This document shows positions 1 to 45,482 of a stretch of DNA of 45,482 nucleotides, piece after piece. The stretch's first letter is position 1. Each line of letters opens with the position of its first letter. The position numbers and the translations under genes are program-made. The notes below the pieces were generated by a model, which was not told the DNA's origin, searched no databases, and saw only the letters and a list, made by a program, of their open reading frames with translations. This DNA comes from Thermoplasmata archaeon (GTDB lineage Archaea; Thermoplasmatota; Thermoplasmata; Lutacidiplasmatales; UBA184): assembly GCA_030037815.1 (NCBI GenBank), contig JASHPZ010000020.1, forward strand, positions 1 to 45,482, in the 5' to 3' direction.

Positions 1-1
1 G

Positions 2-937
2 GGCCGCAACGGCGGAGCCGGGGCGACCGGCGGGCTCGGCGGGTCGGTCTTCGGCGGCGGGGTCTACACGGACTCGCGCGCGTCCCTGCGCTCGGATACG
101 TTCCACGGGAACTCCATCCTCGGCGGGGACGGCGGTGACGGCGGCACGGGCGGGCTCGGCGGCATGGGGGGGTACGGCGGACAGGCCAGCGACGGCGGGG
201 CCGGTGGGGTCGGAGGATCCGGCACCAGCGGCGCGAACGGCGACGCGGGCGGGGCGGGCGGCACCGCGACCAGCGCCGGCGCCTCCGGCAACGGAGGTAC
301 CGGTGGACGCGGGGGCGGCGGCGGCGACGCGTTCGGCGGCGGTGCGTTCTTCTCGGGAAACTGGTCGCTTCAGAAGTCGACGTTCGCGAGCAACTCCGCG
401 ACCGCGGGGAACGGGGCGTCGGGCGGATCCGGCGGAGCCGGCGCGGTCGGCGCGTCCGGCGGCGACGGAGGTCGCGGCGGCGCCGGTGGGCAGGGCGGCG
501 GCGGGGTGAACAGCTCGTTCGGCAAAGGCGGGGCCGGCGGCAACGGCGGGCTCGGCGGCAACGGGGCGAACGGCGGGAACGGCGGTCGGTCCGGCAACGG
601 GGGGCACGGCGGCAACGCCACGGGCGGGGCCTTCGACAACACCACGAGCCCGTACCGGCTCGGCACCGACACGTTCGGCTCCGACTCCGTGACGGCCGGC
701 ACCGGAGGTTCGTCCGTCTGCAACGGCGTCGGCACGACCTGTCCCGGCGCCGGCGGGGGCGCCGGTACCGGTGGGACCGGCGGCACCGGCGGCGCGGGGG
801 GCGCGGACGGCCGCGGGAACGTCTCGGGCCCGAACGGCCTCACCGGCGGGTCGGGGTCGAACGGAACCGCGGGCGCGACCGGCGGCTCGGGTAGCAACGG
901 CGTCGGCGGAACGGCCCGATATCCCGAGCGGCCCTGA
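2..937 (+). CDS. Glycine-rich repeat surface protein, 5' truncated by window edge
   Basis: The reading frame is open from the first bases of the window to the TGA at 935-937, so the N-terminus lies outside. The visible 311 residues are dominated by GGxGGxGG and GNGG runs. These are interrupted by short segments such as GGGVYTDSRASLRSDTFHGN and GGAFFSGNWSLQKSTFASNS, which look like rungs of a parallel beta-helix with glycine-rich insertions. Composition resembles mycobacterial PE_PGRS and glycine-rich beta-helix proteins, but no PE domain or anchor is visible. The C-terminus ends in repeats without a membrane helix. A secreted or surface structural role is inferred. Antisense frames are also open because of the GGC/GGG codon bias and are not genes. 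Confidence 0.75.
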   Translation, partial: GRNGGAGATGGLGGSVFGGGVYTDSRASLRSDTFHGNSILGGDGGDGGTGGLGGMGGYGGQASDGGAGGVGGSGTSGANGDAGGAGGTATSAGASGNGGTGGRGGGGGDAFGGGAFFSGNWSLQKSTFASNSATAGNGASGGSGGAGAVGASGGDGGRGGAGGQGGGGVNSSFGKGGAGGNGGLGGNGANGGNGGRSGNGGHGGNATGGAFDNTTSPYRLGTDTFGSDSVTAGTGGSSVCNGVGTTCPGAGGGAGTGGTGGTGGAGGADGRGNVSGPNGLTGGSGSNGTAGATGGSGSNGVGGTARYPERP

Positions 938-1055
938 CGGGCGTGAGCCTCGCGAGGCGCCCCTCGGCCATCGCGTGCGCGCACCCGATCGCGTCGCGGC
1001 CGTGCGGGATCCCCACCGAACGGTAACGGACTCTCCGACCGGTCAGCGCGTCTAG

Positions 1056-1063
1056 GTGTATCC
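1056..1063 (+). promoter_or_regulatory. TATA-like box for the repeat surface protein
   Basis: GTGTATCC is centred 25 nt before the ATG at 1084. It lies only 13 nt before the alternative in-frame GTG at 1072. The spacing favours a leaderless mRNA starting at the ATG. Confidence 0.45.
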
Positions 1064-1083
1064 CACCGCGCGTGGCGCGCGCC

Positions 1084-2790
1084 ATGTGGCCTCGGAGCAT
1101 CGGGGACGGGGAACGGGAGGCGTCCGCGCGGGGAACCCGCCGCGCGGCGCGGTCCCGGGAGTCCCGCCAAGGGCCGGCGTCGACGAACTGGCGTAGGGGA
1201 AGCGGCCTCCTCGGGGCGGCTGCGGCGGTGGGAGCGCTCCTGCTCCTGGCCGGTGTGGCGGCCGCCGCGAGCGCAGCCCCGGGGCCGGCGGGTTTGGCCG
1301 CGCCCCTCGCGCCCATGGGTGGGGTCGCACCCGCTGCGGGGTATGCGGCGGGTCCGGACCAGGGGACGAACTATTCCGTGAATTTCACCGAGTCGGGGCT
1401 CCCGGCGAACACGACCTGGTCCGTGACGCTCGGCACGTCGACGCTCACGTCGTCGACCTCGTCGATCGCGTTCAGTGAACCGAACGGCTCGTACGGCTAC
1501 ACGGTCGGCGCCGTCGCCGGGTACAACGCCTCCCCGGCCCTCGGGACGATCTTCGTCTCGGGCGCGTCGCCGACTCCGACCGCGATCTCGTTCACGCTCG
1601 CGAACGCGACCACGCCGTACGTCGTCACGTTCGGCGAGACGGGATTGCCCGCGGGCACGAACTGGTCGGTGACGTTCGGCGGGAGCACGCTCGGCTCGAA
1701 CGGGAGCTCGATCGCGTTCAATGCCACGAACGGCACGTACGCCTGGTCGGCCGGTACGGTCGTCGGGTATGTTCCGACGCCGGCGGAGGGGAACCTCACC
1801 GTGAACGGCCTCCCGGTCTGGGAGAACCTCACGTTCGTCCCGAGCTCGACCGCGACCTACCCGGTCGTGTTCTCCGAGACCGGGCTCCCGAACGCGACCC
1901 TCTGGTCGGTGACGCTCGCCGGCGCGACCCTCTACTCGAACTCGACCAACGTGACGTTCCAGGCGATGAACGGCACGTACGCGTGGTCGGTCGGGGGCGT
2001 GTCGGGGTACGCGCCGAACGTCGCGGGCGGCAACCTCACCGTCGCGGGCCAGGAGGTCAACCAGTCCGTCGTGTTCCTGCCGAGCACCACCGCGTACTAC
2101 GCGGTGACGTTCACCGAGACGGGGCTGACCAGCGGCACGAGCTGGTCGGTCGCCCTGAACGGGACGAACCAGTCGTCCACGAACGGGACGATCCAGTTCT
2201 CGATGCCGAACGGGACGTACTCGTGGACCGTCGGCGCGGTCGCGGGGTACCTGCCGTCGAACGCCTCCGGGCTCGTCTCGGTCGTCGGGCTGCCGACGTG
2301 GGTGAACCTGACGTTCGCGCCCACGTCGGCCGGGTCGTACACGGTCACGTTCTCGGAGACCGGGCTCCGCGCGGGCACCAACTGGAGCGTGGCGGTCGAA
2401 GGGATCCCCTACTCCTCGACGAGCTCGACCATCCTCCTGACCGAGCCGAACGGGACGTACGCGTTCTCGGTCGTCCCGATCTCGGGGTACAACGCGACCC
2501 CGGCCAGCGGCACCGTCTCGGTGACGGGCGCGAGCGTCAGCCAACCGATCGCGTTCTCGCCGTCCAACGCGACCCCGCCGCCCAGCGGCGGGAGCGGCGG
2601 CGGGAAGTTCCTCGGCCTCCCGGCCGACGAAGGGTACGCGGTGCTGGGCGGGGTCATCCTCGTGATCCTGATCCTCATCGGGGCCGCGATCGCACTGGCC
2701 CGGCGGCGGGGACGCGGGGGTTCGTCGGAGCCGGACGGCCCGACGCAGCAGGGCGGCACGTCCGCAGGAGCCCAGCAGCGGTCCGGGTAG
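1084..2790 (+). CDS. Membrane-anchored surface protein with five ETGLP-type repeats
   Basis: This 568-residue protein has a basic N-terminus, a hydrophobic segment at about residues 41-64 and then five homologous domains starting near residues 97, 179, 259, 339 and 419. Each domain opens with a (Y)xVxFxETGLxxGTxWSVxxxG pattern and continues through NGTYxWxVGxVxGY to a closing xVxG strand. The last four are spaced exactly 240 bp apart. A Gly/Ser linker leads to a C-terminal membrane helix (about 520-541) and an Arg-rich cytoplasmic tail. The architecture indicates a cell-surface stalk or adhesin with many N-glycosylation-type NxS/T sites. The same domain recurs in the thermopsin at 9160-11691 and the large protein at 17122-20004. 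Function is unknown. A GTG at 1072 would add four residues. Confidence 0.8.
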   Translation: MWPRSIGDGEREASARGTRRAARSRESRQGPASTNWRRGSGLLGAAAAVGALLLLAGVAAAASAAPGPAGLAAPLAPMGGVAPAAGYAAGPDQGTNYSVNFTESGLPANTTWSVTLGTSTLTSSTSSIAFSEPNGSYGYTVGAVAGYNASPALGTIFVSGASPTPTAISFTLANATTPYVVTFGETGLPAGTNWSVTFGGSTLGSNGSSIAFNATNGTYAWSAGTVVGYVPTPAEGNLTVNGLPVWENLTFVPSSTATYPVVFSETGLPNATLWSVTLAGATLYSNSTNVTFQAMNGTYAWSVGGVSGYAPNVAGGNLTVAGQEVNQSVVFLPSTTAYYAVTFTETGLTSGTSWSVALNGTNQSSTNGTIQFSMPNGTYSWTVGAVAGYLPSNASGLVSVVGLPTWVNLTFAPTSAGSYTVTFSETGLRAGTNWSVAVEGIPYSSTSSTILLTEPNGTYAFSVVPISGYNATPASGTVSVTGASVSQPIAFSPSNATPPPSGGSGGGKFLGLPADEGYAVLGGVILVILILIGAAIALARRRGRGGSSEPDGPTQQGGTSAGAQQRSG

Positions 2791-2817
2791 GACCGATGAC
2801 GCACGACCGCTCGACCC

Positions 2818-2825
2818 AACCCCTT
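2818..2825 (+). terminator. Candidate pyrimidine-rich 3'-end element
   Basis: AACCCCTT lies 28 nt after the stop codon. Similar sequences occur at 22269-22276, 26403-26410 and 40950-40957 on the plus strand and at 3095-3102 on the minus strand, all 21-34 nt after stops. A termination or processing role is inferred from position only. Confidence 0.3.
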
Positions 2826-2879
2826 CCTCGTTTCCCCTCCGCGCCGCGGCGGGGTGTGCCGGCGGGGCAGTAGGAGACG

Positions 2880-3074
2880 ATGGCGCATCGTACCGTCACG
2901 TGCCCGTTCTGCCAGCGGGATTTCGAGGGCCAGCGCGCCCTCGCGATCCACGTTCAAGCAGACCACGCGGGGCGGCCCTGGGTGCCCCGCTGTGAGATCT
3001 GCGGCGCGACGTTCGAGTCGCCGGCCGACCTGAAGACGCACCACGAAGTGGCGCACCGGTCGGGTCGGAGCTGA
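2880..3074 (+). CDS. Small protein with two C2H2 zinc fingers
   Basis: The 64-residue product is almost entirely two zinc fingers. The first is CPFC followed by an H-x4-H pair (C-x2-C-x12-H-x4-H), and the second is CEIC with the same spacing. Such miniature C2H2 proteins are common in archaea and probably bind nucleic acid or a protein partner; the target cannot be told from sequence. A GGAG stretch just before the ATG gives a plausible ribosome binding site. No clear TATA box is seen, so it may be co-transcribed with the surface protein that ends 89 nt upstream. It converges with the minus-strand gene pair that follows. Related fingers are found at 4064-4612 and 39780-40025. Confidence 0.8.
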   Translation: MAHRTVTCPFCQRDFEGQRALAIHVQADHAGRPWVPRCEICGATFESPADLKTHHEVAHRSGRS

Positions 3075-3079
3075 CGGGG

Positions 3080-3093
3080 TCGGCGCGCGCCGA
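3080..3093. terminator. Perfect 14-bp palindrome between convergent genes
   Basis: TCGGCGC followed by GCGCCGA forms a perfect inverted repeat in the 48-bp gap between the stops at 3074 (+) and 3123 (-). Its position suggests a hairpin acting at both transcript ends. A chance GC palindrome cannot be excluded. Confidence 0.35.
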
Positions 3094-3122
3094 GAAGGGG
3101 TTCGGGCCGACCGCGGCGAACT

Positions 3123-3335
3123 CTACCAGAGCGACGCCAGGATCCGGAGTTGCTCGGGGGTGAACTCCCCGAGTGCGTCCCGTTCGGGGTCGTCCTCGCG
3201 CGCAGACCGGCGGGCGCGGGCAGCGGGCTCCGCGGTGCGCGGCCCGGGCGTCGGGTCGAGCGCCGGGACCGCCGTCATCGTCGCCGGCCACGGCTCGAAT
3301 GAGAGCCGCGCCGCCGTGCCCCCGAGGGCGCTCAT
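3123..3335 (-). CDS. Small hypothetical protein, translationally coupled
   Basis: This 70-residue product belongs to no family I recognise. It has a Pro/Ala/Arg-rich middle and a better-ordered C-terminus ending in an EFTPEQLRILASLW segment. The start is set by an ATGA overlap: the TGA of the upstream gene (3332-3694) occupies 3334-3332 and this ATG occupies 3335-3333. Longer in-frame extensions would run antisense through that neighbour and are rejected. The overlap argues for translation as a two-gene unit. Confidence 0.5.
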   Translation of the reverse strand: MSALGGTAARLSFEPWPATMTAVPALDPTPGPRTAEPAARARRSAREDDPERDALGEFTPEQLRILASLW

Positions 3336-3694
3336 GGGCGGCTCCAGGCGGGGGCCTCCGGGGCGCGCCCGAAACTCCCCCGGCCGACGGGGGCGCTCGG
3401 CGACGGGACCTCGACCAGGACGATCGTGAACGCCCGACGCTCGCGCAGGCGCTCGTACGACTCCCCGAGCCACTCCCGGCCGTCCGGGTCGGTGTGGCTC
3501 GCGCGGAAGGTGTACCGATCTCCCGGGTGGCCCGCGAGCGGGTCGGGGAACGAGTAGGCGCCGTCGAGGTCGGCGACCGCACGCAATTCGCGCTGGGCGT
3601 GCACCCAGGCGTCGTGGTTGACGCCCCAGATGCTCGCGCCGGCCGCGGGCGTGCCGTCGGGAAGTCGCACCCGGACTCGGACGTTCGCGTCCAT
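3332..3694 (-). CDS. Small protein with a CnaB/carboxypeptidase-regulatory-like beta-sandwich
   Basis: The 120-residue protein starts with a VRVRVRLPDGTPAAGASI strand-turn pattern, followed by DLDGAYSFPDP and a GDRYTFRASHT segment. This matches the general shape of transthyretin-like or CnaB-like sandwich domains (xDGxPxxGAxV ... DGxYxF ... Y.F.A). No signal peptide is visible, so it may be cytoplasmic. The ATG at 3694 is chosen because a TATA-like box (3715-3720) lies about 24 nt upstream, predicting a leaderless mRNA. It overlaps the downstream 70-residue gene by ATGA. The family assignment is by pattern only. Confidence 0.6.
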   Translation of the reverse strand: MDANVRVRVRLPDGTPAAGASIWGVNHDAWVHAQRELRAVADLDGAYSFPDPLAGHPGDRYTFRASHTDPDGREWLGESYERLRERRAFTIVLVEVPSPSAPVGRGSFGRAPEAPAWSRP

Positions 3695-3714
3695 GGTGTT
3701 TCCACCGGGTCCGG

Positions 3715-3720
3715 TTATAT
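3715..3720 (-). promoter_or_regulatory. TATA-like box for the 3332-3694 gene
   Basis: On the minus strand the sequence reads ATATAACC, centred about 24 nt before the ATG at 3694. This is the typical distance for a leaderless archaeal transcript. Confidence 0.5.
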
Positions 3721-3827
3721 GGTCGCCGGCTAATCGGCGGCTCACGACGTTACCGATGGGGTAGCGGTCTGGGGTCCCCTCGGGGCTCCGAAACGGGGGG
3801 CGCGGTTCCCGACCGGTTACGGAATGC

Positions 3828-3846
3828 ACGGTCGCTCACGGACCGT
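3828..3846. promoter_or_regulatory. Inverted repeat next to a TATA-like element
   Basis: ACGGTC, a 7-nt spacer and GACCGT form a perfect 6-bp-arm inverted repeat that touches a TTTAT element at 3846-3850. It could be an operator for the rightward transcript covering the 58-residue ORF and the zinc-finger gene. Apart from the minus-gene TATA box, this element and the small ORF at 3891, nothing else was recognised in 3695-4063. Confidence 0.3.
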
Positions 3847-3890
3847 TTATGCGCGATTCCGGGGTCGGAATCTCGGGAGGGAACTCGAAG

Positions 3891-4067
3891 ATGGCGGAAC
3901 GAGTCCCGGGTGCCCTGGACCGTTCGGCGCCCCCTCGGGCCGAGCGGTCGTCGGTCTCCCGGTCCGGCGATCCACCGCTCCGGGAGGCTGCCCGGTGGGC
4001 GTCCCGCGGACCCGCCGATTCGGGTCCCTCCCCCTACGGAGATCCAGGAGGTCGAACGGAACGATGA
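3891..4067 (+). CDS. Possible small ORF coupled to the zinc-finger gene
   Basis: A 58-codon frame begins at an ATG preceded by GGGAGG at suitable spacing. It ends with a TGA that overlaps the next gene's ATG (ATGA at 4064-4067), the coupling pattern used elsewhere in this window. The predicted peptide is basic, Pro/Arg/Ser-rich and matches nothing I know. High GC makes open frames common, so this remains tentative; an untranslated leader is the alternative. Confidence 0.3.
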   Translation: MAERVPGALDRSAPPRAERSSVSRSGDPPLREAARWASRGPADSGPSPYGDPGGRTER

Positions 4068-4612
4068 GCGCGATGGAAGGACGGACGAACACGTCGGAAG
4101 AAGCCCGAACGGGGCTCTGCCTCGACTGCGGCGCCACGTTCCCGAACCAGGAAGCGCTCGAGCGCCACCGCGCGGCCGCGCATGCGCCGGCGCCCGAGGA
4201 AGATTCGATGCCGCGCCGGTCGGCATCGCCCGAACGGCGGCGCACGGCCGAGTCGATGGACGTCGGCCCGCCGGTCGCGGACGACGGGGCGGACCGCGAC
4301 CCGACGGGTCGTACGGCGCCGAAGCCCGACCCGCGGATGCGGGTCGCGGAGCCGGAGCGCGCCACCGAGATGGAGTCGGAAGGACGTCAGTCGGATCGGG
4401 ACGCGCCCGACGAGAGCCGGCCGAACGCGGGCGGCGACGAAGCGGTCGACGCGTCGAACCGTCCGGGTAGGCCGTTCGGGCGGGCGGTTCACGCCGGGCC
4501 GAGCGGACGAACGGAGCGCGCGGTCCCCGCCGACGAGTCGGACCCGACCGACCGACCGGAGCACGCGAAGGCTCCCAAACCCGGCCGACGTCCGCCGAAC
4601 CCGGCGGACTAG
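4064..4612 (+). CDS. C2H2 zinc-finger protein with long acidic/disordered tail
   Basis: The 182-residue protein has one C2H2 finger near residues 18-40 (CLDC ... RHRAAAH, C-x2-C-x12-H-x4-H). It is followed by about 140 residues of low-complexity sequence rich in Asp, Glu, Arg, Pro and Ser, probably disordered. The start is fixed by a strong AGGAGGT ribosome binding site (4047-4053). It could tether a flexible acidic tail to nucleic acid, but no function is known. Its TAG overlaps the TAG of the convergent receiver gene in a shared palindromic CTAG at 4609-4612. Confidence 0.65.
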   Translation: MSAMEGRTNTSEEARTGLCLDCGATFPNQEALERHRAAAHAPAPEEDSMPRRSASPERRRTAESMDVGPPVADDGADRDPTGRTAPKPDPRMRVAEPERATEMESEGRQSDRDAPDESRPNAGGDEAVDASNRPGRPFGRAVHAGPSGRTERAVPADESDPTDRPEHAKAPKPGRRPPNPAD

Positions 4613-5097
4613 CTCCGGCGCTCGGGCTCCCGAACCCGTTCCCCGACGCCGGGCCCGACGAGCGTCCGCGCGAGCACGTCGTCCAGGCGGGCCGCCAAGA
4701 GCGGCTTCACGATCACCTCGATCGGGAACTCCGCGCGAAGGGCCGCGATCCGCGCCTCGGACGGGTCGAACGCCGTCGAGAGGATGACGCGCAGCTCGGG
4801 GTCGCGGGCGAGGAGCTGCCGGGCGAGCTCCACCCCGTCGTGGGGCCGACCGGACGCGGCCCGTCCCGACGGCTCCGGGCTCGGGGCGGGCAGCTCGACG
4901 TCGATGAACGCGAGGTCGGGGTGCCATTCGTCGAACAGCGCCAGGGCCTCCTCCACTGTGCCGGCGGCCCGCAGGTTCGGGATCTCGGCACCGAGCCGGA
5001 GCAAGAGGTCCTGGAGGAGGCGCCGGGCCGAGGCGGAGTCTTCGATGAGGAGGATGCGGCCCGCGTTCGCCGCGGGACGCGCGTCCCGCCGGCTCAT
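4609..5097 (-). CDS. Response-regulator receiver protein (third gene of phosphorelay operon)
   Basis: This is a single CheY-like receiver of 162 residues. The acidic pair is E19/D20 (LLIEDS), the phosphoacceptor is D66 (AFIDVELP), the conserved hydroxyl residue is near T108 and the lysine is K131 (IVKPL). An insertion after the phosphoacceptor strand (about 70-87, Pro/Ser/Gly-rich) makes it longer than a minimal receiver. There is no output domain, so it probably works by protein contact or as a phosphate sink. The ATG overlaps the stop of the preceding receiver by ATGA. It is expected to be phosphorylated by the kinase two genes upstream. Confidence 0.85.
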   Translation of the reverse strand: MSRRDARPAANAGRILLIEDSASARRLLQDLLLRLGAEIPNLRAAGTVEEALALFDEWHPDLAFIDVELPAPSPEPSGRAASGRPHDGVELARQLLARDPELRVILSTAFDPSEARIAALRAEFPIEVIVKPLLAARLDDVLARTLVGPGVGERVREPERRS

Positions 5098-5528
5098 CGG
5101 CCGCCCCCCCGGGCGGCCGAGGGGGGCGGAGCGGGGTCCGATGCGGGGGAGGCCGCGGGGAGGACGGTGCGGAGCAGACGCTCGACGCGTTCGAGCAGGA
5201 CCGCCCGCTGGATCGGCTTCGTGAGGTAGTCGTCGCAGCCGGCGATCAGCGCCTTCTCGGCGTCGCCCGGCATCGCGAACGCCGAGAGCGCGAGGATCGG
5301 AAGTTCCGCGGTGTCGGGCCGGGCCCGAAGCTCCCGCGTGAGCGCGTAGCCGTCCTTCCCGGGGAGCGCGACGTCCATGACCACCAGGTCGGGGACTGCC
5401 TCCGCGATCGCCCGCTCGGCGGCGCCCGAGTCGCCCGCGGGCACGACCTCGTAGCCGCGCGACTGGAGGATGACGGTCGTCAGCTTGAGGTTCTGCGGGT
5501 TGTCCTCGACCACGAGGATGCGGGTCAT
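5094..5528 (-). CDS. Response-regulator receiver protein (second gene of phosphorelay operon)
   Basis: This 144-residue CheY/Spo0F-like receiver has all key residues: E8/D9 (VVEDN), phosphoacceptor D52 (VVMDVALPGKDG), S82 and K104 (LTKPI). A Pro/Ala-rich tail of about 20 residues follows, with no DNA-binding domain. It sits between the kinase and a second receiver. Its ATG overlaps the kinase stop (ATGA at 5528-5525) and its TGA overlaps the next ATG. The arrangement suggests a kinase feeding two stand-alone receivers, which is common in archaea and mesophilic euryarchaea. Longer in-frame extensions run antisense or overlap the kinase and were discarded. Confidence 0.88.
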   Translation of the reverse strand: MTRILVVEDNPQNLKLTTVILQSRGYEVVPAGDSGAAERAIAEAVPDLVVMDVALPGKDGYALTRELRARPDTAELPILALSAFAMPGDAEKALIAGCDDYLTKPIQRAVLLERVERLLRTVLPAASPASDPAPPPSAARGGGR

Positions 5529-7102
5529 CCCGTGACCTTCCCGGGGACGGGGGCGGTCCCGGTCGGCGCGCCGGGCCGGACGAGCGGCAGGGTGACGGTG
5601 AACGTCGAGCCGACGCCGACCCGGCTCTCCACGTCGACGCTCCCGCCCATCAACGTCACGAGCTTCTGCGTCACCGGCAGCCCGAGGCCGGTGCCCGAGT
5701 ACCGACGGGCCGTCCCGCTGTCGAGCTGCTCGAACTCGCGGAAGATCCGTCCCAGGTCCTTCTCCTCGATCCCGATGCCGGTGTCCTGGACGGTGACGAC
5801 GAACCGCGACTCGCCGGCGGGCGCGACCCCCACGTCGACCCGACCGGCGCGCGGCGTGAACTTGACGGCGTTCGAGAGCAGGTTGTAGAGGATCTGCTTG
5901 AACCGCACGACGTCGAGCACGACCCGGTCGATCTCGGGGGCGACCTCGACCGTGAGCGTCAGGTCGTGCTCGGCCCGCTGCGGGCGGAGGGACGACGCGA
6001 CCTCGTCCACCGCGTCCCGGAGGACGAACGGGACCGGGTGCAGGTCGAGCTTCCCCGACTCGACCTTCGCCAAGTCGAGGACGTCGTTGATCAGCGAGAG
6101 GAGGTGGTTCCCGCTGTTCAGGATGTCCGTGAGGTACTCCCGCTGCTCGGCGTCCAGCGGGTGGTCGTCCGCGGTCAGGAGGAAGTCCGAGAACCCGATG
6201 ATGCTGTTGAGCGGGGTGCGGAGCTCGTGCGACATGCTCGCCAAGAACTCGCTCTTCAGGCGGTTCGCCTGCTGCACGCGCTCGTTCTGGACCTCCAATT
6301 CCCGGTTGCGGATCTCGAGCTGCTCGCGCAGCCGCTTCGACTCGCTGACGTCCCGGACGGCGGCGATGATGCTCGTCCGCTGCTCGCGGCCCCGGTGGAA
6401 GATCGTCGCGTTGCACGAGACGTCGAGCACGATCCCGCTCGGCTGACGGAGCCGGACCTCGAGGTCCTGGACCCGCCCGATGGCGAGGATCCGCTGCATC
6501 ATCTCGTGCGCGGCGGACGCGGGCACGATCAGGTCCGCGAAGCGGCGGCCGACCAGCTCCTCGCGGGACATCTGGCAGATCCCCTCCATCTCCTTGTTGA
6601 CGTCCGTGATCTCGCCGTCGAGGCTCGTGATGAGGATCCCGTCGGTCGCGGACTCGATCAGGCCGCGGTTGTACGCCTCCGAGTCCTTAAGGCGCTGCTC
6701 GAGCCAGACCTCCTCGGAGATGTCCTTCGAGATGCTGACGAAGCCGATCGACTTGCCGTCCGCGTCCCGCCGGACGGAGAGCACGATGCGGGCCGCGAAC
6801 GTCTGGCCGTCCTGCCGGACCCGCGTGACGACCCCTTCCCACTGGCCGAGGGCCCGCGCCGAGCGGAAGATCTCGTCGATCAGTCCCGCGCGGACGTCCT
6901 CGGGGCGGTGGAGCACGCGGAGGTTCTGGCCGAGCGCGGCGTCCGCGGCGAAGCCGTAGATGCGGTGCGCGCCTTCATTCCACAGCACGATCGTCCCATC
7001 GAGGTCGGTCGCAACGATCGAGTACTCGGTCGAGGCGTCGAGGATCGAGGTCAGGAACGCCGCTCGGCGCTCCGCGGATCGGTCGTGTGCCAATTCGGTC
7101 AC
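5525..7102 (-). CDS. Soluble PAS-PAS hybrid-free sensor histidine kinase
   Basis: The 525-residue protein has two PAS domains (about 12-130 and 142-255), a short coiled coil, HisKA with phosphoaccepting H292 in SMSHELRTPLN, and HATPase_c. The ATPase domain shows an N box (NLLSNAVKFTP, about 407), a DTGIGI box (about 440) and a GTGLGL box (470-475). No membrane helix or signal sequence is present, so it senses an internal cue, possibly redox or a small ligand via PAS. It is the first gene of an ATGA-linked operon with two receivers. An upstream GTG at 7141 is possible. A TATA-like GATATA at 7153-7158 would start transcription near 7130, downstream of that GTG, so the GTG at 7102 with a GAGGGGG site is preferred. 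Confidence 0.9.
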   Translation of the reverse strand: MTELAHDRSAERRAAFLTSILDASTEYSIVATDLDGTIVLWNEGAHRIYGFAADAALGQNLRVLHRPEDVRAGLIDEIFRSARALGQWEGVVTRVRQDGQTFAARIVLSVRRDADGKSIGFVSISKDISEEVWLEQRLKDSEAYNRGLIESATDGILITSLDGEITDVNKEMEGICQMSREELVGRRFADLIVPASAAHEMMQRILAIGRVQDLEVRLRQPSGIVLDVSCNATIFHRGREQRTSIIAAVRDVSESKRLREQLEIRNRELEVQNERVQQANRLKSEFLASMSHELRTPLNSIIGFSDFLLTADDHPLDAEQREYLTDILNSGNHLLSLINDVLDLAKVESGKLDLHPVPFVLRDAVDEVASSLRPQRAEHDLTLTVEVAPEIDRVVLDVVRFKQILYNLLSNAVKFTPRAGRVDVGVAPAGESRFVVTVQDTGIGIEEKDLGRIFREFEQLDSGTARRYSGTGLGLPVTQKLVTLMGGSVDVESRVGVGSTFTVTLPLVRPGAPTGTAPVPGKVTG

Positions 7103-7249
7103 CGGGCGTCCCCCTCGACGGAACGTGGACCGGCCGGCCACGCGGCCCGGCCGATATAGAACGCCGCTTCCCGGTTGGTTACGGCACCCGACGACCCCCC
7201 TCGTTCGGGCGGCGGGACCCCGACGGAACCCGGCCGGAGGCGCATCGGT

Positions 7250-7768
7250 TCAGCCGTCCCGGGCGGTCGGGTGGGCCGCCGCGGTCGTTCCGTTCTCTCG
7301 GCGGCCGACCTGCTCGAGGTACAGCAGCACCGGTTCGGAGAGCCAGGCGACGGTCCATCCCTGCTCCGTCAGCGTGTAGCGCACCTTCGGCGGGTGCGAG
7401 TCGACGATCTCCCGTCGGATCATCCCGTGCTCCTCGAGGCCCTTCAGCTTCAGGGAGAGCACGCGCGGGCTGATGCCCGGGAGCGTGCGCCGCAGCTCCT
7501 CGAATCCGGCGGACGGAAGGGCGTGCAGGGCGACCAGGGTCTCCATCGACCACTTTCCGAACACCGACCGCACCAGGCGGAAGTCGCGTTCCCCCGGGGG
7601 CGGGTCCGGTGCCGACCCGACCGTCAGGTCGTGGACGCGCTCGACCAGCCGGACCGCGGACTGACGGTACTCCTGGAAGCAGACCTCGACCGGGTCGGCC
7701 GGTCGCGCCGACTCGGGCGCGGCGGCGGGCCGTGCGGTCCGCCTCGGTCGCGCGGTCGCCGGGCTCAT
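7250..7768 (-). CDS. HxlR-family winged-helix transcriptional regulator
   Basis: The 172-residue protein has a disordered basic N-terminus (about 1-30) and then an HxlR/MarR-type winged helix. Landmarks are SVFGKWSMETLVALHAL, the recognition region EELRRTLPGISPRVLSLKLKGLEEHGMI and the wing SHPPKVRYTLTEQG. HxlR proteins are one-component regulators that often sense aldehydes, thiols or redox state. A cysteine at residue 30 is the only obvious redox-sensitive side chain. The ATG at 7768 has a GATATA box about 28 nt upstream. The divergent neighbour at 7877 is a possible target. Overextended frames reaching 11950 are antisense artefacts. Confidence 0.88.
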   Translation of the reverse strand: MSPATARPRRTARPAAAPESARPADPVEVCFQEYRQSAVRLVERVHDLTVGSAPDPPPGERDFRLVRSVFGKWSMETLVALHALPSAGFEELRRTLPGISPRVLSLKLKGLEEHGMIRREIVDSHPPKVRYTLTEQGWTVAWLSEPVLLYLEQVGRRENGTTAAAHPTARDG

Positions 7769-7792
7769 GGCATCGGAAGGCGAGCGCGGGCC

Positions 7793-7798
7793 GATATA
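7793..7798 (-). promoter_or_regulatory. TATA box of the HxlR gene
   Basis: GATATA on the plus strand (TATATC on the minus strand) is centred about 28 nt from the ATG at 7768, consistent with a leaderless or near-leaderless transcript. Confidence 0.5.
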
Positions 7799-7876
7799 GG
7801 TGGCGAACGCGCCCCGGGGGAGGGCGCGCCGCGACGAGCCTATGCGTCCGGAGGGAGTGACCGCGGGGAGGCCGCG

Positions 7877-8389
7877 ATGCCGAAGGCGCCGGCGCGACGG
7901 GCGATCTCCCGCTTCATCGTGATGGCGATGCTCCAGGCGGCCCGCGCCGAGCGGCTCGGCCTCGCCCGGCCCTCGGCGTACTCGTGGGGGCTCAACCGGG
8001 CGATCTTCTACGCGGCCGCGAAGGCGGGGTTCAAATCGGGCGGGCCGGGGGAGGGTTCGGGCGGCGACGGGAAGGTCGCGGACGGCCGGGCGCCGTACCA
8101 CCTCGGGGAGGAGCTCGCCTACCGCGACCCGACGCGTACAGAACTGTACTTCACGATCGGCGGCGACACCCAGACCGAACGGGAGTTCCAGAAGCAGATC
8201 ATCGACCGGTTCGGCCCGGAGGAGAACTTCCGGACCGCGTGGGCCGAGGCGCAGGCGGTCGTGGCCGAGGCGCCCGTGGAAGAGCTCCAGACCGGACCGC
8301 AGTTCTACGCGCGCGTCTACAAGCCGCGGCGGGACGCGCTCCGGGAGAGCTGGACCGAGCGGTTCGTCCGAGGCGACCCGACGCACTAG
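7877..8389 (+). CDS. Uncharacterised protein divergent from HxlR regulator
   Basis: I do not recognise this 170-residue protein. It has a basic N-terminus (MPKAPARR) and then a helical SAYSWGLNRAIFYAAAKAGF segment, a Gly-rich linker near 55-65 and a mixed C-terminal half with FTIGGDTQTEREFQKQIIDRFGPEENF. No membrane helix, metal motif or nucleotide motif is visible, and the many charged helices suggest a soluble protein. The ATG is supported by a GGGGAGG ribosome binding site. It lies 108 bp from the divergent HxlR gene, which could regulate it. Confidence 0.65.
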   Translation: MPKAPARRAISRFIVMAMLQAARAERLGLARPSAYSWGLNRAIFYAAAKAGFKSGGPGEGSGGDGKVADGRAPYHLGEELAYRDPTRTELYFTIGGDTQTEREFQKQIIDRFGPEENFRTAWAEAQAVVAEAPVEELQTGPQFYARVYKPRRDALRESWTERFVRGDPTH

Positions 8390-8421
8390 CGCCCCGGTGC
8401 GCCGGGCCGGAGGTCCGCCCC

Positions 8422-9075
8422 TCAGCGCGGCGGAGGGCGCGGGCGGGCCCGCCGCTCGAGGAGGGCCCAGTAGCCGGGTAGGAACGTCACGCGGGGTTGC
8501 GCGATGTGCTCCGTCCGCAGGAAGAGGAACTCCTCCTCGAAGGCGCGGGCGGTCTCCTCCACGGACGGTCGATGCGGGGGGCCGTCCGCGACGCCCGCCG
8601 ACTCCCTCCCGATCCAGGAAAGGACGTACCGGCCCCCGGGCCGCAGGACACGGCCGAGCTCCTGGGAGTACGCCCGCCGCAGCCGGACCGGGAGCGTGTG
8701 GAAGCATCCGATGTCGAGCAGTCCGTCGAACGTCCGCCGCGGGAACGGGAGTCGGAGGGCGTCCGCCACCCGGAAGTCGACCCGCCGACCCGCTCGGGCC
8801 GCCCGCCCTCGGGCCGCGTCGATCGCGGCCGGGGCCAGGTCGACGCCCGAGGTCCGGTAGCCGGAGCGCGCGAGGAACAGCGCGTTCGTCCCGGCGCCGC
8901 AGCCGATGTCCAGGACGCGGCCGCGGGGCCGCCACCACCGTTCGCGGACGGCGCGGCGGACCCAGGCGTTCGGCGTCGGGGAGAACCACGGGAGCTCGCG
9001 GTACGGCCGGGTCGCGTACGTTCGTCGCCAGCCGTCCTTCAACGACTCGGGAAGCTCCGCGCGCGCGGCCCGCAT
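8422..9075 (-). CDS. SAM-dependent class I methyltransferase
   Basis: The 217-residue protein carries the class I methyltransferase core: motif I VLDIGCGAGTNALFLA (about 54-69), the acidic SGVDLAP strand that binds the SAM ribose, DFRVADALRLPFP, LLDIGCFHTLP and RVLRPGGRYVLSW. The YRELPWFSPTPN segment before motif I is typical of the small methyltransferases annotated as tellurite-resistance or thiopurine-like, but the substrate is unknown. A paralogue with the same FHTL/FHTF signature lies at 42366-42956. A weak TATA-like GTTATCC lies about 32 nt upstream of the ATG. Confidence 0.85.
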   Translation of the reverse strand: MRAARAELPESLKDGWRRTYATRPYRELPWFSPTPNAWVRRAVRERWWRPRGRVLDIGCGAGTNALFLARSGYRTSGVDLAPAAIDAARGRAARAGRRVDFRVADALRLPFPRRTFDGLLDIGCFHTLPVRLRRAYSQELGRVLRPGGRYVLSWIGRESAGVADGPPHRPSVEETARAFEEEFLFLRTEHIAQPRVTFLPGYWALLERRARPRPPPR

Positions 9076-9159
9076 GCTCGAAGGGGAGGGAACGCCGGCG
9101 AGGGATAACGGGGCCGGCGCCCGGGCAGTCCCGCGGCGACGGGGTGCGGACGCCCGGCG

Positions 9160-11691
9160 TCAGGTCCAGGTGATCGCGACGACCGTCGGACCGGTCGGCA
9201 CGGTGACCGCCCCGCTCGCGGGGCTCGCCGAGTATCCGACGACCGGGCCCACGACGTACGCGTACGTGCCGACCGGGTCCCAGAACAGGACCGACGCCGA
9301 GCGGGATGATTCGGTGACGCCCCCGAACGTGACGGACCAGCTCGTCCCGGCCGGGAGGCCGGTCGCATCGAACCGCACGACGTGAAGCGTGAACGGCAGG
9401 ATCGGCGCGTCGTCGCCGCCGCGGGTGATCTGCTCCGCATCGTTGAACGGCAGCCGGCCGTACGGGTCGCTCGGGCTCCCGTAATTCTCCCAGTAGTTGC
9501 CGCCCTCCGTCTTCTGCCCGAGGATGTTCCCCGACAGCGCGAAGCCGTTCATGTGGCGGACGTCCGTCGCCGGCTGCGGCGTCACGTTCCACCGGTCGTG
9601 GAAGGACGCGAACAAGTACGTCGCCGGAGCGTACGTCGGGGTCACGCCCCCGAGCGGCACGTCGAACACGTTGTTGTAGACGAGGTCCCCGTCCGCCGAC
9701 AGTTGGAGTCCGACCTGGTCGGAGTAGTTCAGGAGCCCCAACGGGTCCGCGCACGGCGGCACCGCGGCCGTGAACGTGTTCCCCCAGAACACGTCGTCCG
9801 CGCCGAACGCGACGTAGACCGCGACCCCCATGTCCTCGAACTGGTTGCTCGCGACCAGGTCGTGGGACGAGTTCCAGAACAGGACGTCCCCGAGCGACAT
9901 CCCGATGTTCGACGCGGAGAACCATCCCGAGAGGATCGGGTTGTCGACCATCGACACGTTGGAGGCGTTCTCGAACTCGAACTGGAGGTAGTTGAACGAC
10001 GGCAGGCCCGAGGCCGCCAGGAGCGCGACCTGTCCGGGCAGCGAGTACTGGACGAGGAACGAGGGCGAGTTCGTGATCGTGACGTACGCGCCCGTGTAGT
10101 AGAGGAGCACGCCCGGGAACACCGGGAAGAAGAAGTCGTTCATCTCGCCGAACAGGGCGTTGATCGTGCCCGGCCTGTTGAACAGGACGTACGGGTGGGC
10201 GACCGTGCCCCGGCCGCCGGGGTTCGAGATCGCCGCGAGCTGCGCGTTGTTCCAGGCCCAGAGCGGCGTGTAGACGCCCAGGGACGGGTCGGAACGGAGC
10301 GCGACCGAGGTCGCGCCAGCCCCGCTCAAGGAGAACGAGACGGGGGCGTATTCGCTGAGGAGCACCCGGTACGAGTACGTTCCCGGCGGCAACTGGAACT
10401 GCACGGTACCGGACGGGGGAACGAACGCCCACTGGGCGGTGCCCGCGTCGAACCGGCTCCCCGGCGAGACGAACACGAAGGCGTTGGACGGCGCGACGGT
10501 GAGCGTCTGGTCGACGTGGCCCAGCTGCCCGCCGACCACCCCCCAGAGCGGGTAGAGGAACGACGGCCCGGCGGTGAGGTGGGCGGTCGGGACGGCGCCC
10601 CCGGTTCCCCAGACGGACATCCCCTCGGTCGTCTCCCCGGTGTCGGTGCCGAAATTGTACGCCGACTTGACGCTCCGATACGCGCCGGTGCCGTTGGGGA
10701 GCACGAGCAACTGCATCGTCCCCGCGACGGTGGAAATCGACGTCGTGTCGCCGTCGTCCGACCCTCCGAGCATCAGTTCGGCGTCGTTGGGCAGGAACCG
10801 GGTCGCGCCGAGGTGCTTTCCGTCGATCTGGAAGGTCGGGGGGACCGCCGCGACCTTCGGGTGCGCGGCGACCGACGAGTTGAACACGACGCGGTCGTAC
10901 GAGCCCGAGACCGTGACGCCGTTCGAGGTGGTGAGCGAGTAGTTGAGGTAGACGGCGGGCCGGTCGTGGACGATCGTCGCGTTGTTGTAGACGCGGATCG
11001 TGAACGGCGGCGCGACGTGGAACGTCGGGCCGTTCGCGTAGTAGAACACCGGCGCGACCACGAAGCCCCGCGCGCTGTAGATCGAGTTCTGGGTCATGTC
11101 GAACGCCGGGCTCGAGAAGTTCCACACGTTGTCGAGCAGCGACAGCTGCCCCAGGTGCGGGATGTACTCGGGGACGTTCTGGATCCAGAACTGGTAGCCC
11201 GTCTGGCCGAAGAGCTGGACGTTCGTGAGCACCGTGTTGAGCTGGATCGAGACCGAGTCGGGGCCCTGGCCGTCCAGGTACGTCGAGTTGAGTCCGTCCA
11301 TCTGGAGCACGCCCTCGACGCTGGACGTGTAGGTGACCGTCCCGACGTTGGAGCCGTTCACGTCCTGGACTCCGAAGTCGCCGAGACCCATCGGCGCCGG
11401 CGCTTCCGCGTAAAGCGGGCTGACGACCCCGTGCGTCACCGGCACGTTCGCGTCGAAGTTGGGGAGGAACACCTCCGACTGGGGGACGTGGGCCGCCGCG
11501 AGTTCGGCGCTGACGCGCTGGGCGACCGGGGCGGTCATCGCGGGGGTGGTCGAGGCGCCGCCCGCGGCCGTCGAGAGCGCGCTCGCCCGGGCCGTCGCAC
11601 CGGAACCGCCCGATGCCGCGAATCCCGAGAGGAAGAGGAGACCCGTAACGACCAAGGCGGCGACCACGGCGGTGCGACGGAGGGCCCGCAT
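9160..11691 (-). CDS. Thermopsin-family (A5) acid protease with beta-helix and ETGLP domain
   Basis: The 843-residue secreted protein has a signal peptide (about 1-30, RALRRTAVVAALVVTGLLFLSG). A thermopsin domain follows (about 85-350), beginning GVVSPLYAEAPAPMGLGDFG and containing SIQLNTVLTNV and the FWIQNVPEY segment typical of thermopsins. Thermopsins are pepstatin-insensitive acid proteases of thermoacidophilic archaea whose catalytic residues are not firmly established. The middle resembles NosD-like right-handed beta-helix repeats (SHDLVASNQFEDMG, DDVFWGNTF, GDLVYNNVF). The last 75 residues are one ETGLP-type domain as in the protein at 1084-2790. There is no C-terminal anchor. The ATG at 11691 is preferred over a TTG at 11703 because GATATA (11714-11719) lies 26 nt upstream. 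Confidence 0.88.
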   Translation of the reverse strand: MRALRRTAVVAALVVTGLLFLSGFAASGGSGATARASALSTAAGGASTTPAMTAPVAQRVSAELAAAHVPQSEVFLPNFDANVPVTHGVVSPLYAEAPAPMGLGDFGVQDVNGSNVGTVTYTSSVEGVLQMDGLNSTYLDGQGPDSVSIQLNTVLTNVQLFGQTGYQFWIQNVPEYIPHLGQLSLLDNVWNFSSPAFDMTQNSIYSARGFVVAPVFYYANGPTFHVAPPFTIRVYNNATIVHDRPAVYLNYSLTTSNGVTVSGSYDRVVFNSSVAAHPKVAAVPPTFQIDGKHLGATRFLPNDAELMLGGSDDGDTTSISTVAGTMQLLVLPNGTGAYRSVKSAYNFGTDTGETTEGMSVWGTGGAVPTAHLTAGPSFLYPLWGVVGGQLGHVDQTLTVAPSNAFVFVSPGSRFDAGTAQWAFVPPSGTVQFQLPPGTYSYRVLLSEYAPVSFSLSGAGATSVALRSDPSLGVYTPLWAWNNAQLAAISNPGGRGTVAHPYVLFNRPGTINALFGEMNDFFFPVFPGVLLYYTGAYVTITNSPSFLVQYSLPGQVALLAASGLPSFNYLQFEFENASNVSMVDNPILSGWFSASNIGMSLGDVLFWNSSHDLVASNQFEDMGVAVYVAFGADDVFWGNTFTAAVPPCADPLGLLNYSDQVGLQLSADGDLVYNNVFDVPLGGVTPTYAPATYLFASFHDRWNVTPQPATDVRHMNGFALSGNILGQKTEGGNYWENYGSPSDPYGRLPFNDAEQITRGGDDAPILPFTLHVVRFDATGLPAGTSWSVTFGGVTESSRSASVLFWDPVGTYAYVVGPVVGYSASPASGAVTVPTGPTVVAITWT

Positions 11692-11713
11692 GGGGGCGGC
11701 CAATTCCGGACGG

Positions 11714-11719
11714 GATATA
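11714..11719 (-). promoter_or_regulatory. TATA box of the thermopsin gene
   Basis: GATATA is centred about 26 nt before the ATG at 11691, so the mRNA is probably leaderless. Confidence 0.55.
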
Positions 11720-11831
11720 CGTCACTCGGAGGGGGTCCCGAACGGGGCCCGGCCCGCGACGGCCGAGGTGTTTCGGGGGCCGGAGGCCGCCCCAAAGGGG
11801 TGATACCCGGGCCAGGCTCCCGGGCCCGTCG

Positions 11832-12932
11832 ATGGCGACGTCCGATCCCGCCGGATTCGAGACCTTGTCCGAGCTCGAGGCCCGGGCCGCGTCGAGGATC
11901 CCGCCCCGCGTCTGGGAGTACGTGCAGGGCGGCGCCGGCGACGAGGTCACTCTCCGGGCGAACCGGTCGGCCTACGACCGGTGGTCGCTCCACCCCCGGG
12001 CCCTTCGCGACGTCTCGAACGTTTCGCTCAAAACGTGGGTGCTCGGCCGCGAAGTGAGCGCCCCGTTCCTGATCGCCCCGACGGCCTACCAGCGGGAAGT
12101 GCATCCGGACGGCGAGCCCGGCGTCGCCCGGGCCGCGAGCGAACAAGGCGTGCTCGCAACGTTCAGCACGCTGTCCTCCGCCCCCCTCGAGGAGATCGCG
12201 GCCGCCTCCGGGACGGGCGCGCGTTGGTTCCAGCTGTACTTGCAACCGGAGTTCGCCGACACGCGCGCGCTGGTCGAGCGGGCGGAGCGCGCGCGGTTCG
12301 ACGCGATCGTGCTCACGGTCGACGCGCCGGTCCTCGGAGTGCGGGACCGTCAGGCGACGGCCGGGTTCGCCATCGACTCGAGCGTTCCGGCCGGCAACGG
12401 GCCCCGCGCGACGCCGCCCTCCCGACGACCCGAAGGGGGACCGGTGGACTACCGGCTCCGCGCGCCGGCCGACGCGAACTGGGAGGTCGTCGACCGCGTC
12501 CGAGCGTCGACCTCCCTGCCGGTCGTCGTCAAGGGGATCCTCGCGGCCGAAGACGCGCGGCTCGCCGTGGCGCACGGGGCGCGGGCGGTCGTCGTCTCGA
12601 ACCACGGAGGCCGCCAGCTCGACCGAGCCCCCGCGACGCTCGCGGTGCTGCCCGAAGTGGCGGCGGAGGTCGGCGACCGCGCCGAGGTGTACGTGGACGG
12701 AGGCGTCCGTCGGGGGAGCGACGTGCTGATCGCCCTCGCCCTCGGGGCCCGAGCCGTCGGGGTCGGCCGGCCGATCCTCTGGGCCCTCGGCGTCGGGGGC
12801 GCCGCCGGCGTGCGACGGTACCTCGAGCTCCTCGCCACCGACGTCGCGGTGGCGTTGGCGCTGGTGGGCCACACCGGGTCGTATCGGCTGGATCGGGAGG
12901 TCGTTCGGCCCGCCGTCCCCCCCGGGCCGTGA
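11832..12932 (+). CDS. FMN-dependent alpha-hydroxy-acid dehydrogenase/oxidase
   Basis: The 366-residue protein is a full-length TIM-barrel flavoenzyme of the lactate dehydrogenase/glycolate oxidase family. Diagnostic features are WEYVQGGAGDEVT at 28-40, FLIAPTAYQ (79-87), QLYLQPE (134-140), the K234 strand VVVKGI, and the active-site SNHGGRQLD with catalytic H258 and substrate-binding R261. The FMN phosphate loop is VDGGVRRG plus GVGRPILW. It should oxidise an L-2-hydroxy acid such as lactate, with oxygen, quinone or another acceptor; which one cannot be told. A GTGATACC element about 29 nt upstream suggests a leaderless transcript divergent from the thermopsin gene. Confidence 0.88.
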   Translation: MATSDPAGFETLSELEARAASRIPPRVWEYVQGGAGDEVTLRANRSAYDRWSLHPRALRDVSNVSLKTWVLGREVSAPFLIAPTAYQREVHPDGEPGVARAASEQGVLATFSTLSSAPLEEIAAASGTGARWFQLYLQPEFADTRALVERAERARFDAIVLTVDAPVLGVRDRQATAGFAIDSSVPAGNGPRATPPSRRPEGGPVDYRLRAPADANWEVVDRVRASTSLPVVVKGILAAEDARLAVAHGARAVVVSNHGGRQLDRAPATLAVLPEVAAEVGDRAEVYVDGGVRRGSDVLIALALGARAVGVGRPILWALGVGGAAGVRRYLELLATDVAVALALVGHTGSYRLDREVVRPAVPPGP

Positions 12933-13000
12933 ACCGGTGAGTGGGAACGCCCCCGATGGAGCTGATACACCGGTACCGTTTCGGGTCGGCGGGTGTCCCG

Positions 13001-13462
13001 ATGGCCGAACCCGCCGTTCCGGCGCTCTTCCGCATTCTGCTGCCGGCGAAAGAGTTCCGGCGTACGTGGAAGTTCTACGAGAATCTCCTCGGCGTCCCCG
13101 GACGGGAAGTGTTCCCGGGCCGGGTGTACTTCGACGTGGGTCCGGTGATCCTGGGCCTGCTCGACTATTCGTTGCCGGACGCCGGGACCCCCGCGCCCCC
13201 GACCGAGGCCGTCTACTTCGCCGCCTCCGACCTCGCGGGCGTGCACCGGAAGGCGACGGCGCTCGGAGCGCTCGCGACGGAACTCCTGCACGGCGACCCC
13301 GACCAACCGATGGGGGGGATCGTGGTCCGCCCGTGGGGGGAACGGTCGTTCTACGTGACGGACCCGTCCGGCAATGCGTTGTGCTTCGTCGAGCGCGGGA
13401 CCGAGTTCACGGGGACGGCCGAGCAGGTCGCGCGGTTGCGGGACGACGCGGCGCGTCGGTAG
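13001..13462 (+). CDS. VOC-superfamily (glyoxalase/bleomycin-resistance-like) protein
   Basis: The 153-residue protein has the paired beta-alpha-beta-beta-beta layout of VOC proteins. It opens FRILLPAKEFRRTWKFYENLLGV, continues VYFAASDLAGVHRKA and ends SFYVTDPSGNALCFVE, the usual position of the second metal-binding acidic residue. Whether it is an enzyme, a dioxygenase or an antibiotic-binding protein cannot be told. An upstream extension to 12941 or 12956 is open, but the domain begins just after the chosen ATG. It follows the flavoenzyme by 68 bp and may share its transcript. Confidence 0.75.
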   Translation: MAEPAVPALFRILLPAKEFRRTWKFYENLLGVPGREVFPGRVYFDVGPVILGLLDYSLPDAGTPAPPTEAVYFAASDLAGVHRKATALGALATELLHGDPDQPMGGIVVRPWGERSFYVTDPSGNALCFVERGTEFTGTAEQVARLRDDAARR

Positions 13463-13503
13463 GCGTCGTCGGTCGCGGGGACGATCGGCGGCGCGCGGGA
13501 CTC

Positions 13504-15276
13504 TTACTCGAGAGGAATCCCATCGAGGGTGGAAAGCCGGCCGACCGGGTACTCCCCCACGCGGTTCGCCGCGCCCCACGGCGACCGGTCGTAGAAGAAC
13601 GCCAGCCGGGCGGCAGGGTCGTGGGCGAACACGGCGTCCCGCGCCACCCGCGCGTCGAACTCCGCGGCGAGCGCCGGGTCGTCCGCTCGCATCGTTCGCG
13701 CGAGGGCCTCGACCACGTACCCCTCGCCCGACTCCTTCGCCTCGAAAATCGGGTGGAAGAAGCCCCACCGCAGCGCCGAGTCGGGGGCTTCGGGCTCCAG
13801 CCAGTGGATCGCCACCTTCGCCGTCCGTTGGGCGAGCGAGACGACCGCCGACCCGGCCGGGAACGTGCGGGTCGCGACGCTCCGCGAGCACGCACCGAAG
13901 TGGCCGAACGGTCGTTCGACGTTGCTCCCCCGAAGGATCGGGAACCGCCCCTCGAACGGTCGGCGGGGCCACTCCATGCCGTCGCACCGGTACACCTCGA
14001 CCGCCCCGGTCCACGGCGCGCTCGTGCGTCGGACCTTCACCCCGTGGGCGACCAGGACGTCGACCACCGGCGTCCACGGCGCGGGGACGATGTAGCCGGC
14101 GGGGAGCGGCACGGCGACCACCGTGCGAGCGCCCGTTTCGATCGTGAGTCGCATCGTGCGGGGCGCGCGGCCGTACCGGATCGCCATGCCACCCGAGACC
14201 GGGCTCGGAGACCGTTCGTATTCGACTCCGAGGAAGTCGACCGTCTCGGTCGCGCCCGACGCGTCGAGCACGAGCGGGAACTCCGCGCCGCGGCGTTCCG
14301 GTCCGCCGAGCCGGACGGTCTCCGCGTCCGCCTCCCGGTTCAGTTCGAGGAGTCGGTCCGCCTGTTCGTTGAGGAGCTGCATCAGAGCGCGCAACAGTTC
14401 GACGTTCGCGGTGACGCGCGTGCGGTACTCCTTCAGCATGTGGAGCTCGACCAGGAGTCCCGGGCGGCTCTCGAGGACCATCTGCCCCGTGGAGAATCGC
14501 GGCGCGTTCGTGTTGAACACGAGCCCGGCCGCCGGGTCCGTCTCGTCCTTCAGGAACACCTGGGCCGGGAACGCGAGGTGTCCGGCGGCGTGGACCCGCC
14601 GCGTCAGCTCCGGGCGGACGACCGCGCGGACCCACTCGGCCGTCGGGGGGTGGACGTCCGGCGTGTCGTCCAGCATGAACGTCACGTCGTACTGGAAGTC
14701 CGCCCCGTCCGTGACGTGGTCGTCGACGAAGAAGTCCGGGAGCCAGCGTTGGAACAGCCGGTGGAAGGCCCGGGTCTCGGGGGCGTCCGACTTCTGGTAG
14801 TCGCGGTTCAGGTTGAGGTTCGTCCCGTTCGCGCGCCACCCGAACGTCTCGGGACCGTTCTGGTTGATCCGGCCGTACGGGGAACGGCGCTCGTGTCCGT
14901 CGACGTTGTAGATCGGGACGAAGAGGAGGACGACGCGGTCGAGCAGCGCCGCGTCCTCCGGGCGCCGGAGGAGGTCCCGCAACAGCGCAAGGCACGCGTC
15001 CTTGCCGTCCATCTCCCCCGCGTGGATCGCGTTCTGAACGAGGAGGACGACGCGGCGCTCGCGACGCACCGCCTCGGGTTCGAACCGACCCCCCCGCGAC
15101 ACGACGACGACCGACAACGGTCGTCCCTCGCCGGTCCGGCCGAACTCCTCGACCCGTACGAGGTCCGGTCGCGCGGCGGCGAGTCGGTCGAGGTAGGCCA
15201 TCGTCTCCGCGAGGTCCGGGGTCGTCCGGTACTCGGAGCGCTCGGCGGGGGTGCGCCAGTCGGGGTCGGGGGACAC
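13504..15276 (-). CDS. M14-family zinc carboxypeptidase-like protein
   Basis: This protein of about 590 residues has the M14 signature: NAIHAGEMDGKD supplies zinc ligands H85 and E88, FFVDDHVTDGAD supplies the third ligand H187, LNLNRDY (about 155-160) is the substrate-carboxylate-binding Asn-Arg, and GLLVELHML contains the likely catalytic Glu277. A C-terminal beta-rich region (from about 370) resembles the accessory domain of long M14 proteins. No signal peptide is evident with this start. The longest frame begins at a TTG at 15354; the GTG at 15276 is preferred as a more usual start, and the domain begins shortly after it. It would trim C-terminal residues from peptides released by the proteases around it. 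Confidence 0.82.
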   Translation of the reverse strand: MSPDPDWRTPAERSEYRTTPDLAETMAYLDRLAAARPDLVRVEEFGRTGEGRPLSVVVVSRGGRFEPEAVRRERRVVLLVQNAIHAGEMDGKDACLALLRDLLRRPEDAALLDRVVLLFVPIYNVDGHERRSPYGRINQNGPETFGWRANGTNLNLNRDYQKSDAPETRAFHRLFQRWLPDFFVDDHVTDGADFQYDVTFMLDDTPDVHPPTAEWVRAVVRPELTRRVHAAGHLAFPAQVFLKDETDPAAGLVFNTNAPRFSTGQMVLESRPGLLVELHMLKEYRTRVTANVELLRALMQLLNEQADRLLELNREADAETVRLGGPERRGAEFPLVLDASGATETVDFLGVEYERSPSPVSGGMAIRYGRAPRTMRLTIETGARTVVAVPLPAGYIVPAPWTPVVDVLVAHGVKVRRTSAPWTGAVEVYRCDGMEWPRRPFEGRFPILRGSNVERPFGHFGACSRSVATRTFPAGSAVVSLAQRTAKVAIHWLEPEAPDSALRWGFFHPIFEAKESGEGYVVEALARTMRADDPALAAEFDARVARDAVFAHDPAARLAFFYDRSPWGAANRVGEYPVGRLSTLDGIPLE

Positions 15277-15358
15277 CTCCGGCCCACCGGACCGGCCGTT
15301 ATCACCTGACGCCGCGGGGGCGGCGGGCGGCCCGCCGGCAGGCGCCGTAGCCAATTCG

Positions 15359-15364
15359 GATATA
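15359..15364 (+). promoter_or_regulatory. TATA box of the G1 peptidase gene
   Basis: GATATA is centred 25 nt before the ATG at 15387. The element is in the gap between divergent peptidase genes and could also serve the M14 gene in the opposite direction. Confidence 0.55.
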
Positions 15365-15386
15365 CTTCATCCCGGTCGAGACCCCG

Positions 15387-16190
15387 ATGCGACGGGCTCC
15401 GGGTCCCTTCGCCCCGCGTCGAGCGGTCGCGCTGGCCGTGCTCCTCGTCCCGGGGGTCCTCCTGTCCGGCGGGCTCGTTCGGGCTCCTTCGGTGCTTCTT
15501 CCGCCGATGGGGGGCGTTTCCTCCTTTGCCCAGCCGTCCCTCGACTCCTACAACTGGGCGGGCTACGCAGCGACCGGGGCGAACGGCTCGGTGACCGGCG
15601 TGAGCGGCTCCTGGCTCGTGCCGAACGTCACCTGCGGGGCGAGCGTCAGCCTCGCGGCCGTGTGGGTGGGAATCGACGGGCTGCACTCTCCGACGGTCGA
15701 ACAGGTCGGAACGCTCGCGGAGTGCTCGGGCGGTTCGGCGTACTACTACGCGTGGTGGGAGATGTATCCGAGCGGCGGGATGCGGAGCGTGGCCACCGTC
15801 ACACCGGGAGACCGAATCACCGCCGCGGTGACGTACAACGGGACGGCGGGGTCGTTCCGGCTGACGCTGCACGACCTCACGACGGGCGCCTGGTTCTCGC
15901 ACCTGCGCAACGACACCGGAACGGACGGGGCGAGCGCCGAGTGCATCGTGGAAGCCCCCGGCGGAGACGCCCAGTCGACCAGCGGCCTCTACCCGCTCGC
16001 GGACTTCACTCGCGTCCAGTTCAGCGGATGCGCCGCGACCGTCGGCGGCTTCCACGGGACGATCGGCCTCTTCTCGTCGGTCGTCGAGATCGAGATGGTG
16101 AGCGACCCTTCGGCGACCCACTTTCTCGCGACCGCCTCGAACCTCTCCGCCACGCGGTCGTTCGCCGTCACCTGGCACCGCGCATCCTGA
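15387..16190 (+). CDS. G1-family (eqolisin-like) glutamic peptidase, secreted
   Basis: The 267-residue protein has an Arg-rich signal peptide (about 1-33) and a G1 domain: YNWAGYAATG, GSWLVPNVTC, VWVGIDG, TVEQVGT and YYAWWEMYP. The catalytic Gln is probably Q106 (TVEQ) and the catalytic Glu E189 (ECIVEAP). The separation of 83 residues equals that of Q53 and E136 in scytalidoglutamic peptidase. Eqolisins work at acid pH. The usual Trp of the AEWIxE segment is Cys here, and four cysteines may form disulphides. No C-terminal anchor is present. A leaderless promoter is predicted. The family is best known from fungi and also occurs in bacteria and archaea. A second copy lies at 40107-40916. Confidence 0.87.
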   Translation: MRRAPGPFAPRRAVALAVLLVPGVLLSGGLVRAPSVLLPPMGGVSSFAQPSLDSYNWAGYAATGANGSVTGVSGSWLVPNVTCGASVSLAAVWVGIDGLHSPTVEQVGTLAECSGGSAYYYAWWEMYPSGGMRSVATVTPGDRITAAVTYNGTAGSFRLTLHDLTTGAWFSHLRNDTGTDGASAECIVEAPGGDAQSTSGLYPLADFTRVQFSGCAATVGGFHGTIGLFSSVVEIEMVSDPSATHFLATASNLSATRSFAVTWHRAS

Positions 16191-16238
16191 GCGCGCGGCG
16201 TCCCATACGACTAAGGCGGGGCGTCTCTTCGCGCGCGC

Positions 16239-16667
16239 ATGGCTCGCGCCCCGGCCGACGCGCAGTTCGCGTACACGCGGATCCTCGTGTCCGACTTCGC
16301 CCGCTCGTGGAGGTTCTACCGGGACACGCTCGGGCTCGTGCCCGTGAAGGGACACGGCGCACCGCCGTACGGCGAGTTCCGTTCCGACTCCGGAGCCCAG
16401 GTCGCCCTGTTCGACCGGGCGTTCATGGCCGACTCCTTGGGCTTGCACCCCGGGCGGTACAACGCGAAGTTCACCGGACGGTCGTTGGTGGTGTTCTCGA
16501 CGCGCGACTTGGACGCGTTCGCCCGACGTCTGCGACGGCGGCGCGTGCGCCTCCTCCGCGGCCCCACCGACCGACCCGCGTGGATGCTGCGCACGATCCA
16601 CCTCCGAGACCCCGACGGCTACCTCCTCGAGGTGTTCAGCCGGCTCCCGAGCCCGTCCCGGGCCTGA
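16239..16667 (+). CDS. VOC-superfamily protein
   Basis: The 142-residue protein starts FAYTRILVSDFARSWRFYRDTLGLVPV and ends TIHLRDPDGYLLEVF, both canonical VOC ends, with a central VVFSTRDLDAFARRLRRRRVRLLRGP. This matches glyoxalase, fosfomycin-resistance and extradiol-dioxygenase-like folds, with Glu in LLEVF as a likely metal ligand. The substrate is unknown. An ACTAAGG stretch about 27 nt upstream may be the promoter. It follows the G1 peptidase by 48 bp on the same strand. Confidence 0.78.
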   Translation: MARAPADAQFAYTRILVSDFARSWRFYRDTLGLVPVKGHGAPPYGEFRSDSGAQVALFDRAFMADSLGLHPGRYNAKFTGRSLVVFSTRDLDAFARRLRRRRVRLLRGPTDRPAWMLRTIHLRDPDGYLLEVFSRLPSPSRA

Positions 16668-16687
16668 CCGGCGCCCGGGCGACCGAG

Positions 16688-17101
16688 TCAGAGGCCGCCG
16701 GCCCGACGGCGGCTCCCGACGGGCGCCGCGATCCGGTCGAGGCGCCGGGCGGCAAGCGGCTCGCCCAGCTGGTCCAACAACGCGTGGAGGGTCTCGTGGC
16801 TGAGCGTCTCGCCGACCGAACCTTCGTGCCGAGGGTCCGCCAACCGGAACAGGATCACCCGGTTGCTCGCGTAGTGGATCGTGGCATCCGTGCGACGCAG
16901 CGTCGATGGGTCCCGCCCCGATTCCGCGAGGAACCGGCGGGCCCGCTCTTTCCAGTAGGCGTACTCCGCCGGGCGGCCCACGTGGACTTCCGGAGGCCGG
17001 AACGGAGGTCGCGGCACGCCGGCCGCGGGCGGGGGCGGCTCGGGGGAGTCCCCGCGACAGCCCGTGGAATCCCGGATCCATCGGGCCCGCCGTACGACCA
17101 C
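16688..17101 (-). CDS. Small HETLH-motif protein, putative zinc metallopeptidase
   Basis: The 137-residue protein has a Pro-rich N-terminus, a helical EYAYWKERARRFLAE segment, a strand-like TIHYASNRVILFRLADP and then SVGETLSHETLHALLDQLGEP. H102-E103-x-x-H106 matches the HExxH zinc-protease signature. The layout, with an edge strand and an active-site helix, resembles minimal gluzincin or ImmA-like peptidases. A third ligand is uncertain; E114 is one candidate. No signal peptide is present, so it would act in the cytoplasm. The GTG at 17101 is supported by a TTACTTA element about 24 nt upstream, inside the tail of the next gene. The match could be coincidental. Confidence 0.6.
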   Translation of the reverse strand: MVVRRARWIRDSTGCRGDSPEPPPPAAGVPRPPFRPPEVHVGRPAEYAYWKERARRFLAESGRDPSTLRRTDATIHYASNRVILFRLADPRHEGSVGETLSHETLHALLDQLGEPLAARRLDRIAAPVGSRRRAGGL

Positions 17102-17121
17102 GGCCGGGACCGGCGGCGCGG

Positions 17122-20004
17122 TTACTTAGCGGGCGCGAGCGGGGTCTCGTCCCACGGTTCGGGGACCGCGCCGGGGACGGTCATGATCACGAGCGACCGC
17201 GACTCGCGGCGGGCCCGGCGCAGCGCCCCGAGGAGCGTGACGAGCGCGACCCCCAGGATGACGGCCGCGGCCGAGAGGCCGAGCGGCACCCAGAGGCTCG
17301 TGGTCGCGGGGGGCGCCGTGTCCGCGGAACCGATCGAGAACGCGAGGGTCCGGTTGATCGGCGCGCCGGCGACCGTGAAGTTCCCCGACGGCGGCGTGAC
17401 GGAGTACGGGCCGACCGACCCGCCCGTGCCGAGGATCCCCGACGTGTAGGCGTAGCTCCCGTTCGGCTCGTAGAACGTGATCGCGCCGTCCGTCGTGTTC
17501 TGGCCGAGGCCGTCGACGGTCACGGCCCAGTCCGTGTCCGGCCCGAGGCCGGACTGGTCGAACACGACCGGGTAGACGACCGCCTGGACGAACTCCGCGA
17601 CCTCGGTGGTCGGCCCGACCAGCGTCAGGTTCGCGGGGTCGGCCGCGCCGGTGTAGCTTCCGTTCCCGACGCCCGTCCACGCCGCGAATTCGCTCGACGG
17701 ACCCGACAGGGCGGCGAGCGTCGGATGCGAGCCGAGGTCGTACCAGCCCGACGCGGGGGTGACGGTGCCCGCCCCGGCGGGCGACGTGTCCACGCTCAGC
17801 GCGAACTGCGTCAGGTAGGAGATCGAGAGCCCCGTGGCGGCGCCGGTGACGTTGAGCACGCCGTCGCTGCCCGCGGCGGAGTACCGGACCCCGGCGGGTC
17901 CGGCCACGTAGGGGGTCGCCGCGAACGAGTAGCTGCCGTTCGGCTCGTCGATCGCGATCGAGCTGTTCGACCCCGACACCGAGATGCCGTTCACGACCAC
18001 CGTCCAGCCGGAGCCGACCGGTAGCCCGACCTCCTGGAACGTCACGGGGAACTCCCCGAGCGCGTAGAACTGCGCGACCTCGCGGACCGGGCCCACGACC
18101 TCGATCGAGGTCGGGTCGGTCGGTCCGCTGTAGGCGCCGGCGCCCTGGCCGGCCCACGACGCGAACACCCAGCCTTCGGTCGGCGCGGCGCTCAGGTTGA
18201 CCGTCGACCCGGCCGGGAACCACGCCGCCTCGGGGGCGACGGTCCCGGCGACCGACGGGGAGGCGGCGCCCGTGACCTCGAACTGCTGGACGAACCGGAC
18301 GGAGAGGTTGAGGGAACTGTTCCCCACGGTGAACGTTCCCGTGGAGGGCGTCGCGACGAACTCGGTGCCCGGCGGTCCGTCGGTCAGGGCGGGGACGGAG
18401 AAGGAGTAGGAACCGGCCGACTCGAACACGGTGACGAGGCTACCGTTCGAGGTCGTGTTCGCCCCGTTCACGGTGACCGTCCACGCGGTGCCGTTCGGGA
18501 GGCCGACTTCGCCGATCGCGACCGGGAACCCGTCGACCGACATCAGACGGTCGATCCACGTGTGCCACGGGTCGGCGACCGTGTTGTTGCGCATGTACTC
18601 GCCGACGACCCAGAACGTCCGATTGTGGAACGGGGCGAGGACCGCCGCCGAGAAGTTGCCGAAGGCGCAGACACCGGTCGCGCACGACGGCGCCCGGTCG
18701 GGTTCGCCGCCCGCCTTGAGCACGGTCGGCGCCTCGAGCGTCCCCGGAACGTCCGCGCCCGTGCGGCCGGTGACGGCGACGCTCGGGAACTCGGTAGCGG
18801 AGCTCTCGTCGAACACCACCACCAGGTTCTGGCGTGCGTCCAGGGCGAGCGCGGGGTAGAGGTCGTACGTCCCGGCCCCCGAGCTCCAGTTGAAGCTCGC
18901 GACCAGCGACGCGTTCGCGGTATCGACCTCCCAGAGGTGGAGGCACGCCCGAGCCGCCGAGTCGTTCCCCGGCACGCAGGCCGCGTCCGCCGCCGCCCAC
19001 AGGTCGGTCCCGTCCCAGACCGCGCTCTGGACGGTCGCGGGCCCGGCGGCGAGGAGCGCGCTGCTCCCCTCCTGGGTCGCGTTCGGAGCGGGCGCGAGTC
19101 CCGAGGTCAGGTTGGCCACGACCGAGATCCCGTTCGGGGACGGGGGCACCCCCGCGACGGTCAGGAGCTCGAGCGAGGAGTTCCCCCATCCGTCGCTCGC
19201 GAGGTAGAGGAACGAGGAGGGCGCGACCGGGGTCGCCGGCACGAGCGGGCCCCAGAACGCATCGGGGCCGCTGACGGACGTCGCGACGCTCGTCCCGGCG
19301 ACCAGCGCCGACTTGTTGGCGGCGAGCACTTCGGAACCCGCGAAGGCCCCGGCGTGGAACGTCTCGACCGTCACCACGAGCGCGCCCGAGTCGACCGCGA
19401 GGCGGGGGGCGGCGAGCACGTCGCCCGCCGGCGGGGGGGCGAAGTAGTGGACGCGCCAGTCGGCCGTCGGGTCGCCCGTCACGCTCGCCCCGAACACGAC
19501 CTGGTCGGCGCTCACGTCCAGGGCGGAGACGAACCAGCGCAGGGTCGCGGAGTCGTACACGACCTCGGGGGACGCGAGGACGTCCGACCCCGCGTCGAAC
19601 AGCGTATCGAGGGAGCCGTTCGCCAGCACGGTCTCGTTCGACGTCCAGATCCGATACGCCGTCTCGGTGAGCTCGACCACGTAGTTGTCGTCGGTCGCGA
19701 GCGACGGGTCGGGCGCGACGCACGTGCCGGTACAGGCGGCGGACGCGTCGAGTCCGCTCCAGGCGCGCACCGAGTAGATCCCGCCGGGGCCCGAGAGTTC
19801 GGGCGAGACGCCGGCCACCGCCGCTCCGGGTCCCTCGGCGGCCGCCGACGGCGCCCCGGGTGCGGCGGGGGGACCTACGGCGGCGACGCCTCCCGAGAGC
19901 GAGACTCCCGCGAGGGGGGCGTCGGGCCGAACGGACCCGAGGCCCGAAACGAGGAGTCCCACGACGACTGCGGATGCCAGTGCGGCGAACCACGCGCGAT
20001 GCAT
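17122..20004 (-). CDS. Large membrane-anchored surface protein: propeller-like head, ETGLP and InlB B-repeat domains
   Basis: The 960-residue protein has a signal peptide (about 1-25) and a low-complexity Ala/Pro/Gly linker. A head at about 75-490 resembles a beta-propeller or sialidase-like fold (PDPSLATDDNYVVELTETAY; ASPEVVYDSATLRWFVSAL). The stalk alternates ETGLP-type domains (IGEVGLPNGTAWTVTV, FQEVGLPVGSGWTVVV, FDQSGLGPDTDWAVTV) with two divergent InlB B-repeats (AGTVAPEAAWFPAGSTV and AGTVTPASGWYDLGSH, each followed by a W.G.G.G.Y.G pattern). A C-terminal helix (about 905-928) and basic tail anchor it. It is likely an adhesin or glycan-binding surface protein. A GATATATA box lies about 55 nt upstream of the ATG. 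Confidence 0.82.
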   Translation of the reverse strand: MHRAWFAALASAVVVGLLVSGLGSVRPDAPLAGVSLSGGVAAVGPPAAPGAPSAAAEGPGAAVAGVSPELSGPGGIYSVRAWSGLDASAACTGTCVAPDPSLATDDNYVVELTETAYRIWTSNETVLANGSLDTLFDAGSDVLASPEVVYDSATLRWFVSALDVSADQVVFGASVTGDPTADWRVHYFAPPPAGDVLAAPRLAVDSGALVVTVETFHAGAFAGSEVLAANKSALVAGTSVATSVSGPDAFWGPLVPATPVAPSSFLYLASDGWGNSSLELLTVAGVPPSPNGISVVANLTSGLAPAPNATQEGSSALLAAGPATVQSAVWDGTDLWAAADAACVPGNDSAARACLHLWEVDTANASLVASFNWSSGAGTYDLYPALALDARQNLVVVFDESSATEFPSVAVTGRTGADVPGTLEAPTVLKAGGEPDRAPSCATGVCAFGNFSAAVLAPFHNRTFWVVGEYMRNNTVADPWHTWIDRLMSVDGFPVAIGEVGLPNGTAWTVTVNGANTTSNGSLVTVFESAGSYSFSVPALTDGPPGTEFVATPSTGTFTVGNSSLNLSVRFVQQFEVTGAASPSVAGTVAPEAAWFPAGSTVNLSAAPTEGWVFASWAGQGAGAYSGPTDPTSIEVVGPVREVAQFYALGEFPVTFQEVGLPVGSGWTVVVNGISVSGSNSSIAIDEPNGSYSFAATPYVAGPAGVRYSAAGSDGVLNVTGAATGLSISYLTQFALSVDTSPAGAGTVTPASGWYDLGSHPTLAALSGPSSEFAAWTGVGNGSYTGAADPANLTLVGPTTEVAEFVQAVVYPVVFDQSGLGPDTDWAVTVDGLGQNTTDGAITFYEPNGSYAYTSGILGTGGSVGPYSVTPPSGNFTVAGAPINRTLAFSIGSADTAPPATTSLWVPLGLSAAAVILGVALVTLLGALRRARRESRSLVIMTVPGAVPEPWDETPLAPAK

Positions 20005-20055
20005 GCGCGAGCGGGGCGTCGAGCGACGCCGATCGACGACTAGTTGGCGAGTGCG

Positions 20056-20063
20056 GATATATA
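20056..20063 (-). promoter_or_regulatory. TATA box of the large surface-protein gene
   Basis: GATATATA is the most AT-rich promoter-like stretch in this part of the window. It is centred about 55 nt from the ATG at 20004, predicting a leader of about 30 nt. Confidence 0.5.
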
Positions 20064-20085
20064 CACATGCCGATGCGCGAGGGAC

Positions 20086-20964
20086 CTACGGCACGGTGAG
20101 GGTCCCTTCGAGGACCGGAACGCAGTAGCCCCCCACCCGAACCCCGACCGGTCGCCCGCCCTCGAGTCGGGCGCGGGCGTGGATCCGGCTCGGCCGCAGG
20201 ACCGCATCTCCCTGGGCGATCACGACCTCCTCGTCGGGTCGGGCCCAGCCGTGCAGCACCATCCAGGCGACGGCCGGTCCGGCCGCCGATCCGGTCGCGG
20301 GGTCCTCCCCACCGGAGAAGAACATTCGAGCGACCGCGCGGTGGGCCCCGTCGCGCCGGGCGATCAGGTAGAGGAACTTCGCGTCGGTGCCGCGGAGGTA
20401 CGTTTCGAGCCGGGACCACTCCGGCCGCAGGCTCGCGAGGCGGTCCGCCGACCGGAACGGCACGACCCCGAACGGCACTCCGGTCGAGATCGTCTGCGCC
20501 GGCCCGGAGCGGTCGAACTCCTCCACGGAGACGCCGAGCGCCTCGGCGAGCGCCCGCGGGTTGTGCACGGAACCTAGGACCGGATCCGGCTGGTCCATCT
20601 CGCCGAAGGAGTCGCCGTCCCGCGCGCGGAAGCGGACCGGTATGCGTCCGACCGGCACGGCGAGCGCGACCTCGCTCTGGCCGGTGGCCCTCGCCAGGTG
20701 CCAGGCGGTGCCGAGCGTCGGTTGGCCGGCGAACGGCATCTCGCCGAACACGGCGAAGATCCGCGTTGGGTACCCCTCCCGGGCGTCCGTCGCGGGATCC
20801 CGCGGAAACACGAACGTCGTCTCGGAGAGGTGGGTCTCGCGCGCGATCTGCTGCATTGTGTCGGCGCTCAGTCCGTGCGCGTCCGGAAACACCGCGAGCT
20901 GGTTCCCTTTGAGCCGGGACCGGGTGAAGACGTCCAGCCAGACGAAGCGGTACGCGCGCGCCAT
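20086..20964 (-). CDS. PhzF-family isomerase/epimerase-like protein
   Basis: The 292-residue protein shows the PhzF/diaminopimelate-epimerase-like fold in two symmetric halves. Landmarks are KGNQLAVFPDAHGL (19-32), HLSETTFVFP with the catalytic acid E48, FAVFGEMPFAGQPTLGTAWHLA, and GGEDPATGSAAGPAVAWMV in the second half. PhzF in phenazine producers isomerises dihydro-3-hydroxyanthranilate, but most archaeal homologues have unknown substrates and there are no phenazine genes here. The ATG at 20964 begins the conserved WLDVFT segment. It lies 38 nt downstream of a VOC gene on the same strand, so the two probably form an operon. Confidence 0.87.
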   Translation of the reverse strand: MARAYRFVWLDVFTRSRLKGNQLAVFPDAHGLSADTMQQIARETHLSETTFVFPRDPATDAREGYPTRIFAVFGEMPFAGQPTLGTAWHLARATGQSEVALAVPVGRIPVRFRARDGDSFGEMDQPDPVLGSVHNPRALAEALGVSVEEFDRSGPAQTISTGVPFGVVPFRSADRLASLRPEWSRLETYLRGTDAKFLYLIARRDGAHRAVARMFFSGGEDPATGSAAGPAVAWMVLHGWARPDEEVVIAQGDAVLRPSRIHARARLEGGRPVGVRVGGYCVPVLEGTLTVP

Positions 20965-21002
20965 CGGGACGGAGGAGGGGCGGGCGGGGAAGACGGTTGG
21001 GT

Positions 21003-21401
21003 CTACTCCTTCGGCACCGGCCCGAAGAACTCGAGCCAGTTCCCGTCGGGGTCGCGGGTGTAGACGAGGTTCTCGTGCGGCTCGCGGATCCGCGCGACCA
21101 CCGGCAGTTTCCGGCGCCGGAGTTCCGCTTCCCACGCCTCGACGTTCGACACCCGGAACCCGAAGTGGTCGAACTCGGTCCCCACCCGGATCGGCGTGTG
21201 GTAGCGGTTCGTCCGCGGGTAGTAGTTCAGCTCGACGCGCTGCTCCGCGCCCGGGAACCGGAGGTGGACCCAGACCCCGCCGTGGCCCATCCGCCCGCGC
21301 CGGTAGACGCGGAAGCCGATACGGCGGTAGAAGCGCAGCGAGCGCGCCAGGTTGCGGACGCGCAGGCCGGCGTAGACGTACTCGACCTTGACCCGAGGCA
21401 T
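21003..21401 (-). CDS. VOC-superfamily protein, upstream of phzF-like gene
   Basis: The 132-residue protein begins VEYVYAGLRVRNLARSLRFYRRIGFRVY. It has a central HLRFPGAEQRVELNYYPRTN with a glyoxalase-I-like Glu, FDHFGFRV with a metal-type His, and VYTRDPDGNWLEFF. The two-halves VOC fold with H and E positions suggests a metal-dependent lyase or dioxygenase. It is closely similar to the protein at 34555-35001, which shares the VELN(Y/W)YPRT stretch. GTACAAAG about 26 nt upstream of the ATG fits a leaderless promoter. It is probably co-transcribed with the PhzF-like gene. Confidence 0.82.
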   Translation of the reverse strand: MPRVKVEYVYAGLRVRNLARSLRFYRRIGFRVYRRGRMGHGGVWVHLRFPGAEQRVELNYYPRTNRYHTPIRVGTEFDHFGFRVSNVEAWEAELRRRKLPVVARIREPHENLVYTRDPDGNWLEFFGPVPKE

Positions 21402-21576
21402 CGCCGGCCCGACCGCTCCGTCGTACAAAGCCTGATGACCGCGGGCCGGGTGCGCCGGTTCGGCGCGCCGGGCGGGGCCCCGAGTCAATTCAAACTGACG
21501 GGTGAACCAAGTCTTCGCGCGCGCACGAGGTACACCATGGGCGACCGCAACGGCCCGCGCATTGGAGGGATCTGAG

Positions 21577-22248
21577 ATGGCATTCCTGGACGACCTGTCG
21601 TTCATCCTCGACCTGTTGATCCTCGTGACCGCGCTCGTGTTCTACACCGCCGTGCTCGTCTGGTTCGAGACGCGGCGGAAGGACACGGCGCGGGCGAACA
21701 CCCACCTGCGCGGGGGAGCGCTGTTGCTCGGGATCCTCGGCGGGCTCCTCGGCATCTTCGGCCTGTGGGGCGAGCTGACGTGGCCGATCGCCGGCTTCCC
21801 CGGGGCGACCTCCTACGACATTTTCTTCTTCGAACCCGTGCTGATGCTGAGCCTCCTTCTGATCGGTTTCGCGGTCGCGGTCTGGTACCGCCTCCCGACC
21901 CACTTCGTCGGGCTCATCGGCGTCCTGGTCGGCCTCGCGATCCTGTTCTACGGGGTGCGCGCCTACCAGTTGAACCTCACCCAGGAGCCGCTCCAGACCC
22001 TGCTCCTCTACCTCGCCTTCGGGGGCACGGCGATCTTGGCGTATCCGGCGACCCTCTACGTCGACTGGTTCGTGGTCGGCCCGGCGACCCCGGGGGCCGA
22101 CCCGCTGCCGTCGAATCCGGTGCCGGACTATCCGTGGCTGTGGCGGGTCCTGGTCGGGATGTTCCTCCTCGGCGTGATCCTCGCGGGAGTCGCCGCCGTC
22201 GGCTACGGGATCACCGTCGCGTGGGCCCACCTCGGCGCCCCCCCGTGA
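21577..22248 (+). CDS. Polytopic membrane protein, possibly DUF981
   Basis: The 223-residue protein is mostly hydrophobic, with about six or seven predicted membrane helices. Examples are FILDLLILVTALVFYTAVLVW, ALLLGILGGLLGIFGLW, PVLMLSLLLIGFAVAVW and VLVGMFLLGVILAGVAAVGYG. An ATSYDIFFFEPVLML loop-helix in the middle resembles the archaeal DUF981 family, recalled by pattern only. The ATG at 21577 is chosen because of a GGAGGGATCT ribosome binding site; a longer frame from 21502 lacks one. The function is unknown. Confidence 0.75.
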   Translation: MAFLDDLSFILDLLILVTALVFYTAVLVWFETRRKDTARANTHLRGGALLLGILGGLLGIFGLWGELTWPIAGFPGATSYDIFFFEPVLMLSLLLIGFAVAVWYRLPTHFVGLIGVLVGLAILFYGVRAYQLNLTQEPLQTLLLYLAFGGTAILAYPATLYVDWFVVGPATPGADPLPSNPVPDYPWLWRVLVGMFLLGVILAGVAAVGYGITVAWAHLGAPP

Positions 22249-22268
22249 GCGGCGGTCGGTCCGGGGCC

Positions 22269-22276
22269 AACCCTTT
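22269..22276 (+). terminator. Candidate 3'-end element (AACCCTTT)
   Basis: The element begins 21 nt after the stop of the membrane-protein gene. It is a near-copy of the AACCCCTT elements at 2818, 26403 and 40950. Confidence 0.3.
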
Positions 22277-22332
22277 CCGGTGTCCGGTCCCCCGCCGCGA
22301 GCCGTTAACTCCGCGGGGGGCCTGACCCGTCC

Positions 22333-22722
22333 ATGTCGACGAGCGTCGAGGGTCTCTCCGCGGTCACGATCCACATCCGGGATATCGCGAAAGCCGGCGC
22401 GTTCTACCGGGACGCCCTCGGCCTCAAGGAGACGGCCTTCGACGCGGCCGCCGCGCGGGCTGCCTACGCCATCCCGGGGTCCCCCACGTTCCTGACGATG
22501 CACGTCATGGGGCCGAACGAGGCCGGCCGCGAGCCGGGCACGGTGTCCGGCGTGGTGTTCTACCACTCCGACCCGCGCGTCTTGCTCGAGCACGTGCGGG
22601 CGCATGGGGGCTCGGTCACGATGGAGCCGGTCGAGGTCGAGGTGGACGGTCGGAAGTTCGTCCGATCCGCCTTCGCGGACCCCGACGGCAACGAATTCCT
22701 CCTGTCGAACCGCAAGTACTAG
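22333..22722 (+). CDS. VOC-superfamily protein
   Basis: The 129-residue protein opens SAVTIHIRDIAKAGAFYRDALGLKET and ends SAFADPDGNEFLLSNR, a complete VOC domain. It has the H of VTIHI and a C-terminal EF(L)L glutamate as candidate metal ligands, plus FYHSDPRVLLEHVRAHGG in the middle. It most resembles glyoxalase-type proteins. The substrate is unknown. A GTTAAC element about 26 nt upstream of the ATG suggests its own leaderless promoter. Confidence 0.82.
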   Translation: MSTSVEGLSAVTIHIRDIAKAGAFYRDALGLKETAFDAAAARAAYAIPGSPTFLTMHVMGPNEAGREPGTVSGVVFYHSDPRVLLEHVRAHGGSVTMEPVEVEVDGRKFVRSAFADPDGNEFLLSNRKY

Positions 22723-22800
22723 TGGGCCCCGCCCCGAGGCGCGAACGGGCTCGCGTGGAGCGGAAGGCGGAAGAACGCCCTCCGCGCGACCCCGTCACGG

Positions 22801-23268
22801 ATGTCGGCTCCGGACCCCCTTCCGGCCCCCGCCGCGCGGACGCCCCTCCCGCGGAGGTACCGGGTTTCACCGGCGGCGAAGCGACGGGCGATCTACGCCC
22901 TGATCGCCGTGGCGGGGGCGGAAGTGGTCGGCACGATCGGGCTCCACCTCATCGAGAACGCGAGCTGGATCAATGCGTTCTACTTCGAGAGCATGCTCGC
23001 GACCGGGCAGGGTCCGCCGTTCCCGCTCGTCACCAACGCGGGCAAGATCTTCGCGTCGATCATGGCGTACGTCTCGGTCGGATCGGTCTTGACCGCGCTG
23101 TTCTTCGCGGTCGGGCCGATCGTCGCGCGCTTCTGGCACGAAAGCCTCGACCGGATCGAAGAGGACGTGCGGCGGATCGAGCACGGGGCCCGCGCCGAGA
23201 TCGCGCGGCTCGAGGAGGAGCTCCATCACCACCGCTCTGAGCCCCACCCCCCCGGGCCCCGGAACTAG
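22801..23268 (+). CDS. Two-helix membrane protein with channel-like loop and coiled coil
   Basis: The 155-residue protein has a basic Pro-rich N-terminus and a first membrane helix (about 31-50). A re-entrant-looking segment, FYFESMLATGQGPPFPLVTNAGKIFA (first part at 61-70), leads into a second helix (about 86-108) and a charged coiled coil (115-143, RIEEDVRRIEHGARAEIARLEEE). The TM-loop-TM layout and the TGQG tetrapeptide before a GKIF turn recall two-TM potassium channels, in which TVGYG is the filter. The filter itself is not conserved, so conduction is doubtful. A membrane scaffold is an alternative. Confidence 0.7.
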   Translation: MSAPDPLPAPAARTPLPRRYRVSPAAKRRAIYALIAVAGAEVVGTIGLHLIENASWINAFYFESMLATGQGPPFPLVTNAGKIFASIMAYVSVGSVLTALFFAVGPIVARFWHESLDRIEEDVRRIEHGARAEIARLEEELHHHRSEPHPPGPRN

Positions 23269-23374
23269 CCCGATGCGGAAGGACCGGTCCTCGGGTCCGC
23301 ACTGACTCCGGCGGTGGGCCCCGAGTCCCGCGGAGGACGGCTTGGGCCCAAGGGAGTCCGGGCGCCGCGGCCCG

Positions 23375-24127
23375 CTACCGCATCCACGCGGTCGACTGGA
23401 TCGCGCTCTCGAGCAGCTTCTTCTCGATCAACGCGACCGCTTCCGAGACCGACGACTTCGACCGGTTCACGCGCTTCGCGAGCTCGGTGAGCGTGATCCC
23501 GCGTGGGACCGCGAAGTACCCCTCCGCCATCGCACGGTGGAGCAGTTCGCGCTGGGAGTCGCTGAGGATCGGGAGGTGCGTCCGCAGCGGACGACGACGG
23601 ATCGAGACGACCTGGACCTTCGGGTCGACGGACCGCACGTACTCGAGGATCCGCTCGAAGGTCGCGTTCCGCGCGACCACCTCCCAGCGGATCTGCCCCG
23701 CCTGGATGTGCAGCGGGAACTGGAGCGGCACCCCGAGCTCCCGGTAGAGGTACACCACGGGTGGGTTGCGATACGTCACGCGGTAGAGCGAGCCGTCCCC
23801 GACCTCCGCGAGCGCGTCGACCTTGAGCACGTCGGCGTACTCCTGGATCTCCCGCGACCACACGCCCGGGGGCGCGCCGCTGATCCAGTAGTCCGAAACC
23901 GAGACGTTCGGGTCGACGTCGTTGCGGTTCAGCGCTTCGAGGCGCTCCTTCGGGTGCGCCGTCGAGAAGCCGGTCGTCCACAGCCCCTTCGGCATGTGGA
24001 TGTTCAGGGTCGCGATCAGCAGCCGCTCCGCGGCCCGGGTCTCGTCCGCCGCGCGGAGCGATGCCAATTCGGCCGTGCCCGGGCGGCGCGGGCGGGACGA
24101 CACGGGCGGGAGCTTCCGACGCGTCAC
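23375..24127 (-). CDS. Bat-type (HTH_10) transcriptional regulator
   Basis: The 250-residue protein ends in a bacterioopsin-activator-type helix-turn-helix: LSDSQRELLHRAMAEGYFAVP, then GITLTELAKRVNRSKSSVSEAVALIEKKLLESA. This is characteristic of archaeal HTH_10 regulators. The preceding 180 residues form a mixed alpha/beta domain (LLIATLNIHMPKGLW; VLKVDALAEVGDGSLYRVTY) that probably senses a ligand or contacts another protein; no PAS or GAF is evident. The GTG at 24127 is the only suitable start. A TTTATATG box on this strand (24169-24176) lies about 45 nt away. It diverges from the gene at 24262, its most likely target. Confidence 0.85.
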   Translation of the reverse strand: MTRRKLPPVSSRPRRPGTAELASLRAADETRAAERLLIATLNIHMPKGLWTTGFSTAHPKERLEALNRNDVDPNVSVSDYWISGAPPGVWSREIQEYADVLKVDALAEVGDGSLYRVTYRNPPVVYLYRELGVPLQFPLHIQAGQIRWEVVARNATFERILEYVRSVDPKVQVVSIRRRPLRTHLPILSDSQRELLHRAMAEGYFAVPRGITLTELAKRVNRSKSSVSEAVALIEKKLLESAIQSTAWMR

Positions 24128-24168
24128 GGGGGCCTAGGTCGTCCGACCGCCCGCCCATCGAGACCCGA

Positions 24169-24176
24169 CATATAAA
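24169..24176. promoter_or_regulatory. TATA box between divergent Bat-type regulator and unknown gene
   Basis: CATATAAA is the only AT-rich element in the 134-bp gap. On the minus strand it would start the regulator mRNA about 18 nt before its GTG. On the plus strand it would start near 24198, just before the tandem palindromes. Confidence 0.5.
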
Positions 24177-24204
24177 CCGACTACGGCGAACCCTGCGGTC
24201 GGCG

Positions 24205-24236
24205 CCGAACCCGTTCGGGAGCCCGAATCCGTTCGG
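24205..24236. promoter_or_regulatory. Tandem palindromes CCGAACCCGTTCGG / CCGAATCCGTTCGG
   Basis: Two 14-bp inverted repeats lie at 24205-24218 and 24223-24236, with centres 18 bp apart. The first is perfect and the second has one mismatch. They sit between the TATA element and the ATG at 24262, where a bound dimer would block the rightward transcript. They may be operators of the adjacent Bat-type regulator. Confidence 0.45.
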
Positions 24237-24261
24237 CGCGACTCCTTGGACGGGGGGTTCC

Positions 24262-25110
24262 ATGGGGCGGGACACCATGGTCCACCGCATCGGGCCGCTC
24301 GGGACGGTCTCGGACCGCCGACCGCCGCCCCCACCGCACCGCCGCGCCCCCGCGTACCGGGTCCGATCGAGGAACGCGCCCGCGGAGGCTTCCGGGGGGT
24401 CGCGGGAGTCGCCCGCGACGGAGCGAGCGGTGCGGTCGGAATGGCAGCTCCACCCCACCAGTCTGTTCCTCTACGGGGAGTCCCGACCGCTCGTGAACCT
24501 GGCCCTGTTCGCCCTGGCCCACGCGGCGAACCCGGAACTGCTCTGGGTGGACGTACGCGTGCCGGGAGAGGAGCGGGGGGTCGCGGACCCGATGTCGCGC
24601 GGATGGGTCCGGCCCGGTCGGGGCATCGCGATCGAACGGCTGAGCGAACTTCACCCGCGTCCCGCGGTCGACGGCGCTCGGCTCGCGGAGTTGCTCCGGG
24701 ACGAGGCCGACCGCGATCGCGTCGCCCGCTTCCTCGAGTTGCCGAACGTCACGCAGGAGCTGTTGACCCGGACACCGGACCCCGGTCGCCCGGGTGTGGT
24801 CGCGGTGACGAACGCCCATCGCTTGATGGCCGCCTACGCCGACCAGCCGCTGGCCCCGATCCTCGACGCCCACCGCAGTGCGGGGTACTCGCTGTTCGTC
24901 GGATACGCGGACGTCCCCGGACCCGGCCGATTCGGGTTCGACTATTCGCTCCGCCTCGACGGCGAGGGCCTGGGGTCGTGGCACTCCGCCGTGCTCGAAT
25001 GCGAACGCGGCGCGGGCTCGGGCCCGTTCGCCGAAGGCGCCCGGACGCGCCTCGACCGGCTCCCGTACCTCGCGACGACCTTCCGAGCGGCCCTCCGCGT
25101 CTCCGAGTGA
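24262..25110 (+). CDS. Uncharacterised protein divergent from Bat-type regulator
   Basis: I do not recognise this 282-residue protein. After a basic Pro/Arg-rich N-terminus (to about 60) there is an alpha/beta domain: SLFLYGESRPLVNLALFALAHAANPELLWVDVR, then VVAVTNAHRLMAAY and SLFVGYADVPGPG. The strand-helix order and position recall RecA-like ATPase folds, but the first loop (LYGESRPLVN) lacks a GxxxxGK(S/T) Walker A, so ATP hydrolysis is not expected. No membrane helix is present. The start is one of two ATGs (24262 or 24277); GGGGGG precedes the first. The shared control region with the regulator suggests linked expression. Confidence 0.65.
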   Translation: MGRDTMVHRIGPLGTVSDRRPPPPPHRRAPAYRVRSRNAPAEASGGSRESPATERAVRSEWQLHPTSLFLYGESRPLVNLALFALAHAANPELLWVDVRVPGEERGVADPMSRGWVRPGRGIAIERLSELHPRPAVDGARLAELLRDEADRDRVARFLELPNVTQELLTRTPDPGRPGVVAVTNAHRLMAAYADQPLAPILDAHRSAGYSLFVGYADVPGPGRFGFDYSLRLDGEGLGSWHSAVLECERGAGSGPFAEGARTRLDRLPYLATTFRAALRVSE

Positions 25111-25130
25111 CCGCCCCGACGTCGGGGCGG
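25111..25130. terminator. Perfect 20-bp palindrome after stop, between convergent genes
   Basis: CCGCCCCGAC is followed directly by its reverse complement GTCGGGGCGG, starting one base after the TGA at 25110. It lies in a 34-bp gap shared with the convergent zinc-ribbon gene. A bidirectional 3'-end hairpin, or a protein site, is inferred. Confidence 0.5.
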
Positions 25131-25144
25131 CCGGACCGGACCTC

Positions 25145-25381
25145 TCAGCTCGAGTCTTTCTTCTCGGCGTCCTCGCCCTGGTACCCCTTCTTCGCGCCGT
25201 GGGCGAGGCCCTTCATGCCCCCCACGATCCCGCGACCGACCTTACCGGCCACTTCGCCCGTCTTCTCCGCCACGTGGACCGTCTCGGCCCCGGCCCGGTG
25301 GCCGAGCCCGACCTCGTGACCGCACTTGGGGCAGTTCTTCGCCGCGTCGACCAGATCGGCACCGCACGCTTCACACTTCAT
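25145..25381 (-). CDS. Small zinc-ribbon protein with Gly-rich amphipathic tail
   Basis: The 78-residue protein begins MKCEACGADLVDAAKNCPKCGHEV, a double-CxxC zinc ribbon found at the N-terminus of many archaeal proteins. The rest (about 28-78) is Gly/Lys-rich with a GKVGRGIVGGMKGLAHGAKKGYQG stretch (first half at about 47-60) that could be an amphipathic helix or membrane-binding segment. A GAGG ribosome binding site precedes the ATG. The function is unknown. It converges on the gene ending at 25110 across the 20-bp palindrome. Confidence 0.78.
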   Translation of the reverse strand: MKCEACGADLVDAAKNCPKCGHEVGLGHRAGAETVHVAEKTGEVAGKVGRGIVGGMKGLAHGAKKGYQGEDAEKKDSS

Positions 25382-25569
25382 GGCCGCCTCGTACCGTCAT
25401 GGTCGCGACCTTAGATGAAATCGACCGCGCCGTGCCAGCCCGATGCGACCCGTCCCGCGGCGGGGTGCGCCGGACCGTCCCGATTTATGTAATACGACAT
25501 CCGTGGCCGCCCGTCCACGCCCGGCTCCCGGGGTCACTCGGGCGGGCGGACAACCGGGGGAACACCACG

Positions 25570-26379
25570 ATGGAGCCACAGGAACAGGTGCCGAGTCGGC
25601 CGAACGCGAGTCCGGGACCGAGAGGAGGTCGTAACCGCTGGGCGGCGGTCTCGATCGCGATGGGGGTGGTGGCGGCGGTGGCCCTATTGGTCGCCGTCCC
25701 GATCTCGACCGGCGCCGTGGGTGGAGGGACGCTCACGCCCGCGACCGTCGTCACGATCAAGGCGCCGTTCAAGGGCATACCCCAACAGGGGTTCGAGTGG
25801 ATCACCGACTCAACCTGCGGGTCGAAGGCGACCGACCCCAACGCTCCCTCGTTCAACATGACGACCGGCACCTTCCACGGGACCGCCAACGCGACCCAGG
25901 TCGCGTGCGGTTCCACCGCGGCCCTCACGGAAAGCGGGGTGCTGGGCGGCCTTGAGTCGGCCGGTAACGTCACGTTCCACACGACGACCGGGAAGCACAC
26001 CGTGCGGATCTTCTGGACGGTCGTCTACACGGCGACGCTCCACGCGCACGGGACGACCACCCAGAAGGCGACCGCCGACGCCGAGGTGACGCTGAACGCC
26101 GAGGTGGAGGACGAGCAGAACTTCTCGTCGTTCTCGCCCGTCTCGCCGACCATCTACGCGAACGTGACCCAGTCGGGGAGCTACTCCCAGCAGGTCACGG
26201 AGAAGGCGACGCTCGTGATCACCGGCACGTTCGTGGCCGGTCACACCTACCTCATCACGTCGTACATCTCGGCGTTCGCCGCAGCCGAGACGGGGGTCGG
26301 CACGGGCTCGGCCTACGCCACGCTCAACGTGGCGAACGGCGGGAACCACGCGACCCTGACGTCCATCACGATCGCGTAG
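25570..26379 (+). CDS. Secreted or N-terminally anchored beta-rich protein
   Basis: The 269-residue protein has a short cytoplasmic N-terminus, one hydrophobic segment (about 24-46, WAAVSIAMGVVAAVALLVAVP) and an extracellular domain rich in Thr, Ser and Val. Repeating strand patterns include NVTFHTTTGKHTVRIFWTVVY and TQKATADAEVTLNAEVEDE. Two cysteines (STCGS and VACGS) could pair. I recognise no family. The ATG is chosen for GGGGGAA upstream and because the helix follows directly. A TTTATGTAAT element near 25484-25493 may be the promoter, leaving a leader of about 57 nt. Confidence 0.68.
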   Translation: MEPQEQVPSRPNASPGPRGGRNRWAAVSIAMGVVAAVALLVAVPISTGAVGGGTLTPATVVTIKAPFKGIPQQGFEWITDSTCGSKATDPNAPSFNMTTGTFHGTANATQVACGSTAALTESGVLGGLESAGNVTFHTTTGKHTVRIFWTVVYTATLHAHGTTTQKATADAEVTLNAEVEDEQNFSSFSPVSPTIYANVTQSGSYSQQVTEKATLVITGTFVAGHTYLITSYISAFAAAETGVGTGSAYATLNVANGGNHATLTSITIA

Positions 26380-26402
26380 GTCGAACGTGAGCGGGTGGGG
26401 CC

Positions 26403-26410
26403 AACCCCTT
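26403..26410 (+). terminator. Candidate 3'-end element (AACCCCTT)
   Basis: The element begins 24 nt after the stop at 26379 and is followed by a second pyrimidine run, AACCCTTTT, at about 26416-26424. It matches the elements at 2818 and 40950. Confidence 0.3.
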
Positions 26411-26458
26411 CCTTCAACCCTTTTGCGCTCCCGGGGCGTGGGGCCGGGAGAACGGCCG

Positions 26459-27757
26459 ATGCCGGTCCGGTCGCTGGTCGTCCCGTCCGTGGTCGTCGCG
26501 CTCGCCGTCGTGCTGGTCTCGGGCGCCGTGTCCGGGGGGGCGGCCCTGCGCCCCGGGTCCGGGGGACTCGAGACCACGCGCACGCAACAGACCGTGACGG
26601 CCTCCTTCGAGTACCAGTCGTTCTGCCCGACGCGCCCGGCGCTCGGGCCCTGCGCCAACCTCGGGGGGTTGACCACCGCCGGCCCGACCCCACGGATCCT
26701 CGGCGACGCGGAGGCGAACTTCGACGCGCTCGGGTCGGGTCCGGGTGCGAATCAGCTGATCGAGTGGAACGGGTCCGATCCGAGCTGGTCGGCGGCCACG
26801 AACCTCTCGTGCGTGCCGACCGTCACCGTCGCGTCCACCGGGGGGACTGCCGCGTTCGTCGGGTGCTCCAACGCGGCGGGAACCGCCGGGTGGGTAGTGG
26901 GCGTCGACCTGACGACGGGAGCGGCCTTTGCGAACCTGTCGATTCCGAGCGGTTTCCCTTCGATGGCGTTCGACCCGGCCCGGGACCTCCTGCTCATCGC
27001 GTCGCCCCCCCGCACGCTCGAGGCGGTCGCGGCCTCCAACCTGACGGTCGAGCGGATCGTGAACACCAGCGCGGTCCTCGGAGGCGGCCTCACCGACGGT
27101 CAGAGCGCGCTCGCCTTCGACCCGTTCTCGAACACGTTCCTCGTGCCGCTCGCGAGCGACGCGGTCGACTCCCTCGACCCGACGACGCTCGCGGCGGTCG
27201 CCCACCTTCCGACCAACGGCCCCGTGAACGCGACCGCGGTCGACTCGGACTCCCGCCAGGTCGCCCTCGCGGTCGGGACCTCGGCCGACACGCTCGAACT
27301 CGTCGACGCGACCGACTTCGCGCCGACGGGCGCGGTCGCGGTCGGCGCCACCTGTCCCTCCTCCGGTCCCCCGCCCGCTCCGTCGGAGATCCTCGACGAC
27401 CCGGTGCACGGGGACCTGTACGCCCTGGGGTTCGCGGGCTGTGTGGTCGCGGTCAACACGTCGACCGATACGGTCGCCGGGACGCTCGCGGGCCTCGCGG
27501 ACCCGTTCGTGTCCGGCGCCTACGTGCCGGCGACCGACGCCGTGTGGGAGTGCTCGACCCCGTTCTCGGAACTGCCGTCCGGCGGCATCCTGGACCTCGT
27601 CCATGGGCAGAAGGTGACGGTCACCTCGGTGTTGGGGCTGCCGTGGCCCCTGGCCCTCCTCGCCCTCGCGGCGGTCGTCGGCGGAGCGGTCGGTGCGCTG
27701 CTCTACGGGACGCGGCGAACGCTCGGACGCCGATCGACTTCGCGCGAGCCGCGCTAG
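26459..27757 (+). CDS. Membrane-anchored beta-propeller-like surface protein
   Basis: The 432-residue protein has a signal peptide (about 1-28), an extracellular region of repeated four-stranded units and a C-terminal membrane helix (about 395-417) with a basic tail. Units such as SALAFDPFSNTFLVPLASDAVDSLDP and DPVHGDLYALGFAGCVVAVNTSTDTV (first parts near 218 and 320) resemble YVTN/Lactonase-type propeller blades. The role is probably in adhesion or binding rather than catalysis. The ATG has GGGAG upstream. The TAG shares a CTAG tetranucleotide with the stop of the convergent Kelch/PKD gene. Confidence 0.75.
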   Translation: MPVRSLVVPSVVVALAVVLVSGAVSGGAALRPGSGGLETTRTQQTVTASFEYQSFCPTRPALGPCANLGGLTTAGPTPRILGDAEANFDALGSGPGANQLIEWNGSDPSWSAATNLSCVPTVTVASTGGTAAFVGCSNAAGTAGWVVGVDLTTGAAFANLSIPSGFPSMAFDPARDLLLIASPPRTLEAVAASNLTVERIVNTSAVLGGGLTDGQSALAFDPFSNTFLVPLASDAVDSLDPTTLAAVAHLPTNGPVNATAVDSDSRQVALAVGTSADTLELVDATDFAPTGAVAVGATCPSSGPPPAPSEILDDPVHGDLYALGFAGCVVAVNTSTDTVAGTLAGLADPFVSGAYVPATDAVWECSTPFSELPSGGILDLVHGQKVTVTSVLGLPWPLALLALAAVVGGAVGALLYGTRRTLGRRSTSREPR

Positions 27758-30051
27758 GCCGAGGGCGGTGCGGGCGGGCCCCCCTCGGGAGGGCCCGGCG
27801 GCGCGGATCGCCGACGCGCCACGACGTAGGCGATGAGGAGGGCGACCACCGCCACCCCGGCGCCGAGCCCGAGCCAAACGTAGGGGGACGTTCCGGACGA
27901 CGAGTTGGGTCCGGTGCCCGCTTGGACCGTGATCGAGACGCTGCGGTTCACCGAATGTCCGTCCGAATCGTTGACGAACAGCGTCGCCGTGAACGTTCCC
28001 CCGCGCGCGTAGGCGTCGCTCGCGTTCTGGGTCGACGCGCTCGTCCCGTCGCCGAACGACCAGTGGAACGCGTAGGGAGGAGTGCCGCCGCTCGGTTGGG
28101 AGGAGAAGTCGACGGTCTGGTTCACCTGCGCCGTCGAAGCGGACGCCCGGACGGTGACCGTGAGCGGGGCCGCACCCACGTCGACCGTCACGTACCGAAC
28201 GACGAAGGAGCCGTTCGCATCCGAGACGTTGAGCGACACGTTGTACGCGCCCGCCGCAGCGTAGGCGTGGCTCGCGTTCTGCGTGGTCGCGGACGACAGG
28301 TCGCCGAACCGCCACAGGAACGTGTAAGGCGGAACGCCGCCGCTGGGGCGGGAACTGAAGTTGACCGTCTCGCCGACCGTCGCGGAGGTCGGGACCGCCG
28401 AGATCGTCACCCCGAGGGGAGGTGGACCGGAACTCTGCACCGTGACGACCACGTAGCCGTCCGCCGTCGTACCGTTCGCGTCCTCGACCGCGAGGGTCAC
28501 GTTGAACACGCCCACCGTGGCGAACGCGTGCACCGGGTCCGCGGCCGTCGAGCCGTTTCCGTCGGCGAACGACCAGTTGTACGTGAACGGCCCGGTCCCC
28601 CCGGTCACGTTGGACGTGAAGGAGACGTTCTCGTCCCGTTGAGCGAGCGTGGGGGCGGCCGTGACCGTCACGGAGAGAGGGGTCCCACTCGAGAAGACCT
28701 GGACGACGACCGAGTCGGTGGCCGTCGCGAGCGCGGAATCGGTGACGGTGACCGTCGCGGTGTAGTTGCCGGCCGAGCCGTAGGTGTGGGAGACGTTCTG
28801 CCCGGTCCCGTTGCTCGTCGAGTCCCCCCACGCCCAGGCGAATGCGTACGGCGGCGACCCGCCGGTCGGGCTGGCCGAGAAGGCGACGCTCGCAGCGACC
28901 CCGACGGGGTTCGGGGCGGCGTGCGCCGTCACCCCGAGCGGCGACGACGCGGGGAACGTCAGCTCCCACGTGGCGTTGTACGCGCCGTCCCCCTGGAGCA
29001 TCACGACGCAGTGGTCGGACGCGTCGTACGCCATCTGGCCCCAGATCGTCCCGGCGGGGGGCGCGGGGGAGACGTCGTAGGCCGTCCATGTCCCCCCCTG
29101 GAACACCCACGTGTCGGCATAGTACGAGTTCGCCGGGTAGCCGCCGTACATCACCACCGCGGAGACGTCCGGGTCGTAGACCATCCCCGCGCCCGCCCGG
29201 GCATCCGGCGAGTTCGGGGGGGTGACGTTCACCCACGTGCCCGACGCGAACGTCCACGTGTCGTTCAGGTACTGCGTCGGCCCAAGCCCGCCGAACATCA
29301 CCACGTCGTGGTCCGCGAGGTCGTCGACCTGCGCCTGGTCGTACCGTCCACCGGGCGCGGCCGTCGGGGTGAGCTTCGTCCAGGTCCCGGCGTGGAACTG
29401 CCAGGTGTCGTTCGAGTAGGTGGTGTTCGTCCCGCCGCCCTGGTTGCCCGCGAACAGGAGGACCGTTCCGGTTTCGGTGTCGTACGACATCGAGCCCCAG
29501 AAACGGCCCGTCGGCCCGCCGGCGGCCGTGACGTTCGTCCAGACCCCGGCGCGGTAGACCCACGTCTGGTCGTTGTACGAACCGGTCGGGGCCGGGCCGC
29601 TGCCGCCGAACAGAACGACCTCGTGGTCCGACGGGTCGTCGGCCAGGAAGAATCCGAACCGGGCGCTCGGCGAGGCGGGCGTGGTGCGATTCACCCACGT
29701 GTGGTTCGCGAACGACCAGGTGTCGTTGTAGTAGGTGTAGGGGATCCCGTTCGTGTTCTCGCCGCCGAACAACAGCGTGTAGTTGTCCGAGGAGTCCCAT
29801 ACCATGCCGGCGCTGCGCCGCGGCGGCGGCGCCGGGCCGCTCGTCACGTTCGTCCAGACGGGCGTCCCGACGTTGGGCGAGGCCGGAGCGGTGGAAACGG
29901 GCCCGATCGTCCCGGCGACCGTCGCGTGCAGGGCCGGCTCCCTCGCGGGTGCGGCCGCCGGCGCCGTCGCGCCTCCGCTCCCGAGGAACATGACCGTCAC
30001 AAGCGCGACGACGAGGACCCCGGCGAGCCGGGGCGTGGTCCGGTGCGTCAT
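27754..30051 (-). CDS. Kelch/PKD membrane-anchored surface protein
   Basis: The 765-residue protein has a signal peptide (about 1-30). A Kelch-type propeller follows (about 60-370), seen from repeated pairs like NYTLLFGGENTNG and EVVLFGGSGPAP, each followed by NDTW(x)F/Y and GxWTNVT. Four PKD-like domains come next (about 375-715, e.g. PPYAFAWAWGDSTSNGTGQN and PPYTFLWRFGD). A C-terminal helix (about 728-748) and a Pro-rich tail anchor it. Kelch heads on PKD stalks are typical archaeal surface proteins for binding partners or glycans. CTACATAG (30074-30081) lies about 27 nt before the ATG, predicting a leaderless mRNA. No catalytic motif was seen. Confidence 0.88.
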   Translation of the reverse strand: MTHRTTPRLAGVLVVALVTVMFLGSGGATAPAAAPAREPALHATVAGTIGPVSTAPASPNVGTPVWTNVTSGPAPPPRRSAGMVWDSSDNYTLLFGGENTNGIPYTYYNDTWSFANHTWVNRTTPASPSARFGFFLADDPSDHEVVLFGGSGPAPTGSYNDQTWVYRAGVWTNVTAAGGPTGRFWGSMSYDTETGTVLLFAGNQGGGTNTTYSNDTWQFHAGTWTKLTPTAAPGGRYDQAQVDDLADHDVVMFGGLGPTQYLNDTWTFASGTWVNVTPPNSPDARAGAGMVYDPDVSAVVMYGGYPANSYYADTWVFQGGTWTAYDVSPAPPAGTIWGQMAYDASDHCVVMLQGDGAYNATWELTFPASSPLGVTAHAAPNPVGVAASVAFSASPTGGSPPYAFAWAWGDSTSNGTGQNVSHTYGSAGNYTATVTVTDSALATATDSVVVQVFSSGTPLSVTVTAAPTLAQRDENVSFTSNVTGGTGPFTYNWSFADGNGSTAADPVHAFATVGVFNVTLAVEDANGTTADGYVVVTVQSSGPPPLGVTISAVPTSATVGETVNFSSRPSGGVPPYTFLWRFGDLSSATTQNASHAYAAAGAYNVSLNVSDANGSFVVRYVTVDVGAAPLTVTVRASASTAQVNQTVDFSSQPSGGTPPYAFHWSFGDGTSASTQNASDAYARGGTFTATLFVNDSDGHSVNRSVSITVQAGTGPNSSSGTSPYVWLGLGAGVAVVALLIAYVVARRRSAPPGPPEGGPPAPPSA

Positions 30052-30073
30052 GCGTTCGGAGAGAACGGCCGCG

Positions 30074-30081
30074 CTACATAG
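30074..30081 (-). promoter_or_regulatory. TATA-like box of the Kelch/PKD gene
   Basis: CTATGTAG on the minus strand is centred about 27 nt before the ATG at 30051. Confidence 0.45.
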
Positions 30082-30101
30082 ACCGTTCGCGCCGGCGGCC
30101 G

Positions 30102-30866
30102 CTAGATCGCGTTGACCGCGAACCCCAGGACGAATCCGACCATCACGCCGAGGTAGACGATGCGGTTCCGCCGGAGCGAGAGCTCCCGCGTGTCGAGCGG
30201 GCGGAACGCGACCCGGAGCATCGGCAAGAGCGCGTAGGCGATCGCCCCGATGGCGAGGGCGTCGAACACGAGGACGAAGTCGGTGCTGCTCCAGAAGTAC
30301 CCGATGAACGCGCCGACGAGCGTGGGCACCCCGCTGAGGAAGAAGAGGCCGAGGATCACGCCCAGGCGCCGGCTCTCGGGGCGGCCGAGGAACGGGGCCG
30401 CGATCGGGAACCCCTCGGTGACGTTCTGCAGGAAGAATCCGAGGAAGACGACGGCGAGCACCCCGACCGCCCCGATCGACCAGTTGACGCCGAAGACCAG
30501 CCCCTCGGTGAGGTTCTGGAGGCCGATCCCGAGCGCGATGATCAGGGCCATGCGCTCGGGGGCGGACTCGGGGCGGGAGCCGCTCGACACGTTGTCGACC
30601 GCGAACAGGGCCAGGAACGCCCCGACGAACGCCACCCCGAACAGGAGCGAGTAGCCCGCGTCGGCCACGTAGCCGTTCGGGTACAGGATCGGCGCGACGT
30701 CACTGAAGATGTCGGCGAGCAGGAAGACGAGGATCCCGATCGCCCCCGCGTTGAGCGCCGTCGCCCAGCTCCGCTGCGCCCGCTTCGCGTAGACGACGGG
30801 CAGCGAGAGAAAGATCGAGAACGCCATCGCCGCCGTGAGCGCGAGGAAGGTTGCGAACTCCTGCAT
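30102..30866 (-). CDS. ZIP-family metal transporter-like membrane protein
   Basis: The 254-residue protein has about eight membrane helices in the ZIP arrangement. The paired transport motifs in the two central helices are LGIGLQNLTEGLVFG (112-126) and FFLQNVTEGFPIAAPF (144-159). ZIP transporters of Zn or Fe usually have HNxxEG and HExxx(E/H) here. Both leading His are Gln in this protein, but the Asn and Glu that ligate metal are kept, so specificity may differ or transport may be altered. An Asp-rich segment lies at 50-60. The gene is divergent from an HTH/ferritin-like regulator, which supports a metal role. The ATG has TTAACC about 31 nt upstream. Confidence 0.82.
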   Translation of the reverse strand: MQEFATFLALTAAMAFSIFLSLPVVYAKRAQRSWATALNAGAIGILVFLLADIFSDVAPILYPNGYVADAGYSLLFGVAFVGAFLALFAVDNVSSGSRPESAPERMALIIALGIGLQNLTEGLVFGVNWSIGAVGVLAVVFLGFFLQNVTEGFPIAAPFLGRPESRRLGVILGLFFLSGVPTLVGAFIGYFWSSTDFVLVFDALAIGAIAYALLPMLRVAFRPLDTRELSLRRNRIVYLGVMVGFVLGFAVNAI

Positions 30867-30893
30867 CCGGGCGGGAAGGGGCGCGCGGGGGCT

Positions 30894-30900
30894 CTTAACC
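30894..30900 (-). promoter_or_regulatory. TATA-like box of the ZIP-like transporter gene
   Basis: On the minus strand GGTTAAG is centred about 31 nt before the ATG at 30866. The operator at 30931 lies roughly 35 bp upstream of it. Confidence 0.35.
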
Positions 30901-30930
30901 GCTTCGACCGTGAAGTGGCCCACGGTAGGG

Positions 30931-30941
30931 TCACAGCGTGA
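30931..30941. promoter_or_regulatory. Operator-like palindrome TCAC-AGC-GTGA (distal)
   Basis: A perfect inverted repeat with 4-bp arms and a 3-nt spacer. The centre (30936) is exactly 42 bp from that of the proximal copy at 30972-30984, about four helical turns. Confidence 0.55.
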
Positions 30942-30963
30942 AATTACGACACCTCGATATCGC

Positions 30964-30970
30964 TAATTAT
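30964..30970 (+). promoter_or_regulatory. TATA box of the HTH/ferritin-like regulator gene
   Basis: TAATTAT is centred 26 nt before the ATG at 30993, predicting a leaderless transcript. The proximal palindrome begins two bases after it. Confidence 0.5.
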
Positions 30971-30971
30971 C

Positions 30972-30984
30972 TTCACAGAGTGAA
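30972..30984. promoter_or_regulatory. Operator-like palindrome TTCAC-AGA-GTGAA (proximal)
   Basis: A perfect inverted repeat with 5-bp arms and a 3-nt spacer, lying between the TATA element and the regulator start at 30993. This is the usual place for an autorepressor to bind in archaea. Confidence 0.6.
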
Positions 30985-30992
30985 CGACCGCG

Positions 30993-31844
30993 ATGTCCCG
31001 GACGTCCGACCGACCGCACCGTCCGCGCGCCGACCGCCCGACCCTGGCCCCCGCCGGGTGGGTTCCGCTGTTGCAGGCCCTGGTCGCCCGGGAGCTGGTC
31101 GAGCAGGAGGGGCTCTCGCTCAAGCGGGCGGCCGACCCCCTCGGCCTTGCCCCCTCCGCGGTCTCGCAATACCTCTCGGGGCGTCGACAGGCCCGCCACT
31201 TCGCCGAGTACTCCCAGAACGATGCTGCGCAGCGACTCGCGCGCGATGTCGCGCACGCGCTGCTCGCGGTCCCGCCCGGTTCGCCGGAGGCGACGTCCCT
31301 CTTGCTCGACGGGGCGCGACGGCTCGCGCGGGTGGACCGGCCGCCGACGGCCGCTCCCGGCGGCGTCGTCGAGCGGGTCGGCCCTCCGGCCGCCCGGGCC
31401 TCGCGGGAGATGAGCCGCTGGCTCCGCCACCGGATCCGGGCCGAACAGTCGGCCGTGACCGCGTGCATGGTCCTCGCCCAGCGGGCCCGCGACGAGGTGA
31501 CCCGGGCGATCTTTCGGCAGATCGCGTCCGACAGCCTGCGGCACGCCGAGATCGTGGCGTCGTTGGCGACGTACCTCGACCGCGGAGTGTCCGGAGCGTA
31601 CGCCTCCGGCATCACTCGGCGGGACGTCGAGTCGTTGATCGAAGCGGAGCGTCGCGCCGAGTCCCACGAGGCGGGCGAGGGGTTCCAGGAGCTCCGCGGA
31701 ACGCTCGCCGTGCTGGTCGAGAGCATGGAGGACGACGAGCGCAAGCACACCGCGTTGCTGGAAGGGCTCTTGCGCTCGGGGTTCGCCGCGCCGCGCGGCG
31801 CCACCCGCGGGCGCCGTCGCGGGACCTCCGATCGCCCGCCGTAG
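30993..31844 (+). CDS. HTH regulator fused to a ferritin-like four-helix domain
   Basis: The 283-residue protein has an N-terminal helix-turn-helix (about 26-65, EGLSLKRAADPLGLAPSAVSQYLSGRR) like the archaeal COG2522/XRE-type regulators. After a linker, the C-terminal half (about 135-262) has the helix pattern and acidic residues of ferritin-like proteins: E151 (RAEQSA), D180/H184 (SDSLRHAEIV), E219/E223 (EAERRAE) and E249/H252 (DDERKH, an ExxH). The first canonical ExxH is changed to DxxxH, so the metal site may be unusual. It may bind iron or another metal and control the divergent ZIP-like gene; two palindromes lie between them. The ATG is leaderless relative to the TATA box at 30964. Confidence 0.78.
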   Translation: MSRTSDRPHRPRADRPTLAPAGWVPLLQALVARELVEQEGLSLKRAADPLGLAPSAVSQYLSGRRQARHFAEYSQNDAAQRLARDVAHALLAVPPGSPEATSLLLDGARRLARVDRPPTAAPGGVVERVGPPAARASREMSRWLRHRIRAEQSAVTACMVLAQRARDEVTRAIFRQIASDSLRHAEIVASLATYLDRGVSGAYASGITRRDVESLIEAERRAESHEAGEGFQELRGTLAVLVESMEDDERKHTALLEGLLRSGFAAPRGATRGRRRGTSDRPP

Positions 31845-31850
31845 CGGGGG

Positions 31851-32237
31851 TTACGAGAAGAACTCCTTCATCGGGTTCCAGTAGAAGTCGTACCATCCCT
31901 GATCGACCCCGTCGCGGAACTTCGCCGGGATGCCGACGTGGTCGACCACGAGCCGGCAGCCCTTCCCCTTCGGCTTCAGCTCGAGCCGGAGGACCGAGTA
32001 GTCGCCCGCCGGCCACTCGCTGGCCCGCCACGCTTGGACAATCCGCTTGCCGGGGACGAGTTCGAGGTTGTAGCCCGAGATGTAGGTCCCTCCGGCGCGG
32101 AATCGACCGCCTTCCTTGCGGCTCATCCGCGCGGACTCCCCCGTGAACCGCGCGTGCCGCCGGCTGTCGAGGTACGCGTCGTAGACCTCACGCGGCTTCA
32201 CGGGAAAATCGACTTCGTGGTGGACCGGTTTGCACAT
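31851..32237 (-). CDS. SRPBCC/AHSA1-like (START-fold) protein
   Basis: The 128-residue protein matches the AHSA1-like SRPBCC family: HHEVDFPVKPREVYDAYLDSRRHARFTG, GGRFRAGGTYISGYNLELVPGKRIVQAWRASEWPAGDYSVL, and GCRLVVDHVGIPAKFRDGVDQGWYDFYWNPMKEF (first parts near residues 6, 45 and 93). The fold forms a hydrophobic pocket for a lipid or small aromatic. It is encoded divergently from an ArsR-type repressor, a pairing seen in many bacteria and archaea. AATATACT (32282-32289) could be its TATA box, 48 nt from the ATG. Confidence 0.87.
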   Translation of the reverse strand: MCKPVHHEVDFPVKPREVYDAYLDSRRHARFTGESARMSRKEGGRFRAGGTYISGYNLELVPGKRIVQAWRASEWPAGDYSVLRLELKPKGKGCRLVVDHVGIPAKFRDGVDQGWYDFYWNPMKEFFS

Positions 32238-32281
32238 CGTTCGCTCCGGGACCCGCGGGCCCCGACCGCGGATACGGACCG

Positions 32282-32307
32282 AATATACTTAACCATTTGG
32301 TTTACTA
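32282..32307. promoter_or_regulatory. Divergent ArsR/SRPBCC control region with AACC-ATTT-GGTT palindrome
   Basis: Two TATA-like elements, AATATACT (32282-32289) for the leftward gene and GTTTACTA (32300-32307, 24 nt from the ArsR ATG), flank an inverted repeat AACC-ATTT-GGTT at 32291-32302. The palindrome overlaps the rightward TATA box, as expected for an autorepressed ArsR promoter. Confidence 0.55.
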
Positions 32308-32326
32308 GGGCGTCTCGGAGTCGTCC

Positions 32327-32704
32327 ATGCGTCCGCCAGAGCGTCCGTCCGAGGAGGAGGCAGAGCTCGACCGCCTGTTCTCCGCGCTGTCGGACCCCAC
32401 CCGGCGGGCGATCCTGCGTCGTCTCGCGGTGCGGTCGGCGTCGGTGACCGAGCTCGCGGCGCCGTTTCGGATGACGTTACCGGCGGTGTCGAAACACCTG
32501 AAGGTCCTCGAGGAGGCTCACCTGCTCTCGCGTGCGGTCCGGGGACGGGTGCACAGTCTCTCCCTCTCGGGGGAACCCCTCCGCGCGGTCGAGACGTGGC
32601 TCGACCCGTTCCGTGTCTACTGGGAGACCGAGCTCACTCGACTCCGGGCCGACCTCGAACGCCATCCGCCGAAGCCTCCCGCTCGCCGGACCCGTCCAGC
32701 GTGA
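32327..32704 (+). CDS. ArsR-family winged-helix repressor
   Basis: The 125-residue protein has the ArsR signature ALSDPTRRAILRRLAVRSASVTELAAPFRMTLPAVSKHLKVLEEAHLL (first part at 20-33) and a C-terminal helix with YWETELTRLRADLE. It lacks the CxC motif of metal-sensing ArsR proteins, which fits the non-metal subfamily found beside SRPBCC genes. The DNA-binding helix TLPAVSKHLKVLEE probably reads the palindrome at 32291-32302, repressing both divergent genes. The tail is Pro/Arg-rich. Its end overlaps the convergent DUF71 gene by 71 bp. Confidence 0.9.
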   Translation: MRPPERPSEEEAELDRLFSALSDPTRRAILRRLAVRSASVTELAAPFRMTLPAVSKHLKVLEEAHLLSRAVRGRVHSLSLSGEPLRAVETWLDPFRVYWETELTRLRADLERHPPKPPARRTRPA

Positions 32705-33446
32705 AGTCGGCGAACACGAACCCGTCCCGCTCGACGACGGGACCGGGTCGGACGCGGACCGGCCACCGGAACATCGGCCCGTCGGTCACGCACGTGTGGA
32801 ACTCGCCGTTCTCCCCGCACGGGTCCACCCCCGGCGGAAGCGCGTCCAGGAGTTCCCGGTCGAACGTCCGGCCCGCGAACGACCGGGACAGCCGGCGCGG
32901 GTCGAGGCAGACGATGCGCGTCTCGAGCCCGGCCGCGATCATCGATTCCGCCAGCGCGCGGGTCGGTCGGCCCCACAGCGGAAACAGGGGGACGATCCCG
33001 GTGCCGGCCAGGCGCGACTCGCGGTAGGCCCGGACCTCGTCGAGGAACAGGTCCCCGAACGCGAGGGCGGACACTCCCTCGGAAACGAGCTCGCGCACGA
33101 CCTGGCCCATCGCGCGCTCGTACTCGGCGTTCGAGCAGTTCGCGGGGATCTCGACCCGACGCACCGGCAGACCGACCGCGCGGGCCTGTGCATCCAGGAG
33201 GTCGGTCCGCACCCCGTGCATCGACACGCGGTCGAAATCGCGCGTGACCGTCGTGAGGAGCCCCGCCACTTCGTACCCTCCGGACCGTCGCAACTCCTCG
33301 AGGGCGAACGCCGCGTCCTTGCCGCTGCTCCACGCCACATAGGCACGGGGTCGACGGCCGGCTTTGGGCGCGGGCGGGGCGTCACTCGAGGGCGGCACCA
33401 CGGGCCGCGACCCTCCTCCGTCCGCATGAGCTCTCGCCCGAGACAT
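32634..33446 (-). CDS. DUF71/diphthine-ammonia-ligase-like ATP pyrophosphatase
   Basis: The 270-residue protein has an N-HSP/PP-loop ATP-binding motif AWSSGKDAAFALE (38-50) and GDLFLDEVRAYRE (131-143). It also has the family hallmark DPCGENGEFHT (208-218), as in archaeal DUF71 and eukaryotic Dph6 proteins, which activate a carboxylate or amide with ATP. In diphthamide synthesis it would amidate diphthine on elongation factor 2. An N-terminal extension of about 30 residues is disordered. The ATG at 33446 is chosen because a TTG at 33503 lies upstream of the predicted transcription start from GATTAAAC (33508-33515). It overlaps the end of the ArsR gene. Confidence 0.85.
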   Translation of the reverse strand: MSRARAHADGGGSRPVVPPSSDAPPAPKAGRRPRAYVAWSSGKDAAFALEELRRSGGYEVAGLLTTVTRDFDRVSMHGVRTDLLDAQARAVGLPVRRVEIPANCSNAEYERAMGQVVRELVSEGVSALAFGDLFLDEVRAYRESRLAGTGIVPLFPLWGRPTRALAESMIAAGLETRIVCLDPRRLSRSFAGRTFDRELLDALPPGVDPCGENGEFHTCVTDGPMFRWPVRVRPGPVVERDGFVFADFTLDGSGEREASADGVRGRPGVE

Positions 33447-33507
33447 TCGCCGACCAGTAGGCGCAGGAACCGCCGTGGCCAGAGGGATTGGTGCAGTTGG
33501 CAATCGG

Positions 33508-33514
33508 GTTTAAT
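33508..33514 (+). promoter_or_regulatory. TATA-like element for the 43-residue ORF (and possibly the DUF71 gene)
   Basis: GTTTAAT is centred 26 nt before the ATG at 33537. On the other strand GATTAAAC is about 65 nt from the DUF71 start. Confidence 0.45.
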
Positions 33515-33536
33515 CGCCCCGGGGTGCCCTCTCCCG

Positions 33537-33668
33537 ATGCCGGACCCGATCCCCTCCGCTCCTCCCGAGTCCCGCGCGCGAGAAGTCCGCGACCCCGAGC
33601 CGGGCGAGGAAGCCGAGTCCGACGGAGTCGAACCCTCCTCCCGGGATTGGTGCGACGTGGACCGCTGA
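33537..33668 (+). CDS. Possible 43-residue acidic protein
   Basis: A 43-codon frame, rich in Pro, Glu, Asp and Ser, follows the TATA-like GTTTAAT at a leaderless distance of 26 nt. It is in an otherwise empty gap between the DUF71 and GNAT genes. It has no recognisable motif and one Cys near the C-terminus (DWCDVDR). A noncoding RNA or a chance frame are alternatives. Confidence 0.35.
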   Translation: MPDPIPSAPPESRAREVRDPEPGEEAESDGVEPSSRDWCDVDR

Positions 33669-33726
33669 GGTCGGGCCCCTCCGACCGGCCCCGCTCGCTT
33701 GATGCGGGGCCGACCTTCCCGCGAGC

Positions 33727-34524
33727 GTGGAGCCGGTGGACGTGGCGACCGCGTCCGCGTTCGCGGACTCGTTAGAGGAAGACCCGACCTCCTGCACCGC
33801 ACAGAGCGCGCTCCGCCGGCGCCTCGGCGCGCTCTATCTTCGGGGGCGTGCGCCCGCACCGGAAGCCGCGGTGCTGGTACTGCCGTGGGTCCCGAGCGAA
33901 CCGGTCGCTTGGGGGTCGGACCCGATCGCGATCTGGGAGCTGCTTGCCGAGATCCGAGGCTGGACCTGCGTGAACGTCGCCACGACGTTGGCCCCGCGCC
34001 TCGCCGAGGTGCTCGCCGCCCGCCTGGGCGCGTCGACGCGCCTCTACGCGGACCTCTACTACACGCTCGAAGGGCCCGTCTCGCCGTTCGAGCACCCGTG
34101 GGTGCGCCGGTTGACCGGCGCGGACCTGTCGCTGGTCGAAGACGCTCCGCGCGAGATTCGACCCGTCGGGTTCGACTCCGTGCTGGCGGCGCTCGAGGGC
34201 GGAGTCGCCGGCGGCGCCGTGACCGGCGGGCGGCTCGTCGCGTCGATCTCGCTCTCGGGGGCGACCGAGACGTTCGGGGAGATCGGGGGGGCGACCCTTC
34301 CCGACTGGCGCGGGGCGGGGCTCGCGACCGCCGCGGCGTCGCTGGTCGCCCGGGAGCTGCGGGCGCGAGGCCTCGTGCCCGTGTGGAGCACGGGCGAGGA
34401 GAACCGAGCCTCCCAGAAGGTGGCCGAGAAGGTCGGGTTCCGTCCGTGGGGCCGGGCGGCCTACGTCGTGGTCGATCGCCTGCGGGACCCCGGCGGCTTC
34501 CAACCGACCGCGCCGAAGGGTTGA
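33727..34524 (+). CDS. GNAT-family N-acetyltransferase
   Basis: The 265-residue protein has an unusual N-terminal half (AVLVLPWVPSEPVAWGSDP; TRLYADLYYTLEGPV) and a C-terminal FR47-like GNAT core with the acetyl-CoA loop DWRGAGLATAAASLVARELR (residues 197-216). The core ends in NRASQKVAEKVGFRPWG. This matches acetyltransferases that act on small molecules or tRNA-linked substrates, but the acceptor is unknown. The start is a GTG at 33727 with a weak CTTGATG about 26 nt upstream. Its stop overlaps the promoter of the next VOC gene. Confidence 0.85.
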   Translation: MEPVDVATASAFADSLEEDPTSCTAQSALRRRLGALYLRGRAPAPEAAVLVLPWVPSEPVAWGSDPIAIWELLAEIRGWTCVNVATTLAPRLAEVLAARLGASTRLYADLYYTLEGPVSPFEHPWVRRLTGADLSLVEDAPREIRPVGFDSVLAALEGGVAGGAVTGGRLVASISLSGATETFGEIGGATLPDWRGAGLATAAASLVARELRARGLVPVWSTGEENRASQKVAEKVGFRPWGRAAYVVVDRLRDPGGFQPTAPKG

Positions 34525-34530
34525 GTATCC
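34523..34530 (+). promoter_or_regulatory. TATA-like box of the VOC gene at 34555
   Basis: GAGTATCC is centred about 28 nt before the ATG at 34555 and overlaps the TGA of the GNAT gene, so promoter and upstream stop share bases. Confidence 0.4.
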
Positions 34531-34554
34531 ACCGCGCCTCCCGTCCCCGTTGCC

Positions 34555-35001
34555 ATGCGGTTCGAGGTCGCGGGGCTCCGGGTCCAGAACCTCGAGCGGT
34601 CGCTCCGGTTCTACACCGGAGCTCTCGGACTGAAGGTGCGCGCCCGCGGAGACACGCGGGCATGGGGAGGCGGCCTGTGGGTGCAGCTGGTCGACCCTGC
34701 GTCGCGACGCCACCTGGAACTGAATTGGTACCCTCGCACCTCGCGATTCGGCGGCCCCTACCGAGTCGGCGACGGGGTGGACCACCTCGACTTCTCCGTC
34801 GGTTCGGCTCCGCGCGCGGAGCTCGAACGGGTCTACCGACGCCTCCTCCGGGCGGGGGGCCGACCGACCGGTCTCGAACCGGCGACCACCGACGGTTGGA
34901 TGGCGAGCGTCCTCGACCCGGACGGCATCTGGATCACGATCGGACGACGCCCGACGCCGGCCGAGCGGAGGGCGATGGCGCGTTCGAAACGGCGCACCTA
35001 G
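34555..35001 (+). CDS. VOC-superfamily protein, paralogue of the 21003-21401 gene
   Basis: The 148-residue protein begins FEVAGLRVQNLERSLRFYTGALGLKV, has HLELNWYPRTSRFGGPYRVGDGVDHLDFSV and ends ASVLDPDGIWITIG. The ELNWYPRT stretch and the following RVGxxxDHxxF are closely similar to the protein at 21003-21401, so the two are paralogues. The C-terminal metal-type Glu is replaced by Thr/Ile in IWITIG, so a metal site there may be lost. The basic tail (RAMARSKRRT) is an extension. Its TAG shares a CTAG with the convergent sedolisin stop. Confidence 0.82.
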   Translation: MRFEVAGLRVQNLERSLRFYTGALGLKVRARGDTRAWGGGLWVQLVDPASRRHLELNWYPRTSRFGGPYRVGDGVDHLDFSVGSAPRAELERVYRRLLRAGGRPTGLEPATTDGWMASVLDPDGIWITIGRRPTPAERRAMARSKRRT

Positions 35002-36572
35002 CCGGAGCTCTGCAACGCCCGGAGCGCCGCGAGCAGGCCGCTCCCGTTCGGAGACCCGAGGCCCGTGCACGGGTCCCATCCGGGACCGGCGCTGTACCCT
35101 CCGTTCGAGCCGTCCGTCACGTCATGGAACGCTCCCGCGGCGCCGGCCGAGTAGAGGGCGGCGTGGACGTCTCCGACGGGGGCGCCCAACGCCTGGGCCC
35201 AGCGGGCCACGAGCGCCGCCCACATCGGCGCGACCGCGCTCGTCCCACCGAGCGCGACCGTCGCTCCGTCCACCACGATCGCGAATCCCGTCTCGGGCGC
35301 GGCGTCGCCCGCGACGTCCGGAACGCCGCGACCGGTGCCTCCGTTCGGCCCCGACGGGACGTGGGCGCCCGATTGGTAGGACGGTAGCGCGAACACCGCG
35401 CTGACGCCGCCGCCCGTGGCCCCGCCGTCGGTCGCGAGGTCGTCCCAGACGACCTCGCTCGCGATCGCCCCGGCCGAGAGCTCGAGCTTCGTCCCCCCGC
35501 AGCCGAGGACGAACGGGCTGGAAGCCGGGAAGTCGACCGCGAGCGTGCCGGTCGGCTCTCCGTCCGACGCCCCCTGGTCGCCGGACGCCGCGGTCACGGT
35601 CACCCCGACCGAGGCCGCGTCCTCGGCGGCCGAACTGAGCGCCTGCATCGCCTGGGCGGTCCACGACGGCTCGGGGCCCCCCCAACTGATCGAGACGACG
35701 TCGGGTCGGTTCGCGGTGTCGTGTACCGCGGTCGTCAAGGCGTCGAGAAATCCCTGGTCGGTGTTCGGCGCGAAGTAGACCGCGATCCGGGCGCCGGGCG
35801 CGAGCGCCCCCGCGAGCTCGAGGTCGAGGGCGACCTCCCCGTCCGGCCCGTCCGCGCTTCCCGTCGGCGCGTTCGCGGCGCCGTCGACCGAGACGTCCGT
35901 GACGGACGGGACGGCGAGGCCGAGCCCTCCGAAATACGTCGCGAGGTCCGCGGTCCGGTACCCGCCGCCGAGCTCGACCAGCCCGATGCACTGTCCCGTG
36001 CCGTCCGTTCCGGCCGGGAACTCGTAGGCCGCCGCGAGCGCGGTCGGCGTGACCGTCGCCGCCTCGGCGAGCGGGCCGCGGAACCGGCGCACGTGGGGGC
36101 GCGCTTGCGGCCGGTCGTCCAGGCCGAAGACGCCCTCCACCACGCCCGCGAGCCCGGCGGGCACGTGCACCGGCCCGACCCGCCCCCGGAACGTGCCGGA
36201 CGCGTGGGCGAACCGGCGCAGGCGAACACCGAACGCCTGCTCCAGGGTTCGGAGGGAACCGGTCAGTTCGACCGTGCGACGGGCCACGCTCTCCGCGCGC
36301 ACCTCGAGACCGGACGCGGTCGCGAACTCGCGGACCCGTGCGAGGTCGTCCTCCGAGGCACCCCACCGGCGCGCGAACGACTCCCGCTCGAGGAGTCGGA
36401 GCCGCGTCGGCGCGCGGTCTACCGGCGCCCTCCGCCGCACAAAGACGGAGACGTGTCCGGTCGCGGTCGGCAGGACCGGGCCCAAGTCCCGGGCGCCGGG
36501 CGGAACCCGGCGCTCACTGCCGGGGACGGCGACGGGAGCGCTCCCGGAGCCGCGCACCGGCCGACCTCTCAC
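34998..36572 (-). CDS. S53-family (sedolisin/kumamolisin) acid serine-carboxyl peptidase
   Basis: The 524-residue protein has a pro-kumamolisin activation domain (about 15-150) and an S53 catalytic domain. The catalytic pair is E246/D250 (GEVALDLE), the oxyanion D332 lies in ASGDQGASDG and the nucleophile S445 lies in GGTSAVAPMW. The Ca-binding end GYSAGPGWDPCTGLGSPNG follows. These enzymes are active at low pH and normally secreted after self-cleavage. No clear signal peptide is seen. The GTG at 36572 overlaps the TGA of the preceding 81-residue gene (GTGA), so the two are translationally coupled. The longer frame to 36767 overlaps that gene and is rejected. Two other acid-protease families lie nearby. 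Confidence 0.87.
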   Translation of the reverse strand: MRGRPVRGSGSAPVAVPGSERRVPPGARDLGPVLPTATGHVSVFVRRRAPVDRAPTRLRLLERESFARRWGASEDDLARVREFATASGLEVRAESVARRTVELTGSLRTLEQAFGVRLRRFAHASGTFRGRVGPVHVPAGLAGVVEGVFGLDDRPQARPHVRRFRGPLAEAATVTPTALAAAYEFPAGTDGTGQCIGLVELGGGYRTADLATYFGGLGLAVPSVTDVSVDGAANAPTGSADGPDGEVALDLELAGALAPGARIAVYFAPNTDQGFLDALTTAVHDTANRPDVVSISWGGPEPSWTAQAMQALSSAAEDAASVGVTVTAASGDQGASDGEPTGTLAVDFPASSPFVLGCGGTKLELSAGAIASEVVWDDLATDGGATGGGVSAVFALPSYQSGAHVPSGPNGGTGRGVPDVAGDAAPETGFAIVVDGATVALGGTSAVAPMWAALVARWAQALGAPVGDVHAALYSAGAAGAFHDVTDGSNGGYSAGPGWDPCTGLGSPNGSGLLAALRALQSSG

Positions 36573-36814
36573 CGAGACGCCGGCGCGGCGGCGCGCAGGA
36601 TGTCGCCGAGTTGCTCCGGCGGCAGGAGGTGACGGAGGGTCATCTCGCTCTTGGCGCCGGCCGGATGCGCGCCGGCGGCCGCCCCGTACCAGAAGCAGGT
36701 CTGCAGCGCCCGGGCGAGGGCATCCGGTCGGTCGGGGCGGCGCAGGGCTCGCGCGATGTCCCGCCATCGGTCGCGGATCTCCTCCGGCGTGCTCTCCCAG
36801 AGTTCCAGCGGCAT
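36569..36814 (-). CDS. Small helical protein coupled to the sedolisin gene
   Basis: The 81-residue product is predicted helical: LELWESTPEEIRDRWRDIARALRR, ALARALQTCFWYGAAAGAH, LRHLLPPEQLGDILRAA (first part at 3-15). I recognise no family. It follows the EamA transporter by 21 nt and has a GAGGGA ribosome binding site. Its TGA forms a GTGA overlap with the sedolisin start. The position suggests a partner or regulator of the protease, but this is only inferred from context. Confidence 0.65.
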   Translation of the reverse strand: MPLELWESTPEEIRDRWRDIARALRRPDRPDALARALQTCFWYGAAAGAHPAGAKSEMTLRHLLPPEQLGDILRAAAPASR

Positions 36815-36835
36815 CGGTCGGTCCCTCGCGACGGC

Positions 36836-37801
36836 CTAGCCGCGACGGAAGATAGGCGTTCGTCCCGCGGGGGGACCCCCCGAGTCGGCCGGCGGCGGTC
36901 GCAGAGCCGGATTCGACCGCTGGACGACGAACAGGCCCGCCGCGATCAGCCCGAGGCCCGCCAGCTCGGTCACCGTCACGGTCTCGCCGAGCAGCAGCAC
37001 GCCGAGGAGGACCGCCGCGACCGGGTTCACGTACGCCACCAGGTTCGCGCGCGACGGTCCGCCCCGGACGAGCACCCGGAAGTAGATCGTGTAGCCGACC
37101 ACCGAGGGCACCACCGCGAGGTAGAGGAGGGAACCCCAGACGGTCCAGGTCGCCGGCAGCACGGCCTGACCGGGGATCGCCACCGCGAGGACCGCGAGGA
37201 ACGCCGTGGCCGCGACGAACTCGGCCGTCAACCCCCAGCTCCCGGTCGGCTGGTCGACCCAGCGCCGGACGGCCGTCGAGCCGAGCGCCCCGAACACTCC
37301 GGCGAGCAGGACGGAGAGCGCGGCGAACGTCTGGCCCGACGCGCCGTGCACGAGGTCCGGCAGGAACAGGACCGCGACGCCCGCGAACCCGACCGCGAGC
37401 CCGCCGAGGGCGCGGCCGGGGAGGCGGTCGCGCGGGAGGAGCGGGTAGCCGAAGGCGACGCTCCAGAACGGCAGGCCCGCGATCAGGATCGAGGCGAGCC
37501 CGGCCGAGACGGCTTCCTCCCCGACGTAGAGGAAGGCCGCGTAGGCGCCGATGAACAATGTGCCGCCGAGGAGCGCCGCGCGGAGCAGGGCTCGGCGGTC
37601 GGGGAGCGGCGCCCGACGGGCGATCGAGATCGCCGCCATCAGGGCGGCGGCGAGCGCGAACCGCCCGACGCCGAACGCGAGCGGCGCGGCGCCTCCGAGC
37701 AGGCCGATCCGGATGACCGCGAAGGCGGAGCCCCAGATGACCCCGAGCAGGACGAGCCAGCCGAGGTCCTCGCCGCTCAGGCGGCTCGCGGGGGCCCTCA
37801 C
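36836..37801 (-). CDS. EamA/DMT-family transporter
   Basis: The 321-residue protein has ten membrane helices in two EamA repeats: WLVLLGVIWGSAFAVIRIGLL opens the first, and the second ends with AYVNPVAAVLLGVLLLGETVTVTELAGLGLI (first part at about 255-268). The PVxAxxLGxxxLGE pattern is diagnostic of drug/metabolite exporters such as RhaT/YdcZ-like families. Substrate is unknown; amino acids or small metabolites are plausible. The start is a GTG. It heads a three-gene set with the 81-residue protein and the sedolisin, so transport may be linked to proteolysis products. Confidence 0.87.
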   Translation of the reverse strand: MRAPASRLSGEDLGWLVLLGVIWGSAFAVIRIGLLGGAAPLAFGVGRFALAAALMAAISIARRAPLPDRRALLRAALLGGTLFIGAYAAFLYVGEEAVSAGLASILIAGLPFWSVAFGYPLLPRDRLPGRALGGLAVGFAGVAVLFLPDLVHGASGQTFAALSVLLAGVFGALGSTAVRRWVDQPTGSWGLTAEFVAATAFLAVLAVAIPGQAVLPATWTVWGSLLYLAVVPSVVGYTIYFRVLVRGGPSRANLVAYVNPVAAVLLGVLLLGETVTVTELAGLGLIAAGLFVVQRSNPALRPPPADSGGPPAGRTPIFRRG

Positions 37802-37903
37802 GGCGACCGTCCCCCGGCGCGGCGCATGCCGCGCGTGGGCTCGGCGGGATATCTCGTTGTGGGGGCGCTCACGTTACGCGGGTCGGGCGCGTGGCGGGGG
37901 TTC

Positions 37904-38449
37904 GTGCCGCCGGACGCGCCGTTCGCGATCGTCGACCTGCCGCGGGCTGCGCGAGACCGGGCGGTCCCGGTGCTCAAGGAAGGGTTCGTCGGGATCTACC
38001 GATGGCACGCGAAGCGGAAGCTGTTCGAGTCCGAGACCGTCCGCGCGGCCACGAAGTCGGGGGAGCTCCTCGGCTTCTCGATCCTCGAGCGGCTCCTCCC
38101 CGAGGTCGGGTACGTCTACTACATCGCGGTCGGCGCGCAGTCGCGCCGGCGCGGCCTGGGGGGCCGGCTCCTGGACGACGCGCTCGGACGGTTCCGCGCG
38201 GACGGGGTGGACGTCGTGTACGCGGCCGCGGAAGAGGAGAATCACCCGTCGATCGCGCTGTTCCGATCGCGAGGATTCCGCACGGTCGACCGACACGAGA
38301 CCGGGTGGCGCGAGGGCGGCTTGGGCGCGACCGGGCTCCGGACCCGGATGATGGTCGTTTCGGGGGAGGTCCTGATGGGTCTCCGGTTTCCGCGGCAGCC
38401 GGACGCGCCTACGCCGGGGTCGTCGCCGAGCGCCAGCGCGGGATCGTGA
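37904..38449 (+). CDS. GNAT-family N-acetyltransferase
   Basis: The 181-residue protein has a GNAT fold: FAIVDLPRAARDRAVPVLKEGF, GELLGFSILERLLPEVGYVYYIAV, the acetyl-CoA loop QSRRRGLGGRLLDDALG, and AEEENHPSIALFRSRGF (first part at 109-121). It resembles RimI-like acetyltransferases. The GTG at 37904 is preferred since GATATC at 37848-37853 would start transcription near 37877, after the ATG at 37826. With 37826 the protein would have 207 residues. The last 41 bp overlap the convergent membrane-protein gene. Confidence 0.8.
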   Translation: MPPDAPFAIVDLPRAARDRAVPVLKEGFVGIYRWHAKRKLFESETVRAATKSGELLGFSILERLLPEVGYVYYIAVGAQSRRRGLGGRLLDDALGRFRADGVDVVYAAAEEENHPSIALFRSRGFRTVDRHETGWREGGLGATGLRTRMMVVSGEVLMGLRFPRQPDAPTPGSSPSASAGS

Positions 38450-38924
38450 GCAGCCGGAACAGCGGCCGCGGGGTGCCCTCGCCCAGGCCCGCGATGTGGA
38501 CGTAGACGACCGCCCACGCGAACAGCGTCACGAACAGGTCGAGGAGGCGCGCCGGCACCGTGAGACCGAAGACGTCGAACCCGAGCGCCGCGAGCGCGAG
38601 GGTCGCGCCGGTGAGGCAGAACGACGCCGAGTAGACGAGGGACGGCGAGTTGGCGGGGTGCACGCCCGGACCGGGGATGGCGTCCCGCGGCTGGAGCTGC
38701 GCGAGCGCGCGCAGGATCGTGAACCCGAAGAATCCGATCGATAGAAGCAACAGGCCGACCGTGTCCATCGCGTTCCCGTACGCCTGGACGTGTCCCGCGT
38801 CCAGGCTCCAGAGCAGGAGGTAGAGGAAGGCGATGATCCCGCTCGAGAGGAGGAACCCCGTCAGCGGCAGGTCGTCGTCGGGCTTGCGGGGAACGTACTC
38901 GGTCACGCGGTCGAGGGCCGACAC
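38409..38924 (-). CDS. Small four-helix membrane protein
   Basis: The 171-residue protein has four predicted membrane helices: TGFLLSSGIIAFLYLLLWSL, MDTVGLLLLSIGFFGFTILRAL, LVYSASFCLTGATLALAAL and LLDLFVTLFAWAVVYVHIAGL. No motif is recognised. GTATCAAC (38949-38956) lies about 28 nt before the GTG at 38924, predicting a leaderless mRNA. The end overlaps the convergent GNAT gene by 41 bp. Confidence 0.7.
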   Translation of the reverse strand: MSALDRVTEYVPRKPDDDLPLTGFLLSSGIIAFLYLLLWSLDAGHVQAYGNAMDTVGLLLLSIGFFGFTILRALAQLQPRDAIPGPGVHPANSPSLVYSASFCLTGATLALAALGFDVFGLTVPARLLDLFVTLFAWAVVYVHIAGLGEGTPRPLFRLLTIPRWRSATTPA

Positions 38925-39020
38925 GCGAGGTACGACGCGAGTTCGGGCGTATCAACCTCACGGTCCGCCGGCGGGGCGCCCGTCGCGACCGCCGGGTGCC
39001 GTCGCCGACGAACCCGAGCC

Positions 39021-39028
39021 CTTTATGG
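39021..39028 (+). promoter_or_regulatory. TATA box of the ribA-like gene
   Basis: CTTTATGG is centred 26 nt before the ATG at 39051, a good leaderless spacing. Confidence 0.5.
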
Positions 39029-39050
39029 CCCGCTCCGGGTAGGACGGGGG

Positions 39051-39761
39051 ATGGGCCTCCCCCCCGCCACGGTCGACCTCCTTCTGAAGGAGAGCCAGGA
39101 CCACGACTGCCCGGACAGCCCCGAGACGTGCGTGCGGCTGGTCGCGGTCGCCGACCTGCCGACGCGATTCGGCGCCTACCAGGTGGCGGCGTTCTGGAAC
39201 AACGGCGACAAGCGGGACCACGCCGCGTTCATCCACGGGGACGTCTACGAGAAGGAGTGCGTGCCCGTCCGCCTTCACTCCGAGTGCCTCACGGGGGACG
39301 CGATCGGGTCGCTCCGATGCGACTGCCGCGACCAGCTCCTGGCGTCGCTGGAGTGGATCGGCAAGCAGGAGAACGGGATCGTGCTCTACCTGCGACAGGA
39401 GGGCCGGGGGATCGGATTCGCGAACAAGATCCGCGCCTACCAGCTCCAGGACGCCGGCTTCGACACCGTGGAGGCGAACGAGCTCCTCGGGTTCCGGCCC
39501 GACGAGCGCGACTACGGGCTCGCGGCCCACATGCTCGGGTCGCTCCACGTCCGGTCGATCGCGATCCTGACGAACAACCCCGCGAAGGTCGCCGACCTGG
39601 AGCGCCACGGCGTCACGATCGTCGACCGCATCCCGCTCGTCGTCCCGCCGAATCCCGTCAACCGCGCGTACCTCGAGACGAAGCGGTCGAAGATGGGGCA
39701 TCTCCTCGACATCGAGCAGCCCGACACCGCGGTCGAGCCGTCGCGCGAGGGCGGGAAGTAG
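39051..39761 (+). CDS. ribA: GTP cyclohydrolase II
   Basis: The 236-residue protein matches bacterial-type GTP cyclohydrolase II, which opens GTP to start riboflavin synthesis. Zinc ligands C79, C90 and C92 (SECLTGDAIGSLRCDC) have the 11/2 spacing of the E. coli enzyme. LYLRQEGRGIGFANKI binds the triphosphate, and DERDYGLAAHMLG carries the catalytic Asp and Arg. ILTNNPAKVADLERHGV and VVPPNPVNRAYLETK complete the fold. Many archaea use a different enzyme (ArfA/GCH III), so RibA here suggests a bacterial-type route or horizontal transfer. A flavin supply fits the FMN enzyme at 11832, although the genes are far apart. Confidence 0.92.
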   Translation: MGLPPATVDLLLKESQDHDCPDSPETCVRLVAVADLPTRFGAYQVAAFWNNGDKRDHAAFIHGDVYEKECVPVRLHSECLTGDAIGSLRCDCRDQLLASLEWIGKQENGIVLYLRQEGRGIGFANKIRAYQLQDAGFDTVEANELLGFRPDERDYGLAAHMLGSLHVRSIAILTNNPAKVADLERHGVTIVDRIPLVVPPNPVNRAYLETKRSKMGHLLDIEQPDTAVEPSREGGK

Positions 39762-39772
39762 CGGGCGCCCGC
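39761..39772. terminator. Perfect 12-bp palindrome between convergent genes
   Basis: GCGGGC followed by GCCCGC begins at the last base of the ribA-like stop and lies in the 18-bp gap before the convergent zinc-finger gene. It may act as a shared 3'-end hairpin. Confidence 0.35.
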
Positions 39773-39779
39773 GTCGCCC

Positions 39780-40025
39780 CTACGCGACGTGCGCCGTCGT
39801 GTTGTGCCGCTGGAGCGCGGAGACGGACGGCAGGGACGCGCCGCAGACCGAGCACGTGACCGAGCGGGCGCGCGGGGTCGCGCCCTGCGCGGTCGCGTGG
39901 CTCTCGCGGACGTGCGCGTCCAACGTCTCGGTCGAACGGAAGGCGGCGCCGCACTCCGGACAGACCGCCTCGACCTCGTCGTATTCGACGTACGGCACGG
40001 TGCCGGAATGGGACCTCGGCTCCAT
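39780..40025 (-). CDS. Small protein with two C2H2 zinc fingers
   Basis: The 81-residue protein has two fingers: CPECGAAFRSTETLDAHVRESH (C-x2-C-x12-H-x4-H; first half at 22-34) and CSVCGASLPSVSALQRHNTTAH with the same spacing. A short acidic N-terminal segment (YVEYDEVEAV) precedes the first finger. It resembles the proteins at 2880-3074 and 4064-4612 in finger design, so the window carries a small family. A DNA, RNA or protein-binding role is likely. The promoter is not clear. Confidence 0.82.
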   Translation of the reverse strand: MEPRSHSGTVPYVEYDEVEAVCPECGAAFRSTETLDAHVRESHATAQGATPRARSVTCSVCGASLPSVSALQRHNTTAHVA

Positions 40026-40078
40026 CTTACTTTCGGCGAGGGTTGCGGTTCAGCCGGATCCGCCCGCGGGACGGCGGG

Positions 40079-40086
40079 CTAAATAC
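40079..40086 (+). promoter_or_regulatory. TATA box of the second G1 peptidase gene
   Basis: CTAAATAC is centred about 25 nt before the ATG at 40107. Confidence 0.5.
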
Positions 40087-40106
40087 CCCGTCGCGGTGGA
40101 ACCCCC

Positions 40107-40916
40107 ATGTTCTCCCGTCGTCTCTCCTACGCGAGCGCGGTCGGCCTGGTCGTCCTGGTCGCGGCCTCGGCCGGCGCCGTTCCCGTGATCGCGCTGACGT
40201 CGACCACGGCCGCGAGCGCCCCTTCGGTCTTCCACGTCGCCCGGACGGCCAGCACCAACTGGGCCGGATACGCCGTCAGCACCTCCTCGGGCGCCGTCAC
40301 GTACGTCCAGGGCTCCTGGGTCGAGCCCCACATCAAGGGGAGCTGCCCCGCGAAGAACGAGTACTCCTCCTTCTGGGTCGGAATTGACGGGTTCAACTCG
40401 GGCACCGTCGAACAGACGGGGACCGACTCCGACTGCCAGCACGGGGTCGCGACGTACTACGCGTGGTACGAGTTCTATCCCGCGGGCTCCCACGTGATCT
40501 CCTCGATCAAGGTCCACCCCGGGGACGTCCTCTCCGCGTCCGTCACCTGGAACTCGGGGTCGAGCTTCACGACCCGGATCACCGACGTGACCACCGGGGT
40601 GTCGTTCTCGAAGACCGGGTCCGTCTCGGGAGCGAGCCGCTCGTCGGCCGAGTGGATCGCCGAGGCGCCGTCCTCCACGAGCGGCGTCCTCCCGCTCGCC
40701 GATTTCGGCACGGTGTCGTTCGGCGGTGGCCTCACGGGGGTCGGCGGGACGAACGGCGCGACCATCTCGGGCGTGTCGGGGTACATCGGGAACTTCTCGG
40801 GCGTCTACGCGATCAAGATGGTCAACAACGCCGGGACCGCCACGAAGGCGTCGACCGGCGGGCTGTTGGACTCCGGGTCGAGCTTCAAGTGCACGTGGAA
40901 GAGCGCCGGCCCGTAG
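40107..40916 (+). CDS. G1-family (eqolisin-like) glutamic peptidase, secreted
   Basis: The 269-residue protein has a signal peptide (about 1-30) and a G1 domain with NWAGYAVSTS, GSWVEPHIKGSC, FWVGIDGFNSGTVEQTG and YYAWYEFYPAG. The predicted catalytic pair is Q103 (TVEQ) and E186 (AEWIAEAP), separated by 83 residues as in scytalidoglutamic peptidase. Unlike the copy at 15387-16190, the Trp of AEWI is kept. Fewer cysteines are present (GSCPA, DSDCQ, FKCTW). It should cleave proteins at acid pH outside the cell. It has no anchor. A leaderless promoter is predicted. Confidence 0.9.
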   Translation: MFSRRLSYASAVGLVVLVAASAGAVPVIALTSTTAASAPSVFHVARTASTNWAGYAVSTSSGAVTYVQGSWVEPHIKGSCPAKNEYSSFWVGIDGFNSGTVEQTGTDSDCQHGVATYYAWYEFYPAGSHVISSIKVHPGDVLSASVTWNSGSSFTTRITDVTTGVSFSKTGSVSGASRSSAEWIAEAPSSTSGVLPLADFGTVSFGGGLTGVGGTNGATISGVSGYIGNFSGVYAIKMVNNAGTATKASTGGLLDSGSSFKCTWKSAGP

Positions 40917-40925
40917 GCCGCGCCC

Positions 40926-40944
40926 GACGCCGGCGTCTTAAGAC
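40926..40944. terminator. Overlapping palindromes GACGCC/GGCGTC and GTCTTAAGAC
   Basis: A perfect 12-bp palindrome (40926-40937) and a perfect 10-bp palindrome (40935-40944) overlap by three bases, starting 10 nt after the G1 peptidase stop. AACCCCTT follows at 40950. They may form the 3'-end of the peptidase transcript or part of the next promoter. Confidence 0.35.
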
Positions 40945-40982
40945 CGCGGAACCCCTTCCCCGCGCCGAGGGGCGCGAGCGCG

Positions 40983-41519
40983 GTGGCGGTCGACTGGTTC
41001 AGTCTGGCGATCTGGTCGCTGGTCGGCACCTGGCTCCTGGTCGTCGGGACGTTGCTCCTGATGTACTGGCAGACCCGGACGAGCCAGCATCTGAACTCCG
41101 CCAACGCGGTGATGGAGCTCCGGGAGCGGTTCGACTCGGGGCGGATGCGCGCGGCGCGGCGCCACATGGCGGACAAGCTGATCCACGGGAATCACCAGGA
41201 CCTCGCGAACCTCGAGGTCCTGACGTTCTTCGAACTGGTCGGGACGCTGACGCACCGCCGCGTGCTCGACGACGACCTCGTGTGGGAGGCGTTCGGAACG
41301 TGGATCGAGGCGTACTACTACGCCATGCGCCACCCGGTCGACCTGATCGCGCAGCTCCGGGTCGACTTCGCGGACCCCTTGATCTTCCACGAGCTCGAGT
41401 GGCTCCACGACAAGATCGCCGCGATCGACGCGAAGGAAGGCGGCCCGCACGTGGCGCCCGAGACGATCGGGCTCAACCGCCGCATCATGGAGCGCGAAGC
41501 GCAGCTCGAGTCGGTCTGA
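40983..41519 (+). CDS. Single-helix membrane protein with helical cytoplasmic domain (DUF4760-like)
   Basis: The 178-residue protein has an N-terminal membrane helix (about 8-29, AIWSLVGTWLLVVGTLLLMYW) and a helical cytoplasmic domain. Landmarks are NAVMELRERFDSGRMRAARR, LEVLTFFELVGTLTHRRVLDDDLVWEAF and PLIFHELEWLHDKIAAID. The FFExVG...DxxVWxxF pattern resembles DUF4760 proteins. No enzymatic motif is present. The start is a GTG with GAGGGG upstream. Confidence 0.68.
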   Translation: MAVDWFSLAIWSLVGTWLLVVGTLLLMYWQTRTSQHLNSANAVMELRERFDSGRMRAARRHMADKLIHGNHQDLANLEVLTFFELVGTLTHRRVLDDDLVWEAFGTWIEAYYYAMRHPVDLIAQLRVDFADPLIFHELEWLHDKIAAIDAKEGGPHVAPETIGLNRRIMEREAQLESV

Positions 41520-41522
41520 GCG

Positions 41523-42302
41523 TTAGGCCCGGGCCGGCGGCGGGTCGTCGTCGGCCCGACGGATCGGTCGCCCGGAGCGGGGTCGGGGCGGCGCGTGCCG
41601 ACGGAACAGGAGTCGGCGTCCGAATCCGGTCACCATGAAGATCCAGACGAGCTCCGCGGCGAACGGCGAGAGGAACGCGAGCGGGAACGACGCCGCGAAG
41701 ATCAGGACGAGCATCGCCTGGTCGCGCTCCGTCGCGCGGATCCACTCCCGCGGGAGGCGCGGCTCGACCAGCCGGTGGTCCCGCGTGGAGTGCCGCCAGA
41801 TCGCGAGCAGGGTGAGCCCCGCGATCACCTGGGTGATCGCGTAGATCTGGACCGCTTCCTGCGTCTGGGCACTCTGCGGCGCGAAGACGGTGAGCCAGGT
41901 GCCGTTCGTCTTCGGGCCGTACTCGAACAGGATCCCGACCAGGAACGGCGTGACCGAGATCTCGAGCAGGAACAGGTTGTTGAGGCGGGTCAGGAGGCTA
42001 TCGTACCGGACGATCGGCGAGAAGATCCGGTGGTGGGCGGCCCACCATCCGGCGATGATGAAGAACGACAGGAAGTACCCGACGAACGCCGGCTCGAGCT
42101 TCGCGAGGTAGGCGTTCAACGGCGGGAGCGAACCGCTGCTGAGCGCGGTCGGCAGCACCAGCGAGACGACCAGGAACGTGAGGGCGAACGCGAACACGCC
42201 GTCGCTGAGGCTGATGACGCGGCTCATGTCGGAACCGGCGCCGTCCAGCCCCTCGACCAGCCGCTCCTCGTCCGCGACGGTCCGCTCCTCGTCCGCCCGC
42301 AT
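41523..42302 (-). CDS. TMEM175/DUF1211-family potassium-channel-like protein
   Basis: The 259-residue protein has six membrane helices. The first carries the family signature SRVISLSDGVFAFALTFLVV (27-46), matching the RxxxFSDGVFAxAxT filter helix of TMEM175 channels. GWWAAHHRIFSPIVRYDSLLTRLNNLFLLEISVTPF (first part at about 92-106) is also typical. Prokaryotic TMEM175 proteins form tetrameric potassium channels, so a potassium-leak role is expected. The first position of the FSDG motif is Leu, a small change. The ATG at 42302 is preferred over a TTG at 42338, which is too close to the TTAGGT promoter element near 42345. Confidence 0.85.
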   Translation of the reverse strand: MRADEERTVADEERLVEGLDGAGSDMSRVISLSDGVFAFALTFLVVSLVLPTALSSGSLPPLNAYLAKLEPAFVGYFLSFFIIAGWWAAHHRIFSPIVRYDSLLTRLNNLFLLEISVTPFLVGILFEYGPKTNGTWLTVFAPQSAQTQEAVQIYAITQVIAGLTLLAIWRHSTRDHRLVEPRLPREWIRATERDQAMLVLIFAASFPLAFLSPFAAELVWIFMVTGFGRRLLFRRHAPPRPRSGRPIRRADDDPPPARA

Positions 42303-42365
42303 CGGGTTCGGGAGCCCCGAGCGGTCGGGCGGTTTCAACCTAACGGCGGCGTCGGGCGCCCCCCG

Positions 42366-42956
42366 TCAGCCGTCCGCGCGCACGAACGCCGCGAGCCACG
42401 CGCGCCCTTCCACTCCGGACAACCGGAGCGCGTAGCGCGTCGGACGGATCCACCGCTCGGCCCACCCGTCCTGGAACGTCGCGCGCAGCTCCTCCCGGGA
42501 GACCCGTCGGGGGCCCCCCCAGTCGGTCGGCTCGTCCTCGCGGAAGACGAGGACGAACGCGCGGCCCCCGGGGCGGAGCGCGCCCCGCAGGCGCTCCGCG
42601 TACACCGGACGGTGGGGGTCGAGGAACGTATGGAACACCCCCGAGTCGAGCGCGGTGTCGTACGGGCCGCCCAGGGCTTCGGGGTCGAGCGCGTTCGCGA
42701 CCCGGAAGTTCGGGTTCGCCGCGCCGTGCGGCCGCCGAGCCCGCGCGCGTCGGACCGCGTTCTCCGAGAGGTCCACGCCGACGACCGGGTGCCCGCGGTC
42801 GGCGAGAAAGATCGCGTTGCAACCGGTGCCACAGCCGACGTCGAGCACGGCGCCGCGAATCTCGCCGGCGCCCTCGAGCTCCACGACCGCCGGCTGAGGC
42901 CGGTCGATCTCCCACGGAGGGGACCCCTCGTACGCCCGGTCGAAGAATCGCGACAT
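42366..42956 (-). CDS. SAM-dependent class I methyltransferase
   Basis: The 196-residue protein has motif I AVLDVGCGTGCNAIFLADRG (about 36-55), GVDLSENAV, NFRVANALDPEAL and a motif SGVFHTFLD, which is shared with the paralogue at 8422-9075. LRGALRPGGRAFVLVF provides the later strand. The preamble RFFDRAYEGSPPWEIDRPQP fits small-molecule methyltransferases of the thiopurine/tellurite-like group. The substrate is unknown. It lies 26 bp from the channel gene start on the same strand. Confidence 0.87.
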   Translation of the reverse strand: MSRFFDRAYEGSPPWEIDRPQPAVVELEGAGEIRGAVLDVGCGTGCNAIFLADRGHPVVGVDLSENAVRRARARRPHGAANPNFRVANALDPEALGGPYDTALDSGVFHTFLDPHRPVYAERLRGALRPGGRAFVLVFREDEPTDWGGPRRVSREELRATFQDGWAERWIRPTRYALRLSGVEGRAWLAAFVRADG

Positions 42957-42974
42957 CGGTCGTCGGGTCCCCTC

Positions 42975-43442
42975 CTACGAGCCCGAAGGCACCCGCACGA
43001 GCGGTTCGTAGGAGAGCCCGCCGGACCAGAAGATCACGACCTCGGCGCCGGGGGTCGCGAACTCGGTCGCGTAGCTCGCGTTGACCGGCGAGCGCCCGAG
43101 CAGGAAGGGGTACGTCGTTCCGTTGGGGACGGTGACGTTGCCCTCCAGGTTGCCGCCCGTGATGCGATACCAGTTCGCGGCCCAGACCCGGAACGTGACG
43201 TTGTGGAGCAGGTAGACGAAGACGGCGGATTGGTTCGACCCGAGGGGCGGCCAGGGGACCGGCTCGCTCGCGTAGTAGTACTCGCGCCCGTCGTACGCCA
43301 CGGTCGCGGGAGGGTTGAAGTTCGGCCGGAGTCCCGGAATCCAGCCGCCGAACAGGGCCGCGCCGACCGCCGCCATCGCGACGAGGCCGACCGCGAGGAC
43401 GCGCGCCTGGCGGGGGGACATCGGGTAGTCCCGGTCCATCAT
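42975..43442 (-). CDS. N-terminally anchored extracytoplasmic protein
   Basis: The 155-residue protein has a short N-terminus, one membrane helix (about 14-33, RVLAVGLVAMAAVGAALFGGW) and an extracellular beta-rich domain (YDGREYYYASEPVPWPPLGSN; YLLHNVTFRVWAANWY). Several NxT/S sites suggest surface exposure. No known family is recognised. GCTACATAGG (43465-43474) lies about 27 nt before the ATG, predicting a leaderless mRNA. The divergent neighbour is the MDR oxidoreductase. Confidence 0.68.
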   Translation of the reverse strand: MMDRDYPMSPRQARVLAVGLVAMAAVGAALFGGWIPGLRPNFNPPATVAYDGREYYYASEPVPWPPLGSNQSAVFVYLLHNVTFRVWAANWYRITGGNLEGNVTVPNGTTYPFLLGRSPVNASYATEFATPGAEVVIFWSGGLSYEPLVRVPSGS

Positions 43443-43501
43443 CGGCCGATCGGGACCTCCCCGGGCTACATAGGGACGGGCTCTCGCGCCATCGCAGGAG
43501 G

Positions 43502-43509
43502 TAGATACC
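43502..43509 (+). promoter_or_regulatory. TATA-like box of the MDR oxidoreductase gene
   Basis: TAGATACC is centred about 26 nt before the ATG at 43531. Confidence 0.45.
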
Positions 43510-43530
43510 GGTCCCGACTACGTTCCACCG

Positions 43531-44463
43531 ATGCGGGCGGTGGCGGTCCGGTCGTTCAAGGCGCCGCCCGAACTGATCGAACTCCCCCGACCCGACGTCG
43601 GACCGGCCGAGGTCGGGGTCCGGGTCCAGGCGGCCGGGATCAATCCGTTCGACGCGAAGGTCGCGGACGGGATCCTCGACGGCCAGCGTCCCCACCGGTT
43701 TCCGCTCGTCCTCGGCTCCGACGCGGCGGGCGTGGTCGACTCGGTCGGCCCCGCGGTCCGGCGGTTCCGGGTCGGGGACCGGGTGTTCGGCTCGTTCCTC
43801 CACGACCCCGTCGGGGTCGGCACCTACGCGGAGTTCTCGACCGTCCCCGAGTCGAACGCCGTCGCGCTCTTTCCGACGGAGGTCTCCGCGGCGGAGGCCG
43901 CGGCGCTCCCGACCGCCGGGATGACCGCGCTCGACGCGCTCGACCGACTGAACCTCCCCGCCGGGGCGCGGCTCCTGATCGTCGGCGCCTCGGGCGGGGT
44001 GGGCTCGTTCGCGACCCGTCTCGCCGCCACGCGCGGGATCCGGGTGATCGCCGCGGGACGGGCCGACTCGGCCGACCGCGCGCGGGAGATGGGCGCGACG
44101 GAGACGGTGGAGGTCGGTGCGGGACTCATCCCCGGCGTCCGCTCGCTCGCGCCCGAGGGCGTCGACGGGCTCCTGGACCTCCTCAGTCCGGGTCCGGCGT
44201 TCCAGGCGATCGCGACCCTCGTGAAGCCGGGCCGGCTTTCGGTGACGAGCGTCTACGCCGCCGACCCGCACGCGGCGGGCGGCGCCCAGGTCAACCTCAA
44301 CCTGCAACCGACCGCAGCGCTCCTCGAGCGGCTCCTGACCGAAGTCCGGCGGGCGCAGTTCCCGATCCCCGTCGAACGCCGCGTCTCGCTCGACGACGCC
44401 CCGGCGGCGCTCGCGGCGATCCGGGCCGGTCACGGCCGCGGCAAGACGGTGATCGAACCGTAG
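43531..44463 (+). CDS. Zinc-independent MDR-family NAD(P)-dependent oxidoreductase (quinone oxidoreductase-like)
   Basis: The 310-residue protein has an N-terminal GroES-like domain (VGVRVQAAGINPFDAKVADG; GSDAAGVVDSVGPAVRRFRVGDRVFG, starting near residues 28 and 68) and a Rossmann domain with LLIVGASGGVGSFATRLAATRGI. The NxFD and GxDxxG features are those of quinone-oxidoreductase-like MDR proteins. No zinc ligand set of alcohol dehydrogenases is present. NADPH is likely, from the GRADSADRAREMG segment. It would reduce quinones or enones. A leaderless promoter is predicted and it diverges from the surface protein at 42975. Confidence 0.9.
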   Translation: MRAVAVRSFKAPPELIELPRPDVGPAEVGVRVQAAGINPFDAKVADGILDGQRPHRFPLVLGSDAAGVVDSVGPAVRRFRVGDRVFGSFLHDPVGVGTYAEFSTVPESNAVALFPTEVSAAEAAALPTAGMTALDALDRLNLPAGARLLIVGASGGVGSFATRLAATRGIRVIAAGRADSADRAREMGATETVEVGAGLIPGVRSLAPEGVDGLLDLLSPGPAFQAIATLVKPGRLSVTSVYAADPHAAGGAQVNLNLQPTAALLERLLTEVRRAQFPIPVERRVSLDDAPAALAAIRAGHGRGKTVIEP

Positions 44464-44532
44464 GGCGCTCGACCGACGTCCGACGCGGGCGGCCGGGCGA
44501 ACGTTGATGCGCCCCTCCGGCTCCCCGACCCG

Positions 44533-45210
44533 ATGGCGGACCCGCGCGTTCGGCTGTTCACGCACCCGATCAGTCACTACTGCGTCTCGGCGGAGCGGAT
44601 GCTCGCGTTCAAGGGGATCCCGTTCACCCGGGTGCGGGTGCCGTACCACGACCGGCGGGCGCTCGTCGACGTGAGCGGCCAGGACTACATCCCGACGATG
44701 CTCTGGGACCGCACGGTCGTGCGCTGGGACGAGATCCCGGCCTTTCTCGACCGCCAACGGGCGACGCCCGCGCTCCGACCGCCGCGCATCGCGGCGCTCG
44801 CCGACGTGCTCGAGAACTGGGGGCACCAGGTCGTGGAGGAACGGGTTTGGCGGGCCGTCGTCACCGAGATGCTGCCCGCCCTCGCGCCTGCGGAGCGGTG
44901 GGCGTTCGAGGAGATGCAGAACCGCGCCCGCGGACCGTGGCACGTGCTGGAAGCCCGCCGAGCCGAGTTCGCGAAGGAGGCGGGGGAGTACCTCGCGCGC
45001 GTCGACCGGATGCTCGCGGACCGGACGTGGATCCTCGACGAGCCGTCGGTCGCCGACTTCGGCGTCTACGGCGCGATCTCGCCGTGGTGGACCGCCGGCC
45101 GCGCGACGCCGCCGCGACTCCGGAACCTCCGTCGCTGGGCGGTCCGGATCGGCCGCCTGCCGCGCGGCCGTCCGACGGCGTCCGACGTGCGCCCTACGCC
45201 AGCACCTTGA
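44533..45210 (+). CDS. Glutathione-S-transferase-like protein
   Basis: The 225-residue protein has a thioredoxin-like N-terminal domain: LFTHPISHYCVSAERMLAFKGIPFTRVRVPY, followed by GQDYIPTMLWDRTVVRWDEIPAFLD. The cis-Pro of IPTML and the D(E) of RWDEI are typical of GST folds. A helical C-terminal domain follows (about 85-205, with VADFGVYGAISPWW). The Tyr-Cys of SHYC may be the thiol-reactive site. Archaea generally lack glutathione, so another thiol or a non-enzymatic role is possible. Its last 17 bp overlap the convergent CDSH-type gene. Confidence 0.82.
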   Translation: MADPRVRLFTHPISHYCVSAERMLAFKGIPFTRVRVPYHDRRALVDVSGQDYIPTMLWDRTVVRWDEIPAFLDRQRATPALRPPRIAALADVLENWGHQVVEERVWRAVVTEMLPALAPAERWAFEEMQNRARGPWHVLEARRAEFAKEAGEYLARVDRMLADRTWILDEPSVADFGVYGAISPWWTAGRATPPRLRNLRRWAVRIGRLPRGRPTASDVRPTPAP

Positions 45211-45370
45211 TCTCGGCCTTCGCGGCGCGGAACTCGGCCTTGCGGTGGGACCCGTCGCAGAACGGCTTGTTCTTCGAGTGCCCGCAGCGGCAGAGCGCGG
45301 TCATCACCTTGCCGTCGACCATCACGAGATTCGGTCCGTCCTCCGTCGAGACGATGTCGACTTTCGGCAT
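45194..45370 (-). CDS. CDGSH-type iron-sulfur protein
   Basis: The 58-residue protein carries one CDGSH motif: C27-x-C29, C38 and H42 in CRCGHSKNKPFCDGSH, which bind a 2Fe-2S cluster with the 3-Cys-1-His set. The N-terminal strands (VDIVSTEDGPNLVMVDGK) are typical. Small CDGSH proteins act in redox or iron-sulfur transfer. The ATG at 45370 is chosen because GATAAAGG (45397-45404) lies about 30 nt away; the longer frame to 45409 would start before the transcript. The last 17 bp overlap the GST-like gene. Confidence 0.88.
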   Translation of the reverse strand: MPKVDIVSTEDGPNLVMVDGKVMTALCRCGHSKNKPFCDGSHRKAEFRAAKAEIKVLA

Positions 45371-45396
45371 ACCACCGGCGCATCTCGCGGCGGGCC

Positions 45397-45404
45397 GATA
45401 AAGG
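45397..45404 (-). promoter_or_regulatory. TATA-like box of the CDGSH gene
   Basis: On the minus strand CCTTTATC is centred about 30 nt before the ATG at 45370. The remaining bases to 45482 hold nothing I can recognise. Confidence 0.45.
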
Positions 45405-45482
45405 GCCACGCACGTCCACGCTACCAGCGGTCCCGCGGGCCATCGACGGGCGCGCGGGTCCGCGCGCCGCTCAGCCGGTCGG

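Follow-up and report, generated by a model that had tools for sequence, protein, structure and literature searches.

Metalloregulators are grouped by the fold of their sensor. Those of the DtxR/MntR/IdeR type are one-component proteins in which an HTH is combined with a separate metal-binding helical part, and which act at palindromic operators at metal-importer genes. Ferritin-like proteins of the rubrerythrin group use the ligand set E ... ExxH ... E ... ExxH, and di-iron oxidases carry a helix-B glutamate. The HTH and dimerisation domains of the DtxR/MntR/IdeR metalloregulators are treated in passages of a review (PMC7762939), and excerpts of PMC12022348 present plant BRUTUS and BTSL2 as hemerythrin-like iron sensors, in which a helical di-iron domain forms part of proteins controlling iron uptake. 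Full-text searches of openly available journal literature returned no paper whose title or abstract opening describes a fusion of an HTH to a ferritin-like domain, nor is one mentioned in passages of PMC9287336, PMC10354927, PMC7762939, PMC5898192, and PMC7465337.

Here we describe such a fusion, encoded in a stretch of 45,482 nucleotides from a Thermoplasmata archaeon (the window, by which we mean this whole stretch of analysed DNA; Table 1). In two archaeal groups, the regulator is often encoded beside metal-importer genes that bear a matching DNA site. We consider it probable, at roughly 70%, that the protein is a one-component transcription regulator of metal import, with iron the most likely metal and manganese a possible one.

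Table 1. Features of the regulator locus, in window coordinates.
Feature	Position	Strand	Basis or remark
Divergent ZIP-like transporter, 254 aa	30102..30866, ATG at 30866	-	ORF, Pfam, NCBIfam, alignment
ZIP TATA-like element, GTTAA on - strand	30895..30899	-	sequence; inference
Half-site TTCAC (GTGAA on + strand)	30910..30914	-	between palindrome and ZIP TATA-like element
Operator-like palindrome GTCACAGCGTGAA	30930..30942, centre 30936	.	1 mismatch to TTCAC-N3-GTGAA; counterpart of the relatives' conserved site
Regulator TATA-like element TAATTA	30964..30969	+	sequence; inference
Second, exact palindrome TTCACAGAGTGAA	30972..30984, centre 30978	.	between TATA-like element and regulator ATG
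Regulator gene	30993..31844	+	283 aa; XRE-like HTH at the N-terminus and ferritin-like domain at the C-terminus, joined by linker helices
HTH region, residues 20-66	31050..31190	+	Pfam, predicted-structure helices, family-profile match
Ferritin-like domain, helices 132-164, 168-196, 209-226, 236-262	31386..31778	+	Pfam, alignment, AlphaFold, Foldseek, profile search

Results

An HTH half joined to a ferritin-like half

The HTH appears in Pfam as matches to HTH_31 and HTH_3 at residues 33-67 (E 2e-4 and 8e-4, both below the curated cut-off), in the AlphaFold model as helices 20-38, 43-50, and 54-62, and in a profile search with the regulator family as a match to a HigA antitoxin HTH in the PDB (E 0.002-0.003). 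Two relatives show a weak match to the Fe_dep_repress HTH, also below cut-off (L185, E 0.018; L189, E 0.0036); the metal-binding and dimerisation domain of DtxR proteins (Fe_dep_repr_C) has no Pfam match in the window protein at E up to 1. The predicted structure of the whole regulator has a mean pLDDT of 86.0 and a pTM of 0.60.

For the C-terminal half of the window protein, Pfam reports Rubrerythrin (PF02915) over residues 147-256 at 25.4 bits, above the cut-off of 22.8; four relatives score below that cut-off (L187, 21.3; L160, 19.0; L185, 18.8; L189, 12.8), and the best NCBIfam match, to the EncB ferritin-like cargo family, lies far below its own. Modelled alone, the ferritin-like domain is predicted by AlphaFold as four helices at high confidence (mean pLDDT 91.8, pTM 0.80). 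Foldseek against the PDB returned no match below 0.001, the best value for the domain being 0.11, and its best 50 rows are mostly ferritin-like proteins, bacterioferritins, rubrerythrins, sulerythrins, or Mn catalases, together with six rows of CopM and one uncharacterised protein. The highest probability, 1.00, went to 5n5e, a two-helix encapsulated ferritin, and superpositions of the domain reached a TM score of up to 0.46 by query length at an rmsd of about 10-20 Å. We read this pattern as one in which the predicted helix hairpins match, the packing of the two hairpins within one chain being less certain. A profile search matched the mini-bacterioferritin 9qq4 at E 2e-4, followed by designed helix bundles (E 4e-4, 0.013). 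The assignment to the ferritin-like fold is a good one. Sulerythrin is domain-swapped, and the bundle of the regulator may close within one chain or, as in that protein, between two.

An earlier note on this DNA, made from its letters alone, had read the protein as an HTH joined to a helical domain with ferritin-type residues. The fusion is present, with Rubrerythrin above cut-off, the HTH profiles below it, and the ligand-type residues conserved; the four-helix C-terminal half that the note expected is recovered as four high-confidence helices, an outcome that does not extend to a closed single-chain bundle.

Distribution of the regulator family

A whole-genome search places a regulator match in 77 of the 106 genomes of the window's order, including a few that are HTH-only or fragments (for example, G010, G012, G095, and G098). 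Across named contigs, a scan with the single window protein gave no match; an alignment-based scan gave 79 loci, 71 close and 8 distant. The close loci are mostly titled Thermoplasmata archaeon, along with one Candidatus Lutacidiplasma silvani, one bacterium, and one Euryarchaeota, and the distant loci, at 27-34% identity, belong to Pyrobaculum, Thermoproteus, a Thermoproteales bin, and Calditenuaceae/Aigarchaeota. The Calditenuaceae class has a match in 39 of 44 genomes (7 of them over the HTH only) and the Pyrobaculum class in 19 of 81.

Of 400 genomes drawn from the window's class, 200 have a match (E up to 1e-5). In families other than that of the window, the class matches listed cover mostly the HTH alone. 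Exceptions come from two families: two f11 genomes carry divergent full-length copies (L295, L296), and in f25 a close regulator copy (E 9e-106) on contig C176 of G179 (4559-5344) is either a transfer or a misassigned contig. From a phylum draw of 389 genomes, 19 have a match with E no higher than 1e-15, every one of them in the window's family. Sought in other Thermoplasmatota, the domain fusion proves to be a conserved family, with full-length relatives in the Calditenuaceae and Pyrobaculum classes.

Candidate metal ligands

The ferritin-type residues listed by the earlier note (E151, D180/H184, E219, E249/H252) are all invariant in an alignment of 51 proteins, comprising the window protein, 42 close relatives, and 8 distant ones; the invariant columns also include R147, Q176, S181, L182, R183, D248, and K251. 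A further set of 39 distant loci comprises 20 of the Calditenuaceae class, 17 of the Pyrobaculum class, and 2 of f11; it includes genomes of the 8 distant aligned proteins, and its proteins are roughly 30% identical to the window regulator. All 39 keep E151, D180, H184, E249, and H252, and 38 keep E219. This conservation suggests that the ferritin-like half would bind metal.

The standard ligand set is missed at one position. Helix B reads D-S-L-R-H, with Ser181 at the place of the usual glutamate and beside the invariant Asp180, and a profile alignment sets the helix-B glutamate of 9qq4 onto Ser181. Position 181 is Ser in 35 of the 39 distant loci and Cys in the other 4, all of them among the 20 Calditenuaceae-class loci. 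Because Ser181 replaces the usual helix-B glutamate, the candidate site may hold one metal or none.

Residue 223 differs between lineages, being Glu in all 34 or nearly all order rows, His in 14 of 20 Calditenuaceae-class loci, Met in 17 of 17 Pyrobaculum-class loci, and Ser in both f11 copies. From the alignment, it is possible that this position tunes metal choice.

Transporter genes beside the regulator

As the earlier note stated, the regulator is divergent from a ZIP-like gene. The start codons are at 30993 (+) and 30866 (-). By its sequence, the partner is a divergent ZIP-like protein, matching Zip (PF02535, E 0.003) and ZupT (NF003243, E 6e-6), both below cut-off. Its N118/E121 and N148/E151, candidates for the TM4/TM5 N and E residues of ZIP transporters, are invariant in 53/53 aligned ZIP rows (the N, E, and G of QNLTEG and QNVTEG); the position we take to be that of the TM4 histidine of ZIP transporters is a glutamine in the window protein.

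A ZIP gene stands beside the regulator in 55 of 75 order loci, 30 divergent, 24 tandem upstream, and 1 downstream, counts that are not independent because loci share ancestry and in which L088 enters as tandem on a 35-aa ZIP remnant. In 6 further order loci, an Nramp gene is divergent from the regulator (Pfam-confirmed for L040); the window's own assembly, 89% complete, has no Nramp match. Neither transporter is directly beside the regulator in the other 14 loci, that is, in 12 plus the contig-edge fragments L104 and L105; in one of the 14 (L037), an Nramp gene lies 3 kb off, and L078 ends at a contig edge, so that its upstream neighbour falls outside the contig. On a quick tree of 73 rows (L103, L104, and L105 left out), the neighbour state requires at least 13 changes, and Nramp 4, which argues that the linkage between regulator and transporter was re-formed. 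One regulator branch with no adjacent ZIP or Nramp (L049, L051, L055, L086) follows a conserved gene, presumably TenA/PqqC-like by its look.

Among more distant relatives, both f11 loci have a ZIP gene in divergent orientation to the regulator, its product 43-46% identical to that of the window. Of the 20 Calditenuaceae-class loci, 5 have FeoB encoded divergently from the regulator, all 5 with FeoB Pfam domains, and a partial FeoB at a contig edge adjoins L343. Eight of the 20 have a phosphonate-type ABC importer as neighbour (PF12974, Pfam-checked for L333 only). Within about 5 kb of the 17 Pyrobaculum-class loci, tblastn found no match to ZIP, Nramp, or FeoB queries. A conserved 145-aa protein is encoded near the regulator in 14 of these 17 loci (L353-L366), 13 times within 0.5 kb and once at 1.5 kb; its best Pfam match, DUF1138 at E 0.11, is below cut-off. 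The linkage to transport that the earlier note proposed is supported, the recurring neighbours being metal importers of the ZIP, Nramp, and FeoB families. That three unrelated families of metal importer stand beside one regulator family is our main functional argument.

Next to the regulator, at 31851-32704, are an AHSA1-like gene (-) and an ArsR-type HTH gene (+) by Pfam, neither of which was found in the 75 relatives' loci (tblastn, E up to 1e-3), and the minus strand at 32634-33503 matches Diphthami_syn_2 (PF01902). By translation, 27754-30051 (-) encodes a long, apparently secreted protein with a C-terminal hydrophobic stretch and what we take to be repeated PKD-like segments, and 34998-36767 (-) presumably encodes a secreted sedolisin-type peptidase. 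Neither Rfam nor a tRNA scan gave a hit in the window.

Operator-like sites in the window and its genome

The two palindromes that the earlier note described between the divergent genes are where it placed them, with centres 42 bp apart, and the proximal one does sit between TAATTA and the regulator ATG. The conserved unit is the 30930-30942 palindrome together with GTGAA at 30910-30914, and the 30972 palindrome is an extra: among 31 divergent loci, only the window has two palindromes at up to 1 mismatch, so the phased pair put forward by the earlier note finds no support as a general arrangement. Three loci of other arrangements (L040, L067, L094) have two palindrome matches each, but more than 100 bp apart.

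Taken by itself, the window shows no significant surplus of palindrome matches at up to 2 mismatches: there are 8, the mean is 6.2, and 31 of 100 shuffles reach that number. A scan of the whole 1.57-Mb assembly, which the earlier note had proposed as a check, finds the exact palindrome once, at the 30972-30984 site by the regulator, and up to 1 mismatch at 15 places against 4 for a reversed control. Of 13 other one-mismatch sites in this genome, four were placed in their gene context (L276-L279), and none of these is beside a recognised metal transporter; three are inside genes and L278 is at the end of an ORF. The palindrome is raised above chance by its conservation in relatives.

Operator-like sites in relatives

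Counting the window among them, 31 loci are divergent; TTCAC-N3-GTGAA with up to 1 mismatch is present in 26 of these (15 exact), in 18 of 24 tandem loci (12 exact), and in 8 of 20 loci with no ZIP (4 exact), all operator counts being given without correction for shared ancestry. For the tandem loci, 17/21 is the fairer figure, with three contig-edge rows dropped (L061, L062, L089), where a stretch other than the ZIP promoter was scanned; the one-mismatch match of L089 lies in such a stretch. The single locus in which ZIP follows the regulator has no palindrome upstream of the regulator (0/1). In these loci, control patterns gave 0-1 and other spacers 0-3. The operator-like palindrome of the earlier note is conserved in relatives, in the form of one palindrome plus a half-site: TCAC follows 15-17 bp past the palindrome toward the transporter in 41 of 45 loci (24/26 divergent and 17/19 tandem, the tandem exceptions being L089 and L097), usually just 5' of the TATA-like element. 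This count covers loci that have a palindrome with up to 1 mismatch; where there were several, one followed by TCAC at 11-19 bp was preferred.

The exact composite of palindrome and half-site occurs at 47 places in 41 of the 106 order genomes, compared with 0 for the control; the window's genome is not among these carriers because its palindrome has one mismatch. The composite is present in 36 of 77 genomes with a regulator match and in 5 of 29 without (p 0.004), the latter being G002, G025, G062, G078, and G083, three of them under 75% complete. Sixteen composites away from a regulator match were fetched, of which 5 precede ZIP, 7 Nramp, and 1 SBP_bac_6, with 3 unassigned (one inside a coding frame). 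Stand-alone ZIP genes with a composite operator were observed in other genomes at L264, L265, L267, L273, and L274. Counted by hand from the table and without regard to the half-site, exact palindromes number 90 across the 106 genomes, and control matches number 17. Away from the regulator, exact palindromes lacking the half-site at L286-L290 and L292 are inside coding sequence, five of the six in seemingly one conserved gene, and are probably chance matches; L282-L285, L293, and L294 have no recognised metal transporter beside them.

Upstream regions of the Calditenuaceae class contain a relaxed form of the pattern, TnAC-N3-GTnA, at 31 sites in 15 of 20 loci, where 300 shuffles gave a mean of 1.05 and a maximum of 5; spacers other than 3 gave 0-5 sites. 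Among the controls, TA.C-N3-G.TA had 12 sites, spread over 9 of 20 loci, which is explained by TAAC-N3-GTTA fitting this control as well as the pattern itself; other 3-bp controls gave 0-1. The f11 loci have 4 sites in 2/2 (shuffles 0.10, maximum 2), and the upstream regions of the Pyrobaculum class show no such operator-like site (0/17).

Discussion

From the recurring palindrome, the conserved residues, and the neighbouring genes, we infer the following course of regulation. A regulator dimer would bind TTCAC-N3-GTGAA through its XRE-like HTH, as the recurrence of the palindrome beside the gene suggests, and the C-terminal helices would bind metal, probably iron, at the conserved candidate ligands, so that DNA affinity may differ between the metal-loaded and the empty protein. 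The palindrome at 30972-30984 would cover the regulator's own promoter, and its position between the TATA-like element and the gene start suggests self-repression. The other palindrome and the half-site lie just upstream of the predicted ZIP promoter elements, through which the regulator may control the importer by repression or activation. Both activators and repressors are known to act from sites upstream of an archaeal TATA, the position that the ZIP-promoter sites have, so either sign of control would fit. Of the earlier note's reading as a one-component metal or redox sensor, the fusion, the ligand-type residues, the conserved palindrome, and the metal-importer neighbours stand, and paired phased palindromes as a general feature do not. 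Weighing against the preferred reading are the replacement of the helix-B glutamate by Ser181, the order loci that lack an adjacent ZIP or Nramp, the phosphonate-type importers of the Calditenuaceae class, the Pyrobaculum-class loci with neither operator nor importer match, and the five genomes that carry the composite but gave no regulator match.

The redox half of that reading would have a rubrerythrin-like site become oxidised and alter DNA binding, with metal import as the output since free iron harms under oxidative stress. Rubrerythrin, sulerythrin, and mini-bacterioferritin are indeed among the fold matches, and Cys158, two turns from E151, is present in 67 of 74 order rows (a set from whose 75 loci the contig-edge fragments L104 and L105 were dropped, and in which only the ferritin-like part of the frame-broken L103 is meaningful). 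However, this cysteine is absent in 39/39 distant loci, these proteins have Ser or Cys where di-iron oxidases carry the helix-B glutamate, and the neighbours identified are importers, with no peroxidase gene beside the operator sites examined, which makes a sensor of oxygen or peroxide unlikely in our view. The serine at position 181 could also be taken to mean that the ferritin-like domain is metal-free and serves dimerisation only; the protein would then be an ordinary regulator of the XRE type, acting locally on transport genes and answering another ligand, as might suit those members encoded beside a phosphonate-type ABC importer or unknown genes. The retention of the other ligand-type residues in distant loci at roughly 30% identity, and the convergence of the neighbours on ZIP, Nramp, and FeoB, leave such a protein quite improbable.

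The preferred reading, a regulator of metal import, can be given a more specific form, which we offer tentatively, at somewhat less than even odds. The proteins would constitute an archaeal metalloregulator family that spans two deep groups and senses iron directly at an altered ferritin site (E / DS..H / E / ExxH), where Ser takes the place of the helix-B Glu. The site is perhaps formed between swapped subunits, so that metal would determine the dimer and how far apart its two HTH heads sit on TnAC-N3-GTnA. Residue 223, which is Glu, His, or Met depending on the lineage, might adjust the choice of metal. We considered whether the family replaces DtxR and rejected this, as DtxR-domain proteins are present in 91 of the 106 order genomes; the regulator is thus not the sole metal regulator and would work alongside them. 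On contig C3 of G071 (18035-19311), a DtxR-domain match is about 0.3 kb from the ferritin-like regulator.

If the preferred reading is right, a ferritin-like sensor on a DNA-binding protein adds one sensor fold to the metalloregulators, and a storage or oxidase fold has been reused as a gene switch, in parallel to the hemerythrin-like iron sensors of plants. It also supplies a testable regulator and operator sequence for metal uptake in Calditenuaceae-class archaea and in those Thermoplasmatota that are relatives of Candidatus Lutacidiplasma, and because homologues occur in named Pyrobaculum genomes, experiments with a thermostable protein are feasible.

The regulator resembles the DtxR/MntR/IdeR proteins in being apparently one-component, in the palindromic operator-like sites at metal-importer genes, and in joining an HTH to a separate helical part that here would bind metal; unlike them, the window protein has a ferritin-like sensor half and no Fe_dep_repr_C match. 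With rubrerythrin, sulerythrin, the mini-bacterioferritin 9qq4, and the encapsulated ferritin 5n5e, it shares four (predicted) helices and the E / H / E / ExxH pattern, whereas the joined HTH and the change of the helix-B glutamate to Ser, with an adjacent invariant Asp, set it apart from the ferritin-like superfamily. Throughout the class, its HTH half has matches in open frames about 100-200 aa long, archaeal stand-alone HTH proteins that we take to be of the COG2522 kind, and these matches do not cover the ferritin-like half. The nearest functional parallel seen is that of the hemerythrin-like iron sensors of plants, as presented in excerpts of PMC12022348. BRUTUS and BTSL2 are plant proteins with a hemerythrin-like domain and an E3 ubiquitin ligase output, whereas the output of the archaeal regulator would be DNA binding.
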